Assembly (NCBI GenBank): GCA_938743325.2 | Contig: OW568861.1 | Span: 1,240,001-1,304,000, forward strand | Origin: Pycnococcus provasolii | Taxonomy: Eukaryota > Chlorophyta > Pseudoscourfieldiophyceae > Pseudoscourfieldiales > Pycnococcaceae | DNA length: 64,000 bases | Reading direction: 5' to 3' | Part shown: piece by piece, positions 1-64,000 of the stretch | How the letters are laid out: every line of letters starts with the position of its first letter | Position numbering within the stretch: the first letter of the stretch is position 1 | Translations under genes and position numbers: made by a program | Notes under the pieces: model-generated | Databases searched by the model: none | The model's input: only the letters and a program-made list of their open reading frames with translations | Told to the model about the DNA's origin: nothing

Positions 1-440
1 TCGGTGCCCCTTGCTGCGCCTGTGGGAGAGGCGCGAGTGATGTCGGTAGTGGTCGCGTGGAAGGCACAGAGGCCGTAGCAATGCCGGCACCATTACCATT
101 GAGGGGTCCCGTTCCAAGTTCTGCGGAGAGGCCGAACGACATCCCTGGGAGTAAGAAGGATAAAAAAGAAAGGGGGAGCGAGCTTAGAAACAAAACAGGA
201 GAGCTCTCTTAAGGAGCTTGGAAACAACACCGCCAGTCTGAGGACGAAGTGTTTGAAAATGAGAATTCGGGAATGGAGATGGAAATGGGCGGGGGGCAAG
301 TTCTGATATCAAGCAAGGGTCCCTTGGGTTTCGTCTTGGTGGGTTTTAAAAGCGCGGGACCCAATTGAAATCCAAAGCATGCCCCTCTCACCTCGGCCGT
401 CCCGCTTTACTGTAGGTGGTGCGAACTGCGAAGTTGCCCT

Positions 441-835
441 CTCACGCCCAACTTGTGGGTCCCCTCCCCTAGCTAGTCCCCTCCCCGTGCACGGGCCACG
501 GCGTCGTCAAATGCGCCACGGGTTGGCCCTGCATACCTTACAACACCTCACTCGCCCAAGTTGTGGGTCCCCAGACTCCCCTCCCCACGGGCCACGGCGT
601 CGTCAAATGCGCCACGGGTTGCCCTGCATAGGATGGTACAACACCTCACTCGCCCAACTTGTGGGTCCCCAAGTGACTCCCCTCCCCGTGCACGGGCCAC
701 GGCGTCGTCAAATGCGCCACGGGTTGGCCCTGCATACCTTACAACACCTCACTCGCCCAAGTTGTGGGTCCCCTCAGGGACTCCCCACGGGCCACGGGCC
801 ACGGCGTCGTCAAATAATGCGCCACGGGACCACGG
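441..835. repeat. Four-copy ~100-bp tandem repeat
   Basis: A unit containing ACGGGCCACGGCGTCGTCAA and CGCCCAACTTGTGGGTCCCC recurs four times. The first motif starts near 491, 587, 692 and 794, giving spacings of 96, 105 and 102 bp. Copies differ by small indels and substitutions. A frame stays open across the array (379-840), which is expected when a stop-free unit is repeated; it resembles no known protein. Confidence 0.85.
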
Positions 836-1105
836 GTTGATCAGGAAGGTAAGGAATTACGAGGTATTACGATAGCACTGAAAAGGTTGCATGGGACTGG
901 GAATTATCCATGCAAGACCACGGGCAACGGGTGGGTCCCCATCCCTCCCCACTCGAGTCTTCGGCTGTTCGGAGGGTGTCCTACTTCCTACTTCCTACCC
1001 TATTGGGTAGGTGGGGCCCCTATGTACATATCGTAAAACCTCCAGGGGCCAACTATCGGCAAATTGACAAATTGGGAATATGTATGCGACAGGTCTTGCT
1101 CCCCG

Positions 1106-1128
1106 ATTAGGGTTATGGTTAGGGTTAG
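1106..1128 (+). repeat. Short interstitial TTAGGG array
   Basis: This is a degenerate run of TTAGGG-type hexamers with one GGTTAT variant, about 470 bp upstream of the start codon at 1599. It is the smallest and most distant of seven such clusters in the window, all of which lie upstream of genes. Confidence 0.7.
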
Positions 1129-1598
1129 GCGACCTGGTAGGAAGTACCCGGTCAGCCGGTCACCGGTCGGGAAAACAACCTGTGCCCCTTCCCGCCCGAA
1201 GCGGTACTCTCAGGGTCCCGCACGCTGGCACAAGTCCACTGCACACCACACCACACTTCAAGCCACGCCACGCCATGTTGCCTGCTACTACTGAGCAAGG
1301 GCGCTCTTGCTCTTGCTCTTGCTCTTATTTGCGCACCCCACCCGACTTTTTGTCGTGCTCTTGCTCTTGCGTCGCTGGGACCGAGCTGCTGGGAGTGCCG
1401 TTCGAGTCCCACGAGCGAGTGCTTTCTCACCAGCTAACCTAAGCTAGACCTGCAGGGAAACGACCTCGAAGCTCATTCTCACTCTCATTCTCAAGTGTGA
1501 GTCAGACATCTCACGCACGAGTAAGGAGAGTGAGAGTATGGACGCAGCTAGCGAAGAGTGGTGTTGGACTGGTCCATAGGTCCGTGATAAATACATAG

Positions 1599-2585
1599 AT
1601 GGAGAACTCAGGAGGCTCGTTTGGCGTGAGGCGCATATACCTACGCCACGATGCACTCAAGGAAGACGACCTGTACGTGCCGTGCGCGGACCTCGAAACG
1701 CTCGAAGACCTGCGCCTCGAAGCATCCGCACGACTGCGCAGGTTGGGCGTGACAATGCCACCAGAAGGAGTAGAGAGCCTCGTGCGCAAATCGGGAGCAC
1801 CCCTCGACCTCGACAGACGCGTGCAAGACACGCTCGTCGACTCGGAGGTTATCGTGGCTGTCGCACGCGTCGACAGCGACACAAACGGGACGGAAACGGC
1901 GCACGTGCGCGTCAAGCACAGTAGTCTGCGCGACGACGTGCGCATGTGGCAACCTGTGCAAGCTGGGTGGACTGTGAAGCAGCTTAGGGAGGCTGTGGAA
2001 GAGAACCTTAAGCTGACGGAGCCGAACTGCTCAGTGCTCACGCTGTGGTGCGACGGCGCCATCTGCCCGCTTCCTGACGACGTCCCGTGCAGCAAGGTGC
2101 TCGAGAATGGCCAGGTCGTCGTCGCTGTCGGCCCGGAAGAAGAGGAGATCGAAGGTGAAGGTGAGGGTGGCGAAGCTGACAACGCCAAAAAGAGTGCTGC
2201 GGCTGCTGCGCGACGCGACTCGTCGCTGTGGAAGAATCCTCGTGCTCGTTGGACCTCGACGTCGTCCGTAACGTCTGCAGCTGCTTCAGATTCGAGCAGT
2301 CCTTTCGGCTCTGGGATCATCGCAAAGAAAATTGACGTTGGGCGATTGCAGGCGAACAAGCGCGCGCCTGCAAACCAACATGGCAAGGACACAGTCGCCT
2401 TCGTGCAGGAGCAGACGCATCAGAATGGACGGCGGCCGTCTTGGCTGCTTTTTTTTGCGAACGCGGACTACGTTCGTCGACTACCTGGCGGCTCGTGGGC
2501 GGTGTTTGGAGACAACTCGTCGCCGCCGCAGCGGCGAACGTCGTGGTTGAGCCGCCTAGGCCGAGGTCAAAAGAACAAGAAGTAA
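1599..2585 (+). CDS. Hypothetical protein with two ubiquitin-like (beta-grasp) regions
   Basis: This 328-residue frame starts at ATG. Two N-terminal stretches look like beta-grasp folds: residues ~11-91 (RRIYLRH start, V-I-V-A-V-A end) and ~105-178 (WTVKQLREAVEENLKL helix, then a strand ending VVVAV). A Glu/Gly-rich linker follows, then a Ser-rich basic tail. The pattern of charged helix plus closing hydrophobic strand resembles ubiquitin or UBX/PB1-type domains, but I see no terminal di-glycine and cannot name a family. The gene converges on the frame at 2615-3376, with 29 bp between their stops. Its coding status rests on length, ATG and ordinary composition. Confidence 0.6.
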   Translation: MENSGGSFGVRRIYLRHDALKEDDLYVPCADLETLEDLRLEASARLRRLGVTMPPEGVESLVRKSGAPLDLDRRVQDTLVDSEVIVAVARVDSDTNGTETAHVRVKHSSLRDDVRMWQPVQAGWTVKQLREAVEENLKLTEPNCSVLTLWCDGAICPLPDDVPCSKVLENGQVVVAVGPEEEEIEGEGEGGEADNAKKSAAAAARRDSSLWKNPRARWTSTSSVTSAAASDSSSPFGSGIIAKKIDVGRLQANKRAPANQHGKDTVAFVQEQTHQNGRRPSWLLFFANADYVRRLPGGSWAVFGDNSSPPQRRTSWLSRLGRGQKNKK

Positions 2586-2614
2586 ATTGTAGTACAATTT
2601 TTAAACTACTATTT

Positions 2615-2764
2615 TCAGAAGCGCTTGGACGTGCCGCGTCTCTCCTGCTCAAGAACCTGTGCGAGCGCGCTCGACTGCGCCTTGAGCGTCGCTCGGCCAA
2701 AGACCTTGTAGTCCTCCTCCTGGTCATCCTCGTCATCCTCATCCTCGTCCAAGCTGTTGTCCCA

Positions 2765-2803
<39 letters not shown>

Positions 2804-3376
2804 TACACGACCAGCTCCCGCCCGCTTTGGTTCTGCTGCTCCAGCGTTCCCTCTTCCTGCCCTACGGGTAGTCTCCCCAGGCTCGTGGATGAACGTCGAT
2901 CCGAGGTTTCGTCTTTCAACGTCTGCACGGTAGCTCTCTAGTCGCGTTGACTTGAGCGGTGGCGTTGGCTTTTCGTCCGGGTCGTCGTCTGTGACAAGGT
3001 GCTGCGTGAGCGCGAGAGCCGTCGGCACTCTCGGCGGCGGGGGTAGCTGCTGCTGCGTTTGCTGTTGCTCGTCGTCCTCGTCGTCCTCGTCGTCGTCCTC
3101 TTCGCGTGCGTGTCCCACCAACGATGTGTTGCGGTCAACCCCAACGTCGCGCGTGAGTGCCGAACCACATGACGCTGCCAGTGCACGTGTTTGCTGCTGT
3201 GTCATAAGGTTCGTGTCACTAGTAAGGCAGCTGCCTGTTTGCAGGTTGAGCGTTGAATAGGTAAGATTTTCCTGTTCCAACGCGTTATTCATAGTCCTAC
3301 CAACATTGTCATTGCCACCAATAAGTAAGTTACCCTGGGCATTACTCGTCATGTGCGCTGGGTGGGCCATTGTCAT
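2615..3376 (-). CDS. Hypothetical acidic low-complexity protein
   Basis: The ATG start gives 253 residues; the open frame runs further up only to a TTG at 3424. The protein has two acidic tracts, an Asp/Glu stretch near residue 95 and a long run of Asp near residue 195, the latter encoded by a (GTC)n microsatellite on the plus strand near 2767-2803. A Gln-rich segment and a Pro run lie between, and the C-terminus is basic. No domain is recognisable. Such composition is common in disordered nuclear proteins, but that is inference. It converges with the gene at 1599-2585. Confidence 0.5.
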
Positions 3377-4381
3377 ACGAACGATACGCCAGAATCCCGT
3401 TAAGAATTCCACCGAATACGGCAAAGTTCTTAAGTGTGTGCGCGCGTCACCGACAACCGATGGCTTGAAGTCAGCGCGTCAACAACACGACAAAACGGCA
3501 CAACCTTGTGATACTTGGGAGAAGAAATGATATGTAGCCCTCGCAACACCGCGCGTGTATTGCGTGCGTGTATCAAAAACCAGCGGAATTCACGACCCAG
3601 GGGTGTTGACCACTCAGTATACGCGTGATACAGGTTACATACGGCGGCCTGGAGGGTACACGGTGTGGTAGTTGCGCGTTGTTTGCTGTTGTTTGCGGCC
3701 GCGTCATCACACTGTAGTCACTGCACTAGTGCACTGTAGAAGACGGTTGTTGACGTGGTCAAGAGCTCTCTCTGGTACGGTAAAGGTTTACCACTCTCGA
3801 GATGAACACCTTCGAAGCCAAGTTCCCAGAACCCAACAAATCAACAATTAACAGGGATGCGCCAATATTGTAACCTGTAAAGTGTAAACTACCACGTGTG
3901 TCATCATGTGTGTGTTCCTCCCCCATTCACCCAACTTGTGCGTTCGTTCTCGTCGTGTACCTATATGGTCAGACGGTCCACCTAAGGCTTAGACGGTCCC
4001 TGTTCAGGTTAACAACAGCTGTTGCTGTTGGTTGGTTGGTGACAGCACAGGCCTGTGAACTTGAAGTTTGACCAGGCCGCGGCCAGCGGGTGGAATCAGG
4101 GGGGGAACGACGCTCGTGCCTCGTGGTCCCGCGGAGAGAGGAGCTCCTGGCTGTGATGGTCGCGCTCTTAAGCTCGCCTCCACGGATATGTAGGATACAT
4201 GGCTTGTTGGCGTTGGCGTCATGGCGTTGTAGGACAGGGCACACTTCTTCTGTGCTCTTCTCCTCCACGTACGGTCACGTCTTCGGTTTTGTATCATTAT
4301 AGTCAGTCAGTACGAAGGTATGTATGTGCCCATTACAACACACACACACACACACACAGTGTTGATGTTAAATGTTAAGCC
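3377..4381. other. Intergenic region, no supported gene
   Basis: About 1 kb between a minus-strand start at 3376 and the stop of the minus-strand gene at 4382. It holds a CA microsatellite (about 4338-4360) and a TACGGTAAAGGTTTACC-like palindromic patch near 3776-3792. Short overlapping frames at 3969-4302 on both strands have no domain support. Confidence 0.5.
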
Positions 4382-4906
4382 TCATGTCGCGTCGAACGTG
4401 CCAAGCAGACTGTTCGCACCACCCGTCGCATTCAAACGAGGCTCGCGCGGCGCGGGAACACCCTTGTTGATGTTCTTACGAACCGTGTCGAGACTGCGTC
4501 CACACTCCATGGCAAGCTGCGCCATCCCGCCAGGCTCACCTCGACCCCGCCAACTGGAAACGGCGTTCACCTCGGTCGCGCTCCAGTCGCCATCCTCGCG
4601 CTTTTTTATCGCAGCCTCCTTTTTGATATCCTTCTTACCGCCGTCCGTCGCCTTTTTGTGCGTGGACGTGTCCGGACCTCGAAACACAGGACGAAGTTCC
4701 CGTCGCGTGTTGTAGTCGTGCGCGCCTCGTCGGTCAAAGTTTTTGATTTTGTACACCTTTCCACCCAGTCCTTCGAACAGCCGTCCTGAGCCTGTCGCTG
4801 CCGCACCTCCACCCATGCCCGCCAGCTCTTTCTGCGACTCCAGTATGGCCGCGTCCGCTGCGCTCGTCTCGGGCATCGCGCCGTACGCCGTGTCGTTCAT
4901 CACCAT
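4382..4906 (-). CDS. Hypothetical basic protein with a SANT/Myb-like C-terminal helix pattern
   Basis: This 174-residue frame starts at ATG. The N-terminal half is Ala/Gly-rich, the middle very basic (KKATDGGKKDIKKEAAIKKRE). The C-terminal part, residues ~108-155, has a tryptophan-spaced helical pattern (DWSATEVNAVSSW, then MAQLAMECGRSLDTVRKNI) reminiscent of a SANT/Myb or other helix-turn-helix module. This would suggest DNA or chromatin binding, but the resemblance is weak and I assign no family. The plus-strand frame at 4320-4715 lies over it and looks like its shadow. Confidence 0.5.
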   Translation of the reverse strand: MVMNDTAYGAMPETSAADAAILESQKELAGMGGGAAATGSGRLFEGLGGKVYKIKNFDRRGAHDYNTRRELRPVFRGPDTSTHKKATDGGKKDIKKEAAIKKREDGDWSATEVNAVSSWRGRGEPGGMAQLAMECGRSLDTVRKNINKGVPAPREPRLNATGGANSLLGTFDAT

Positions 4907-5651
4907 TGTTGCCTAGAACGAGAATGAACACCGGCGAGGGCCCCCCCGGGGGACTAAAGGCGAGGACCACCTTACAAATATTTATTTGCACCTGTGGATG
5001 GAACAAGGCAAGGGGCTCGCTCACAATCCCCCCGGTCCCCCCCCCTCGACCCTTGCAAGCCCCCTCTTGACCACCTTAATACACGCAAATACAACACCGG
5101 CGAACTTGCATTAATGCATTTGAGCAAGGGAGGATTTATGTGAGGGGCCTCAGTCCTCCCCTTTTAAATAAATGTTTTACCTTTCTACTGTACATAAAGG
5201 TGTTTGTGTGAGCTTGCGTGGTGCAAGGTGCGCAAGGGACGGAGGAGTGTAGAGATTGTGAATAATGATCGTTTGAATTACAGGAGGGCAATAATATAGG
5301 CGCGACCCCACTAGGGGTTAGGGCGCGACAGTCCGGTATAACCGTGTGTTCTCCTGTGTTTGTGTTCATTCCGTGTGTTTGTTCGGGGATCTGATCGGGG
5401 ATCGGACCGCGTCTTCGGATCGCGGATCGGATCGCGGACTCACCCCTCTCTCCACAAGGAGGTGGACGGAGGTTGCAATTTTCTCGCGCCCATCACGCGG
5501 AGCACATATACTGATTATACTCACCGCATCACCGTCATCACACGCCGACAACCAGCGCACAGCGCATACTCATCACGCGCCATCAACCAACGCACAGCAC
5601 ACACACATCACGCGCCATCAACAACCAACGCACAGCACACGAACAAGCGAC
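4907..5651. other. Intergenic region and repetitive 5' leader of the TRAF-like gene
   Basis: Between divergent genes. The right part, which should be the leader of the gene at 5652, has two repeat patches: GATCGGGGATCGGA-type repeats at about 5390-5445, and three copies of a CATCACGCGCCATCAACCAACGCACAGCAC-like unit at about 5545-5640. The frame of the downstream gene stays open across them from an ATG at 5346, but the encoded sequence is low-complexity. Confidence 0.55.
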
Positions 5652-6968
5652 ATGGCCGGCGCCAACAACAACAACAACAACAACAACGTGGTGCAGGGCG
5701 GTTTTTCGTCGAACATTTTCGTCACGAAGCCCCAAGAAAATCTCGAGTGCAGCATCTGCCTTCTCGTGAAAAGAGATCCGGTTTCCTTGTGCCAAGAGGG
5801 ACACACGTTCTGCCGTGATTGCATCACACGTGCAAGAAAGCCACCAAGGTTCAAATGTCCGACGTGCAGAGAAAGCATTTCTGCAAGTGCAACTTATACG
5901 AAGAATCGCACGGAGAAACAGATAATCGAGGAACTCCTTACAAAGTGCAAGTACACCAATCCCGACGAGTACGCCACGCCTCAGTCCTCAGCGGCGGCGG
6001 CACCTTCAACGGCATCGTGCAAGCGAACACGAGGTGCAGCCTCGTCGTCGAACGGAACACAGCCGACGGAGTTTTGCACGTGGACGGGACCGCTCGACAA
6101 GCGCGACGCGCATATTAACGAGTGCGAGTATGCACTCGTTACGTGCAAGTTTGCAGGGTGCCATACAAATGTGCGGCGAAAGGATCAAGGCGAGCACGAG
6201 GAGCAGTGTCCGCGTCGTCCTGTGAAATGTGATTTGTGCAACAAGCTCGTGCCGTCAGAGGAGATGGAATATCATGTTGATAGACAGTGCACGCAACGCT
6301 TCGTCGCGTGCCCAAACGAATGTGGGGAGCAGATCAAAGCCGCAGAAATGGATACGCACCTCAAGGAGCACTGCAAGCTTGCGCTCGTGATGTGTCCATA
6401 CGCATCGGTGGGCTGTTGCTGGAAGAAGGATCGGCGCGAAAAGCTGCGTGAGCATTTGAATGATGCGGTCGAAAACCACGCGAGACTGCAAGTAGCGGCG
6501 CTTGAGCAGAGCCTTCCTCCGAAGGACACCAAGAAGGTGCGCTGGAAGCTTGAGAATGCGCGTGCAAAAATCGAAGATGTTGAGGTGTTTTTTTCACCAT
6601 CGTTTACCTTACCTGGATACAATGGAGTGCAATCCAACCTTTATGTGTATGGCGGTGATGGACGTTTCTCTTGGGGGATTAAGATTAAGCCTGATCTCGA
6701 ATCAACTGACTTGTGCATTGACGAGATAAAATTTAGTGTGATGGACGTTGATGGTGATGGAAATGAAACCGTTGGCGAATCAAAGACTGCAACGACCAAC
6801 TATACTGCTCAACATCATGACGGTGATATATATACCTTTATGCATAAAGCGCTTGGTGACAGATCTGAACTACTTAACAAATACGTATGCAACGATGGTT
6901 CGATGCTTTTTGAGGTAGAGATGCGTGTGCGACACAGAGCAGGAAGAGCCATCGAATTGAGGAGCTAA
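5652..6968 (+). CDS. RING / TRAF-type zinc-finger / MATH-like protein
   Basis: A 438-residue TRAF-like protein, probably an E3 ubiquitin ligase. After an Asn run it has a RING finger at residues ~33-75 (C-x2-C, EGHTFCRDC, CPTC). TRAF-type zinc-finger repeats follow at ~140-290, with repeated Cys/His pairs such as CKFAGCHTNVRRKDQGEHEEQC and CPNECGEQIKAAEMDTHLKEHC. The C-terminal ~120 residues (VEVFFSPSFTLPG to the end) look like a TRAF/MATH beta-sandwich. In the family RING loads ubiquitin from an E2 and MATH binds substrates or receptors; that role is inferred here. I chose the ATG before the Asn run. An in-frame ATG at 5346 would add 102 low-complexity residues. Confidence 0.85.
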   Translation: MAGANNNNNNNNVVQGGFSSNIFVTKPQENLECSICLLVKRDPVSLCQEGHTFCRDCITRARKPPRFKCPTCRESISASATYTKNRTEKQIIEELLTKCKYTNPDEYATPQSSAAAAPSTASCKRTRGAASSSNGTQPTEFCTWTGPLDKRDAHINECEYALVTCKFAGCHTNVRRKDQGEHEEQCPRRPVKCDLCNKLVPSEEMEYHVDRQCTQRFVACPNECGEQIKAAEMDTHLKEHCKLALVMCPYASVGCCWKKDRREKLREHLNDAVENHARLQVAALEQSLPPKDTKKVRWKLENARAKIEDVEVFFSPSFTLPGYNGVQSNLYVYGGDGRFSWGIKIKPDLESTDLCIDEIKFSVMDVDGDGNETVGESKTATTNYTAQHHDGDIYTFMHKALGDRSELLNKYVCNDGSMLFEVEMRVRHRAGRAIELRS

Positions 6969-7220
6969 TCGCCGACAGCATACAATTACGGTTAACATTT
7001 ACATTCAACATCAACAACAAACATTAATAAACCAATACCAAATTAGGAAGAAACAAAAAAGGGGGGCTGGTTCGACCTAAAATGCGGCTTTTTTAGCTAA
7101 GTATGTACTACATACAGTAATACAAGTAGTGTACACAGTATGTACCGTACAACGTCATTTTGTTACACAACAACAAACAAGCAGGTTGTTGTTGTTAAGA
7201 TTATTAATAACACATTCATT

Positions 7221-10200
7221 TCACTCGTGGTCGAGCACTAAGAACACACCACGACGCACCCAGTGCGCAGCTGAGTGCGCACCGCAGGGAAGCGGAATCG
7301 CCATCACAACGTTGCCTTCGTCCATGTGGTTTTGCCCAACACGATCCATCGACGTGTAAACGGGACACAGGTAAAAGGGAGAAGTGCTCGTCATGCCAAT
7401 CTGGCTCGAAGCAGTTGGCGTCGTCGGTGGAACAACATCCAAACTTCCCTTTGGGACAAGCGTCCCTCGATAACGCCGATTCGCCACAGGTGTCGGCATT
7501 TGTTCAGACGTGAACGACGCAATTTCAGCCTCCACAGGCCCGAACGTGTCCACGGCGAGACTCGCGTCAATTTTAATCAAGACGTTCGTCATGCCCACGA
7601 AACACTCGTCGCCCGCACCCGTGCGCTTGCTCGGCGCGAGCCAAATGAGTGGGAAGGGAGTTCCGTACATGTCGTGCGCGTCGTCTCCGTCGGGCAAGGT
7701 GTCAACGAGGCACTCTGCCGACGAGTCCCACATTGCACCGCAAAGTCGCATTCCCGTTAGACTGATGGTGTTGCTGTCGCTCGCAGCTATCGCTCGGCGC
7801 CCAGAAATGGACGAACGGCGTCGAGACATCATAGGACTTTGTGGAACGGGTGAGCCGATAGACCCCGCGCTCATCTTGAACCTTGCCTTGAATGTAAGTT
7901 CGTCGAGCGACGTGTGCGTCATCCGAGCATGGTTGCGCAGCGCAGCATCAAAAATTGCACGAGGCTGGCTGTGCATGCTCGCGTTCACCATGGGAGGGAG
8001 CGGAACGCCGAGATCAGGAGGAGACATGGCACCAAACATGTGCCAGCCGTGTAGGTAGTCGCACTGCGCCTCAAGTCGCGACATGAATTTAGCAATACTG
8101 CAAGCCTTTTTCGATTCCACTGACCCGTACAGCGTCGGCCACAGCTTGCTCAGCGCGTCCTGGGGTACATATTTGTTCATGTGCAGCTTACGCGCGGTAT
8201 CACTTTCCAAAAATGACAGCATGCGGGACATCTCGTCAGCCATGTGGTTTCCCACCGGCGACGCGCGTATTTGGCCAATTTCCAGCTCGCGCATACGATG
8301 CAAAGAATTGTCAAGTCTTTCGGCGATTCCCTCATCACCATCGTGCTCGCCGTCGCCACCTGCGCTATTCAATTCAGACTCCCGTACCTTGATCAAGTCT
8401 CGTATACCTTGCATCGTCATCCCAATTCTCGTGTCAAGGCGTGCCCTGCGCAGCTCTCGGTGAACGTGGAACGACTCGTATGCGACATCAATGGAAGGCT
8501 GCGAAGCATGAGCTTTCACATCTGCGAGGCTCGCGTCATCCGGTAGGAATGCGACCTTTTTAGTCCATTGCTCGCCATGAGGGAGCAGCAGCTGCGTGAC
8601 CGCGAACAGATGGCGCTCGGTATCGCTGCCGCGGTACTGGTCGAAATTCTCAAATGGCTGAGCAACCGCGCGAAGCACACGCATGTCGAAGGGATCTGTC
8701 GACTTTGCCTCATATACACTGGAGATAATACTCCTGAAGAACAACTTGAGGTTGAGGTCCGTATCTGGATGGTGGCTCGAGCGCAAAAGACGTCGAAGCT
8801 CAGCCTTGCAAACTTCAACGTCTGACACGCTGACTGCTGGACCACGGTAGTCGCCCGCGATTGCACCGAGGTGGGTATTCGGTGCACACCACCCGTACAC
8901 GCCGAATCGCTTTCTCTCGAGGAGAAGCGCATGGAAAAGCGAAATGGCAGACAGCATTCTTCGCCACAGACGAGGATGGCGTTCCCCATCTTCTTCGAAT
9001 TGGATGCTTCCATCAGCACCAAGAACAGTCCATGCGTCGTTCATGTGCTTCTGTAGTGATCCGTACGACGCCTCAGCGACGAGCTTGTGCGACGAGGCGT
9101 AGACGCTCGCAGGAACCGCGTCAGTTGGCGCGGCGATAAGAAATAGACGAAACTCAAAATCCGTGGATGCATCTGCAATCAAATTGTCGATGATGTGCGG
9201 CAATACCTTCTCTCGGAACCGATTGCTGGAAAGGTGCACGTTGTTTATCAACACCCATCGAGATCTTCCACGCGTCTGGAGGATTGTGTCGACGCAATCC
9301 TGCTCATTTCCTGCAGACATACTTACGTGAAGGAGACGGCGTCGCTTGTGCTGAGCAAATGCAGCAATACGCGCTGTGGGATCGTTGCCTGGTGACACCA
9401 CAAAAAGAATAGGACGTGATGATGAAGATCGCTCGTACGCGTGCTCAAGCTTGGCATCTACCGTGGTCACACGCTTCAGCGCTGATTCTTGCTGGTGCGG
9501 GTCAGCCTCAAGGCCATGGCCGAGCGTCTCTTGAACAAATTCAATCAACGCCTCGTTGGTCCTAGCAGGAGCGATGATGCGGAGCACCACAAGCTTCAGG
9601 ATGGTTGCGAGGGAGTTCCACGAGGCGGGAAGCGTTAGAATGCTATGTCCCTGCGTCAGTGCTGCACGATCCGTGCGACGCGTTGTGGCGTAATGTTCCC
9701 AGTCCAATGCGTTGTGCCCAGGCAGCTCTCCGCACATCGCCATGTCTAGTCCCGTGAAGCGGCTATTCTCTACACACATCCTACGAACGAAACGCCACGA
9801 TGCCGCATCAATCCACGAAGGACGCTCAAGTCGCACTCTGCCCTCCTCGTCATCTTCCACATCGGTATCGTCGTCGCTGCCGTATCCTTCGTCACTGCGC
9901 TGCCGTCGTATGCCCTCAATTTCCTCCACACAACTGAGGAAGAGACTCGCATCAGATTGCACGGTAGGGCTCGAAGTCTCGAGAAGCTGGATCGACAAAA
10001 GGAACGCTAATGGGAGCTGATGCTTATCGAAAAGCGCTTGCGACATTGTGTGCCAAAATACACGCGAAAATCTCGCACACAGTTCTTCGGCACGATCTGC
10101 AATCACTGAAGCAGACCTACTGAAGTGGCTGCCCCCGCCCGAATTCGCGCCGAAACCGCTTCGAGAGCGTTCGTTCCGTGAACGCTCCAGAACGCTGTCA

Positions 10201-13200
10201 AAAATGCAGCTCAAGAACCAGTCCAGCCCGAATTCGTATGCTGGACAGGACTGAGCGATCTGCCTGATGGCAATGAATGATATTGCCGCACGTCTAGCAG
10301 TCGGCAGTGCGTAGGCCTGACAGAAGTCATCCACCTTCCTCCTCGTCGCTGACATCTGCATGCCTCGTGATGCTTCTCTCTGAGATGCCAAATTTGTCGT
10401 GGTCACGAGTTTGAGAGTCTCGTCCGTTTCGAGAATGTGGCGCACGTCTAGCTGCGAGATTACGCGAAGAAGTTCATTCTCGGACACTTCGAGCTCCTCG
10501 CGAGATTTGATGTGAGAAATTCGAAGGCTAGATAGCTCATCGAGCAGATGGGCACATTCAGATTTTGCGAGGTGGTGCATGAGCTCCGCTTCCAGCTCAT
10601 CTCTATTGATGGAGAAGTCAACCAGCGTGACAGATCTCTGAAGATCGAGTGGTAGCGTCACTGCTGAACGACTCGTCACGAAGGTTATCTTCGCACGAGG
10701 ATCGTACGGTATGAGCACGCCGCCGAGTGATATGCCATATTCATACCCCTCAGCGCTCGGAGTTGCCGACACGTCCACACCATATGCGTTCAGATTGCGT
10801 GTAAAGGAGGTTGCCGGTCCACATCTTGTCAGTCGGAACTGCAAAAGCTCCTCAAGCACGTTTCCCAGACGCTCTCCCACACGTTCGAGCACGCATGTTG
10901 AGCCGTGGATCAGCGCACTGTATATAGGTGCATGAGCTCGATGCATCGTAGCGAGATGGGCAGCGGTATGACTGCCATCCTGCACCGTGGACACGAGCAG
11001 CTCGCTCGCGCTGACAAATGCATGCCCAGTGGTGTCAGTATATAACGATCGTAGCCATCTCGTAGCGCGCAATTCAGGATCGATGATGAAAGTGTATTTG
11101 CGACTGCTGAAGGCTACGTGTGCACTTGCAATGCAGCCTGAGGTTGTGGGGAGTCCTGCAGCCTCCCAGCGTGAAACTTCAATCGAGGGCACGCATAGTG
11201 CTTTTGCAAGATCAAAATTTTCCGACGTGGGGATCGCTGTGGTTTGAACTTTGTCGACAACTCGCCTCATCATCGCATCCCTCTGCACAGATGGGTATGC
11301 ACCCAGGTACACAATGTGTGCCGCAGCTAAGAGAGAGTCTCCTAAAGCCATGCCGCGCTCCCTCTCAAGGGCTCGAACGCTTGCCGTCCACCGATTCCGC
11401 TCAGTCTTGAAGCCTGTCATGATTTCTGCCGCCCTTTGAATTTTGTCAGCAGCGGTGGCACTGTCACGGTACATCTTTTCGCGGCGACCAATGGCACCAT
11501 CCATCTCTTCCTTCAGCGCCCTAATGGACTGCTCGAGCTTCGCTATCGTCATCTTGGTCGCATCCAACTTTGCCTGCTTCTCATCGAGTTCCCGCTCGGC
11601 GTTTTCCAGAGCAAGCTTTTTGGGCAGCATGATCTTCTGAACGTCGTAGTACTTGTCCATTGCAAGGACCCATTTGCACATACACATTCCAGCCTTTGAC
11701 ACTTTTCGAACCTTTTCGGCGTTAAAGAATGGAAGCGCGGTGTATTTGTCGATAGCCTCGATCAGCGATTCGTCAACATTATCGCGATCGAAATGAATAA
11801 GTTGCGAAAGGCACGTCTGCTCTCCCAGGAATTTCTGAGCTTCACGCCAGTAGAGCTTATCGAGCAGGTCAGGCTCCATTTTTGCCTCTGCCCTCACGTC
11901 AAGTCCGGGAGGGTGGCGACCGAGCAAAACGCAAACAGCCTTCATGACGAGCTTTAATGTGCGCGGAGGATCGTTCATTGATTTGAGCTCGCTAATATCA
12001 CCCTTTTTGATTCCCTCAAGATCCTTGATTGCTGCCGTGAGTGGTGGCATAACCAGATCCAGTTCAGCGCTGCATTTTTCCCGCAGCTCAGTCAGCTCAG
12101 CGACAGCCTGCGACATGATCTTCTCCTCCGAGCTCATCTTTTCAGATTCAATGCTAGCCTCAGCCTGCTTCAATTCCACGCTGCGCATCAGCTCCTCGAT
12201 AGCAATCGTCGATGTATTAATCTGCGCCTCAAGAGAGGTCAGCGAATCCTTCATCGCATTTACGCGCCTCTCAATCATGTCCATCTGATTCACGCCATCG
12301 CTGTATCTTGCAAAATCAGAGTGTAGTGTGTTGAGACGGCGATAGAGTAGCTGCGGTACGAGCTTGACGAACTCAGTGTAGTGCGCCTCACTAGTCGTGT
12401 GGGACACCCCGGCATTTTGCTGATCAATCGCCTCTTGCACAGATGCACATGCACTCGCTGCATCGTCGATGCGAATGACTGACAGCGCGTCTGCTAATCT
12501 TGGGCTGCCTTTCCCATGCTTTGCGAGTTTCCACAGTGGCGTCAATGCAAGCTCGGCAACTTCTCGGCGATCGGCTGATGCCCATGCTGCGATGGCCAGT
12601 GAGGTCGTGCAGGTGATCAAGCTAGGGTGAGCAAAAAGGTTCTCCCTATTGCTTCCCGCGTAGGCATTTGTGCACCAGCAAATGCGAATATTCTGCTGAC
12701 ATCGCTCCACGAAAATACGACGTGCTGCACCCTTCCGATCACCACTACGATTCTTCTCACGCATATCATCCATCTCACCAGCAAGAGTGTTTTTTGGAGT
12801 ACTTTGACGCAAGATTGTCTCAAGGGCAGGCACGAGCTCTTCGTCATTCACCCCCCAAAGACCAGGTGGCGAAAGACATCGCGTTCGAAGTAAATAATCC
12901 ACCATCGAAGCGACTTGAGGCGGCATCGCGGCATCATCGTGCACTAGAAGGAGCGTCTTGTGCCCGTGGACTCCCGCCGAATGCAGCGAGTCTCTAATGA
13001 CCATCGTAATGTCGTGCTCGGTTAGGCTTTCCGCACATCGCAGTTCAAATGTTTCCAAGCCGCACATGTGCGCCGCCGCCCTCGCAATCGTTCGCTTGCC
13101 ACGCCCATTTTGGCCCACAAGAAGTGCATGACCGAAAGGCCTTCGCAGTATGCGGATTAGATTGTTGACATTCGAAGTGAATGACGGAAACGAAGACACA

Positions 13201-16200
13201 CCTGCGACTGGGGTCTTCGCAACGGCATGTTCTACGTGTCTTTGACTGTCGCCCGAAATCTCATCGTAGTCAATCAACTGATCTCTGATCTTCGTCGCAA
13301 TGACGTCGATGAGCTGTAGCGAGTACGATGACGGAGAATCATTCGAAAAATCAGTCAACGTGGCTGCGTCGTTAGCTGAAGTGGTTGTATTCGCAGGTAG
13401 ATATGTGAAGAAAATTGGCGTCGGGGCTGAGTCAAGGTGCATATTTAAGAGCTCAATACTGCGGTCCACCTCGCGAGTAAAGCATTTTTTCACAATTTCA
13501 CGCAAGCTCTCGTTCACGTGCACAAGAATTTCTGTCTCCGCCTGATCAAGGCAATCAACATACTCACGCCGAGCCTCGTGGCTCCACATGAGCGCGAGGC
13601 GCAACGGTTCAAGCAGAGCATACCCATGCTTTGCGATGCAGTCCATAATCCGCGAAGCAGAGTGGACAGAGGAATGCGCACGCGAGTGGTGCCACGGCGC
13701 ATGAGCCGTGCACGACGACATGATCTCACCCGATGCGAGCGCGCAGTTTCTGAGTGCTTCCAGCGCCACGGTGTCAGTGCCGTCGAAGCAAATGTCTACG
13801 TACGCACTGAAGATGGCTGAAGCGCTAGATTTGCTCATCTCGGGGACGAACACCGTCGCCATATGACGTAACAGACGGTGTGATACGCCTGTCTGCCCTG
13901 TACTTTGAAAGGTTGCAAGAACTTGCACGTCGTTAACTAGCCCGAAGTTCATTGGTGCCATCGATACAGAGTTCAAAGATGAAGTAGACGACGACGAGGA
14001 GGAGCGGTCTGCACGAGTTTTAGGGTAATAGTATCCTCTTGTATCCAGCAGTTGCCTTACGAGCTCAAGCATCGAATCGCCACTCGGGCTTGAGGTATCT
14101 GTGTAGCCGTCAGCAGCGAGATGAATATCGTCGAGAACGAGGGCCACACCGCGCTTGCCGACGCGTGGGCCATAGGTGTATCCGTGTCTTCGATTAAGAT
14201 GCTGACCAAGGAGAGTGATGCCATTGTCCACACGTGTTGAGCGCGTGATTGCATGGTCACACACATCCAGCGAAAGCTCGAGTGCATCGTCCCCCGCACT
14301 TTCGCGCGGATTAACGATACGCATAGGAACGTCACGCTCGACGCAATTCCGTATGGTTGTCGTCTTGCCACTCCCACATGGTCCGCAGATTGCCACATTG
14401 TAGGCTCTTTCGGCAAAAAGGTCGAAGACATGAATTGCGGGTGCATTATGCGACGTGGGGATACATAGGCCTTCGGCAAGAGTGGTGCTCACCGGTCCAC
14501 TCGGATTTACCAAGTCAAACTGTGGCTGAATAAAGCGATCGTACAGGCTGATCTTCGCGATTTCGTCCCACCGCCGCCATTCACATGCTGCTAGATCAAA
14601 GCAGTAGTCGTACACAGTACCATCGTCCGGATACGAAAGCGATAAGGCATTTTCAGATCGCGTTCCACTCGAAACTCGCTTAGTACGGGCATCCCTCATT
14701 GCACAGAGTCGCCGAAGCTCGTTGGAAAACTTTTCGCGGTCGTGTAACTGGATCACTGCGCCGACTGTCAGAACGATGGTGTGCACGAAGAGACATTCCA
14801 GGCGCATGTGCATCCCCTGACTTGATATTTGGCTGTGCCAGCCACTGCCACTCGATGCTAGAATACCATTCACATCAGTTGAATCAAGGCCGAGTTTTAG
14901 CACACCATCGACACCCTTGAGCAGCTGCATTGTACCCTGCGAGACGGCGAAGATGTTCTCACCTTTACCGAGCAGATCGAGGTAGATTGCGTAGAGCCTT
15001 GCAAAATTTGCCACGATGGAGAGACTATTCGTGTGCACTCTCTTAGGATCTGTGTTTGATATGATTGGCCACAGAAAGTGCTGAGTCATCATTTCTAGCT
15101 TCGGCTTGTAGTGAGCAAATACCCTTGGTAACGAATGTACCCATGCCAGCATGAATCGCTCGCAGCTCGCTAATTTGGATTCCGTGGCATCGAGTAGTGT
15201 AGGCTCTATGTGAATGACACCGCAACGACTCACGGTTGCTGGGGATGCATGCACCAACTGGTCGCATTCGAAGAGGATACGAGCGTTCGAGAGAAGCGGT
15301 ATAACTTCTCCTGTGCTTAGGAAGAGCTCCCGCGTGTCGTCGAGGACAGAATTTAGGCTCTCGGCGTGCATGGATAGAAGTGGTCCGTCCATGACAAGCC
15401 ATCGGTGAGTGCGAGAATTAGCTTCGCCCCAAAGTGGACCAAGCACATGCATTTTCGGAGGTTCGTTGTCTCGTTCGCCGTCGCTTGCATCAGAGTGAAG
15501 TGAGTCGCTATCGCTCGGAAAGTCGTGTGATTTATGTGATGCAAACTTTCGTAGGTGCATCGTGACCACCCCATCACTCCACTCTCCCGCAGCTTGATCC
15601 TGAACTCCATACACGCACTCTGGTGGAATAGCGCATGGATTCACGTAGCGTAAGTCCACCATCGACGAGTCAGATGCCATCAGGTAGTTGACCGTGTCAG
15701 CTAAAAGACGAATGCAAGCCGACTTACCAGATCCTGGGCTTCCGAGCACAATAGCTCCTGTTCGCACAGCAAGCGTGTCGGAAAGGCGAGAGGCGCATCT
15801 CACAAGCACAGGATCTCGTCCCGCCGCGCCGCGAGCCAGCCGGTCAAGCTTGGGGATGGAAGTATGTGCACCCTCAAGGGTCGCCGCAACTTCTTCATTC
15901 GCCTTTCCACTATGCCACTCAAACGCAACGCTCTTCAAAGCTTTGGTCAAAACGTCATAGCTGGACTTGGAATTGGAGCGTACATCTGAATGTGGGAAAA
16001 GCTCGTCGATCATCGCAGACACCGTGCGACCCTCGTCTGCACCAAGTCGTGGAAGTACCGTCTGAAGTAGTGCCTGCCTGCACATCGTCTCCTCCAACTG
16101 AGGCGACGAACCTTCGTCGCGGCGCGTGCGCCTTGCACCCGCACCAAGCTCGCTGGCGATGCGCAGCATTTGCATAGCATCGAGCACACCACGTAGCGCG

Positions 16201-19200
16201 CGCATTCCGGTGTCATGGTAGATCTGCTGCTCCACCTGCGTTTTCACAGTTCGAAGAAAGCAAGCAAGTTTCGCAGAAATCATCGGTGCGTGACTGAATC
16301 CAATGCAGAACAACTGAACCTCCGCGATGTATCTCAGATCCGCAACCATAATTGCAATGGGTCGGAGTAAGGCTGAGAGCGACTCGGGTAGCGGATTCCG
16401 GCTCATGTAGGCAGGGTTGAGCGTCACGAAGCACGCACACCTGCTGCTGATTGAAATTTTTGGTTTATCGCCCACTCCATCAAATTCGCATGTTGACTCA
16501 TTAGCGCGAAGAGCCGTTTGCAGACGTAGCAGCATCGAGCTAACGAAAGACAACAAGTCGGGGGAAAGCCGATTGAGTTCGTCAAAGCATGCCCAGGAAC
16601 CTGACGATGCAACGCCCTCGATAATACGAGTCATCGCTGTCACATCAACCCCTTCGGAGCAATTCATGGTCACCACGTGCCGTCCACAGAGCCTCGACAG
16701 ATCTTTTATAGTCTCAGTTTTGCCTGTGCCGGCAGGCCCTTGAGGAGCTGGTGCGTAGCTCAGCATGAGCGCGGTGGCCAGAGAGACGTAAGCTCGCTCG
16801 GTGATTGGAGTGACCACGAGGTGGCCAGCACATCCGATAAATTCGTTTCCGTACACCAGGTCAGCAGATGCGCATCGTATCACAACGCCAAAGCCCGCGG
16901 ACTGCAGATGGTCCTCAGCGCGAGCTCCAGCGTCAGCACCGAATGATGCCGAAAATGATTGCTTCGTGTCTTCACGAGGCGCCCCACTCGCGAGCGTTAT
17001 CGTCGAAGCGTCATGGTCACGGTAGAACCGAAGACATCGAATCCACTCGAAGTCTTCCGATCCTCTCTGAGGTGCGAGCTCGCCTAAACGCGCAGCTACG
17101 TCGCGATGGTAGACGCTTCGAACAAGAAATGCGCTAAGCGATGCACGATCGTGGCTGCTCACCAGCTCATGGCGCATGCGCTGTACGCATGCATCCAGCT
17201 GAAGGTTTGTGTTCTCGTGAACGTCTCGAAGCGCCTTTCCTCCGTCGTGCTCCCAAGCAAAGGCGTCAAGCGCCCGTTCCACCTCCCCAGTCCACCTCAC
17301 CGCATTTGCGATGAGCACGCATTGGTTGGGGTGACTAATCACCCATTCGTCAATGGTAGCGGGTTCCAGATCGTCATCGACTGCATTTTGCGAAAGTTGG
17401 CTTTCGTTTCCCGATGCACGGTCGCCATGATCATCTTGAGCCTCTGACGGATGAGCATCGTCCTCGCGATGAGCCACTCCCGCCTCCACAGTTTCTGCGA
17501 AAATTCCCTGAGGCGCATCCTCTGGGTATGCTTCGAATGCCTCGTTGATGCCTCGTTGCACACTGAGTGCCATGCGTAACTCAAGTCGACGTAGCCACTC
17601 CTCGATTGGAAGCTGATTGACGAGTGTCACATTCGCATCGTCTTTACCACTTTGATTGGTCGACGGTTCACGCGCAACAATGGAAGAGCGCCTGCGTAGT
17701 GTCTTTTTCACCTCATTCATCTCAAAAGTTGCACACGGAGGTCTGAGTTCGAGCACTTCGCCCAGAGAGTCGTGCATTTCCACGATCGTGTACAGTTCGT
17801 ACTGTTCCATTCTGCTGCCATTTCGCTCCGCGTCGATCGCCCTTTGCGTGATATTGACCGCTGCACAGCCAGAAAATAGGCGCGGGACGTACTTCTGAGC
17901 ACAAAGAGGCTGGCCAGCCAACTTCAGAGCATCCAACAGTTCCTCGTCGCTGATCAGTCCGAGGCGCGGATAAGCAACGCGCTTCCTGCCCAGAAATGTT
18001 CTCACGCTTTTCATGATCGAATCAAGCATGGAGCCAATTTTCACAAATTTCTTCATGGTTTCGGTGCGATTTACCGCATCGACAAGTCGAATAGAAAGAG
18101 ACGTGTCAGGCTGATGCGCGGGCGTGAAGCTATCTTTTCTTAAGGTGAGGATCTCGGTGATTGTGTGTTTCCACTCTTCGTCAGCCTGCCCAAATCTTGC
18201 CGACTCGAGCGGCATGTCCGCAATCATCGCGGGGCCAGCATCATGCGTGGATCGAAACAGTGGAGTGAGATGCACATACTTTCGCTGCACGTCCAACCAC
18301 AGGACCAAGCTTTCGTGAATATTTTGCAGCATGGAATCCCAGTACGAGATGCGATCAAGATGAGGGCCGACGTTCGAGCTTAGCGATAACGCCTGAATCT
18401 TCAGCATTGCCTCGTCGAGTGCGTCCATCACCGAATCGGCGTTGCGAAGCACGTACGAATTCGACTGACTGTGCGTTTGGAGGATGATCTCCATTGAATT
18501 CCACTCAACGGCCAGTGCCTCGATTGCTTTCTCGACGGTGTTCTCGCGAGAGGCGAGCTCCGCAACCTCCTGAAGTACCTTTATGTGATTCATGGCGCCG
18601 AGACGTATGAGCGTCTCCAGTGAGAGTTCCTGATCACGTATTTCGGGAGAAAATGTCGAGCGATCCATTCCTGTCTTTAGTGAAATTAGCGACCAGTGAC
18701 GCTCGCGCATTCCCGTTGTTCGAATGCTCCGGAGAACTGGCAGCTGCCTTCGGAATTCTTCCAGCTGACCTCGAAACGTTTTGGCGACGCGAAAGGGTGC
18801 CCCTCCCAACACATCTTGAAGCTTCGTGGCGTTAGACAGCCATTTAGGCAACATACTTTCCACAGCCTCCATGTCCACCGCAAATACTGGCCCATAGAAC
18901 CACCTTGCGTGATTCTCCTGCCATGCGTCGCAGGATGTCCACAGCTGCACGTATGGACTCAGTTCAGTGCGCATCGCAAGGAGTTCGGTGTACTGGTAGC
19001 GCGGCGCGTACAGCAATTCCTGCCTGGTCTGGATCAGATTTGCCTCCTTCGCCGCGTCTTCCAGACGATTCGTGAGGTTAAGGATCTTCTTGGCATGTCG
19101 TTCAGCATCGTCGAAGCCCGAAACGTCCTGCCACTTCTTCACCTCTTCCGAGAGTCGCTGAATCTTCGTGGAAAATTTATCAATCTTCACCTCCAGCTGC

Positions 19201-22004
19201 TCCGCGAATTCGTCACGTAGCTTCGGAAGTTTTCTCTTCACAAGGGCTAATGACTCGCGAACGTCCGCCTGAAGCAGGCCCCGCGTGCGAAGAACTGTGT
19301 CGACAATCGCATCGCTCTGCAGGTAGTCACATTTGTCGAGCAGTTCGCACCGGCACCTTGCGTTCTCGAGCTCCTCCTGCACTGAGCTGTCGAGAACCTT
19401 GGTAGCCTCCTCCACGTAGAGTTTCATTTTTTGCATCTCTTCGAGATTTGTCACATCTTTGGTCGTACTTGCGAGGATCTTATTCAGCGTGTCCAGCGTT
19501 CCTGCGCAAATTGTGTCAACCTCACGAGAGATCTCCTTGCAGATACTGCCCGCAAGTCTTCGTGCACCGTGAATGATGCTGCTCCGCAGCTCATCTGCTG
19601 ACACGACGAACATGCCCATGCGCGAGTGCCCGGGCAGCGATTGGATCACTTCGTTCTCCTCGCGCTTGAGCTGTGCCACCGCCTCCTCCCACTCTTCCAC
19701 AAGAGCTTCGTCGGACCTTCCCGCCGCTCTCTCACGAATCTGCTGCATGTACAGCTCACCCGCACCGCTGAGTAGGCCAGAGTGCATATGAAAGTGCGCT
19801 TTGAGTGACGCGGGCGTATCCTCAGCTCCGGCTGATCGCACCGATTCCTCGATGAAGAGCTCAAGCTCTCCAATTTGAGATGGAATGGCAGCCAGCGCAA
19901 GTTCAGCCCCCTCGGCATGCTGTGCAAGGGATTCTGCCGTAACGTCGTCTTGCAGAAACGCGGAAGGCTTGAGAATGCGCACATGGATGAGGTCGTCGAG
20001 CACAAGGCGTATCTTGTCAGCGATCGACGCGGCGAAATCGTTCAGAGGAGGAACGTACTCCACGAAGCCAGTCTTGACGTTGTGCTCAAGCGCGACGTGG
20101 AACGTGGCTGTGTGCGCGTACGTCGCAGACCGCACATTGGCGAACGCCTTCTCAATGCTTTCATCTAGCATCTCTGCGATGGATCGAAGCAGCATCGCGT
20201 TGAAGAATTTTGCCATTCGGCAAGCAACCTCCGGGCCATCTATTCTGCGCACATCCTTGATAAGGATGTCAAGCTGAGCGACAACCTCATTCTGTATGGT
20301 ATCAAGGAGCGCGGCGCGACGGCACTCGAGCTCAGCAAAAAAGTCTGCAAATCCGCTCGCTTCCCTGGTATCGTCCGCATCGTCGAAGATGCGAAAGCAT
20401 CCAATTCTCGCGAGGCACTGCTTCGCCTCGAGAATGATTGAGCATAGGTGGTGCCGAGCAAAGAAGCTCTGCCTAACGAGATCGTTCCGCGCTTGCCACA
20501 CCGCGGTGGATTCCTCAGACCCGTGAACGCTCGGCAAGCGCATGAGGTGCTTTCTCTTCCAGTTAGCAGTCCAAGCAGCATCAGCTGCGAGCAGATTTGC
20601 AGAGCCTCCTTCCCCAGCGACGAGCGTCTTGCAAGCTGCGTCAAACGCCATAGTTGTCACGGTTGTGGTGTAATGCTCGCTAGCCTCTTCAAGAAGTCGA
20701 AAGATGGTGGCGTTGCGCGCACCAATCGTCCACCGTTGGCGTCTGTGCAGGCGCTGGTACTCCTCTTGCATGTGCAGCTTAAGGCGAAGCATTGATCCGA
20801 GCGGTAGCATCACGTGCGCTTCGCTGGCTTGCAGCGCGACACGCCCGAGCTGTAAGTTACGCAGGAGCTTCGTCTGTTCATCGGCGCATCGCTGCCCTGC
20901 GGCGCGACGACGCTCTTCCTGGTTGTTGTCGAGGAAGTCGTCGGGGCGGAAGTTGAGTCGTCCCACCCACTTCTGCTTGCCGTCCTCGTGCCACTCGATG
21001 AGAAGCCGTGTTCCCTCGTCAGCTGTCTGCACGACTGTGCACGGCCTCCACTCTTTCTTTCCACTGGAAAGAGCCCAAGGCGACGTTCCCAGATCGCCGT
21101 GTTGCACCATGCCCCCGCTGATGATGATGTTGTTGTTGTTGTTGTTGTTGTCGTTGTCGCGCGCGTCAGTGAGGCTGTCGAAGTGGTCGAGCGGAAAGAA
21201 GAATGCTGGTCGATGGTGGTGGTGCTTTCCCTGCTTTGACATGTTGTTGGCACTCTTTATGTCATGCGTTTCTCTGTCCGGCGTAGCCCACCATGCGACT
21301 GCCGGTGTTGGCGGCGGCGCACCGTCGACGACTTTTTGTTGTCTCTTTCGGCTGTGCGCCTTGACCACCTCGCGCAGTGAAGTGGTTCCCTCTGAAGGGT
21401 AGAGTGTCGTCTGCCCCATAGCGTAAGCGGCCGCGAGTGTGCTGACGTCCACCAGCCTTGCGGTGGCTGAGCGCGCGTCCCAAGCCGTAGGAGTGCCGTC
21501 GTCGTCGTCGTCGTCTTCGTCGAGGATGCGTGTCGGTTCTGCTGATGCGGACCTGAATCTCGGCGGCGGTGCGAAAGGCGCACTTTGTCTTTTCGCTTGC
21601 GAGTCGGGCGTGTGCCACGCGCCAATTCTCGGGAATCGCGCGCGCACGTCCGCGGCTGTGTTGATAAGGTGCGCGTTCGCCTTGACGACCGACGCTTGCA
21701 TTTGCGCGACACCTAGTAACGTGCGGTCAGCGTCCACGGTTGGCGGCGGGAGCGTGGCGAAGAGGCGCAGAGACACGCTTCGATGTCCGTGGTCCATGGA
21801 GTAGGAAGAGGTGGAGGAGCCGTTAAGATTAAGGGAGGAGAGAGCACGAGGTGCAGTTGATGATGATGGTGATGGCGCATCATTGTCATCATGGTCGCGG
21901 GCCATGGTAAGGTTCGTCACGGGCATGGGTTCCAAGGAACGCCCGGGGGCGAGACCTGAGAACTGAGAAGAAGAGAAGAGCAAGCGTGCGGCAAGTTCAT
22001 CCAT
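7221..22004 (-). CDS. Axonemal-type dynein heavy chain
   Basis: One uninterrupted frame of 4,927 residues from an ATG at 22004 (the preceding GTG is not used). Dyneins are microtubule minus-end motors; this one looks ciliary. The order is classical: tail and linker (to ~1700), AAA1 with GPAGTGKTET at ~1756 and sensor CFDELNR, AAA2 GSPGSGKS at ~2087, AAA3 GPCGSGKTT at ~2540, AAA4 GQNGRGKR at ~2963, coiled-coil stalk with microtubule-binding tip at ~3230-3510, then AAA5, AAA6 and a C-terminal domain. Linker motifs (MRERHW, SDEELLDAL) suggest an inner-arm heavy chain, but I cannot assign the isoform. Oddities are an Asn tract near residue 290, a Ser-rich insert in the C-terminal domain, and no intron in 14.8 kb. 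Confidence 0.97.
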   Translation of the reverse strand: MDELAARLLFSSSQFSGLAPGRSLEPMPVTNLTMARDHDDNDAPSPSSSTAPRALSSLNLNGSSTSSYSMDHGHRSVSLRLFATLPPPTVDADRTLLGVAQMQASVVKANAHLINTAADVRARFPRIGAWHTPDSQAKRQSAPFAPPPRFRSASAEPTRILDEDDDDDDGTPTAWDARSATARLVDVSTLAAAYAMGQTTLYPSEGTTSLREVVKAHSRKRQQKVVDGAPPPTPAVAWWATPDRETHDIKSANNMSKQGKHHHHRPAFFFPLDHFDSLTDARDNDNNNNNNNIIISGGMVQHGDLGTSPWALSSGKKEWRPCTVVQTADEGTRLLIEWHEDGKQKWVGRLNFRPDDFLDNNQEERRRAAGQRCADEQTKLLRNLQLGRVALQASEAHVMLPLGSMLRLKLHMQEEYQRLHRRQRWTIGARNATIFRLLEEASEHYTTTVTTMAFDAACKTLVAGEGGSANLLAADAAWTANWKRKHLMRLPSVHGSEESTAVWQARNDLVRQSFFARHHLCSIILEAKQCLARIGCFRIFDDADDTREASGFADFFAELECRRAALLDTIQNEVVAQLDILIKDVRRIDGPEVACRMAKFFNAMLLRSIAEMLDESIEKAFANVRSATYAHTATFHVALEHNVKTGFVEYVPPLNDFAASIADKIRLVLDDLIHVRILKPSAFLQDDVTAESLAQHAEGAELALAAIPSQIGELELFIEESVRSAGAEDTPASLKAHFHMHSGLLSGAGELYMQQIRERAAGRSDEALVEEWEEAVAQLKREENEVIQSLPGHSRMGMFVVSADELRSSIIHGARRLAGSICKEISREVDTICAGTLDTLNKILASTTKDVTNLEEMQKMKLYVEEATKVLDSSVQEELENARCRCELLDKCDYLQSDAIVDTVLRTRGLLQADVRESLALVKRKLPKLRDEFAEQLEVKIDKFSTKIQRLSEEVKKWQDVSGFDDAERHAKKILNLTNRLEDAAKEANLIQTRQELLYAPRYQYTELLAMRTELSPYVQLWTSCDAWQENHARWFYGPVFAVDMEAVESMLPKWLSNATKLQDVLGGAPFRVAKTFRGQLEEFRRQLPVLRSIRTTGMRERHWSLISLKTGMDRSTFSPEIRDQELSLETLIRLGAMNHIKVLQEVAELASRENTVEKAIEALAVEWNSMEIILQTHSQSNSYVLRNADSVMDALDEAMLKIQALSLSSNVGPHLDRISYWDSMLQNIHESLVLWLDVQRKYVHLTPLFRSTHDAGPAMIADMPLESARFGQADEEWKHTITEILTLRKDSFTPAHQPDTSLSIRLVDAVNRTETMKKFVKIGSMLDSIMKSVRTFLGRKRVAYPRLGLISDEELLDALKLAGQPLCAQKYVPRLFSGCAAVNITQRAIDAERNGSRMEQYELYTIVEMHDSLGEVLELRPPCATFEMNEVKKTLRRRSSIVAREPSTNQSGKDDANVTLVNQLPIEEWLRRLELRMALSVQRGINEAFEAYPEDAPQGIFAETVEAGVAHREDDAHPSEAQDDHGDRASGNESQLSQNAVDDDLEPATIDEWVISHPNQCVLIANAVRWTGEVERALDAFAWEHDGGKALRDVHENTNLQLDACVQRMRHELVSSHDRASLSAFLVRSVYHRDVAARLGELAPQRGSEDFEWIRCLRFYRDHDASTITLASGAPREDTKQSFSASFGADAGARAEDHLQSAGFGVVIRCASADLVYGNEFIGCAGHLVVTPITERAYVSLATALMLSYAPAPQGPAGTGKTETIKDLSRLCGRHVVTMNCSEGVDVTAMTRIIEGVASSGSWACFDELNRLSPDLLSFVSSMLLRLQTALRANESTCEFDGVGDKPKISISSRCACFVTLNPAYMSRNPLPESLSALLRPIAIMVADLRYIAEVQLFCIGFSHAPMISAKLACFLRTVKTQVEQQIYHDTGMRALRGVLDAMQMLRIASELGAGARRTRRDEGSSPQLEETMCRQALLQTVLPRLGADEGRTVSAMIDELFPHSDVRSNSKSSYDVLTKALKSVAFEWHSGKANEEVAATLEGAHTSIPKLDRLARGAAGRDPVLVRCASRLSDTLAVRTGAIVLGSPGSGKSACIRLLADTVNYLMASDSSMVDLRYVNPCAIPPECVYGVQDQAAGEWSDGVVTMHLRKFASHKSHDFPSDSDSLHSDASDGERDNEPPKMHVLGPLWGEANSRTHRWLVMDGPLLSMHAESLNSVLDDTRELFLSTGEVIPLLSNARILFECDQLVHASPATVSRCGVIHIEPTLLDATESKLASCERFMLAWVHSLPRVFAHYKPKLEMMTQHFLWPIISNTDPKRVHTNSLSIVANFARLYAIYLDLLGKGENIFAVSQGTMQLLKGVDGVLKLGLDSTDVNGILASSGSGWHSQISSQGMHMRLECLFVHTIVLTVGAVIQLHDREKFSNELRRLCAMRDARTKRVSSGTRSENALSLSYPDDGTVYDYCFDLAACEWRRWDEIAKISLYDRFIQPQFDLVNPSGPVSTTLAEGLCIPTSHNAPAIHVFDLFAERAYNVAICGPCGSGKTTTIRNCVERDVPMRIVNPRESAGDDALELSLDVCDHAITRSTRVDNGITLLGQHLNRRHGYTYGPRVGKRGVALVLDDIHLAADGYTDTSSPSGDSMLELVRQLLDTRGYYYPKTRADRSSSSSSTSSLNSVSMAPMNFGLVNDVQVLATFQSTGQTGVSHRLLRHMATVFVPEMSKSSASAIFSAYVDICFDGTDTVALEALRNCALASGEIMSSCTAHAPWHHSRAHSSVHSASRIMDCIAKHGYALLEPLRLALMWSHEARREYVDCLDQAETEILVHVNESLREIVKKCFTREVDRSIELLNMHLDSAPTPIFFTYLPANTTTSANDAATLTDFSNDSPSSYSLQLIDVIATKIRDQLIDYDEISGDSQRHVEHAVAKTPVAGVSSFPSFTSNVNNLIRILRRPFGHALLVGQNGRGKRTIARAAAHMCGLETFELRCAESLTEHDITMVIRDSLHSAGVHGHKTLLLVHDDAAMPPQVASMVDYLLRTRCLSPPGLWGVNDEELVPALETILRQSTPKNTLAGEMDDMREKNRSGDRKGAARRIFVERCQQNIRICWCTNAYAGSNRENLFAHPSLITCTTSLAIAAWASADRREVAELALTPLWKLAKHGKGSPRLADALSVIRIDDAASACASVQEAIDQQNAGVSHTTSEAHYTEFVKLVPQLLYRRLNTLHSDFARYSDGVNQMDMIERRVNAMKDSLTSLEAQINTSTIAIEELMRSVELKQAEASIESEKMSSEEKIMSQAVAELTELREKCSAELDLVMPPLTAAIKDLEGIKKGDISELKSMNDPPRTLKLVMKAVCVLLGRHPPGLDVRAEAKMEPDLLDKLYWREAQKFLGEQTCLSQLIHFDRDNVDESLIEAIDKYTALPFFNAEKVRKVSKAGMCMCKWVLAMDKYYDVQKIMLPKKLALENAERELDEKQAKLDATKMTIAKLEQSIRALKEEMDGAIGRREKMYRDSATAADKIQRAAEIMTGFKTERNRWTASVRALERERGMALGDSLLAAAHIVYLGAYPSVQRDAMMRRVVDKVQTTAIPTSENFDLAKALCVPSIEVSRWEAAGLPTTSGCIASAHVAFSSRKYTFIIDPELRATRWLRSLYTDTTGHAFVSASELLVSTVQDGSHTAAHLATMHRAHAPIYSALIHGSTCVLERVGERLGNVLEELLQFRLTRCGPATSFTRNLNAYGVDVSATPSAEGYEYGISLGGVLIPYDPRAKITFVTSRSAVTLPLDLQRSVTLVDFSINRDELEAELMHHLAKSECAHLLDELSSLRISHIKSREELEVSENELLRVISQLDVRHILETDETLKLVTTTNLASQREASRGMQMSATRRKVDDFCQAYALPTARRAAISFIAIRQIAQSCPAYEFGLDWFLSCIFDSVLERSRNERSRSGFGANSGGGSHFSRSASVIADRAEELCARFSRVFWHTMSQALFDKHQLPLAFLLSIQLLETSSPTVQSDASLFLSCVEEIEGIRRQRSDEGYGSDDDTDVEDDEEGRVRLERPSWIDAASWRFVRRMCVENSRFTGLDMAMCGELPGHNALDWEHYATTRRTDRAALTQGHSILTLPASWNSLATILKLVVLRIIAPARTNEALIEFVQETLGHGLEADPHQQESALKRVTTVDAKLEHAYERSSSSRPILFVVSPGNDPTARIAAFAQHKRRRLLHVSMSAGNEQDCVDTILQTRGRSRWVLINNVHLSSNRFREKVLPHIIDNLIADASTDFEFRLFLIAAPTDAVPASVYASSHKLVAEASYGSLQKHMNDAWTVLGADGSIQFEEDGERHPRLWRRMLSAISLFHALLLERKRFGVYGWCAPNTHLGAIAGDYRGPAVSVSDVEVCKAELRRLLRSSHHPDTDLNLKLFFRSIISSVYEAKSTDPFDMRVLRAVAQPFENFDQYRGSDTERHLFAVTQLLLPHGEQWTKKVAFLPDDASLADVKAHASQPSIDVAYESFHVHRELRRARLDTRIGMTMQGIRDLIKVRESELNSAGGDGEHDGDEGIAERLDNSLHRMRELEIGQIRASPVGNHMADEMSRMLSFLESDTARKLHMNKYVPQDALSKLWPTLYGSVESKKACSIAKFMSRLEAQCDYLHGWHMFGAMSPPDLGVPLPPMVNASMHSQPRAIFDAALRNHARMTHTSLDELTFKARFKMSAGSIGSPVPQSPMMSRRRSSISGRRAIAASDSNTISLTGMRLCGAMWDSSAECLVDTLPDGDDAHDMYGTPFPLIWLAPSKRTGAGDECFVGMTNVLIKIDASLAVDTFGPVEAEIASFTSEQMPTPVANRRYRGTLVPKGSLDVVPPTTPTASSQIGMTSTSPFYLCPVYTSMDRVGQNHMDEGNVVMAIPLPCGAHSAAHWVRRGVFLVLDHE

Positions 22005-23004
22005 CACCCTGTTGTACCCGGTAAAGGTAGGGTAAAGTTTACCACGAGGAAAGCCGGTCAGCTACATATTCATAGTTCTACCAACCTACTGTATGCCGGT
22101 CGTACCACGTAGTACTACGGTAGAAAATGAGCATTTTAAGATCTCGAATTCTCGACCGAACCACCCCACCTACCTGGGTTTACCTACCTTAAAGGCTAGG
22201 CTATGATACGACACCTTGATACGACTTGACTCCGAGGAGACTCGTAAAAGGTTACTCGTAAAAGGTTACTCGTAAAGGTAAAATTTACATCCATTTGGTG
22301 GGTGGCCAGGGTGGGTGTACCGTACCAGGTGGGTGTACAGTACCTTCTGTAAAGGTAGTACTACATACCGTAGTAACCGTACCACCCTCCTAGTCTATGT
22401 AGTATGTACAGTATGTGCGGTACCACCTAACCCTTTAGTCCTTTACCAACCTGCGTGCGGCCGGGGAAGGGCAACATTGAACCTTCACCCTAAACCTTTA
22501 GCTATGGTAGGTGGCCGGTGATCGCGGGATCCCATCGCATCGCATCGGGGGAGCTCATCAGATGGTATCAGAGGTCTCGTGCACGCCTGCACGGGACTCC
22601 CGTTAGAAGGGTGGGTGGGTGGGTGAAAGGGCCCCCGGGGTCTTGCTTTTAAGTCGCGTGATTAAGTCGCGTGATTCCGGAGTTGTAAAGTCACCTTTAC
22701 TGTACTTTATGTGCTGTCGGGTAAGTATCTCGCTCGGGAAAAAAAAAGAAAGTCGTTCGGTCGTTCCCCCCGATCAATCAGGCAATCAATCAATCAATCG
22801 ATCAATCAGTCCCTCCCTCCATCAAAATAAAGCACATACGTGCTGCTACCCCTCTTATTTGGTACTTTTTAAGGCACTCAGCTGACGTACCCGGGTAGGT
22901 ACTTACCTTAAAAAAACTTGCAGTATAGTCTCTTCTCGTTACGTTAAGTTATTCTATCAGTAGTACTACTGCACGGTACGTTATATTCTTTCAGTAGTTA
23001 TATC
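22005..23004. other. Divergent intergenic region with recurring palindromes
   Basis: This 1-kb gap separates two divergent starts (22004 minus, 23005 plus). It contains three copies of the palindrome GTAGTACTAC (22109, 22355, 22960), a short tandem of TTACTCGTAAAAGG near 22238-22280, several GTACC/GGTAC-rich patches and a CAATCAAT microsatellite at about 22782-22810. I find no supported gene. It probably holds both promoters. Confidence 0.6.
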
Positions 23005-24855
23005 ATGGTTCACAGAGTCAAGGACGAAGACGCCTTCCCGAACGTTCCGTTCCACGACGGACAGGACACGGAGATGCTCGTCAGCGCCGCCGTCAAAATT
23101 CAAGCGACGTACCGAGGACACTGCGCGCGCTTCGAACGAGTACAGGAGGAGAAGAGTGCGAGGGCGATACAGGCGCACTTCCGGGGACACAGAGCAAGGC
23201 AAGAGAGGCGCAAGGAGGCGAATGCCGCGGTGAGAATACAAGCCAACTTCCGCGGGAGCAAGACAAGGCAGAACATAAGGGAACAACAAGCTGAAAGCCC
23301 ACTACTCGTGGCAGCCTTACTTGTGCCGAGCAGCAGCAGGACGGGCTTAGCGAAGGATGTGGAGGTGAAGCCAAGAAGTGTCGGATCAATCGACAGTCTT
23401 CTAAGAGCACTTGCCGTCCCTCCTGAACTCTTCGCGCTTCCACTCAGCCAGCGACACGCAGAGGAGGGGAAAGATGACGGCATTGCCAGGTCCGTCTCGA
23501 TTAAAGCGGAAAGTGGAGCTCAAATGGTCGAGGCGGCAAGGGAGCTGACTGACAAGGCGGTGGAATACGTCGTCGGAGTCCCGTCGTTGCTTCGACAACT
23601 CGACGAGTATATGGAAAGCGCAGACGGCGGCGAACTCTTTCCGAACACGTCACGCTTCGAAACCGAAGCCGCAGAACACGACGAAAGTCACGGGCACAAG
23701 CCGCAAAGTCGTCGCGTCTACCCAAACCACGGCTTCCGCGCAGCCGTGTTGGCGTCACTGCACCTCGGCGTTCAGGACGGCTCGGTCCCCTACCCGTGGG
23801 AGTCGCAGGAGGCGCGCGACGTCGCGAGGCGCGTCTTGACTACTTACGAGGCGAGGTTGCCGCTGGCTCGCCGCCATCCGAAAGCTACAAGAATGGAGTC
23901 TCTTGCGAGCGACTTATTCCCCGACCTGTGCCTCTGGGCTCAACCGCTCTTCAAAAAGTGTGCACCGTCGAAACTTTCACCCTTCGATGAGAAGAGGGCT
24001 GTTGTCACAGCCACGTGTGCAGCCCTCTCGATCGCCTGGGCTGCGAGCAACTTGAAATACGACACGGCGAACGAATGCCTTCCACTGCTGGTGCCGTGTG
24101 TGGTAGATGGCATCAAGACGGAACGAATCGACGTGCAACGCTCAATACTGCGCAGCCTTGCATGCATTTGCGAAACCGCGTCGCGAGAGGTGCTGGCGCC
24201 GTGCGGAGACGTTCTAGCGCCAATCGTGATCCGTTCCGGCATTCTCCACGACCCACGCGTCAACGACTGGGCGTGCCTTGCCGCAGTGTACGTGTCAGTG
24301 AGCGTTGGAAGCGACGACATCACGTCGTCCGTTGTTGACGAGATGATGGAGGGTCTCACGGCCGCGGGCGAAAATGCGATAAGAAAGGTCGACTCGAGAA
24401 TTGGGTCGATGTGGCTGCACGCGATGAGCAAGCTCGCAGACGCTCTCGGACTACGGATGGTGCGCTACATGAATCACCTTTTGCCAATCATGATAGCGTG
24501 GCTCGTGCCCCCGGTGGAGTGCGATTCGCAGAACGAGGTGATTGGCTATGCTGCACAAGCTCTGACGGAGACGATGACGTGGGCTTGGCCACGCTTCCTC
24601 GGCCGCCACCTCGAGCTGCGCGAATTGCGAACGGCGGTGGAGGGAGCGCGAGCGAGGCTGTACGAAAAGTACGCGTGCAATGGTGGTGACGAGGTGCAAA
24701 GTACGCGGACGGTACTTCGTGAGCTCGAGACGTTGATCACCAACTTGTCAGATGCACCTGGCATCTCGTCCTTTCGGCCACCTGGACCAGACAGACCCAT
24801 ACCGAAGGAGCGCACGTCGCCTTCGAAAGGACGGAAGGTGTCGTTGAAAGGATAA
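23005..24855 (+). CDS. IQ-motif protein, probably calmodulin-binding
   Basis: This 616-residue frame opens with three consecutive IQ motifs (residues ~29-44, 52-67, 74-89: KIQATYRGHCAR, AIQAHFRGHRAR, RIQANFRGSKTR), the standard calmodulin or EF-hand light-chain binding helix. The remaining ~500 residues are mostly helical with no named domain visible. The stretch from ~360 on has the spaced hydrophobic pattern of HEAT/ARM-like repeats, an impression only. The C-terminus is basic and Ser/Lys-rich. It is divergent from the dynein gene across a 1-kb gap. A ciliary role would fit that neighbour, but nothing in the sequence proves it. Confidence 0.8.
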   Translation: MVHRVKDEDAFPNVPFHDGQDTEMLVSAAVKIQATYRGHCARFERVQEEKSARAIQAHFRGHRARQERRKEANAAVRIQANFRGSKTRQNIREQQAESPLLVAALLVPSSSRTGLAKDVEVKPRSVGSIDSLLRALAVPPELFALPLSQRHAEEGKDDGIARSVSIKAESGAQMVEAARELTDKAVEYVVGVPSLLRQLDEYMESADGGELFPNTSRFETEAAEHDESHGHKPQSRRVYPNHGFRAAVLASLHLGVQDGSVPYPWESQEARDVARRVLTTYEARLPLARRHPKATRMESLASDLFPDLCLWAQPLFKKCAPSKLSPFDEKRAVVTATCAALSIAWAASNLKYDTANECLPLLVPCVVDGIKTERIDVQRSILRSLACICETASREVLAPCGDVLAPIVIRSGILHDPRVNDWACLAAVYVSVSVGSDDITSSVVDEMMEGLTAAGENAIRKVDSRIGSMWLHAMSKLADALGLRMVRYMNHLLPIMIAWLVPPVECDSQNEVIGYAAQALTETMTWAWPRFLGRHLELRELRTAVEGARARLYEKYACNGGDEVQSTRTVLRELETLITNLSDAPGISSFRPPGPDRPIPKERTSPSKGRKVSLKG

Positions 24856-25037
24856 TATAGGATAGTAGCTAATTGCATGTTTTCTTAAAGAACGCTCATT
24901 CAATATTGAATGGATTCCGCTGAATGGGCTGAATGGTGAAAGTGAATGGTCGTGAACGGACGACCGTTGGATAGAGTAAAGCACACTTCATTACTGAATG
25001 AGGGATCACAGAATTTGTTTTTCTTAAAGACTTTTAG

Positions 25038-25607
25038 CTAGCTAATGACAGGATGTTTCCACAGGCCGTCGTTGAGGTACGTGATGAGGTCGACTCCGAT
25101 TCCCTTGTTGACGCTGACGATATCCGCTGTGGATAGTCTTGTGATTCCGACCGCGAGCGGCGTTTCTTTACCTTCGGCGAAGATGGCGACAGGCGTATCG
25201 ATGGGTACCTCGTCGTGTATGCACGCGCCTGGCGACGTGAGTCCGGGGCACATGATGTTGGCACCTGCGAGAACGAATCTGATGGCACCTCTGTCGACGC
25301 GTAAGCGCGGCATCATGAGCGGGAACAAGTGAAGTACGCGTAGCGTTGGGTAGTACGGTCCGTCTCTGAAGTTGTAGAAGACTGGCGTTCCGTCGACGAC
25401 CACCATCTGCACGTTGTTCGTTTCCCCTCCCGCTGATACTTTCGCGAGTTCAATGGCGGCTTTTTTAGGGAGCAGGACGTCGATGGGAGATGGTTCCTCT
25501 TCTGATAGGAAGGGGTACTGCTCGACGATACGCTGACGTATGGCTCGAATCACGCTGGACTTCGCGTTGCTGTGCTTGATGCCGTCCGGGGTGAACTTCT
25601 TGAACAT
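25038..25607 (-). CDS. MCTS1: MCTS1 / Tma20 family protein (PUA domain)
   Basis: The 189-residue product from the ATG at 25607 matches the length and layout of MCT-1 (MCTS1, yeast Tma20). It begins MFKKF, has a pre-PUA domain (~1-90), then a PUA domain (~95-175) with the hallmark runs DRGAIRFVLAGANIMCPGLT, VAIFAEGKETPLAVG and NKGIG near the C-terminus ending YLNDGLW. The family works with DENR in reinitiation and recycling of 40S ribosomes. The frame remains open 70 codons further upstream, but that part is Leu/Ser/Pro low complexity next to a telomere-type array and lies outside the conserved protein. Confidence 0.95.
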   Translation of the reverse strand: MFKKFTPDGIKHSNAKSSVIRAIRQRIVEQYPFLSEEEPSPIDVLLPKKAAIELAKVSAGGETNNVQMVVVDGTPVFYNFRDGPYYPTLRVLHLFPLMMPRLRVDRGAIRFVLAGANIMCPGLTSPGACIHDEVPIDTPVAIFAEGKETPLAVGITRLSTADIVSVNKGIGVDLITYLNDGLWKHPVIS

Positions 25608-25789
25608 GACGACTGAGACGGGAAGGACAGTGTGGAATACTATTAGGTATGGCGGCACGTTGTCTTGTCGTCGGGGGGAAATGGAACCAACGCCGAACCA
25701 CCGAAGGAGAAGGAGGAGAAGGGCGAAGGAGGACGGAGGGCGGAGGAGGAGAGGAGGAGAAAGGGAGAGGGAGAGGGACGGACCCGAAC

Positions 25790-25896
25790 ACCCTAACCCT
25801 AACCCTAACCCTAACACCCTAACACCCTAACCCTAACACCCTAACACACTAACACTTAACCCTAACACCCTAACACCCTAACACTTAACCCTAACG
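25790..25896 (-). repeat. Interstitial telomere-type array (CCCTAA)n
   Basis: Roughly 107 bp of CCCTAA and CCCTAACA variants, the longest such array here. It lies about 185 bp upstream of the MCTS1 start and reads TTAGGG on that gene's strand. The variants suggest an old array or partial degeneration. Confidence 0.9.
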
Positions 25897-25915
25897 CAAA
25901 ACCAACCTCAGTCTT

Positions 25916-26140
25916 ATGACATTTCCCCTAAAACATGACCGCCAAAAGTTCCAAAGTTTGATTTCTCGACCTGCGGACGCGACCAAAAAAAAAGTTGAAA
26001 AAGTTTGCATTGGGCCGTAACCAGCGAAATGGTCGCAAAATCAAACTTTTGAGGGCCCTAACCTCATAGGGGGCGAATTGGTCGCAAAATCAAACTTTGG
26101 GGAAAAAACTTTGGCGGTCATGTTTTCGGGGAAATGTCAT
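25916..26140. mobile_element. MITE-like element with ~55-bp terminal inverted repeats
   Basis: The left end begins ATGACATTTCCCC and continues through AACATGACCGCCAAA and CAAAGTTTGATTT. The right end is its inverted complement and closes GGGGAAATGTCAT. About 55 bp pair with few mismatches, leaving a ~115-bp centre with no coding frame. Inside, the string GGTCGCAAAATCAAACTTT is repeated at about 26032 and 26079. ACCTCA occurs 5 bp before the left end and directly after the right end, a possible but imprecise target duplication. It lies just beyond a telomere-type array, between MCTS1 and the sterol methyltransferase. Confidence 0.7.
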
Positions 26141-26440
26141 ACCTCAACGCCTACTGTAATTGCACAGGACCACCAAGTAGGGAAGTAGGACCAAGTACGT
26201 ATCCCCCCACCAAGGTGGAGTGGGGCCCAACAAGGGAACAAGGGGGAAGTTTTGTATGCCTTGGGCCGAGCCTTTTGGTTTTCTCGCCCCCTCCCCTTCC
26301 CCCTCATCGGTCTCCTTCTCCGGACGCTCTGCCGAATCTCAGCCGTGAAACTCCGCCTCTGAAACTCCTGCCCCCATCACGCTGCCCTTTCATCAACCTG
26401 TGTTGTTTCTCAGATCACTCTCTGATCAGAATAGAGTAGA

Positions 26441-27481
26441 ATGCAGCACCAGCGTTCGCACACGCACTTGGTGACCGCCGCGGGTGGCGCGATCGACCGG
26501 GACGACGTCGCCAAGCAAACGTCCGATTATGAAAAGTATCACACCACGCACGGGGGAAGCGAGGAGTCGCGCAAGCAGATGTACGCTGACATGGTCAACA
26601 AGTACTACAACCTTGCCACCTCCTTCTACGAGTACGGATGGGGAGAGTCGTTCCACTTCGCGCACCGCTGGAACGGGGAGACGCTCAACGAAAGCATCCG
26701 ACGCCACGAACACTACCTCGCGCTCAAGCTTGGACTCAACAAGGGCATGAAGTGCATGGACCTAGGGTGCGGCGTCGGGGGACCGCTGCGAGAAATCGCA
26801 TCCTTCAGCGGAGCGTCCGTCACGGGTGTCAACAACAACCAGTACCAGGTGGAGCGAGCGAGGCAGCTCACTGCAGGAAAGAGAAACGGACTCGCAGATA
26901 GGTGCGAATTCGTAAAGGCGGACTTCATGAAGCTGCCGCTCGAAGACGAGTCGTTCGACGCCGCGTACGCCATCGAGGCGACCTGCCACGCGCCGGACGC
27001 CGTCGCGTGCTACAAACAAATCTACGACAAGCTCAAGCCTGGGGCGCTGTTTGCCAACTACGAGTGGTGCCTGACGTCGAAGTACGACCCGGAGAACCCC
27101 GTGCACGCCAAGTCCAAGGCGGAGATCGAGATTGGAAACGGCCTTCCCGTCATCAGGACAACGGCGGAGTGTCTCGAAGCTATGAAAAAGGCGGGCTTCG
27201 AGATTGTCGAGGAGGAGGATCTCGTCGACACGGCGGAGGTGACTTGGTACGAGCCGCTCGCGCCGCAGATGATCTCCCTCTCCTCATTCCGCACATCCAC
27301 GCTCGGCAAGCTCATCACTCGTAACATGGTGTGGGCGCTTGAGACGCTCAAGATTGCGCCGTCAGGGACGGTTCGCGTGTCCAACTTCCTCGAGACGGCA
27401 GCTGACGGCCTCGTGGATGGAGGAAAGATGGGCATCTTCACTCCCATGTACCTGATGGTGGGACGAAAACCTCTGAAGTGA
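26441..27481 (+). CDS. SMT1: Sterol C24-methyltransferase
   Basis: A 346-residue SAM-dependent methyltransferase that should add a methyl group at C-24 of the sterol side chain (phytosterol or ergosterol pathway, endoplasmic reticulum). The sterol-binding signature YEYGWGESFHF is at ~63-73 and the SAM motif LGCGVGGP at ~108-115. The conserved IEATCHAP and a post-motif YEWC follow, with the SMT C-terminal domain in the last ~70 residues (WYEPLAP to the end). Length matches the family and no targeting extension is seen. First (SMT1) versus second (SMT2) methylation cannot be separated from sequence alone, so the symbol is tentative. Confidence 0.95.
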   Translation: MQHQRSHTHLVTAAGGAIDRDDVAKQTSDYEKYHTTHGGSEESRKQMYADMVNKYYNLATSFYEYGWGESFHFAHRWNGETLNESIRRHEHYLALKLGLNKGMKCMDLGCGVGGPLREIASFSGASVTGVNNNQYQVERARQLTAGKRNGLADRCEFVKADFMKLPLEDESFDAAYAIEATCHAPDAVACYKQIYDKLKPGALFANYEWCLTSKYDPENPVHAKSKAEIEIGNGLPVIRTTAECLEAMKKAGFEIVEEEDLVDTAEVTWYEPLAPQMISLSSFRTSTLGKLITRNMVWALETLKIAPSGTVRVSNFLETAADGLVDGGKMGIFTPMYLMVGRKPLK

Positions 27482-27642
27482 GAGATGTGTTGAAAATAAA
27501 ACGAGGTTGAGGATGTGATTTTTTTTGTGGAAAAAGGTGTGACGTTTTGTTTATGTTGATGCGTGTGGCATGTGTAGAGCGTGAAAATAAATATTCTTTA
27601 TTTTTCTTCTTCTTCTTCTTCTATACTGTAGTACTACAAAAA

Positions 27643-29227
27643 TTAGTGGTATCTTACAAGGCCGTACAATTCTTTCAGCCTGTGCGATAGGAATGGCGGT
27701 TTCCACATCCACGTATCGCAATCTGATGACTTGGCATAATGCCAACATTCACGGCGCGTCGAGTGATCGCCGGTATGCCCCCTCTCGAAAGCCTCTTTTT
27801 TCGCACGCCACACGCTCGGCGGGGTGAGCTCCGCCGGCGCCATAGCTGCGTATGCAACCGCGCGGAAGGAGTCGCGCTCGCCCACGGGCATGGCACCGGC
27901 GTGCGCCAGATCCGACCGCCACAGAATCACGTCACCAGCGCGTACGGGAACGCGCAGTGGCACCAGTCCATCGTCGCGAAGTGTGGCAATCTCGTCGTCA
28001 GTCAGGGGGAACCAGTTCGACCGACCGCGGTACGTGTTTTCCGCGATGCGAGCATGGTGTCGATGACTTCCCGGCCAGCAGAGGAAGCACCCGTCGCCAT
28101 CGTGCTGGTCGAGCAGTGCCGTCGAGCTTTGAATGTACTGCAGGCCAGTTTCAAACGAGCCTTGATCGAAGTGCTCGCCATCCGATGCGCACGGCTTGCC
28201 ACACACGTGCGTCGCACGTTTTCGGAACGGGTGGCGATTGCCCGTGGTGGGTCGCTGGAATGTGAACCCCTCCTTGCTGCAATGCAGCTCGCTTGTTCCA
28301 AAGAGCGGCGTGAAGACGCGATCGGCAAGCTTAACGCGCAGCTCTGAGAAGACCCAGCCTGCACCGTGGCTCTGGAACATGTCGCTGAATGATTTCCAGC
28401 CGGTGTGCGGCCACGGGTCGTCGTCGCCATCCTCTGCTGGATACCACGTGCTTGCGTCATCGCGGCGCACGGCGGGCGATCGCGTCGCTATGTATTCCCA
28501 GAGTCGGTCCATTTCGGCGTCGCACTCCTCCTTGGAGAGGACCGACGGCACGATGCAGTATCCATCTTCGAGAAGTTTTTGTTTCACGTGAGCCATGCAA
28601 GGACGAGACTGCTTCAGGTATGGAACGAGCGCGTCTCGACGTGGCATAGTCTGTGCCTCTATCAAGAGAGGTATGAGGTGAGTGAGCACTTGCGTCGCCC
28701 AGTCGTGCGCTTGCGGGTCTTCGGAAGCCCTCGGTCCTCCCACGTGCAGGCACTGCAGCGGGACTGGGAGATATGCGGCGGCGTCTCTTGCAGCGGCGAG
28801 CGCGTCGTTGTTGTAGGTTAGGCTGCATATGTGCTTGTGAGGCTGCTTTATGCCCTTTGCGTGCCTCACAGCGGCGAGCGTGGTTGGCGGGAGCGTCTTG
28901 CGCGTGCTTATGATGAGCGTAGCTTGTGATGCTTCGACGTTGCGTCGCGTTCTCTCCGCCGGGTCGGCGGATGCGGTGGGTGTGAAGTACGCGTGGTACG
29001 CTGCGGGAATCTGTTCGTCTTCCGCCCAGTAGTTTCGCGGACAGAAACTTCTCTTGAGGTGGAGGACGCCGTGCGACAGAGCGACTTGCATGACGGCGCG
29101 ATCCACACCCGTCTGCCCACCCGTGACGATTGCGAGGAGCTGTGACGATGGAGAGGTGGTGGTGGTGGTGGTGACTGCTGAGCCTGAGCCTGAGCCGGAG
29201 GAGTCACACGTCGGCAGCATCGTCGTC
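27643..29227 (-). CDS. Fusion: molybdenum-carrier-like (SLOG) domain plus phytanoyl-CoA-dioxygenase-like domain
   Basis: The frame runs from an ATG at 29229 and encodes 528 residues. Residues ~32-195 resemble the putative molybdenum-carrier/SLOG Rossmann family (AIVTGGQTGVDRA, then NYWAEDEQIP and TLIISTR). Residues ~205-470 look like a PhyH-type Fe(II)/2-oxoglutarate oxygenase: HFD at ~353-355 (iron ligands), LAHAG with the distal His ~443, and Arg ~456 for 2-oxoglutarate. All key residues are present, so the oxygenase could be active; its substrate is unknown. SLOG proteins bind nucleotide-related ligands, so the pair could modify or sense such a molecule, which is inference. A TTAGGG array lies ~110 bp upstream. 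Confidence 0.8.
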
Positions 29228-29229
29228 AT

Positions 29230-30325
29230 CTTCTGGCACCAAGCATCGCGAGGCGCATAAATAAAAAATAAAATAGAAATCCTTCATGCCGAAAAAACGT
29301 CCCCCCCGCAATCCAAAAAGATGGTGGAGCGATGCATGTTAGGGTTAGGGTTAGGGTTAGGGTTACCCAATCCTGCCCTGTCAGCCTGTTGTGTTGAATA
29401 GGACCCTAAGGCTAGTTGGTACCAACTACGTACGGTAAACTTTTACCATCCGTAAACGTCATCCGTAAGTCGCAAGAAGTCAAGAACTGGCTTGAGCATG
29501 ATCCATGGCCGGTAAAGGTAGAGCCGTACTGTAGAGGTGGCCGGTAGGGTACGGATAGTAGAACGAACAAGTAAGTCTTGACCACCTCCATGAACGTCAT
29601 AGGGTCTTGTTCCAGGAATCTGTTCCAGGGCTCTCGTTCTCCTTTCCCTCTTCTCGAGTTCTCGCCTTCTCGAGTTCGCGGAAGGAAGGCGTCGCCGCGG
29701 TCTGTTGAGTGTTGACCATCCCTATGAGTATGAGGCTAGGACCACCCAAGTGTACGTAAGTTAGTCTCGGTTAAGCCGGACTAACCTTAGTCCGGGGCCT
29801 GCTTGCCCGACAGAAGCCAAACAAAACATGAAAAATAATAGGTGGTGGGAGGTACGGGTCGTCCTGATTATGGGATGTGTGTTCCGCCGACCCTACGGAT
29901 GGCTTATGTGTCACTTATGTGTTCCTCCAATAAGCGTTCTGGATTCTCCATTCTCGCTCGAGTTTGATTCTGTGTGTGAACGAGATATTTAGTTTGTTTC
30001 GCCATGTTGTTTCCTACCCTAGACTCTACATTATGAAGGGTCAAGTGTCCCCCCGTGCCCTTTAAGTGACCCCAAGAAAGTGACCCCCAAGTGACCCTCA
30101 CGTACGTGCCCTCGTCGTCCTCCTCTTGGCCACTGGTCCCATTCATTCACTCACTCACTCTTCATCAAGCAAGCCATTCGAACGAAGAGCCGCCCATTAT
30201 TCAACGCATTCGTTCTTCGTGCCGGAATCCATCCAACAGGTCTTGCCTGCCAGACTGCGGCCCTTAAGTTACGGCCTTACTTTACTCACGTGAACAACCT
30301 GCTGCTGTGTGGTGTGCCGACGGTG
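29230..30325. other. Intergenic region between divergent genes
   Basis: About 1.1 kb. It contains a TTAGGG array at 29339-29365, GGTAAAC/GGTAAAGGTA-type short motifs near 29435 and 29508, and a small tandem of AAGTGACCCC near 30060-30100. A minus-strand frame of 80 residues (29904-30146) has no domain support and I do not call it a gene. Confidence 0.5.
29339..29365 (+). repeat. Interstitial TTAGGG array
   Basis: Four to five perfect TTAGGG hexamers about 110 bp upstream of the minus-strand fusion gene start at 29229, reading CCCTAA on that gene's strand. Confidence 0.9.
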
Positions 30326-32059
30326 ATGATGACATCGATACCGCACTTTCGCTCTCTACGCTCTTTGCACTTTATTCAGTGTGTCATGGTGGTGGCTCTT
30401 TTTCAAGTGGAGTTTGTTCTTGAAGCACGTGCTCAGCAAGCCGGATGCGCGAAGGTTTGTTGGGCTGGGTGCTACTCACGCTTCAATGCTTCGTATGGAT
30501 ATGATCTGAAGTGGAAAAACAGGCCGTTCATAGGACCGACGTCCATGTTCAAAACAGACGAAGGATATGAAAATATTGTTGAACTTGGACGCGTCACTTC
30601 CTGCTCTCTTGACTCGACAACCACCTCCAAGAATAACCCGACGTCCTTGACGTTGAAGAAAATGTTGCAGAACGGTGGAGACGTCTTCCTCGATGACTAC
30701 TACGAAAATGACGAGCAGTGCCCGTCGGACTCGGTCTTCGTGAGTGCAGCAATACAAGACTATCGTTGTTATAAGACACTTGCAAGTGGGTGGGATTCCA
30801 CTCGTTCGATAGCCGAGAACTATTATAGTTCTGAGCACACCTTAAAATTGCTCGGAGGTGAAGAAAACGTCGTTGGGTGGCTCTTCTACAGCGATGCGAA
30901 CTGCGACGCACCAGTCGGCTTGAACGCGCCTGGTTACCCAGACCGTGATTGGAATTTCCAATACATGGACCAACCAATCGAGGAATGTGTGAGACACTTT
31001 TCTCCGGCTACTTATTCGAAGATCACATGTGATGCCGATGGAAACGTGGTGAGAAAACTTTACAAATACATTCCAAGCCAAGATACCGATTATGGTTCGT
31101 CCGTTCCGGCGAATGCGTGCTCAGAAGCCAACTTTTGGTATGCAGCAAAGGGAGATCGTAGCTTCGTATGGAACATCCTCCGCGACAAGAGCAGTAAATA
31201 TCAATATGAAGATGATCAACCTGAATATAAAGAGATGTATTCTTCTGTACCAAAGGGCTCTACGAAGGACTTTACGAGCATGCTACACTCGACGATGTAC
31301 TTAAAGCCTAACAAGTGCCAAGCAGTGGCATACCATCCTGTATGGGAATCGTCTGCGAAGACCGTCTATGGCAAAATGATCTGCTCGCCGCCCCCACCCT
31401 CACCGCCGACATCGATACCAGACATACCAGATATACCAGATATACCAGATATACCAGAGATACCAGACATCGATATACCGTACAGGTACTCCACAGGCTC
31501 GTGGGGGTCGTGCTCAGAATCTTGCGGAGAAGGCACGCAAACACGCTCGGTCACCTGCCAACGCTTGGGCGAGAGTGCATCGGACTCGTCCTGCTTGTTG
31601 TTTGGCACGAAGCCGTCGACATCTCAGTCTTGCAACACCTACGGTAGTAGTGATTGCAAATACTGCGATGTATCGGGCAGCACCCGCGACGACGTGGACG
31701 GACGGTACTACAAGTACGGAAGCCGGACGTGTGGTGGAGGCAAGCCAGTTTACTACAAGAAAAATAACGGAGAAAGGGTCCTGTACTTGAGCACGAAGAC
31801 GCAATGGACGATTGGCAATAAAACGGCTATGGAGACTTGTGAATCTTCTATCGGATACGCTTATTCTTTTAGTGGAACAGCAGACTACCCGCACTCGACG
31901 GGCTTGAAGTGGAAAATTTATCACGATCCTTCATGGCTTGAAAACAGCAACATTCGCATCAGCTGCCCAGGCGATGCCCCACCTAAGACATCACGGGCTT
32001 GGCAGCACACTTTTCTTGGTACGCTGTTTGCCATAGCTGCACTCGCGGTCGTGGGTTAA
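30326..32059 (+). CDS. Secreted/surface protein with a thrombospondin type-1 domain
   Basis: From the first ATG the product has 577 residues; the open frame starts at a GTG 12 codons earlier. An N-terminal hydrophobic segment (~18-40, ending LEARA) looks like a signal peptide. A large Cys- and Tyr-rich ectodomain of no known family follows, then a PDIPDIPDI repeat (31425-31480) as a stiff linker. A TSP1 domain at ~388-440 follows (GSWGSCSESCGEGTQTR, then VTCQ), and after a second Cys-rich stretch a C-terminal hydrophobic tail (FLGTLFAIAALAVVG) with no cytoplasmic residues. That tail suggests a GPI-anchored protein. TSP1 domains usually bind glycans or matrix; the ligand is unknown. Confidence 0.8.
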   Translation: MMTSIPHFRSLRSLHFIQCVMVVALFQVEFVLEARAQQAGCAKVCWAGCYSRFNASYGYDLKWKNRPFIGPTSMFKTDEGYENIVELGRVTSCSLDSTTTSKNNPTSLTLKKMLQNGGDVFLDDYYENDEQCPSDSVFVSAAIQDYRCYKTLASGWDSTRSIAENYYSSEHTLKLLGGEENVVGWLFYSDANCDAPVGLNAPGYPDRDWNFQYMDQPIEECVRHFSPATYSKITCDADGNVVRKLYKYIPSQDTDYGSSVPANACSEANFWYAAKGDRSFVWNILRDKSSKYQYEDDQPEYKEMYSSVPKGSTKDFTSMLHSTMYLKPNKCQAVAYHPVWESSAKTVYGKMICSPPPPSPPTSIPDIPDIPDIPDIPEIPDIDIPYRYSTGSWGSCSESCGEGTQTRSVTCQRLGESASDSSCLLFGTKPSTSQSCNTYGSSDCKYCDVSGSTRDDVDGRYYKYGSRTCGGGKPVYYKKNNGERVLYLSTKTQWTIGNKTAMETCESSIGYAYSFSGTADYPHSTGLKWKIYHDPSWLENSNIRISCPGDAPPKTSRAWQHTFLGTLFAIAALAVVG

Positions 32060-33255
32060 TAATTCAAGAAGAATGGGTACCGCGGAACAATTACTACTCA
32101 TCATTTTTTGATGATGGTAGTTTGGGACGGAGCAACAATCACTTTTGTTTTTATTTTCGGTTATTTTTCGGTTTCTGGGTTTTAGTTTTGGTTTACGATT
32201 GAAAATTTGTAACTTTGCAGTTCGCAACCGAAAGTTTCAACGCCGAACTAATCTTAATCGCCCCTGAAGTTTTTGCGTTGGTAAATCAATTTCGCAGTCG
32301 TCGCAACAATCGTGGTTCACATCGTTTGCGAGTAACTTTGGGTCATTATTGTCAAACGTGTCTTCGTTGCCCCATACATACATACGAAATCGCGCTGCGT
32401 GTGTCGTAGTTCACTTATTACACCCACACTTGTTACACCTTGTAATGATGGCGGAGGAGATGCAAACTTGCAAAGAGGTAAGTGCCTTTTCTTCACGAGT
32501 GCCATGAAATTCAATTCAACGGCCTCGTGGAATTCAGGAGGGACAGAGGGATCGCCGGAGAGGTACTACGAATTACGATAGATAGCGGTTCAAGTTGTCC
32601 GTTGTACGAGGTGGTCACTCAAATGAAGCCGGCCCTCGAGCAACCTTGTGTGCGCAAAGGAAGGGCGGAGTGGAGATGCCAGGCAGCAGGCGGAGATGCA
32701 AGGCGGAGACGAAAAGGAAAAGGCGGAGATGCAAGGTGGAAATACCTCACTAAACCTTTCATAAACTAAGGGAGATGCCAGGTGGAGATGCCCATGATGA
32801 AACCCACAAGTGTTGACCAGCAGGAGTGGTACTGTACCAGTCTGCCAATGCAAGGACAAGGTGAGGAAATTCCACAATTGTGGGAGGTTGTTGTATATGG
32901 GTGTCATAGTTAGTCTAAGAACGGTGCATCCGACGACTGCACGAGCCTCCTCCCTCCTCCCTTGCCATTGATCTCTGGGCAAGCAAGCAGAATTCATCAG
33001 AAGGGCAAGCAGAAGGTCCCCGGATCCCGTCGTTGCCACAGGTGGTTCTTACTTACGGGTAGGCTGTTCTGTTCTGTGCACAGCACTTATGCCGAACGCT
33101 TATGCAGTACGGTACGACCCCATCCATGTGTCAGTTGCGGGTTCCCCTGTACTTGCCACCTTCCAACCAAAAGTCACTTCCTTCTTCTGAAGCACTTGAC
33201 ATAAACTTTACCTAGTTAGTTTCTACGGTCTTAAGGTTAACTTACTTCTTACTTG
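32060..33255. other. Intergenic region with degenerate GGCGGAGATGCAAGG repeats
   Basis: This 1.2-kb stretch holds no supported gene. Around 32660-32790 a GGCGGAGATGCAAGG-like unit occurs about five times with varied spacing and mutations. The rest is AT-richer and unremarkable. A GGTACTACGAATTACGATAG patch at 32561-32580 resembles one near 860-873 at the left end of the window. Confidence 0.5.
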
Positions 33256-35049
33256 ATGATGATGACGGCCAGCAGGGTTATTATTAGTACTAGCAATCCG
33301 ACGACGATGACGATGACGTTGAAGAAGAAAAAAGGGAGATGGTGTGCGTCCGACTCCGTAGTGATGATGATGATGACGGCGATGATGACGCTTGCGCTCA
33401 CAAACTTCGCTACCGTCGTTCGTGCGCAAGGTGGTGGAGGAGGAATGGCGTTTCAACAAGTGCAGAAAGTGTTCGCATCCGATGACGAGTCTGGTGACAA
33501 CTTCGGCCACGCATTGCAAGTGTCGCAGGATGGCTTGACGATGGTCGTCGGGGCTCACAGTGAGTCTACGGGCGGTTCCTGGGCAGGAGCTGCGTACGTG
33601 TTCACCCGCGGCGTGCCATCCGGAAACTGGACGGAAGTCGTGAAGCTGCAGGCGAGCGATAAGCGCCACAACGACTACTTCGGCGAGTCGGTATCGACGT
33701 CGGCGGACGGAAGCACGGTAGTCGTAGGGGCAAGCGGTGAGGATACGGGAGGTTCTAGTGCAGGAGCTGCGTACGTGTTCACGCGCGGCGGCGGTGCTGG
33801 CGGCGGCACAAATTACACGGAAGTCGCGAAGCTGCAGGCGAGCGATAAGCAGGCGGGCGACCTCTTCGGCGCCTCGGTATCGACGTCGGCGGACGGAAGC
33901 ACGGTAGTCGTCGCGGCAAGCGGTGAGGATACGGGAGGTTCCAGAGCAGGAGCTACGTACGTATTCACGCGCGGCGGCGGTGGCGGCAGCAGCATCAATT
34001 ACACGGAAGTCGCGAAGCTGCAGGCGAGCGATAAGCAGGCGAACGACTTCTTCGGCAGCTCGGTATCGACGTCGGCGGACGGAAGCACGGTAGTCGTCGC
34101 GGCAAGCGGTGAGTCTACGGGCGGGACCCATGCAGGAGCTGCGTACGTGTTCACGCGCGGCGGCGGTACTGGCGGCTCCAGCTACACGGAAGTCGCGAAG
34201 CTGCAGGCGAGCGATAAGCAGGCGAACGACTACTTCGGCTGGTCGGTATCGACGTCGGCGGACGGAAGCACGGTAGTCGTCGGGGCTCGCTGGGAGTCTA
34301 CGGGCGGTCAATTTGCAGGAGCTGCGTACGTGTTCACGCGCGGCGTGCCATCCGGAAACTGGACGGAAGTCGTGAAGCTGCAGGCGAGCGATAAGCAGGC
34401 TTACGACTACTTCGGCGAGTCGGTATCGACGTCGGCGGACGGAAGCACGGTAGTCGTAGGGGTAAGCGGTGAGTCTACGGGCGGTCGATATGCAGGAGCT
34501 GCGTACGTGTTCACGCGCCGCGGCGGTGCTGGCAGCGGCAGCTACACGGAAGTCGCGAAGCTGCAGGCGGGCGATAAGCAGGCTTACGACTACTTCGGCA
34601 GGTCGGTATCGATCTCCGGTGACGGACGAACGATCGCCGCCGGCGCAAATGGAGGCGATGGATATGCCGCGGGAGCATCGATGCTTGAGGGACTTGATCC
34701 GAATTCCGAGGAGTACAAGGAGATGAGCGAAATGCTGAATGCCACAGGCATGCTGGCCGTTCCGACCAAAGCGCCACCTTCGAGCAGTGACAATCCGGGA
34801 ACCAAGGCGAGGGACTCAGGTGCGGCGTACATTTTCGCTGCGCCACCGCTACCGACGACGACTACGACTACGACAACAACTTCACCGCCACGTTTTCCGC
34901 CTGTGCCACCTCTTGGAGAACTCCCGGATCCTCCTCCGTCAGGAGCCTTTCCACCAGGTGTTCCAAGCAACGCGCCTACGTTAACAGGCTTGTCTGTCGC
35001 CATCGGCATTTCGACGCTGCTTGTTTGCTACAATTTTGCCTCGTCTTAG
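33256..35049 (+). CDS. Seven-bladed FG-GAP beta-propeller surface protein
   Basis: The ATG start gives 597 residues. After a hydrophobic segment (~33-58) consistent with a signal peptide there are seven tandem ~60-residue FG-GAP-type blades (KLQASDK, FG.SVSTSADGSTVVVGA, GAAYVFTRG). Blades 2-6 are nearly identical in DNA with a 177-186-bp period, while the first and last differ. A Thr/Pro-rich stalk and a C-terminal hydrophobic tail (LSVAIGISTLLVC) suggest a GPI or membrane anchor. Seven blades would close one complete propeller, as in integrin-alpha-like adhesion folds. A role at the cell surface is inference. The minus strand is also open across the repeats (33223-34311), a by-product. Confidence 0.85.
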   Translation: MMMTASRVIISTSNPTTMTMTLKKKKGRWCASDSVVMMMMTAMMTLALTNFATVVRAQGGGGGMAFQQVQKVFASDDESGDNFGHALQVSQDGLTMVVGAHSESTGGSWAGAAYVFTRGVPSGNWTEVVKLQASDKRHNDYFGESVSTSADGSTVVVGASGEDTGGSSAGAAYVFTRGGGAGGGTNYTEVAKLQASDKQAGDLFGASVSTSADGSTVVVAASGEDTGGSRAGATYVFTRGGGGGSSINYTEVAKLQASDKQANDFFGSSVSTSADGSTVVVAASGESTGGTHAGAAYVFTRGGGTGGSSYTEVAKLQASDKQANDYFGWSVSTSADGSTVVVGARWESTGGQFAGAAYVFTRGVPSGNWTEVVKLQASDKQAYDYFGESVSTSADGSTVVVGVSGESTGGRYAGAAYVFTRRGGAGSGSYTEVAKLQAGDKQAYDYFGRSVSISGDGRTIAAGANGGDGYAAGASMLEGLDPNSEEYKEMSEMLNATGMLAVPTKAPPSSSDNPGTKARDSGAAYIFAAPPLPTTTTTTTTTSPPRFPPVPPLGELPDPPPSGAFPPGVPSNAPTLTGLSVAIGISTLLVCYNFASS

Positions 35050-35183
35050 AGAGTGCATATGTGCGGGATGCGGATAATTATCATGGGAGGGGGACATCAC
35101 AATTCACATAAGGAGACTTTTCTGCTACGGTTACAAAGTAAACATACCATGGTGTTCGTTAGGGCTCACCCTTACTAACGTCG

Positions 35184-36983
35184 TCACGCGGCGTCGCTCC
35201 TCCGCCTCAGCCGTGCCGCGAACGCGCCATCCATCCCAGTCTGCGGGGGCCACGATCGAAAGACGCAATTCTCGACGCCAGGGACGGGGTGAAGGGTTTC
35301 GATGGGAGCGCCATTCGTTATGCCACTTGGCACGGGCTCGAGGTGAAACTCGCCGTTGCTGCGCTCGACGAATGACGCGCAGCGCTCCTCATTCTCGTCC
35401 GGCTCGAGGGAACACGTGCTGTAAACCAGCAACCCGCCAGGTCGCACGTGCCGCGCTGCGGCGTCAAGGAGAGCATCCTGCAAGTAGGCAAGATCGCCTT
35501 CGACGTCGTCCTCGACACGACGCCAGCGCATGTCCGCGCGGCGGTGGAGAACGCCGGTGCCAGAGCAAGGCGCGTCGAGGAGCACCTTGTCAAACTGGCC
35601 AACTGGCTTTTCGCCGGACACCGTTCCATCCCACTCCGTGAGATCCACCGCACGGCTTTGGAAGTGCGGTGCGTCGTAGCCAAGTGCACGCGTCACTTTT
35701 GTCAGAGCTTTCAGTCTTTTTGACGAACGATCGAGCGCAACGAGCAATCCCGAGCCATTAAGGCGATTCAGCGCGAAGAGCGTCTTGCCGCCAGGTGCCG
35801 CGCACGCGTCGAGAATGCGCTCCCCAGGCTGCGGATCGAGTGCCGCCGCCACCACGAGCGCCTGCGCCTCGTCTTGCACGCTGAAGACGACGTCGTCGTC
35901 GGTGCGTCGTCCATGATTCATCCCAATGATTCCCGACCGCACGAGTGCCTGAAGGTTGTCCGTGACGCGCACAAATTCGCCAGGCAGCACGCGACTTGGC
36001 TCAGTCTGCACACCGAGCGACTCGCACGTCTCCGCGAGCGACGCCATTGCACGCGCGGTTGCATCGGCAGAGTTTTGCTGCGTTTCGCCAGCAAAGCGCA
36101 GCGACGGCCGCACCGAGTGGTGCGTTGGCGGCTCGTTGAAGTACTCCATGAGCTCGACGGTGGCACGTTCGCCGTACCGTTTCGTCCACCTGCGCACGAG
36201 CCACGTGGGGTGGCTGTACAGGATGGAGAGCGCGTTGACCTGTTCCGCCGAGTTCGCCTCACCAGAGGGTGGGATGGGAAGCGTGCCGTCGTGCGTCGCG
36301 ACGGCGACGGCTCGCAGGAGGTAGTTTGCAAGTCCGCCGGCGTTGCGGTTGACATTTTTCTTGGTGAGCTCGACGTACTCGTTGACGACGTGAGGTGGCT
36401 GGTTGAGCTTGACGAGTTCGAAGACGCCCATGCGAAGCACTGACAGCATGACTGGGTCCATGTCCCCTGGTTGGTTTTTGTTCTTTTTTCCTTTGTCGCG
36501 CGACTTGCTTCCGGAGTAGTACGCGAGAACGACAAAGTCGAGGTATCTTCTCCATCGCGTGACGCCAGAGACGAGGTTGGTGACGAACGCTTCGTCGCGG
36601 GGAGTTAATGATGATGATGATGAGGATGTGAGATGTTTTTGTCTGGATGGTGAAGGTGCAGCACGGTTGACGTACGCGCCTTCGTTTTCGACGCGGTGCA
36701 GTCGTTGGAGCGCCTCCTGCCGGGCGGATAAGGAGGAGGAGGTGGATGAGGTGGATGAGGAGGAGGAGGTGGATGAGGATGAGCGGCAGACAGGGAAAGA
36801 GTTAATCCTCCTAAGAATACTAGTGCCGTACTGTACTTGAGAGGGAAGGCAGAAACAACAACTTCTCTTATAGGCGTAGTACACGCTGCGCATGCGTGTT
36901 GTCGCCGACGCCGCCGCCATGACGCTCGCGAGGTGCAGAGAAGAAGAGAGTGTGTGAGAGGAACTTACGATAGGGAGAGGCAT
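35184..36983 (-). CDS. RsmB/NSUN-family rRNA m5C methyltransferase, probably organellar
   Basis: A 599-residue protein that should methylate a cytosine (C5) in small-subunit rRNA, as bacterial RsmB does at C967. The first ~85 residues are Ser/Arg-rich with few acidic residues and look like an organelle transit peptide. A NusB-like domain spans ~125-225. The SAM fold carries motif I DACAAPGGKT at ~392-401, the motif IV catalytic region DAPCSGTG (~470-477) and motif VI STCSLEPDENE (~522-532) with the second catalytic Cys. All active-site residues are present. A CCCTAA array starts 3 bp upstream of the ATG. Confidence 0.93.
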   Translation of the reverse strand: MPLPIVSSSHTLSSSLHLASVMAAASATTRMRSVYYAYKRSCCFCLPSQVQYGTSILRRINSFPVCRSSSSTSSSSSTSSTSSSLSARQEALQRLHRVENEGAYVNRAAPSPSRQKHLTSSSSSSLTPRDEAFVTNLVSGVTRWRRYLDFVVLAYYSGSKSRDKGKKNKNQPGDMDPVMLSVLRMGVFELVKLNQPPHVVNEYVELTKKNVNRNAGGLANYLLRAVAVATHDGTLPIPPSGEANSAEQVNALSILYSHPTWLVRRWTKRYGERATVELMEYFNEPPTHHSVRPSLRFAGETQQNSADATARAMASLAETCESLGVQTEPSRVLPGEFVRVTDNLQALVRSGIIGMNHGRRTDDDVVFSVQDEAQALVVAAALDPQPGERILDACAAPGGKTLFALNRLNGSGLLVALDRSSKRLKALTKVTRALGYDAPHFQSRAVDLTEWDGTVSGEKPVGQFDKVLLDAPCSGTGVLHRRADMRWRRVEDDVEGDLAYLQDALLDAAARHVRPGGLLVYSTCSLEPDENEERCASFVERSNGEFHLEPVPSGITNGAPIETLHPVPGVENCVFRSWPPQTGMDGAFAARLRRRSDAA

Positions 36984-36985
36984 AG

Positions 36986-37022
36986 CCCTAACCCTAACCC
37001 TAACCCTGTAACCCTAACCCTA
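36986..37022 (-). repeat. Interstitial CCCTAA array next to a start codon
   Basis: Six hexamers with one interruption (CCCTGTAACCC). The array begins 3 bp upstream of the rRNA methyltransferase ATG, so it must lie in that gene's leader or core promoter. It reads TTAGGG on the gene's strand. Confidence 0.9.
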
Positions 37023-37338
37023 ATGGTTCTTGGTTGTTTCTTGGTTGATTCTCACACCAAAGCAGCGGATGAAGCTGTACGTCTACCGGTACTTGCTAAA
37101 GCCGATGCTTCACTACACCTCCGTGCACGCGTTCTGTGGCGGTGCCTTAGGAGAGGTACTCTGCACCTCACGAGCGATTGAGGGAAGGACGACAACCAGA
37201 AAGAGTAACTTAAATTTATTTTTTTCCAAAAGAAAAGAAAAGATAAAATATATATCTTTGTTACATACATGTAGAAAGAAAGACAAATAGGCGCAACCAG
37301 AAGAAGAAGAAGAAGAAGAAGCCCATGAAAAGTACATC

Positions 37339-37857
37339 CTACGTGTACATTTTCTGCGCCCAAGCAAAATCCGCGACCCACTTTTTTGCCTCAGCCAAAG
37401 CCTCGCTGTCACCAGCCTCTTCGGCAGAAGACGCTGCACGAAGTGCAAATGCCAAGCCGGAAGAGAGAGCGCGGGTAGCCTGCGCCACAAATCCTCCAGC
37501 AATGCCGTGCTTGGCATGAAGAGCATCGCACACCGCCGCCAAACGCCACTGCACGGCGCACGCGGTTGCAAAGTGGCGCCATCCAGGGACAGGTTCAAGC
37601 AGCACAGCCGCACGCTCCAGGCTTGTCTTATCTGCAAACATCCTTCGGCGATGTAGCGTCACTTGTTCTTCCAGGTGCGTTTGCTCTCCCCACAAGCACA
37701 TTTGAAGGCGCAGGCGTGCCTCCTCCACGGGAAGCAAGAGCGAGCCACCCGCGAGCGCGGCGGAAGCGCACTTGAGCGCAGCCGCCGGCCTTGACGCGTG
37801 CGACTCGTCGTGTGCCATTTGCAAGAGCGCGCGGCGCACGGCTGTGTCGTCGGCCAT
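37339..37857 (-). CDS. Hypothetical all-helical protein (TPR-like?)
   Basis: This 172-residue frame starts at ATG and is rich in Ala, Leu, Glu and Arg. The helix-turn-helix rhythm (ALLQMAHDESHASRPAAALK, EEARLRLQMCLWGEQ, LEEQVTLHRRRM) resembles TPR or MAU2/SCC4-type helical repeats, but no consensus is clean and I name no family. It sits between the rRNA methyltransferase and the PD-(D/E)XK-like gene on the same strand. The ~350 bp between its upstream neighbour and its stop contain the CCCTAA array and a GAA microsatellite near 37302-37320. Confidence 0.5.
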   Translation of the reverse strand: MADDTAVRRALLQMAHDESHASRPAAALKCASAALAGGSLLLPVEEARLRLQMCLWGEQTHLEEQVTLHRRRMFADKTSLERAAVLLEPVPGWRHFATACAVQWRLAAVCDALHAKHGIAGGFVAQATRALSSGLAFALRAASSAEEAGDSEALAEAKKWVADFAWAQKMYT

Positions 37858-38120
37858 TACTATTGTTGTTATTGGCTTTTATTCAATTGTGTGTTGTTGT
37901 CGGCGGGAAGAAAACAAAACTCCGTCTTAGTTGAGTAACACATGTGTCTTTATGTATTGTGGCACCTCGGGATGATTTCCTTCCCAGTTGGGTAAACCTG
38001 GATAGTTACAGAAATCCGGGGTTACTTCCCAGTTGGGGGTTTTGGCTGTTCGGCGTATCCCGTTTAGGGGTTCACCTCACAGTTCGCTCTAGCCATGCAA
38101 CAAATTTGGTTACTCATCAA

Positions 38121-38861
38121 TCAAAGGACAACAGGACGACCGGGCCACCAAACCGAAACGTCCCTCTTCTCGCACGTCGCGACAACCTTGGGTTGCGGCT
38201 TGGACGAGACCGCAATCACCTTCTTGACGACGTAGTCGCCGAAGTCCGCCTCCTCCTGAAAAAGGTCATCGTACAGGAGAACCTGTCCAAGCCCATGCGC
38301 GAGGTTCTTCGCCTTCGTCTTCGTCTCGACGAGCACCGCGGTCTTCTTCGTCGCATTCACGAAGACGATGTCGCACTTGTGCTTACAAGCCTGATGCGTC
38401 GACGAGCCGGCCGTGGAGAACGGGTACTCGAGGTGTACCTCCCACTCGTTCACGGCACCTCCCACGGCCGACTTGAGTCGGAACGCTTCGATGTAGCTTT
38501 CGGTCGCCTTCAACGTCGGCGCGTTCGTGCATGTCTGTGCACCCTTCGTCCACGTGGTCACCTTGGGCCGCGCGCACGTGGGTCGCGCACTCAAATTGAA
38601 CGACAGACCTTTCGCCAACCTGTTGGCGCGTGTCCTGTTTGTAGGACAGACACGCCAACCTTGTTGCTCATCATCATCATCATCGTCGTCGTCGTCGTCG
38701 TCATCATCATCATCGTCGTCGTCATCATCATCATCATCGTCGTCGGCGGCGGCGTCGAGGCGCGCCTCATAAGCACGTTGCGCCTTCTCGCTCAGGTACC
38801 CGAGCTCATACCTTTGCTCCAAGCTCAGAGGCGCCGCCAAGCCCGTCTCCTCGCCTGCCAT
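38121..38861 (-). CDS. PD-(D/E)XK nuclease-fold protein with a long Asp tract
   Basis: The ATG at 38861 gives 246 residues. After a short N-terminus comes a run of more than 25 Asp encoded by an ATC/GTC microsatellite. The C-terminal ~110 residues fit a PD-(D/E)XK restriction-type core: an Asp in CDIVFV, then VETKT (the E-x-K motif) on the next strand, and a following Gln in GQVLLYD. These are the usual metal-binding and catalytic positions, so nuclease activity is possible but not shown. The MULE target-site duplication lies only 13 bp upstream of the ATG, so the element has displaced this gene's original promoter region. Confidence 0.6.
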   Translation of the reverse strand: MAGEETGLAAPLSLEQRYELGYLSEKAQRAYEARLDAAADDDDDDDDDDDDDDDDDDDDDDDDDEQQGWRVCPTNRTRANRLAKGLSFNLSARPTCARPKVTTWTKGAQTCTNAPTLKATESYIEAFRLKSAVGGAVNEWEVHLEYPFSTAGSSTHQACKHKCDIVFVNATKKTAVLVETKTKAKNLAHGLGQVLLYDDLFQEEADFGDYVVKKVIAVSSKPQPKVVATCEKRDVSVWWPGRPVVL

Positions 38862-38873
38862 AGATAGAAAAAT

Positions 38874-38883
38874 GAGAATTATG
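38874..38883. repeat. Left target-site duplication of the MULE
   Basis: GAGAATTATG, in direct orientation and identical to 42413-42422. Ten base pairs lies within the 8-11-bp range typical of Mutator-like elements. Confidence 0.85.
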
Positions 38884-38910
38884 GAGAAAAAGACAAAGTA
38901 TAGGTGTTTT
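38884..38910 (+). repeat. Left terminal inverted repeat of the MULE
   Basis: It begins GAGAAAAAGAC and continues to GTATAGGTGTTTT. It differs from the right end at one of 27 positions (T for C before GTTTT). A second, weaker copy of GACAAAGTATAGGTG follows at 38923-38937. Confidence 0.85.
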
Positions 38911-38936
38911 TTCGGAATTTTGGACAAAGTATAGGT

Positions 38937-38969
38937 GTTAGGGTTACTGCTAGGGTTATGGTTAGGGTT
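38937..38969 (+). repeat. Degenerate TTAGGG array inside the MULE left end
   Basis: GTTAGGG, TAGGGTTATGG and TTAGGG runs with interruptions, about 76 bp upstream of the PD-(D/E)XK-like ATG and ~53 bp inside the element. Whether it arrived with the element or arose later cannot be told. Confidence 0.75.
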
Positions 38970-39056
38970 TCGTTTTACTCAAATCTTAATTCACCTCACC
39001 GACGCGTCGTCAAACCAGTACTGTACCCTTCGTTCCTTCCCTTCCCTACCCATCAG

Positions 39057-39812
39057 CTAGCGCAACTGCGAGTTCGTCTGCGTCTGCGTCTGCGTCTGCG
39101 TCATCTCAACTGAGCTCTTGTGGCGTTTTTTGAGGCTCTTCCTTCCTTTTTTCTTCTTTCGTGGTGGTGCCACGATGGATTCCATATTCGGCGGCGCAGT
39201 CATGAGGTGCAGCTCGATCGGTAGCGTCGGTAGGCTCACTACCGTCGCGTTCAACGCGGCAGACACGCACGAACGCTTGTGGAAATCGGCGACGAAGTTC
39301 TCCACGAAAGTGGAATACGTGTAGCCTTTGTCATGCGCAGCTTTCCACGAGTGCGGACAACCACATGCATGCTCCAAGGTGAGCTTGCAAGCACACGAGA
39401 TGCCTTCAGGCAAGAACTTCACGATGTACGGAGCCGAACCTGCGAATACCGTCGCGATGTTCTGCGCCGTCCACTCCACGCGCATGGGTGCTGCAGATTG
39501 GATATGCCCGGCAAGCATGGCGTTTGCACGGTCCGTCAAGAACAAGGAACTGTTCGCGATGCGCTCGCGAAGCAATGCCAGCCGCGTGTGCGCGCGACGC
39601 AAGCAACTGTCAAAGAAGAACGTCGGCGGGAGAAACCTTGCACTGGTTCTTGTTTTCGACGCCGCCGCATTCTCGCTCTCCGCAAATTGAGAAGTGAGTC
39701 TACCGTGCAACCCGAAGCCAGCCTCGTGCGCGCCCATCACGGTCCACTTCGCAGGGTCAAGATTCTTGAGGTACGCGTGTGCGGTGTTGTTCTCTTCCTG
39801 AAGTGTGGCCAT
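39057..39812 (-). CDS. MULE transposase C-terminal part with SWIM zinc finger
   Basis: The ATG at 39812 gives 251 residues; the frame is open further up only from a TTG. The start (AYLKNLDPAKWTVM, then GRLTSQFAESENAA) matches the end of the MULE DDE domain, where the last catalytic Glu lies in a TSxxxES-N context. A SWIM finger follows (Cys140, Cys142, Cys152, His154: CAC ... CPH). The tail is a basic, nuclear-localisation-like KKKKGRKSLKKRHK segment and Thr-Gln repeats. The first two catalytic Asp of the DDE core are missing, so this piece alone should not transpose. It is divergent from the frame starting at 39845, 32 bp away. Confidence 0.7.
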   Translation of the reverse strand: MATLQEENNTAHAYLKNLDPAKWTVMGAHEAGFGLHGRLTSQFAESENAAASKTRTSARFLPPTFFFDSCLRRAHTRLALLRERIANSSLFLTDRANAMLAGHIQSAAPMRVEWTAQNIATVFAGSAPYIVKFLPEGISCACKLTLEHACGCPHSWKAAHDKGYTYSTFVENFVADFHKRSCVSAALNATVVSLPTLPIELHLMTAPPNMESIVAPPRKKKKGRKSLKKRHKSSVEMTQTQTQTQTNSQLR

Positions 39813-39844
39813 GTTCACATGAGAGCCGTAAGCGCGACGCCGCG

Positions 39845-40708
39845 ATGGAATGCCAGACCAGTGAGGAAGTGGAATGCAGTGGACGTTTGAGCGTTGCGGA
39901 TGTCCAAAAGGAGCAGTCGTCGAAGTTCCGTGACGCCTTGGAAAGCTCGATGGGAGATGCGCTTCCAAGGCACTTTCGTGAGCGCGTTGGACGCGGCGAG
40001 GAGGAAAGCTCTACGCTGATGGTTGTGCAGAAGGTTGCATTTGAGGGCGTGACGCGCTTTGAAGATCGATCCATGAAGGCGATTGGCATGAGCTTTCAAG
40101 AAGTTGCCGTGCGAATGCTCGTCAACGTTCAGTACGATTGCATCCTCCAGCAGCTGTTCATGTCCATCGGCATTGACGTCGAGTGGGACGTGGAGGACGT
40201 CTCAAGGTACGCCGCGCCATTCGAGAAGTTAACTTTCTGGGACGTGATGGCTCGCGCTCGTGCCGATGGAAAGATTGCGTTGGGCTATTATGACATTTTG
40301 CTTCACGAGGATGGCGAGCGCGAGCCGATGACGTACCACGTAAATCCCAGGTCATCCTCGAGATTAGGGATCACCGCTGCCGGCTGGGCGCTAATCCGAG
40401 CGAGGCGTCTGAAGAAGCGTGCTGAGCAGGGGAAAACTGCTGATGAGCAGGAGTTGGAAGGGTCCGTAGAAGAAAGGGAGAGTCTAGGAAAGTACAGCCG
40501 GATGGCTGTCGTGCCGCCGCTGTGGATGGCGTTGCAAAAATTCTTGAGGAAGCGAAGAAGAGAGTCCAAGGAAGTATCCAAGTCTGCGGATGCGACGATG
40601 ACAAAGCCACGCGCCACAGTTCCGTCCGTGTCCCGCGATGAGGTGCGTGTTTGGAATCGAGGCGATGGGCGAACGCGGCTGATTGTGCTCGCTAGCAAAA
40701 CCAAATAA
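39845..40708 (+). CDS. Internal MULE frame, possibly a captured host gene fragment
   Basis: The first ATG gives 287 residues, opposite in strand to the other two genes of the element and lying where the missing transposase core would be. The middle (residues ~95-185: SFQEVAVRMLVNVQYDCILQQL, then TFWDVMARARADGKIALGYY and YHVNPRSSSRLG) looks like a cytoplasmic regulatory region of an ion-channel or transporter-type protein, perhaps a CASTOR/POLLUX or RCK-like segment. The call is weak. The N-terminus is Glu/Ser-rich, the C-terminus basic. MULEs are known to carry copied host gene pieces (Pack-MULEs), which this arrangement would fit. Confidence 0.5.
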   Translation: MECQTSEEVECSGRLSVADVQKEQSSKFRDALESSMGDALPRHFRERVGRGEEESSTLMVVQKVAFEGVTRFEDRSMKAIGMSFQEVAVRMLVNVQYDCILQQLFMSIGIDVEWDVEDVSRYAAPFEKLTFWDVMARARADGKIALGYYDILLHEDGEREPMTYHVNPRSSSRLGITAAGWALIRARRLKKRAEQGKTADEQELEGSVEERESLGKYSRMAVVPPLWMALQKFLRKRRRESKEVSKSADATMTKPRATVPSVSRDEVRVWNRGDGRTRLIVLASKTK

Positions 40709-40808
40709 ATGGTGTAAAGTACATTACATGATTGCAAGTCTCGAGGATGATGGTTGCTTGGTTGCTTGGTTACTTGGTTGCTCCCCCTCCCTGCCCTACC
40801 GGCCTACC

Positions 40809-42146
40809 CTAGGCCTTGTAGATGGAGATTGTGTTCCTCTTCTCCGGGGGGCATTCGCCGGTCCCCCAGTGGTAGTAATCGGTGAGGTTCTTGGCTTTGA
40901 GGATATCGCCGGGTGAAACCTCGATTGTTTCAACAGGACCCAATTTCGTGTTTTTCCACTTTTTACAGTAGAAGGTTCCCTTGTTCAAGTAGAGAAGGTA
41001 CACCTCGCCAATATTGTTTTTATCTTTATGAGGTGGGGTGTTTCCACGGCGGTTGAAGGCAGTTGTGGCATCGCAGTTGTAAGTTGTTTTGACAACGTTG
41101 AAAAATGTTTCAAGGGCTTGTTGGGCTTGTTTTCCATTTTTGCGTGGCTCTTGGTATACTTCATTGCAGTGCGCCCTTGCTGGGGAAGAACGTGGTAGCT
41201 TGCCGTAGGCAAAGTTTCCTTCGATTTTGGTGGTTTTGCATGTGGCGTTCATTATGAGATTCACCTCATGTTCGAATTGGTTTAAATCCAATTGTCCAAT
41301 TTTCTCCACCAGAGGTGCTGGTGCTGCTGGTGCTGCTGGTGCTGCTGGTGCTGCTGGTGGTGGTGGTGGTGGTGGTGGTGGTGGTGGTGGTGGTGGTGGT
41401 GGTAAAGTTACCGTGCTCAGCTTGAAGACAGCACCTGGGTTTGCAGCGATAGCTGCGTCTCCCCACAATCGTAGCATGCTAAACGACGATTCATATTCCG
41501 CGTCTAAGAGATCGAGTACGATGTTTCGTGCTCGATCGAGCATGCGGGTGCTCGGTGGTAGTGCGTGCGGATAGTGCTGGTGTACGAGCGTGCCGAGTTC
41601 CTCCGCCGAGATCCCTCTGTTCGACGTCACGTTCACCCGGACGACCTCCGCGATCTGTGCAGCAGTGAGTTGTAGTTGTCCCCCGCAGTTGGAGTGGTCA
41701 GTCAAACTCGCCACACGCCATACCTCCGATGTGTTGACGCGGCGAATCACCGCGCCTCCTGGGCATGCACATGGTTTGAGCACTTGCTTCTTCATGGCGG
41801 ATCCCTTGGCCATGCTACGAGCTTCTGCGGTCGCCTTCGCGTCAATGGCATCCTTGCATATAAAGTATACCGCCCGCGCGTTTGATGACGACGTGTTTTG
41901 CACTAGCTTCTTCCCGAGCGATGTTGAGTACGTTGTGACGGCATTATGGGCCTCTTCCTTCGACGCGAAGACCTCGCCGCGCTTCAATGTCGGAGCCGCA
42001 CTACTCGTCGTTGCTGCCGGGCACTTGGTGACAACCTCGTTCACCTCGTGCTCTACGGCATCCTCTTGCTCGTCATCGGAGCTATAGCCATCGTCGGTTG
42101 ACGAGTCATAGTCGAGGTTTCCCTCGTCTTCACTCACGTTCATCAT
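40809..42146 (-). CDS. MuDR-type DNA-binding domain fused to an Fe(II)/2-oxoglutarate dioxygenase
   Basis: The ATG at 42146 gives 445 residues. After an acidic N-terminus, residues ~57-160 match the MULE transposase N-terminal domain with a WRKY-GCM1-type zinc site (CAC...W.VASLTDHSNC). Residues ~165-250 match the helical linker that precedes the DDE core (SMLRLWGDAAIAANPGAVFKL). There the transposase stops. A poly-Pro/(AAP)n linker leads to residues ~285-445, a double-stranded beta-helix dioxygenase with HKD (His373, Asp375), distal His426 in YYHWG and Arg437. The HKDKNN and PGD patterns recall TET/JBP or AlkB-like enzymes, which oxidise bases; the subfamily is uncertain. It could target oxidation to the element's ends, but that is inference. 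Confidence 0.75.
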   Translation of the reverse strand: MMNVSEDEGNLDYDSSTDDGYSSDDEQEDAVEHEVNEVVTKCPAATTSSAAPTLKRGEVFASKEEAHNAVTTYSTSLGKKLVQNTSSSNARAVYFICKDAIDAKATAEARSMAKGSAMKKQVLKPCACPGGAVIRRVNTSEVWRVASLTDHSNCGGQLQLTAAQIAEVVRVNVTSNRGISAEELGTLVHQHYPHALPPSTRMLDRARNIVLDLLDAEYESSFSMLRLWGDAAIAANPGAVFKLSTVTLPPPPPPPPPPPPPPPPAAPAAPAAPAAPAPLVEKIGQLDLNQFEHEVNLIMNATCKTTKIEGNFAYGKLPRSSPARAHCNEVYQEPRKNGKQAQQALETFFNVVKTTYNCDATTAFNRRGNTPPHKDKNNIGEVYLLYLNKGTFYCKKWKNTKLGPVETIEVSPGDILKAKNLTDYYHWGTGECPPEKRNTISIYKA

Positions 42147-42385
42147 CAACTAGCTGCCTAATGGGATGGCGGGAACTTGTTCAGTTCAGTTGGCGGGAAC
42201 GGGATGGCGTGAACGGCTGGGACAGTTTGTCCCAACAGTCAGGAAAGCGCCCTGCCGTCCTTGTAGAGTGCTAAGGTTAGTCTCGTGGTGTCGGGGGGAC
42301 TCCCTCTAGAACGGTAATAAACAGTGTAATTGAGGGCGCCTATACTTTGGTTTGGAGACGCCTATACCTTGTCTTTTTTTCACCA

Positions 42386-42412
42386 AAAACGCCTATACTT
42401 TGTCTTTTTCTC
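42386..42412 (-). repeat. Right terminal inverted repeat of the MULE
   Basis: Inverted complement of 38884-38910 with one mismatch. Two further degenerate copies of the CGCCTATACTTTG unit lie inward at about 42336-42350 and 42357-42377. Confidence 0.85.
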
Positions 42413-42422
42413 GAGAATTATG
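42413..42422. repeat. Right target-site duplication of the MULE
   Basis: GAGAATTATG, identical and co-oriented with 38874-38883. Confidence 0.85.
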
Positions 42423-42479
42423 TGATCTGACCCAGGGCCAGGGGACCTCCTGTCCCCACAATAAAATCTCAAGTGGGGT

Positions 42480-43325
42480 TTGTTTCACCAATCAACAAAC
42501 AAACCCCTACGATAGTCAGCGCCTGCTCATCATCAATCATGAACGTCGCGCGGTGCCCGTTCGCACAGCCTCTGGTGAGCCGATTCGCGTGCGTAACTTT
42601 TGCGGTGCGCGTGCACGACATCTCGAACATGTGATTTGGCCACAACTTCGCCGCCCTTGGAGTTGAGGCGCGCGAGTGCAGCAGAAGCGGAGGCGACGCT
42701 CGCAAACGCGGCGGCAGATGCGGATGCGGCAGAGGATGCGCCTGTTCGGGCTTGTGGGAGGAGGTGGTGCGAGCAGCACGACGCTGCGACCGGAGGAGCT
42801 GCGGCAGTGCAGGTTCGCGTCGCCTGATTCGGCGGAGCTTCAGCTTTCGATCAATGTTGGGATGAACGGCGCGCGGTTGAGCCACAACCATGCAAGGCAG
42901 TACACGTACGTGCGGCAGACGCTCTACCTTTGGCGCGAGATTATGGGCGACATGTTCCGGCTTTGGTGCCTGGCGGAGGACGACCTGCTGAAGAGGAACA
43001 TGATGATCTTCTGGCACCGCTCTGCCGTGCCAAACACGCTCTCGGCGTACGCGCTCACCTTGGCGTCTGACCGGCACGCACGCTCCACCTCCTCCACGAC
43101 GCGAATCAGCGGGCTCAAGATGCGAGGCACCTGCGTGTACTTGTCGATGAACATCAGCGCGTTCGGCACGTTGTGGTCGCCAAGGTGCACGGCGGAACTT
43201 TCCACCCAGCCGCCGCCAAGACGGTGCATGCACCGGTTCAGGATGCCGTGCATCGCCGACGACAACTTCGGGGCAGCCTGCACGCGATTCAACCCTTGCC
43301 CCGTGTCCGTAAGCCACTGACCATC
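42480..43325 (+). pseudogene. Rearranged DUF2009 gene remnant with an inverted segment
   Basis: On the plus strand, 42776-42990 encodes a strongly DUF2009-like stretch (RPEELRQCRFASPDSAELQLSI, GMNGARLSHNHARQYTYV, FRLWCLAEDDLL). The part that should follow (DTGQGLNRVQAAPK, HLGDHNVPNALMFIDKYTQV, then ERACRSDAKVSAYAESVFG) is instead on the minus strand, reading from about 43322 down to ~42995. So about 330 bp is inverted in place. Upstream pieces (42480-42775) lie in other frames. DUF2009 proteins are widespread in eukaryotes with unknown function. The plus-strand frame 42676-43320 and minus-strand frame 42469-43380 both run through the junction and are not real proteins. Confidence 0.75.
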
Positions 43326-43443
43326 GTATCAACTGAGGATGCCATTTGCACTTCCCTTCACCCATCCACACGGATCTCACTCAATGGAAAAAGCAACGAA
43401 TTATTTCATAACACTGTAACATACAGTACTCTCTCTCTCTCTT

Positions 43444-44531
43444 CTACGCCGCCTCCTTCTCCCAAAGTCCGTCGTGCGCGGCTGCCATGCCCTTGTACAC
43501 CCTTTGCGAGGGCATGGCTGTGGTGCGGTGACTGCCGAATGGTTGCCACGCCTCCACAACCTGCAAATCACCAGTCGCAGCCATTTCGATGTGGCGGCGC
43601 AAGCTCACGGCATTCACACGAGCTGGCGACCACGTCTCACCGCTATCGGTGTTCTCCATGGCCAACGGGAAGACAGCTTTCGAAGCGACATCGAACACCA
43701 CCGCGGCTGGGACATCGTCGTCGTTGACGCCAAACGTAGACGCAAGACTTTCCGGCGCCTCGCTACGATCGCCGCAGCAAAGAACGAGTGCGATTCCGCG
43801 CACGTGGCGTGCAGCTTCGACGAGATGAGAAGCAAGAGGGTGCGACTTGTCGCACACCTTGCTCTTCTCGAAGATCAGTGCCGCGAGGCGTTGTTCACAG
43901 ATTGGCGCGAATGAATTCCTGCCACGCGTTGGAAATCCAAGAAGGGAATCATAGGCGGCACGAATGCGAGCGTGAGAAACTCGCGCACACCCTCTGTGGT
44001 GATGGTGTCGTCGGCGAGACGGCTAATATACGTTCCCGAGTCTCCCCACCAGACTTCTCGATGGACGCCACGACAGGTGCGGTGACTTGGTACTCGGGAA
44101 TCGTGCAGTCTTCGTCGTCAGCTTCCTCGTCACACAGCAGCACGGCAATGGGCGGTGGGTTGAGTGCTGTCGCCGGAAGTCGTCACGGGGACGTGTGCAC
44201 CTTCGATGCCGTCCAAAAACGCTTGGCGCGCCCTCGAGTTGCGACGCAGAGCTGCTACGATGACCACGGGCGCCGTATGATCGTCCACGTACTGCTTGAA
44301 CGCTTTAGGATTTTCGTAGAACGTGAATGACTCGGCTGAGTCCACGAAATCTTTGACGATGTGCGTGCGTCGATTTCCAGGTAGAGGAAGTGTTGTTCCC
44401 TTGTTGTTCGCTGACTGGTCATCCACAACTGGGCATCCTCCTTCTCCTTGGTTAGAGATATCGCACGACTGCGCAAGGATGGCAGGAAGAGACGCTGCAA
44501 GCACGAGAAGAGTCACCAAGACCGAAGACAT
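43444..44531 (-). pseudogene. PDI/thioredoxin-like secretory protein, frame-broken
   Basis: Reading from an ATG at 44531, a signal peptide (VLVTLLVLAASLPAILAQSC) leads into a thioredoxin-fold b-type domain like those of protein disulfide isomerases (VKDFVDSAESFTFYENPKAFKQY, APVVIVAAL). Similarity then passes through two other frames (VLLCDEEADDEDCTIPEY, then LADDTITTEGVREFLTLAFVPP) and resumes in the longest downstream frame (43444-43857: RGIALVLCCGD, ...VFDVASKAVFPLAME). I count about three frame changes in 1.1 kb. Introns could explain some, but neighbours lack introns and the shifts look like decay. No CxxC active site is visible in the part I can read. Confidence 0.55.
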
Positions 44532-44841
44532 CGCCAACGTGGTGGTGAATGAGTCGGTGGTCGACGAGTGACGCAGCGCACCACGTCATCGTCGTCGCCA
44601 AGCGTCATCACGAGCTACCCACGACGAGCGAGGGCGGTGGTGGGCGGCGGGAACAAACACAACATGCGTCAAAAAGAACGTAAAGAATGAACATAACCAT
44701 GCTCAACAACAAGTAGTGTGTCACGTTTGGACACCGGTTACCATGCAAAAATTTGCCAGGGATTGTAGCAATACGTAAGTCTCCCTTTCGCGGTTCCCTT
44801 CGCAACAACACTGGTGAAAACTCCCCTCACAACGCCCACTT

Positions 44842-44963
44842 CTTACAATAGGCGTAGGTTCGAATCCTGCAGCAGTCGATATTCTGCTCACAGATTCATC
44901 GATGAATGTTGATGTTTCGCCATTTGCTGACTGTTTGGCCGAGTGGTTAAGGCGGTGTAAGGA
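44842..44963 (+). tRNA. Candidate circularly permuted tRNA (Ser/Leu-like); anticodon not resolved
   Basis: The 3' half comes first: T arm GTAGG-TTCGAAT-CCTGC (44854-44870), then acceptor strand AGCAGTC (44871-44877) and discriminator G. After ~50 bp comes the 5' half: acceptor strand GACTGTT (44929-44935), then TGGCCGAGTGGTTAAGGC (44936-44953), a typical Ser/Leu D arm and A box. The two acceptor strands, on opposite sides of the spacer, pair over all seven positions (one G-U). TTTTT (44964-44968) follows like a Pol III terminator. The 5'-half tail (TGTAAGGA, 44956-44963) pairs with the head of the 3' half (44840-44847). I could not place a normal anticodon loop or long variable arm, so a rearranged tRNA relic is the alternative. 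Confidence 0.45.
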
Positions 44964-45893
44964 TTTTTCTCAAATTTCCCTCATATGAAGCAAATCCTGG
45001 ACCGTTTCCTTACACAAAAATCACAAATCACAGCCCCTGCTACTCGAAAAGAGAAGCTGAACTTTTTTTTTGCGCTTCGATGCATGGAAACATTTCTCGA
45101 GCAAGCATTCGAAAAGTTGCGTGCGGCAGCGCGCTTGCATGCATGGTAGGTGGTAGTAGGCGCAAGCAAGGAGACACCTGCGCAACTTTTGTAAATGCTC
45201 GCGCGTGGCGAACGAAGCGCTCGGTGCGCACAACGTTCCCGCGACGCCCATGAACAGGACAATGGGTGAAGGCGTTTGTGGACCGTCGATTCGTCGTCCG
45301 TCGCTCAACTTTGTTTACATAATTTACATTCAATGGGGGTGGTGTAATAAAGATGAACGACTCGTGTGCAAATCATGCATAATTGAAGACACGCCAGCCA
45401 CTCGCCGACCATGTCGGCCCTTGCCGCGAGCCGCGCCACAAACATTGGACTAAGCCGACGATCTCGCGCCTCGGCCGTTAGCTTCTTATAATTTCTCTCG
45501 GAAAATTTTGGTCAACTCTGATATCGGGCCGCGGCTAATTCTGCCGCGGCTTGTCTCTACTAATGGTTTCTAGGGTGGGACTCGGAGAGACGGAAGGGTA
45601 GAGCGGATATGACAGTAGTAGTTCTACTACGTATGTACACCAACTACATAGTTCTACTATGGATACTACGGTCCTACCTGGCCAACATGGCAAAAAGTGA
45701 GCACCTGCCACCTGCCATATTCATCAATTTTAGTTGGTAGATAGAAGCACGAATCTGCATTGTCCTCGAGCGCGCACTACTTACAGTACACCTTGTTGTA
45801 GCCTTCTCAGGCAGGAGCGCTCATCATCAATGACGGCCGCGGCAGCCTGCCACAAGCCACGACGGAGGCACGACATCGCCAACGTGGTGCAGG

Positions 45894-45997
45894 TTTCCAA
45901 GGAGTACGGATGACCTCGGAAAGTGTTTCCGAGGAGTACGGATGTCCTCGGAAAGTTGAAGAAAGTTTTTCCGAGGAGTACGGATGTCCTGAGAGTT
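45894..45997. repeat. Three-copy GAGGAGTACGGATGTCCTCGG repeat
   Basis: The core GGAGTACGGATG occurs at 45901, 45933 and 45975. Each is preceded by TTTCCRAG, and the first two are followed by CCTCGGAAAGT, so those can fold into a TTTCCGAGG/CCTCGGAAA hairpin. The copies differ slightly and no frame or domain is associated. Confidence 0.7.
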
Positions 45998-46221
45998 CCG
46001 GAGGAACTCACAGAACTCCGGAGGAAGGGAAGGGATACCACCTGGTGAACTGGTTGTTCTCGTCCTGGTTTTCCCGAACTTTTCGTCCATGAGGGAATAC
46101 AAGGTGGCGATCTTTTTTAAAAAACTCGCTCGAGTTGCCAAAGAAAAGGAAGGGGCGAGAGAGGGGAGGAAGTGCGCGCCACCACCGAGTTGGTGTCGAC
46201 CTGCGTACGCGAGCACCTCCC

Positions 46222-46255
46222 GGAGGTGTCTTTTTAAGCTTAAAAAGACACCTCC
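46222..46255. repeat. 34-bp perfect palindrome
   Basis: Each half is GGAGGTGTCTTTTTAAG and its complement, centred on AAGCTT with no spacer. It is followed at once by a GGGAA microsatellite. It could be a hairpin terminator, a protein-binding site or a mobile-element relic; the sequence does not decide. Confidence 0.85.
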
Positions 46256-46660
46256 TAAAGGGAAGGGAAGGGAAGGGAAGGGAAGGGGGAGGGAAGTCCT
46301 GACGGAAAAACTTCAATGGCATGGGTTTAATTTGACAACCTTAGAAGTGGTATGGGTGGCCCTTAATAAGACTTTCGTATTGGTCGGCGGGTATATACGT
46401 TCTCAGACTGAACTTGCAAGGAACAACAGGCGCTCCCCAGATGCCAGACCCAGAGTTGGTAAAGTAAAATTGTAAAGTATGCCACGTCTTCTTCCCCCGT
46501 CTGCCCGTGATGGAAAAGGGAAAAAGAGGGCTCTTGAAGCAAGGTTTCCCTCCCTCGGCCGGGTGAGTGAGTTGCACGGTTGAACTATTGGCCCTTAAAA
46601 AAGTTGTCCCCCATGAAATCCAAATCCAATCAACTCAAATCCAGTTAAGGAGTTTTCATC

Positions 46661-48685
46661 ATGTCGTCCACGTCGTCCACGTCGTCCCCGTCGTCGGCCT
46701 TAACATCACATGCGCACAACGATACCTCATCATCACCACCACCACCTTCATCATCATCACCACCTTCATCACCATTCGTCGTTCACGCGCTCTCATCATT
46801 TTCTCTGCTTGAACTTACTTGCACAGCAGCAGACCACATGGTACACGCCAAGGGGTTCGCGTCGCGTCTCGTCCTTTCAGAAGATCCGGAAACGCACTTT
46901 TTGGCTCAAGACTACTTGAACTTACTTTCCACGTACTCTGTCGTCTTCTGGGACGGTGACAACCTCTCACCTTCGTCGTTTACCGCGCAACTACCACTAT
47001 TACCACTATCCACGCAGCTCGTCGCATTCAAGCTCGCGTGCCACCTCGATGAATTCAAGGCTTCGTGGGCAGACGAAGCCGCCAAAAGAAAGAAGCACGA
47101 CAAACCCATCGTCGTCGTCACGATTGACACCATCGACGAAACCACGCCGTGCCCCAAACAGTCGCTAGGGTGGTGGGAAGAGCTCGGCGTGCTCGCGTTG
47201 AAAACGACGGGCGTAACGAAAGTGCTCTGCCTCGGTGGGGGTGAGTGCGTGCTCAACGAAGCCAAAAGAGCACCTCCGGAGGTTCAGTTCTCCGCGTACC
47301 GAGTGAAGAGGCTTGGCAGCACAAGGCAAGGGCAGGATGACAGCATTTGGGAGGCGAGCGCGCTCGTCAAGCTCCCCAAACATCTCAGAACCATCACGTG
47401 GCTGCAGCCGTCGAGAACGTTCGACACCGTTTACGAAAACCAAACCAACGACGTGGTTGGAGACGGGGGCTTTGGCGTCGTGTACAAGGCTGTGCACAAG
47501 ACCACCGGCAAGGAGTTCGCCGCAAAAGTCATGAAGCGAGGCAAGGACAATCCTGAGGATGTTCTGTGCGCGGAGATTGCCGTCATGAAAGCCATCGCAG
47601 CACGCGACCACCACCACGTGCACCTCCTGCACGCGGAGGAGTGCTTCGACGAACTCAGCCGCGTCGTGATCGTCATGCCTCACCTGTCCGGAGGGACAAT
47701 TATCGATCGCATGGGTGACGCGGACGTGATGCAGGAGCTTGACGTCGCGCGTGTCGCGCACGCCACCTGCTCGGCGCTCGCGACGCTTCACGGCTGGGGC
47801 GTCATTCACCGAGACGTGAAGCCGGAAAATCTCATCTTCGAGAGCACGCATCCCAACTCGCCGCTCAAGCTCGTCGACTACGGCTGCGCGCTCGTCGTCA
47901 GCCAAACTTCAAACGCGCGCTCTCTTTACCTAGACCCGCACGGCATGATTGTTGGCACGGCAGAATTTGCGGCACCGGAGGTGCTTCGATATCAGCACTA
48001 CAGCTCAGGCTGCGACGTGTTTTCCGTTGGCATTCTCGTGCATGCTCTGCTGTGCGGCGAACTCCCGTTCGAAAGCGAAGCCAAGACAATCTTTGGCGTG
48101 TGGGACGACAAGTTGAACGCTCCGGAGTGGGAGCACATCAGCGACGCGGCGAAAACGTTCGTGCGAGGTTGCCTGAATGCAAATGCGAAAAAGCGCCCGT
48201 CGCCGAACGACTGCCTGCGGGATGGCTGGATGCGATGGCCCACGCCTGAGCCGGGCGCAAAGTCGCTGGCGGCTCACCTCACGCGCGCCGTAAGCTTTCG
48301 CGAACGGGGAAATTTCTGCGGCTTGCGTGGCCTTCGCAGGCAAGCTGTGGCTATCATTTCCGCGAATCGCATTCGTGCGGGGCACCCGCGCCTCGCCAGC
48401 ATTCTCGCGGATATGGACGTCTCCGCGGAACCAGCGCAGCACGTCTGCAAGATGATTGCTAAGCTCGGCATCTCGTCCCCGAACATCTCGCGCGACGAGT
48501 TCGTCGCGAGCTTGGGCAACGAGTGTAAGGGCTTTGACGCCGGTTCGCTGTTCGATCGTCTCATGAAGGCGAGCACGCCGAATGCCGTGAATCTCCTTAA
48601 CCTATCCTTGTTCGCGGCACAGGCGGCAAATTTTGGCGCGCCTCAACGAAGCGAGGCGAGCCCACTCGTTGTTGCTGCAGCATGA
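46661..48685 (+). CDS. Serine/threonine protein kinase with an unknown N-terminal domain
   Basis: This 674-residue frame starts at ATG. A Ser/Pro-rich N-terminus (to ~45) and an alpha/beta-looking region (~45-240) of no known family precede a protein kinase domain (~262-528). The kinase has glycine loop GDGGFG (~267-272), VAIK-type lysine in FAAKVMK (~287), catalytic HRDVKPEN (~382) and APE (~437). The DFG motif is DYG (~405), a tolerated variant. Its shape is CaMK-like but no calmodulin site is obvious. The C-terminal ~140 residues are helical and resemble a regulatory EF-hand-like tail (SPNISRDEFVASLG) without clear calcium ligands. Its pathway is unknown. Confidence 0.9.
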   Translation: MSSTSSTSSPSSALTSHAHNDTSSSPPPPSSSSPPSSPFVVHALSSFSLLELTCTAADHMVHAKGFASRLVLSEDPETHFLAQDYLNLLSTYSVVFWDGDNLSPSSFTAQLPLLPLSTQLVAFKLACHLDEFKASWADEAAKRKKHDKPIVVVTIDTIDETTPCPKQSLGWWEELGVLALKTTGVTKVLCLGGGECVLNEAKRAPPEVQFSAYRVKRLGSTRQGQDDSIWEASALVKLPKHLRTITWLQPSRTFDTVYENQTNDVVGDGGFGVVYKAVHKTTGKEFAAKVMKRGKDNPEDVLCAEIAVMKAIAARDHHHVHLLHAEECFDELSRVVIVMPHLSGGTIIDRMGDADVMQELDVARVAHATCSALATLHGWGVIHRDVKPENLIFESTHPNSPLKLVDYGCALVVSQTSNARSLYLDPHGMIVGTAEFAAPEVLRYQHYSSGCDVFSVGILVHALLCGELPFESEAKTIFGVWDDKLNAPEWEHISDAAKTFVRGCLNANAKKRPSPNDCLRDGWMRWPTPEPGAKSLAAHLTRAVSFRERGNFCGLRGLRRQAVAIISANRIRAGHPRLASILADMDVSAEPAQHVCKMIAKLGISSPNISRDEFVASLGNECKGFDAGSLFDRLMKASTPNAVNLLNLSLFAAQAANFGAPQRSEASPLVVAAA

Positions 48686-48897
48686 AAAACAGTCACACGC
48701 TAAAAACAAAAAACCGCAATTGACAAAAAAAATGTGTTATCATAGTTAACACGAAACGTACAGTAAACAGTAAATATCATCATCAGATTCCTCTCTCGAC
48801 ACAAACAAATGACAAACAAATGACAAGACAACACTCAGACCCGGCATGAATGAGCAAGCAATCAATCAATCACAGGTTTACAGGAAGTTAGTTTGTT

Positions 48898-49800
48898 TCA
48901 CTCGTCGTCACCTCCGTCGAGCATGCCGTGGTGCAGCCTACAAGCGGGTTCGTAGATGTCAGCACCACCGACAAGTTCCTGCTCTTCGGAGTCCGCGAGT
49001 CGTCTTGTGAAAAATGCAGGTGCGCCGCACACCGCGCACTTCGCCGCCAGCTTGCTTACGTCGTCGCACAGCGGCAGCAGAGCGGTCGTTTGTCCGAAAG
49101 GCCTTCCTCGAAAGTCTCCGTCGAGTCCGGCGACGACGACGCGCGTTCCTGCTTTCGTCGCTTTGGCGCAGAACTTGACCAAGTCTGGGAAGAACTGCGC
49201 TTCGTCGACGCCTATGATGTCAACGTGTTCGTGTAATATATTTTCTTGCTGGTAGAAGTCCATGAGTTTCGCGAGCGCGACACACTGTTGTTTCACTCCG
49301 TCGTGTGTGACGACGGCGTCTTTTGCGTACCTGTCGTCGGTGGCACTTTTGATGAGCGCGACTGTGCGTCCACATTGTCGCGCTTCGTCCATGCGTCTGA
49401 GTAGTTCGGACGTCTTTCCCGCGAACATCGGCCCGACGATGATTTCGAGTCGTCCCGTAGGGCTTACCCCGTTGATGAGGGATGACGATGGCCGCGACGA
49501 AGACGAAGAAGAGGAGCTGCTGCTGGTACTGCTACTACTATGGAAGAAGGCTCCTGCTCCTTGCTGGTGGAAGGAACCAGGTGAGTGGAAGGAAGCAGAA
49601 TCATGCGTACTTCTTCTTGAAGGTGCGACCGAAGAGGACCCTCGCGTAAGACGAGGACCCTTGAGACCACCACCACACGCATGAGCATTAACCCTCCAGG
49701 GAATAGAACAATGGCGAGGAACACCACATCTATATTGACGCAACCACATCACCGTCGTTCTCGCCAATTTGAGAGTGGTTCCTGTGCTCGGCGGCGGCAT
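48898..49800 (-). CDS. TK1: Thymidine kinase (type II, TK1-like), possibly organelle-targeted
   Basis: The first ATG gives 300 residues; the frame is open from a TTG at 49905. It should phosphorylate thymidine to dTMP in pyrimidine salvage. The N-terminal ~105 residues are Arg- and Ser-rich with a long Ser tract and few acidic residues, consistent with a transit peptide. The core has the P-loop GPMFAGKTSEL (~123), the DDRY segment, VDEAQFF (~198-204) and a zinc site beginning CAVCG (~255-259) whose second pair is less obvious. A TTAGGG array lies 130 bp upstream of the ATG. Confidence 0.92.
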   Translation of the reverse strand: MPPPSTGTTLKLARTTVMWLRQYRCGVPRHCSIPWRVNAHACGGGLKGPRLTRGSSSVAPSRRSTHDSASFHSPGSFHQQGAGAFFHSSSSTSSSSSSSSSSRPSSSLINGVSPTGRLEIIVGPMFAGKTSELLRRMDEARQCGRTVALIKSATDDRYAKDAVVTHDGVKQQCVALAKLMDFYQQENILHEHVDIIGVDEAQFFPDLVKFCAKATKAGTRVVVAGLDGDFRGRPFGQTTALLPLCDDVSKLAAKCAVCGAPAFFTRRLADSEEQELVGGADIYEPACRLHHGMLDGGDDE

Positions 49801-49930
49801 GTTATGTTGGTTCCAATAATGCGGGCTCAGAAGACCTGACGTCCGGACACGCGGGAAGGGAACAAACACCAAGAGGGACCTACCCAAAACCGGCGGCGCG
49901 AACAACCTCCTACCAACTACGTATGGTCCT

Positions 49931-50008
49931 GGGTTAGGGTTTAGAGTTAGGGTTTAGGGTTAGGGTTAGGGTTAGGGTTATGGGTTAGGGTTATTAGGGT
50001 TTTAGGGG
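49931..50008 (+). repeat. Interstitial TTAGGG array
   Basis: About 78 bp of GGGTTAGGGTTTAG variants and perfect TTAGGG units, 130 bp upstream of the minus-strand thymidine kinase start, reading CCCTAA on that gene's strand. Confidence 0.9.
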
Positions 50009-50115
50009 GGCCAGTATTGCCAATGAAGGTCATCTTTTACACAAACCGAAATTAAAACCAAAAGTAGGTCTCCTGCTCCAGTAACCAACCATAGTCAACA
50101 GGGAGGGAGGGTGGG

Positions 50116-50270
50116 AGGTTGTTTGCGAAGCAAGCAACCAACAGCAAGAGTGGTTACGCGCGCGCAGCCCTAAGGGAGAGGCCACCCGAGGGTCTCGAGA
50201 GGGGCCGTGACCCTCCTGGCGGCCGCCCAGAACCAGCGGCGCGAGCGATGCCCCCTAATCAAAAACCCCA
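50116..50270 (+). repeat. 155-bp direct repeat, left copy
   Basis: It begins AGGTTGTTTGCGAAGCAAGC and ends CCTAATCAAAAACCCCA. It is nearly identical to 50806-50960, differing by one substitution in the body and a slightly different A/C run at the end. The two copies are 690 bp apart and enclose the small gene at 50255-50641, whose stop lies inside this copy. Identical direct repeats around a small gene suggest a short terminal-repeat (TRIM-like) retroelement relic or a segmental duplication. No clear target duplication flanks the pair. Confidence 0.75.
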
Positions 50271-50641
50271 ACCCCGAGTTCCAGGTATGCGCTGACGCTC
50301 ACGATCGATCGGAAAATCCACGCGTTGTGGGACGACGCGTGTCCCTGTTTCACCGATTCAGCCTCTAGGTGCTGAAGAACAGGGTTCGACGGCAAAGAAA
50401 GCAGTGTTGGCTTGCCACGACGCAGAATCCCAGCCGTAGGTAGCGACTCCGCGTGGCGAGCGTCCGGATAGCTGGCAGGCACCACGTAATCTAACGTGGG
50501 CTCGCCTCCTTCGTCGGCAGCCTTCTTGCCTTTCTGCTCGGCTTCTGCAGCTGCGCGGCGCTCCTGCGCGAGCGCAATCTCCAGCTGCAATATTTCGCGA
50601 CGAGCTTCCAGAACCTCGAGTTCGTTCGGCGCGTCAGCCAT
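50255..50641 (-). CDS. Small hypothetical protein with N-terminal coiled coil
   Basis: This 128-residue frame starts at ATG. Residues ~5-40 form a Glu/Ala/Arg-rich coiled coil (ELEVLEARREILQLEIALAQ), followed by a Pro/Ser-containing half with no known domain. Its position inside a pair of 155-bp direct repeats hints at a mobile or captured origin, and a coiled coil followed by a short helical region is loosely gag-like. I would not name a function. Confidence 0.45.
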   Translation of the reverse strand: MADAPNELEVLEARREILQLEIALAQERRAAAEAEQKGKKAADEGGEPTLDYVVPASYPDARHAESLPTAGILRRGKPTLLSLPSNPVLQHLEAESVKQGHASSHNAWIFRSIVSVSAYLELGVGVFD

Positions 50642-50805
50642 TAATCAATCGATTAAGGATCTAAACAGTAAACTTCCAATCGAAGATTGCTGATGTCTAG
50701 ATCTAAGCGTAGATACTTAGACCGTTTCGGTGTACAAACTACGTCCCTCGAAGACGCGTCCGACGTGTGTTCGACCTCCCACTACTCGTGTGTAGTGCGG
50801 CTGTT

Positions 50806-50960
50806 AGGTTGTTTGCGAAGCAAGCAACCAACAACAAGAGTGGTTACGCGCGCGCAGCCCTAAGGGAGAGGCCACCCGAGGGTCTCGAGAGGGGCCGTGA
50901 CCCTCCTGGCGGCCGCCCAGAACCAGCGGCGCGAGCGATGCCCCCTAATCAAAAAACCCA
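50806..50960 (+). repeat. 155-bp direct repeat, right copy
   Basis: Second copy of the unit at 50116-50270, same orientation and about 98-99% identical by eye. It ends CAAAAAACCCA. Confidence 0.75.
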
Positions 50961-51065
50961 ATTAAACAAGTAGAACTGAAGATTAGGGAGTACTTCCTAG
51001 TAGGGTTATGGAGGAGTGGGATTATGTAGGGCTGTGGAGTAGGGGCTGTGAAGTAGGGTTTACAT

Positions 51066-51107
51066 GTTAGGGTTTACAGGTTAGGGTTAGGGTTAGGGTT
51101 AGGGTTA
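51066..51107 (+). repeat. Interstitial TTAGGG array
   Basis: Six TTAGGG units, the first two separated by GTTTACAGG, ending 78 bp upstream of the YbaK-like start at 51185, in the same sense as the gene. Degenerate GTAGGG-like runs precede it from ~50995. Confidence 0.9.
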
Positions 51108-51184
51108 CGCGAGGGCGCTCCCCACCTCTGGGCTTTGGTTCTCCTCCCTCCCTCTCTGTTTTTCCATTCTTCCCATTTACTTTC

Positions 51185-52069
51185 ATGCTCTGGTTCGACG
51201 CGCGTTCCGTCCATGTGGATGTTTCCCAGAGTGGTGATTCGTCCCGTTACGTTGCAATTTATCATAGGCTGTTGAAGTTGGAGTCTCTCATATATGATCG
51301 TGGTGGTTCATCACATGCTTCATCATCATTATTAGCCCTGGATGGTGGTGGTGATTGTGGTGGTTGTGATTCCCTGGACTTTTTCCCTTTGGATGGTCTT
51401 CGCGTCGGTGTCATGTATGACGATGTTAGCCTCGCTGACGCCGCCGCACCGCGCGCGTCTGAGGCATCCGTCGCGGCCATGGATGACGCGCGGTTTCGAA
51501 TCACGAAGTACGTGCGAAGCAAACTGGGGGACAGAACCACGCTCAGGTTCGTGCGTGTGCCTACCACGTACTACGACCACGACCTTGCATGGCGTGCGCG
51601 AATCACAAAGGCGCCGAGCGAAATGCACATCGCCAAGACCATCGTCATGGAAAATACCAGGGCGCCGCCTGAAGTTAAGGACTGCTCGAACCCAAAACTC
51701 AGCAAGTACTACGCCGTCATGGTGCAGTACGCGAGAAGACTCAACACGGACAGAGTGAGAAAGTACCTCGCGGGCATGAACACAGGCGTGCTGGGAAGCA
51801 AGTTCTTCAACCCGAGGTTGTGCCCGGAGGAACTGTCGGAACAACTGACGGGATTCGAAAAGGGCGCCGTCGTGCCACTTGCAATGAACACCGACATACC
51901 CGCGGTCGTCGCGAAGCACATCGCCGAGGACCTGAGCACAGTCATCCTCGGAGGCGGTCACGTTGACCTCAAGCTGCACCTTCCCGTCTCGCACCTGCTC
52001 GAGCTGTTGAGAACGCGCGGCGACGACGACGACGCACTCCCTCCGTTCATCGTCGACTGCACGGAGTGA
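51185..52069 (+). CDS. YbaK/ProX-type aminoacyl-tRNA deacylase-like protein
   Basis: This 294-residue frame starts at ATG. Residues ~150-285 fit the YbaK/aminoacyl-tRNA deacylase fold: a conserved Lys in AKTIVMEN, a central YYAVMVQYARRLNTDRVRKYL strand-helix, the LTGFEKGAVVPLAM glycine loop and the closing VILGGGHVDLKLHLPVSHLLELL. The family hydrolyses mischarged tRNAs (such as Cys-tRNAPro). The ~130-residue N-terminal extension is not a clear targeting peptide. The substrate cannot be read from the sequence. A TTAGGG array lies directly upstream. Confidence 0.75.
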   Translation: MLWFDARSVHVDVSQSGDSSRYVAIYHRLLKLESLIYDRGGSSHASSSLLALDGGGDCGGCDSLDFFPLDGLRVGVMYDDVSLADAAAPRASEASVAAMDDARFRITKYVRSKLGDRTTLRFVRVPTTYYDHDLAWRARITKAPSEMHIAKTIVMENTRAPPEVKDCSNPKLSKYYAVMVQYARRLNTDRVRKYLAGMNTGVLGSKFFNPRLCPEELSEQLTGFEKGAVVPLAMNTDIPAVVAKHIAEDLSTVILGGGHVDLKLHLPVSHLLELLRTRGDDDDALPPFIVDCTE

Positions 52070-52132
52070 GAAAAACCAAAAAAATAAAATAGACGACTCT
52101 TTGTGTAAATGGTATCAATTCCTCCTTGCTAT

Positions 52133-52669
52133 TTAGCGAAGGTGCATGCGCAGTGTCGCCTTGGTGGCCTTGCGTACACGGCACAGAATCGTCTCCTTCC
52201 CTAAGCGCACGTGCGCCTCGTATCTGTGACACCCACTAAATCCATAATACGCCGTCGTTCCATCCTCCATGTCCACCTCAAGCACGTCGATCGGCTCGAG
52301 CAAACCCACCTCCGCGATGGACGACGCCAACCATGCGATTTTGTCCTGGTCGTATCCTCCAGGCCTTGCACCGTGCAGCGGCCTTCTTATCGCCTTCACG
52401 GCAAGCTCCCGCACGCTCGCGTCCGACGCGTGACGCACGGCGTTCACCTTGCCGTTCGTCGGCAGCGGCTGTGATGTTGCCGCGCGATCTCCGTCGGATT
52501 CTGACGCGCGCGAAACGACACGCGAACCGCCACCCGGTCGAAGGCGAAGACGCGAGGATGTGAGCGAGTGAGAGGCACGGCGACAAGAATGAGACACGTC
52601 AGGCTGCGCCTTAAGCCCGCGAGAGGCCCGCGACCGCAAGGGACAGACGCGCACGTGCACGCGTGACAT
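52133..52669 (-). CDS. SRX: Sulfiredoxin, probably plastid-targeted
   Basis: The ATG at 52669 gives 178 residues; a TTG further up is ignored. Sulfiredoxin reduces over-oxidised (sulfinic) 2-Cys peroxiredoxins using ATP. The signature FSGCHRYEA with the catalytic Cys147 is present, preceded by RPLHGARPGG and the ParB-like helical part, and the C-terminus TKATLRMHLR is typical. The first ~75 residues are Arg/Ser-rich and acid-poor, as expected for an organelle transit peptide, and plant sulfiredoxins are plastid or mitochondrial. It converges with the YbaK-like gene, 63 bp apart. Confidence 0.93.
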   Translation of the reverse strand: MSRVHVRVCPLRSRASRGLKAQPDVSHSCRRASHSLTSSRLRLRPGGGSRVVSRASESDGDRAATSQPLPTNGKVNAVRHASDASVRELAVKAIRRPLHGARPGGYDQDKIAWLASSIAEVGLLEPIDVLEVDMEDGTTAYYGFSGCHRYEAHVRLGKETILCRVRKATKATLRMHLR

Positions 52670-52907
52670 GGCGTATGTTGGGTGTGTGTGGCGGAGCGCG
52701 TTCGCGTTTTGGAACTGGAGATCCAAAACGTGTGGGAAAAAACCGATCGCCAAATCACAGAAGAAATCTATTCCAAAAATCGAAACTCTGACCACCAAAT
52801 CTCACGTCACCTGATGAGCTCGGTGAGAGACAGATCACAAATATACTCGACCTCATCAATGCCCGAACTGGGGGGTGGTACTTCCTGCAGCCGTACTACT
52901 GACGTGA

Positions 52908-53018
52908 TTATGTCTCGAGCTCAGCCTGCGCGGTAAAGATGGCGTTGACGTGCGATACGAGCGCGCCGAAGATGCCGAGGCCGTTCAGCGTAATGACGTA
53001 CCACCAAGCGGCCATCAT
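52908..53018 (-). CDS. Small hydrophobic ORF, possibly the last exon of a spliced small gene
   Basis: From MM at 53018 the frame encodes 36 residues with one membrane segment (AAWWYVITLNGLGIFGALV) and a short polar tail ending ELET. Upstream the same frame reads YVPDHGA but is then preceded by TAG, with an ATG three codons beyond (53051). The TAG could be the AG of a 3' splice site (GACTAG before TACGTG), which would make this a terminal exon; I could not fix a matching donor. It resembles single-span organellar subunits in general. The family is not recognised. Confidence 0.35.
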   Translation of the reverse strand: MMAAWWYVITLNGLGIFGALVSHVNAIFTAQAELET

Positions 53019-53197
53019 CGCGCCGTGATCCGGCACGTACTAGTCGCCCATGCGTGTATTATTAATCATCAGGATGAATCATCTTTTATTAAAATAATTT
53101 CCCATCACCAATTCACCACTCACTGACCACCATCGTCGTCGATTGGTGCAACACTCTTACAATCTTCCTCGTCCTCCTTCCTAGTCTTGAGTCTTGA

Positions 53198-54913
53198 CTA
53201 AAAAGAGCGTAAAATCTGTTTGAAGTTGGGCAAGGCACTTTGAAGCACGCCGTCGAGGTATCCGTATCGATACCACACATCCTCGTGGTCTGGGAACGTT
53301 TCAAGAGATCCGTACTCACCACCAAGGACATCGCCGACATAGCCCGAAAGGACGATGGTGCGAAGGTGGCGGAGCGAAAGAAGTGGCGTGACGAAACTGT
53401 CGATGAATTCCTCATTCGTCTCACATGTGTAGATGCCCATGTTGTCGCAGTACACCATGCCGAGCAGTTGGATTTTCTTGCATCTCGATGCAATTCGTGC
53501 GAGACCGTAATCGGTGACCGTTGAGTCCGAAATGTCCAAAATGAGCATCTCTGGACAGTGATCCACAACGACCTCAAGCGTATCATCGTCGACGTCAAAG
53601 TTGCTGAATCCAATGTTGAGGTAGCGCAGCGTGGCACCGCAACCTGAGATTACAGAGATGATATCCCCTTGAGTTATGTCGTGAGATTTCATGGTTGACA
53701 AAGAGAGGTAGCGCAGCCTCTTGCAATGAGTCCCAATCGCGCGGAAGTCGTCGCGAGTCATCGTTTCGCAGTCATCCAGGCTCAAGCCGCATAGATTCGC
53801 CCCGATTCCTTGGAGCATCTCTTCCAATTCACCATCTGCGATGGCACTGCCGCATAAATTCAGCCAACGAAGGTGGCTCAATCGTGCGAGGTGACGAGGT
53901 ACTCCGGGAGGTAACGGCTCACAAAAGTAGACAGCCTCGAGATTTGGAAGGGTGTTCACGATCATCTCAATCTCGTCTTTGCTAGCCTTGGAAATGAGCC
54001 GCAGCTTCTTGACAGTCGTGCCCACACCATTCTTTTTGATGCGGTTCAGCCATGTCTTGATGTCGTTGATGACTGGAATGTCAATGCTGCTCTTCTGCCA
54101 GTCAAAACGAGTGGAGAAGTATGTCTCGACTAGACGCGGGCACTTGTCGAAGAGCCTCTGCACGTGGCTCGGCGAGACGAAGAAGTTGTAGTAGCCAAGC
54201 TCTAATTCGGTTCGGTGCTCTTTTAGAGGCTCTGCTTCAAGACTCCTCAGCTTGCGGCAATTCTTCGCAAGTGACTTCACAAGCTCGTCGGTGACAAACT
54301 CTGCCGTGTACATGGGAATGTACGTGGGATCCGCCTCGAGGATCTCTCGTGAACCCTCTATTGCCACAGCGAACCACCCGAGATCAGATGAACTTCTGCT
54401 GCTAGGGTCATCCTCCACGACAAAATCTTCGAGGTTCGGGAAGAGGTGTAGGCGCTTTGCGATCCATGCAGCGTAGTACCACACGTCCTTGTCCTTCCTC
54501 TGACGCGGCACTTTCTTTTTCTTCGCAGTGCCACTACTCGATCCCGCGACGCCTGGCATGAGGTTGCGGAGTTGCGGCGGCGGCGGCAGTGCCACGTTGA
54601 GTTTATCGACGTTGTCTTTCACCATCGCTCGCCATGTTTTGCACGTTCCGGCGACGGCGACTAGAGCAAGAATGTTGTCTGAGAGGTGAGAGGTGACGAG
54701 TGTGCGAAAAACTATGTCCGGCACATCCTCCCACTGGGTTTTGATTGCTGTTGTTGTCGTCGTCGCTTTCCCATCGCTCATAGGGCAGACGTCATCATCA
54801 TGCGTGTTGTTGTTATCATCAGCGTCGGCGTCACGCTTCGACCTCTTCTTCGACGTCGTGACTGGCGTGTTCTTCGGCTTGAGAGCACTTCGTTTTTTCG
54901 GATTCGGCGCCAT
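53198..54913 (-). CDS. F-box / leucine-rich-repeat protein
   Basis: I chose the ATG at 54913 (MAPNPKKRSALKPK), giving 571 residues; an in-frame ATG at 55051 would add 46. A basic, nuclear-localisation-like N-terminus leads to an F-box-like stretch at ~75-115 (WEDVPDIVFRTLVTSHLSDN, then CKTWRAMVKD). LRRs of the Cys-containing/SCF type fill ~180-540 (LRYLSLSTMKSHDITQGD, LRYLNIGFSNFDVDDDTLEVVVDHCPEMLILDIS and others). F-box/LRR proteins recruit substrates to SCF ubiquitin ligases; that role is inferred. Its substrate is unknown. Confidence 0.85.
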   Translation of the reverse strand: MAPNPKKRSALKPKNTPVTTSKKRSKRDADADDNNNTHDDDVCPMSDGKATTTTTAIKTQWEDVPDIVFRTLVTSHLSDNILALVAVAGTCKTWRAMVKDNVDKLNVALPPPPQLRNLMPGVAGSSSGTAKKKKVPRQRKDKDVWYYAAWIAKRLHLFPNLEDFVVEDDPSSRSSSDLGWFAVAIEGSREILEADPTYIPMYTAEFVTDELVKSLAKNCRKLRSLEAEPLKEHRTELELGYYNFFVSPSHVQRLFDKCPRLVETYFSTRFDWQKSSIDIPVINDIKTWLNRIKKNGVGTTVKKLRLISKASKDEIEMIVNTLPNLEAVYFCEPLPPGVPRHLARLSHLRWLNLCGSAIADGELEEMLQGIGANLCGLSLDDCETMTRDDFRAIGTHCKRLRYLSLSTMKSHDITQGDIISVISGCGATLRYLNIGFSNFDVDDDTLEVVVDHCPEMLILDISDSTVTDYGLARIASRCKKIQLLGMVYCDNMGIYTCETNEEFIDSFVTPLLSLRHLRTIVLSGYVGDVLGGEYGSLETFPDHEDVWYRYGYLDGVLQSALPNFKQILRSF

Positions 54914-55166
54914 GATTTTTTGATTTTTTGATTCAGTGCACCGAGTGCCAAAGTGAAGTGGACAGCCTTGGAAGATTTTGAAACTACCCGAATTTACCCG
55001 TTGACGGGGGCAGGAGGAACGATTTTTCCGGGTCGGGGAGAGACCACACATCTGCTATACGGAATGCAACGACGTGTTTACACAAGGATGACAGAGAAAT
55101 TTTGAGAAGACACACAAGCGCACGCGCACACGCCACATTATACTACTACTACGGCAGTGGCTCGTC

Positions 55167-57563
55167 TCATGACTTCTGCTGCTGCTGCTGCTGCACCAGC
55201 AGCGCATCCACCTGCGCCGCCGCGCTCGCGACGCAGATCGCACGGAGAGCCTTCAGCTTGCCCGCGCGAGGATTGGAAGGCGGACTGTGCCACGGGAAGT
55301 GATGCAGAGTTTCGCGAACGCGCGCCAAGTTCGGGCACGTGCCGCAGTGAACGAGGTCGAGCATGCCGTCGAATCGACCTTCCACCGGACCGCCGTAAGG
55401 ACAGAGCGAGTCGACGTCGCCGCTGCCCATCGCACTCGCCAGCCGCGCATTCGCGTCAAAGTCCGTGCGATCCTTCGGATTGTCAAGCTCACGGTGAAGC
55501 AGAATCACCGGAATGCCGAGTCCAACGCAAGGCAGCGCGACGTGAACGCGGGTCGTCACCACGAGCTTCGCGCGCTGAAGCCTCTCGATACGACGCGCCG
55601 TGAACTCGAGGCGTCGAGGCATGTCGAACATCACGCCGTAGTGCTCCCAGATGCTCACGCACTCGTCGAACACGTGACGACCCTTGCCCTTCCGGCCGTT
55701 CACCGTCTTTGAGTTCACCTCAGCGCTTAGGTGCGTTGTCGCGCGGCGCACCCAGTCGGGTATGCCCGCACGTGCCATGAGACGGTCGCTCGCGTCGATC
55801 GCAAGAATCTCCGCACGAACCCGACCCGAGGTCTCGTGAGAGCCGGCAACCTTGTCAAAGGCGCCGTGCAGGCTGCGTGCGATCATCGCGTCCGCCGTTG
55901 CTGCTCTCGTGCCTGTGCCGCCCGTCTGCAGCATGGCATCCACTTGGCCGAGAGTTGCCGCCGCGGGTGCGTCGGCGCCGTAGAATTTGGTCAGATTCAA
56001 GCTCGCGCAGCCCGAGAAGATGGCGGGAACGCCAACCTTCAGCAGCGCCGCGGCGCACGTCTTGTCGCGCGTCGCCACAGGGAAGGGCTGCGAGCGGAGC
56101 ATGTCGAGGTAATCGCCGGTGTGAAACTCGTCCGATTTCCACACCTTCTGGTCTATGCGGTATGCCACGTAGACGGGCTTGACGGCGTGCAAGCTCTCGA
56201 GTCCGTCGCCAACCCCAACGCCACGCATCGCGCCGTCGGCGAGCGTGCCGCAGTGATTTGACTTGTTCCAACGACCGGGCGTCATCATCCACAGCTCGTT
56301 GGTCGCACTGCCACTTTCGTGACGGCCGCGGCGACGACCTTGCCTCAGGTTCGGCAGTGGCTTGACCCGCGTGACGGTAAGGACGAGGTTGATGCACCGA
56401 AGGATGAGGTTGATGGCGCGCACGGGCATGAGCACCTGCGGCTTGGCCAGCCTTAGGTACGTCCCGAGCAGAAGTGCGCTGTCCATGTAGAAGCACAGGA
56501 AGAACATCACGACGCGCGACATGATCACGTACGCAGCAAAGCGCAGGCGGTAGAGCACCCGAGGACGCAGGCCGTAGAACGTGTGCGCGAACATGCCATC
56601 GCGGTCGACGAACATGTGCACGTTTGGAAGAAGCGCCTGTATCGTGGCAAGGCTCTGCACGTCGTCGCCAATGTTCGCAAACTCCTCGAGCGCCTTTTCG
56701 CTGTATGCGCAGTTGGTGGACGTGTAGCCGAGTACAGCGAACGCCGGCCCAGCTGGTGCGCTGGAGATGCCAAGCTCGTCGTCTGGGATACCGGTAACCA
56801 TCTCGAAGTCGGCACGCGCAAGGCTGAGAGCGTCGTGCGCGATGACACCGAACTGTCTTCTGGGCACGGCAGTTGCGGCGACGCCAAGGTGCGTCGCTGC
56901 AGCGCCGACGCACGCGTTGACGTGCCTGTCCGCTAGGTTGTGCATGACTTTGTCGCCCGCTCTTGAGTCTAGCAGAATGAGTTCTAGCATGGCGTCGGCG
57001 TTCGTCGCAAGTCTCGGCGCTGGTGCGAAGAGCGCCATTCTTTTCTTCGCATCCGCGTGCCTGAGCAGTTTCACGGCGTTGTTCGGCTTGACTGCGTGCG
57101 GCAGCCACGTCCCTCTGTACGCGAGTAGCAGGCATAGGCCCAGCGCGGGTCTCACGACGTTAGCGAAGTATCTTCTTCCGTACGCGCACTTGAGCCTCCA
57201 GGTATCGTTCGCGAACACCTTGACAAGGCTGTTGGAGTTTGTTTGTTCCGCGAGTCTGCGTGCGACCTGTTCCGTGACGAAGACGACGTGCGTCGCGTAC
57301 GCCGCGCCTTTGTTCGACCTCATCCATCTTCTGAGCGCGGGTCCGAGAACGGCGGGCGCCCACACGACTGTGCAGTACTGCGCCGAGAACGCGAGGTCGA
57401 TCACAGAAGACGAGCCTGATGAGGATGATGATTCGTTAAGACCACCACCACTATCAGCGGCCGCCCCGACGAGTGCCGCCCCGTCAATGATGTGGAACGC
57501 ACGGCCACGAGCGTGCAAGTCTTGCAAGTTGTCGTTGTTGTCGCTGACGTTGTGCGCGGACAT
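55167..57563 (-). CDS. Polysaccharide-pyruvyl-transferase-like membrane-associated protein
   Basis: This 798-residue frame starts at ATG. The C-terminal half (~440-760) fits the polysaccharide pyruvyl transferase fold: FHTGDYLDMLRSQPFPVATRDKTCAAALLKVGVPAIFSGCASLNL, then RLQRAKLVVTTRVHVALPCVGLGIPVILL, as in the GT-B-like family that adds pyruvate ketals to sugars. One hydrophobic segment near ~345-375 (VIMSRVVMFFLCFYMDSALLLG) may anchor it in a membrane. The N-terminal part is unrecognised. It ends in a poly-Gln tract from a GCT microsatellite. A role in cell-surface or extracellular polysaccharide is inferred. Several long shadow frames overlap it on both strands. Confidence 0.75.
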   Translation of the reverse strand: MSAHNVSDNNDNLQDLHARGRAFHIIDGAALVGAAADSGGGLNESSSSSGSSSVIDLAFSAQYCTVVWAPAVLGPALRRWMRSNKGAAYATHVVFVTEQVARRLAEQTNSNSLVKVFANDTWRLKCAYGRRYFANVVRPALGLCLLLAYRGTWLPHAVKPNNAVKLLRHADAKKRMALFAPAPRLATNADAMLELILLDSRAGDKVMHNLADRHVNACVGAAATHLGVAATAVPRRQFGVIAHDALSLARADFEMVTGIPDDELGISSAPAGPAFAVLGYTSTNCAYSEKALEEFANIGDDVQSLATIQALLPNVHMFVDRDGMFAHTFYGLRPRVLYRLRFAAYVIMSRVVMFFLCFYMDSALLLGTYLRLAKPQVLMPVRAINLILRCINLVLTVTRVKPLPNLRQGRRRGRHESGSATNELWMMTPGRWNKSNHCGTLADGAMRGVGVGDGLESLHAVKPVYVAYRIDQKVWKSDEFHTGDYLDMLRSQPFPVATRDKTCAAALLKVGVPAIFSGCASLNLTKFYGADAPAAATLGQVDAMLQTGGTGTRAATADAMIARSLHGAFDKVAGSHETSGRVRAEILAIDASDRLMARAGIPDWVRRATTHLSAEVNSKTVNGRKGKGRHVFDECVSIWEHYGVMFDMPRRLEFTARRIERLQRAKLVVTTRVHVALPCVGLGIPVILLHRELDNPKDRTDFDANARLASAMGSGDVDSLCPYGGPVEGRFDGMLDLVHCGTCPNLARVRETLHHFPWHSPPSNPRAGKLKALRAICVASAAAQVDALLVQQQQQQKS

Positions 57564-58641
57564 GGCGTTACCAAATACCCGGGAACGGGATGGGGAGTGT
57601 GCTGGAAAGGAAAGAAAACAAGGGAAGGGAAGGGAGGGGGACGGTTGTTAAGTTTTGTAGGGACTCTACAGTAGGGTAGGGGGTCAATCAGTCAATGTCG
57701 CAACGGCACTTCAAGTCGGACAGGCGTCTGAACTCTGAGGGGAATTGGGATGCATTGCGCCCCCAACGCAATGCCAAGTTCCAACGCAATTCAGGGGAAA
57801 TTATGGTACGGGGGATACGCCTTTGGGTGGAAATGAGTGTGGGTTCCTAAGGTTAGCTCGACCGGGCTGCCGGGGGGCGAACTCCTTCTTGCACGCTGCT
57901 TGAGAGGACCTCTTGAGAGGTTGGCTTGATGAGCTGGCCTCCAAGAGCCCGGGGGGGGTGATCCCCCATTCCACCCATGGGCCATGGCAATATGCATAAC
58001 ATGGTTATGTTTGTGAGTTCACGGAGGTGGTCAGACTAACCTATAATATTACGCCAAGTGATAACTTAAGGTTAGTCTAGGAAAGGGTGGAAGATACACT
58101 ACGGTGGAGTAATAACGAAGTCGCTACCACAGTACAGTAGTACTACAGACCAATACAGAAGAAAGTGTCCGGAACGTTGGGATGGTTGCGTGTTCTCCAG
58201 AAGACCGAAGTGTTTTCCCAGGCCATCAAATCGCATGTGCCTAAAGGTTTACCCCTGAGGAGAGCAAATCAGGTGAGCAAATCCATGAAATCACGTGATC
58301 ACTGCTCAGGAATTCAGGACGGAGAAGGGTATGGTAAAGGACGCTGCAAGGTTGCTTTGCTCAAGACGTGAAGTTCGTCATCAGCTAAGGTTAGCCACAC
58401 ACACATGAATGATTATAATTTAGAATGGGATGGAGATCCTCCGGAGACCTGACGTTTGTTTTTCCCGGAAAGGTGAAGACAGAGAAGGAGCTGCCAACCA
58501 CCACACAATTACACAAAAGAAAAACAAAGATTGCCAATATTTATTTCGATTAGTGCCTTAAGGTTTATTATATTTGTTTTCTCTTTTTTTTAATTTTCTC
58601 TTAAGGGCCTGCCTGCTCATACACATACGTTCTTCAAGAAT
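57564..58641. other. Divergent intergenic region
   Basis: About 1.1 kb between two divergent starts. It contains one GTAGTACTAC palindrome (58137-58146), a patch of CAACGCAATG/CATTGCG short inverted repeats near 57748-57795 and AT-rich DNA before 58640. No supported gene. Confidence 0.55.
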
Positions 58642-61548
58642 ATGAAGAGCTTCTCGAGGGATGGCAGCAGCGGCGGCGGCGGCGGCGGCGGTGGCGCGCA
58701 CGTGCCGCTCGGCGGCGACTCGTCGTCACCTGGGGCCGGCTTCGACGGAATCGTCGACAGCACGAGCGTGCCCATCAGAGACGACGGATTCGCATTCGCG
58801 AACGGAGCGACGTACAAGTCAACAAGAAGGACGTGGCAGGACATCAGAGAGGGAACCGCGTGGTTCCTCGTCGTCGTACAGGTCATCATCATCGCCGCCG
58901 TCGCCACCGCGTACCAACTGCAAGTAGGACTCGAGTACGTTTGCTACACGAGCGAAGAACGACAACACGTCAAGGCGGTGGAGAAGTTCTTCGACGCCGC
59001 GGACAGGGGAGATACGCCCAAGGGAACGGAGACGTTCGAGTCCGTGACGAGCAAGGCTTTCAAGGCGCACTGCGAAAGCGGAGACTACGGGCGCAGCGAG
59101 TGGGCGGAACTTGCACCTATGATTGTCGATAAGAATGAAAAAAGCGTGCGCCCGAAAATAATCGCCGAGGACGACACAGTCGTCGCGTACGGTATGAAAA
59201 TCAACGAAGGTGAACACGAGTACGCGTCTTTCTCAGCCGTCTTCAAGTTTGATCAGGACCAGAAAATTGTGCACCTGTCGCACATGAAGCTCGGCGAGCA
59301 TGGAAAAGGGTCGTCGACGCCACCGCCGTCGCCGCCGCCGCCGTCGCCGCCGCCGCCGTCGCCGCCGCCGCCGCAGCAAGAGCTGCCGCCGGGAACGTCG
59401 GGTGTCGAAGCGGAGCAAAAGATGAAATCCGTCGTGAACCAAATCATGCTCGCCATAGAGGAGGGTGGGCAAAGTGGCGCGAAGAAGCTGTCGGACAAAC
59501 TGCTCACCTCGTCGTTCGAATTCCCGCTAGACAACGGAACGACCATCGACCGCACCACGTTCGTCAACATGGTGAGCCAGGGATACCAGCTGCACAAGGC
59601 GACGCGCGAGGTGTTCTGCGACAGTGCCATGCTGATGTGCGCGAGCCACTACGCGCGGCCTGATGGCGACGTGGTGTACCACGGCGCAACTATCCTGAAG
59701 TTTGATGCAGATCTCGACGACGTATCGAAGATGTACTGGTATCACACGGGGAGCGAGACTGCACACCATCGCAAGATGGCGGTGGAGAAGGTGTTCTCCG
59801 CGCTGGAATCGAAGTCGAACGCCGCGTTCGACGAACTCAAGCAAAGCTTGAATTCCGGATTCACCATGTACACGCGCGACCGAGTGTACGATGCGGATGC
59901 ATTCGTGCAGCAGCTGCGCTCGGCGCCCGCCGACGACATTCAGGCGGCCCGCAAGCTTGTCGTGGCTGAAAACTACGTGTTTGACGTCTACACGAAAACG
60001 CAGAAGGTTGATGGCGTTAACGTGCAAACGTCAGGCGTGGCTGTGTTTGAGTTTGACCCGATGCAAACTGCCACGATGATCAAGTCGGTTGGCTGGTACT
60101 ACGACGAGACGATGACGGAACGCGTTCGCGAGAAGCTCATGCAGAGCTTTGACGACGCCTTCGAGACGCAGGATCGCGAGAGTGCACTCAAGCTTGTGCG
60201 CAGCTCCCTGTCGAAGGATTGGACTGGGGCTTTCAACCAGTACGACTTCAACGAAACGAGGCTGGAGAACACGATCCAGAAGGAGAGCTGGAACGTGACA
60301 AAGATGCACGCCAAGAGCCGCGTCTATCTGCAGGGCAATGGGTTTGGCCTGGCGTACTCGAATGTCACAGCCGGCGTGGTGTCTCGGGAGGTGGTTGCCG
60401 TCCATCGATTCGACGACGACGATAAGATCACCGAGTCTCGCTGGCTTGTGCAGGAGTATCCGCCCAAGTACCAGGAGGTGATCGATGCGTACATGAAAGC
60501 GCTCTACAGCGGCGATGTCAACACGCTGTCGGCCATGGTGGTGGACAAATTTAAGTTTCACATGGATGGCGAGGAATACGACAAGGCTTCGTGGCTTGAC
60601 TTGATATCAAAGCGCTGGAAGACGATCGAGCACCACGAGCACGAATACGTCGCGCAGGGGTCGCGCGTCATTGCGATCTCGATGCGCAAGGATGAGAACG
60701 GTAACAGCACCGCCGTGGGAATGGCGCTTCTGCACTTCTCCCGGGAGCCGGAGACGTCCGCCAAGCTTGTGGAGGTGAAGTGGTACCACGACAACACGAT
60801 GATGTTCGACCCGATGCTGATGGCAGCCAGCACGTACTACGACGTGCTTGAGGGCAGGAAGCCCGAGTCAGCGATGGACAACATCGTGGCGCCTGGCTAC
60901 TACATCGACCTGCCGGGCACGAGGGTTCTGGACGATGGCTCGGGTGCCGTGAGCAGGCGTGCGAACATCACGGGAGTGATGCATTACTTTGCGGGTCACA
61001 GGGCGAATTACACGCGCCACCAGGAGATGGTGACGGACAGAAAGGCGAATCTTGTCATGAACCTGTGGAGTTCGTACAATGAGAATGACCAGAAGGAGCG
61101 ACGTGGCGTGACGATCCATCACTTCACGTGGAAGGACGGCAAGCCGCTGCTGAATGTCAGCCTCGTCTTCATGGACGACTACCCTCTGTCGAATGTGGAC
61201 ACCGTGCAGAAATTCTACAGCGCTGTTTACAGTCAGAACTTTGAGGAGCTGAAAGATTATGTCACCTCGGACTTCGTGGCATACACAACAATGGGTGTGC
61301 TCAATGGCGCTGATGCATTTGGGGATATGCTCAAGAGCATATCATCAGAGACGAAATTGCCCAAGACGCAGCGGAGGTATGTCACGGAAGGAAGTACCGT
61401 GGTTGCCATTTATGACGACGTATACGCAGATGGTGGTCGTGAAGATTGGGGTGTTGCAGTGCACGACTTTTCCAGGACGGAGGGGAAGATTAGGCAATCA
61501 AGCTGGTTTTCCAATCGTACATCCACCTCCACGAGTGGGAGAGTGTGA
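58642..61548 (+). CDS. Type II membrane protein with seven tandem NTF2/SnoaL-like segments
   Basis: This 968-residue frame starts at ATG. A Gly-rich cytoplasmic N-terminus is followed by one membrane span (~72-92, WFLVVVQVIIIAAVATAY). The rest should be outside or lumenal and holds seven ~110-residue segments (about 105-218, 255-370, 375-490, 492-605, 607-717, 722-845, 850-957). Each starts with a helix of the V-x-x-F/Y-x-A-x-x-S/D type (VEKFFDAADRG, VEKVFSALES, IDAYMKALYSGD, VQKFYSAVYSQN) and ends in a beta-strand with SxW, KxYWYH or VKWYHD. This is the SnoaL/NTF2 cone pattern. A (SPPPP)n linker separates segments 1 and 2. Function unknown; small-molecule binding is typical of the fold. Confidence 0.75.
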   Translation: MKSFSRDGSSGGGGGGGGAHVPLGGDSSSPGAGFDGIVDSTSVPIRDDGFAFANGATYKSTRRTWQDIREGTAWFLVVVQVIIIAAVATAYQLQVGLEYVCYTSEERQHVKAVEKFFDAADRGDTPKGTETFESVTSKAFKAHCESGDYGRSEWAELAPMIVDKNEKSVRPKIIAEDDTVVAYGMKINEGEHEYASFSAVFKFDQDQKIVHLSHMKLGEHGKGSSTPPPSPPPPSPPPPSPPPPQQELPPGTSGVEAEQKMKSVVNQIMLAIEEGGQSGAKKLSDKLLTSSFEFPLDNGTTIDRTTFVNMVSQGYQLHKATREVFCDSAMLMCASHYARPDGDVVYHGATILKFDADLDDVSKMYWYHTGSETAHHRKMAVEKVFSALESKSNAAFDELKQSLNSGFTMYTRDRVYDADAFVQQLRSAPADDIQAARKLVVAENYVFDVYTKTQKVDGVNVQTSGVAVFEFDPMQTATMIKSVGWYYDETMTERVREKLMQSFDDAFETQDRESALKLVRSSLSKDWTGAFNQYDFNETRLENTIQKESWNVTKMHAKSRVYLQGNGFGLAYSNVTAGVVSREVVAVHRFDDDDKITESRWLVQEYPPKYQEVIDAYMKALYSGDVNTLSAMVVDKFKFHMDGEEYDKASWLDLISKRWKTIEHHEHEYVAQGSRVIAISMRKDENGNSTAVGMALLHFSREPETSAKLVEVKWYHDNTMMFDPMLMAASTYYDVLEGRKPESAMDNIVAPGYYIDLPGTRVLDDGSGAVSRRANITGVMHYFAGHRANYTRHQEMVTDRKANLVMNLWSSYNENDQKERRGVTIHHFTWKDGKPLLNVSLVFMDDYPLSNVDTVQKFYSAVYSQNFEELKDYVTSDFVAYTTMGVLNGADAFGDMLKSISSETKLPKTQRRYVTEGSTVVAIYDDVYADGGREDWGVAVHDFSRTEGKIRQSSWFSNRTSTSTSGRV

Positions 61549-61798
61549 TTCATTTTTTGAATAAAGAAAAACAATTTCTTTGGTGAAAGTGTGTGTTTGT
61601 CGTTTGTGGCAACAGCACATTTTCGTCGTGCTTCTTTACTTGTCTCTGTGTTAGAAATCCGTTAAAAAAAAAACCCATACCCTTCCTCCCCCCCAAGGAA
61701 TCAATGAATGAATGAATGCAGTGCAACTGTCCCGTCAACGAACATTTCTCCCCCCGTCAAAGATGTCCGTCGTCTAGGCTAGGCTTCTCACCAATCGA

Positions 61799-63043
61799 CT
61801 ATTCGACTATATCCTCCTCCTCCTCCAAGTCGTCCTCCTCCAAGTCGTCCGTCTCAGGTGCAGGTGCAGGTGGAAGTGGCTTCACCGGGCAGTGCTCAGG
61901 AGATTGGTAATGGCTCCAACTTCCGTAGTGCTTGGTTTGAGAGTGCTTCTGCGTCGGGTATGCATAGAGTCCAGAAAGTTTGGTGATGTATTCAGCGCAC
62001 TTGGAGCCATGCTTGTGCCCATCGTGCCCATAAGAGGAGCACTCTCCATCAAGCTGCACATCCCATCCCAAACACTCATGATCGAGGTGCGAAAATTTCA
62101 GATGCACAGTAAGATCCTCGCGCATCTCCTCCGTGGTGTGCGAGTTGGGGTTGTAGCTGTTGAGGTGGCAAGTGGCGAACCGATGTTCCTCAAATTTGGA
62201 CTTCCCTGACGTCTTCGATGGGAACTTGTCAATGGGATTGAAGCAGCATTTTCCCTTCAGCTTGAAGTTCATGTCTCCCAACGAATCCGAGTAGAGGTGC
62301 TCAGTCTCGAGGATAACTCCAAAGTTGTCGTGGTAGTAAGGATCGTAATCGTACAGCTTCAGATACGACTTCGCCGTGACTTCTCCAACCTTGTACGCGC
62401 CCTTCGAACCGTCGTCGAAGTCGACGTGCAGATCTTTCGTGAAGTACTTGACGCCGTCGACGTACGGCTGCGTGTGCGGATCGCACGTCTCTTTCGGCTC
62501 GTACGCCTTGTACTCAGGGTAGTCGCAGGTTTTGGAGTACCGCGTCCAGAATTTCCAGAACGACTTTTTCTGGTAGCACGGGTAGGTGTGCGTGTATGGC
62601 GAGTACTTGGTGAAGTATCCCTTCTTGTTGTCGTACTTCCCACTGGCACTGCACTTGTCAAAGCACTCGTCGTACTTCGCCTCAGAGCACACGGAACCTT
62701 CACACTGCACCTCACAATGCGTCTCACAGTCCTTGATGTCGTGTATGCCGTAACGCGCGGTCTTGGAGTACTTGCGGTATCCCCATGTCCACGGCTTCCA
62801 GATCTTGAACTCGTGGACGGTGGTGTAGTACCCGTGCGGGTCACGAGTCGTCTGCCCCCAGTATCCGGTGGGATTGTCGTAGCGTGCGTCTAACTTGGTT
62901 CCGTATTTGCTGTAGCGGTAGTCTTCTTCGTATTTGTCGGTCGTTTCTCGCGCGTGAGCTGTTGAGGCACCAGCGACGGCGAGCGCGCACACCGCCAGAG
63001 CGAGTGCATTCACGCGCGACGAAGTCTTCACCGCCATCATCAT
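61799..63043 (-). CDS. Secreted Tyr/Cys-rich hypothetical protein
   Basis: The first ATG gives 414 residues; the frame opens at a GTG four codons earlier. A signal peptide (~1-32, NALALAVCALAVAGASTAHA) is followed by a Tyr-, Lys- and Cys-rich body without a known domain. The Cys are mostly spaced in pairs (CETHCEVQCEGSVC, CFDKCSASGK, CYQKKS, CCFNP), suggesting disulfides outside the cell. The C-terminus is Pro-rich then strongly acidic (EEDDLEEEEDIVE), with no anchor. It converges with the SnoaL-repeat gene (250 bp apart). A wall or extracellular-matrix role is only a guess. Confidence 0.75.
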   Translation of the reverse strand: MMMAVKTSSRVNALALAVCALAVAGASTAHARETTDKYEEDYRYSKYGTKLDARYDNPTGYWGQTTRDPHGYYTTVHEFKIWKPWTWGYRKYSKTARYGIHDIKDCETHCEVQCEGSVCSEAKYDECFDKCSASGKYDNKKGYFTKYSPYTHTYPCYQKKSFWKFWTRYSKTCDYPEYKAYEPKETCDPHTQPYVDGVKYFTKDLHVDFDDGSKGAYKVGEVTAKSYLKLYDYDPYYHDNFGVILETEHLYSDSLGDMNFKLKGKCCFNPIDKFPSKTSGKSKFEEHRFATCHLNSYNPNSHTTEEMREDLTVHLKFSHLDHECLGWDVQLDGECSSYGHDGHKHGSKCAEYITKLSGLYAYPTQKHSQTKHYGSWSHYQSPEHCPVKPLPPAPAPETDDLEEDDLEEEEDIVE

Positions 63044-63745
63044 CGTCGTCACCACAAGAAGAGATGGATGTCACCGCTTCCAGAACAACAAATAAAGGCA
63101 CGATTCTCCAATGCACGAAGCAAGAGACAGTCGTCCTGAGCTGAGCTGAAGCGCGGTTGTACAGTGAGTGTCGCGTGCACCCCTCCCAGTGCGCGTGTCT
63201 TCGAGGAAGCGACAGGAAGTAGGCCCACAGGCGGACAAGCGAGTAGCCTTGTAGCATTCCGAACCGCGTGACATGTCGGAGATGGCGATCCCGAGGGACC
63301 AGGGGGAGGATGTGGGGGGAGGGGAACAACGACGAGCAAGGGCTTGTGTTCCCCGAGGGAAGACTTCGGCCTCGAAGGCGAATCCCAAGGCCAGTTCTGG
63401 GGATACAACGCTGTGCGGGAGTCCGCTATCCCAACCCGCTGAGAACCACCTCGGAGACCCCGGATTCTGAACCGGTCCCCCTCCCAGGCTTAAGGTGGTA
63501 TGTTTACGCTTTAAGCTGACTGCTGTCACATGTGGCTTGGAAGTCACGTGCAGCGGTTTTGCATGCGCCGCCATTCCGATCGGCGTGCTTGCGCCGACAC
63601 CGTGAAGACCGCAATGCTCGTGATGCCCGCGGGACACTAAAAGGAACTACTTACTACTGTACCTAACATCGGCAATTAAATCAGTTGTTTCTGTTTCATG
63701 AATATATAAATATATATTATTATTAACGCTGGTGATTTCGTGATT
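63044..63745. other. Intergenic region near the right edge
   Basis: No supported gene in ~700 bp. Several overlapping frames on both strands (for example 63071-63637 minus) have no domain and look like chance openings in GC-rich DNA. An AT-rich patch at 63675-63725 lies just beyond the stop of the gene at the edge. Confidence 0.45.
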
Positions 63746-64000
63746 TCACATCGTGAAGCTCTGCTTACGCGTAATCGTCTTCTTCGGGCTGACCGTGCTT
63801 TGCGTGCGCCGCAGCTTGTCGGCGCCTTTGCCTTGTCTTGCATGCTCCTCAGCTTGACGTCGCGTCTCCTCTCGCAGCGCGTCCTCCGCCTTACGCTGCG
63901 CAACGTCGTGCAGGTAGTCGTGCCCTTTTAGAGTTAAATATGTGTTGGTGATCCCACCGAGGCCGTACGCGGGTGCCATGCGCCCCATGCGAGCGAGCGT
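63746..64000 (-). CDS. C-terminal part of a hypothetical basic protein, cut by the window edge
   Basis: An ATG lies at 63988, but the frame stays open to the edge (TLAR before the Met), so the gene may begin outside the window. The visible ~84 residues contain a charged helix, probably coiled coil (QRKAEDALREETRRQAEEHARQ), and a basic tail (RRTQSTVSPKKTITRKQSF). No family recognised. Confidence 0.4.
   Translation of the reverse strand, partial: TLARMGRMAPAYGLGGITNTYLTLKGHDYLHDVAQRKAEDALREETRRQAEEHARQGKGADKLRRTQSTVSPKKTITRKQSFTM

Follow-up and report, generated by a model that had tools for sequence, protein, structure and literature searches.

Plant Pack-MULE and Pack-TYPE transposons are described, in the relevant passages of one account (PMC8903248), as having Mutator-like element (MULE) ends, a target-site duplication and captured gene fragments and as missing the segment that holds the catalytic-type Asp residues. 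The same passages derive Pack-TYPE elements from tandem insertion followed by remobilization and give some of them material from several loci; transduplication is reviewed in part of another article (PMC13317346). A second kind of precedent pairs a DNA transposon with a putative Fe(II)/2-oxoglutarate (Fe/2OG) oxygenase. According to sections of PMC12730594, fungal transposons of several groups (Dileera, hAT, EnSpm, Kyakuja, Helitron, and others) carry TET/JBP genes, which in the cases of its section 4.1 are separate from the transposase gene; its main text has no word beginning with "Mutator," "MULE," or "fusion." In Arabidopsis, VANDAL elements encode VANC, a sequence-directed antisilencing protein with tandem-repeat targets (PMC5735166), and orchid Ty3/Gypsy elements have gained an m6A demethylase domain (PMC9289625). 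A further 2OG dioxygenase, ICU11, associates with a Polycomb complex (PMC7368280) and is not encoded by a transposable element. Among the papers listed by searches of an open-access library, which leaves most subscription journals outside and so gives weak evidence of absence, we found no described fusion of a MULE transposase with a dioxygenase.

We analyzed a stretch of 64,000 nucleotides of the Pycnococcus provasolii genome (the window, on contig C1) and describe a transposable element in it that shares the MULE-type ends, target-site duplication, captured fragments and missing catalytic-type Asp segment of plant Pack-MULEs. Unlike plant Pack-MULEs, it has a captured domain in frame with a residual transposase N terminus, and its two ends come from two MULE subfamilies, here called MULE A and MULE B. 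It differs from the fungal TET/JBP transposons in that its oxygenase-like domain is fused to the transposase part and has no match to the TET/JBP profiles. The orchid case, also a transposable element that acquired a demethylase domain, concerns a retrotransposon and an RNA demethylase, with no transposase fusion. Judged by its description, VANC would be the closest functional parallel if the protein described here acted on its own element.

The fusion open reading frame (ORF) occupies positions 40809..42146 on the minus strand and contains no stop across 445 amino acids (aa). Its transposase N-terminal part (residues 1 to 248; 41403..42146, minus) is of the MULE B type and is recognized by homology to MULE proteins of the same genome. 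A linker follows (residues 249 to 279; 41310..41402, minus), composed of a Pro run from residue 249 and an AAP run from residue 265, and then a 166-aa dioxygenase-like domain with an HxD...H...R arrangement (P0002, residues 280 to 445; 40809..41309, minus). The linker has simple-sequence matches at other places in the genome. A second copy of the fusion, 99.7% identical, lies on contig C13; stop to stop it measures 447 aa versus 446 aa in the window, and the copies differ by one codon of the repeat. Because the fusion is present on two contigs with different flanks, an assembly artifact is unlikely, and at the sequence level the joining of a transposase N terminus to an HxD...H...R domain is real.

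Over approximately 190 aa, the N terminus is 63% identical to the transposase frames of the MULE A elements on C4, C15, and C25, which are long and open (733 to 741 aa, stop to stop). It is 42% identical to MULE frames on C6, C8, C13, and C18 (765 aa), and a 70-aa stretch on C38 is 49% identical. A Pfam scan of one representative per group found the MULE domain PF10551 in both (C25 for the 63% group, E = 5.8e-13; C6 for the 42% group, E = 1.1e-13). In the alignment with MULE A, NPGAVFKLSTVTLP of the fusion corresponds to NPGAIFKFNTVTLP, about 30 residues ahead of the MULE A motif AMDG, which we take to hold the first catalytic Asp at the opening of the DDE core, and similarity stops after STVTLP. 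The fusion protein leaves the MULE alignment before AMDG and has no match to PF10551; it is thus without a MULE/DDE catalytic domain. These results agree with the original prediction, made from the DNA letters, of an uninterrupted fusion in which a transposase N terminus continues to a point just ahead of the DDE core and passes through a Pro/Ala linker into a second domain. The WRKY-GCM1/MuDR-type label attached to that N terminus found no backing, as none of the WRKY, FLYWCH, and MuDR Pfam DNA-binding models matched P0001, P0006, or P0007. Cys97, Cys128, His151, and Cys154 are invariant across the three aligned MULE proteins, and a zinc finger is therefore possible in this part of the fusion.

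That the ORF is element encoded, as had also been proposed, is borne out by its position inside a mobile unit of 3,529 bp (38884-42412); the coordinates given for the ORF were right, and the unit that moves is wider. A perfect 10-bp target-site duplication, GAGAATTATG, flanks the unit in identical copies at 38874..38883 and 42413..42422, within the 8 to 11 bp or so usual for MULEs. The left terminal inverted repeat (38884..38979, plus) is of the MULE A type, with 96 to 99 bp that are 99 to 100% identical to the other-end repeats of the MULEs on C4, C15, and C25. The right terminus (42339..42412, minus), of the MULE B type, contains three CAAAGTATAGG-like repeats at 42339, 42361, and 42392; it pairs with the left end over 62 nucleotides at 79% and is about 80% like the MULE A terminus over 55 to 57 bp. 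The outermost 21 bp of both ends are exact, identical inverted repeats. A search of 32.3 Mb found this 21-bp terminus at 10 places, in pairs on C1, C4, C15, and C25 and singly on C13 and C38; the control pattern, the same letters read backwards, occurs 0 times. Having termini in common with MULE A, whose C25 copy encodes PF10551, the unit belongs among the MULEs. The MULE A elements measure 2,450 to 2,455 bp and each has its own perfect 10-bp duplication; a perfect duplication of this length thus flanks all four elements with both termini. The element has moved recently. On C38 (L021, L043), about 10 kb separates a lone MULE A terminus from an N-terminal remnant; the two are perhaps an element split by another insertion.

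Between its ends the unit is a mosaic joined at 39820 and 40742, and C4/C15/C25, C20, and C13 carry the donor or sister loci. In a blastn comparison of 38000-43000, similarity to the MULE A loci was confined, besides simple-repeat matches in the linker, to 38881-39820 and to the right terminus (42358-42414). The 3' part of MULE A (38884..39820, minus; 98.8 to 98.9% DNA identity to the C4, C15, and C25 MULEs) encodes a transposase C terminus, P0003, of which residues 61 to 317 are 98% identical to the MULE A protein C terminus. P0003 had no Pfam match; its CxC...CxH cluster is presumably SWIM-like. Because the blastn matches end at these limits and P0003 aligns solely to the MULE A C terminus, the segment with AMDG and SDRDKG, which we assume to hold catalytic Asp residues, is absent from the unit. 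Positions 39820..40742 (plus) are the captured 3' end of a CASTOR/POLLUX-like gene, with its stop codon at 40706-40708 and 99.8% identity over 923 bp to a donor or sister locus on C20, where the fragment forms the 3' end of a frame that is open for at least 795 aa. That gene has two Pfam matches that fall short of the curated cutoff, to Slo-like_RCK (E = 1.4e-4) and to Castor_Poll_mid (E = 0.001). The remainder of the unit beyond this fragment is the fusion and the MULE B terminus. With 923 bp of the C20 gene between terminal inverted repeats and the catalytic-type Asp segment missing, the unit has the makeup of a Pack-MULE or Pack-TYPE element. By inspection, about one base is shared at the 39820 join, so end joining or template switching is also allowed there. 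An 88-bp copy (97.7%) of part of the captured C20 gene is present at C9:480062-480149 (L048).

The C13 copy comprises the fusion, 1,705 bp of the C20 gene (99.9%), and one MULE B terminus, and it joins a gene that we take from its protein sequence to be xylulokinase-like at the place where the window copy has MULE A. A second terminus was not found within the 10 kb of C13 examined. At the two amino acid differences in the C20-gene segment, C13 agrees by eye with C20 and not with the window copy, which therefore holds the derived changes. The xylulokinase-like gene (L009, ~7957) seems to be cut short on its 3' side where it meets the C20 fragment. Adjoining this copy is a 562-aa ORF (L009 2832-4520, minus) that contains five nearly identical repeats (HWRNRRSEIIEIGRKRNFEVVTTQDEW...CLECNAVV) and whose C-terminal stretch resembles a nuclease on inspection.

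The domain is found at four places in the genome: in the two fusions on C1 and C13, in a piece on C6, and in a separate gene on C37. The C6 piece (219 bp, 98% DNA identity) lacks the ends of the domain, as expected of a captured fragment. The C37 paralog is about 41 to 44% identical to the fusion domain at the amino acid level, and as a query in the same genome it matches C37, C13, and C1. It keeps H373, D375, H426, and R437 of the fusion domain, together with IEVSPGD, HWG.G, and RN.ISIY. An HxD...H triad and a downstream Arg in this order are the motif typical of the Fe(II)/2OG oxygenase superfamily, and the domain has all four residues. The GC content of the domain part is 0.461 versus 0.565 for the N terminus. 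Upstream of the C37 paralog (L025 1495-2586, minus), there is by inspection an apparent exon with a 209-aa frame, seemingly joined through a short intron of TAACCC-like repeats.

Profile searches placed the domain in no known family. Across Pfam, PHROGs, NCBIfam, and PDB sequences, no dioxygenase profile matched, and the best E value of any family was 0.076, at chance level. The chance-level matches were UPF0370 (E = 0.098), phrog_4568 (E = 0.27), and two NCBIfam models (E = 0.16) for P0002, Hemopexin (E = 0.076) and phrog_33114 (E = 0.31) for P0004, and two phage portal chains (E = 0.4) for a profile of alignment A2 against PDB. Neither P0002 nor P0004 matched the TET/JBP profiles PF12851 and PF20515, nor the AlkB or prolyl 4-hydroxylase Pfam profiles at E ≤ 10, a range in which HMMER filters remove most matches above E of ~0.1; prolyl hydroxylase fared no better than TET/JBP. 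In the same genome, PF12851 matched C41 alone (E = 2.2e-6, below the curated cutoff), and its control search found the family in 1 of 14 genomes, again below the cutoff; PF20515 had no match in this genome and is uninformative, its control having found 0 of 14. The C41 locus (C41:170222-170446, minus; L066) is a TET/JBP-like frame of 369 aa with HRD, PGD, and HWHG residues. Compared with this frame, the domain scored 12.4, and 7 of 20 shuffles scored higher. A TET/JBP identity was rejected at the sequence level.

Structure prediction, which had been proposed as a check, was run twice and gave no model fit to show the double-stranded beta-helix fold of the Fe(II)/2OG superfamily (pLDDT, 40.5 and 31.1); the first alignment (A1) included a C6 row with unrelated flanks that may have harmed its model. 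Foldseek with the better, still low-confidence model returned a best E of 0.13 for any protein and 0.17 for an Fe/2OG enzyme. The list for this model includes ALKBH5, ALKBH1, AlkB, NO66, PolD, and P3H1 among unrelated proteins, a lead only; the tool warns that matches to low-confidence models are meaningless. Searches for relatives of the domain beyond the P. provasolii genome, the one eukaryotic genome covered, were likewise negative. Three scans of viral_contigs gave 0, 16, and 7 pattern matches and two scans of genome_contigs gave 46 and 27, none of them confirmed (for viral_contigs, by tblastn), and no relative was confirmed in phages (P0002 and P0004) or plasmids (P0002). Diverged relatives may escape the contig scans because short peptide patterns were required. 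The dioxygenase label of the original prediction thus holds for the residues conserved in the paralog and not for any profile. Its further suggestions, a link to TET/JBP or another nucleic acid oxygenase and a base oxidase acting at the element's ends, gained no profile match and no positive evidence beyond those residues and the terminal repeats.

Substitution patterns were examined for constraint on each part. Between the window and C13 fusion ORFs there are three substitutions, all three amino acid changing and none silent, a number without statistical power in which no sign of purifying selection appears. The C6 piece differs from the fusion by five substitutions in three codons, all nonsilent and again without power. 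For the fusion N terminus and MULE A, dN was 0.32 and dS 2.85, a rough estimate with dS saturated. Across 130 codons of the domain compared with C37, first, second, and third positions differ in 68, 47, and 92 cases, respectively, and of 53 identical residues only 19 share their codon in a count that omits Met and Trp; this codon pattern fits constraint at the protein level. Because the C37 paralog keeps HxD...H...R and shows this constraint, it is plausible that the domain is an Fe/2OG enzyme.

With a MULE A end and a MULE B end enclosing the fusion and 923 bp of host gene, we consider it quite probable that the unit is a composite, nonautonomous Mutator-like element of the Pack-MULE/Pack-TYPE kind and that the fusion is a chimera of capture. 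One end comes from MULE A and the other from the diverged MULE B, with a C20-type fragment and the oxygenase-like domain between them, and the domain sits in frame where the MULE B catalytic core would follow. Joint mobilization or aberrant repair of neighboring MULE A and MULE B sequences would have formed the unit. Among the best candidates scored in this assembly, none was a full-length MULE B nearer to the fusion than the MULE A frames at 63%, and we therefore infer that the unit moves in trans through the transposase encoded by MULE A on C4, C15, and C25. The start of the fusion lies about 266 bp inside the right terminus, a spacing similar to the 277 bp found for the start codon in MULE A, so the fusion would probably be read from MULE B's own start and promoter region. 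If made, the protein would most likely retain a transposase affinity for the CAAAGTATAGG repeats at element ends, and the attached domain would probably be a passenger, formerly an Fe/2OG-type enzyme in its source gene. This ordinary account covers the data in hand, and the captured gene fragment in a mosaic of two MULEs, which the original prediction missed, makes accidental capture the simpler explanation. Several observations count against it: both halves look constrained at the protein level before capture, both copies keep an open frame through the joins with catalytic-type residues intact, and the C13 copy has a single recognizable terminus in the 10 kb examined and joins a xylulokinase-like gene, which blurs its origin. 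If the fusion were selected but younger than the substitutions, the pattern would be the same.

One rival explanation is that HxD, H, and R are coincidental and the domain is not an Fe/2OG oxygenase. Neither profiles nor PDB sequences gave a match better than E = 0.07, and the predicted folds were of low confidence, yet all four residues and three further motifs persist between proteins as distant as the fusion and C37, and the low-confidence model did list several Fe/2OG enzymes (best E, 0.17, among matches that the tool calls meaningless); we regard coincidence as possible but doubtful. Alternatively, the fusion could be a truncated-transposase repressor that, lacking a catalytic core, binds element ends in competition with the MULE A transposase, the extra domain being irrelevant. 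The N-terminal part does keep the invariant Cys/Cys/His/Cys after loss of the catalytic-type Asp segment, and the 21-bp outer sequence is common to the unit termini and MULE A; however, the MULE B N terminus differs by 37% from that of MULE A and may therefore miss the MULE A site, and we judge such a repressor unlikely. Splicing out of the linker, or two separate transcript starts, would mean that no fusion protein exists as read. Around the linker, 15 GTR...AG pairs would keep the frame open, including GTAACT at ORF position 736, and the C37 paralog apparently (by inspection) has an intron before GSFGWGELP. Against this, the homologous place in MULE A reads GTCACG, not GT[A/G], the open frame needs no intron, and the spliced forms counted would still link both halves, which leaves this explanation distinctly unlikely.

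The fusion might instead be a working, element-targeted oxygenase whose N terminus docks on the terminal repeats and whose domain oxidizes DNA bases or chromatin proteins, shielding the family from silencing with an effect similar to that of VANC or of the fungal transposon TET enzymes. In its favor are the HxD...H...R residues kept in a paralog at 41 to 44% identity and the placement of CAAAGTATAGG, which with at most one mismatch has six matches in the window, five of them at element ends, against a chance expectation of 0.29. Known precedents are the TET/JBP genes on fungal DNA transposons (PMC12730594, in part) and the transposon-encoded antisilencing factor VANC, whose targets are often tandem repeats (PMC5735166, in part). 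The TET/JBP, AlkB, and other oxygenase profiles without a match, the existence of only two, near-identical copies, and three of three nonsilent substitutions all weigh on the other side, and both the activity and the suggested resemblance to VANC or TET enzymes are very unlikely. The more specific proposal, that a MULE swapped its transposase core for an unclassified Fe/2OG domain and modifies DNA or chromatin at its own ends as a single-chain oxygenase, is highly improbable. The capture chimera that we favor is in itself a recent, well-preserved record of MULEs building new proteins, in which one genome has a donor or sister locus for each of the fusion, the C20 fragment, and the MULE A end. 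Its oxygenase-like domain has no convincing match in the libraries searched, and the locus offers an exact test case of whether a transposon can acquire a DNA-targeted enzyme by such capture.

Two further ORFs of the window deserve mention. A nuclease-like ORF (38121-38861, minus) has its ATG about 12 bp from the target-site duplication; it contains a VETKTK motif, presumably of the PD-(D/E)xK type, and weakly matched HSDR_N_2 (E = 0.16). Elsewhere in the window, a single ORF (27643-29229, minus) encodes both a cpYpsA SLOG domain (E = 5e-27) and a PhyH-type dioxygenase (E = 2e-10) and is by profile a 2OG-oxygenase fusion in the same window as the MULE unit.
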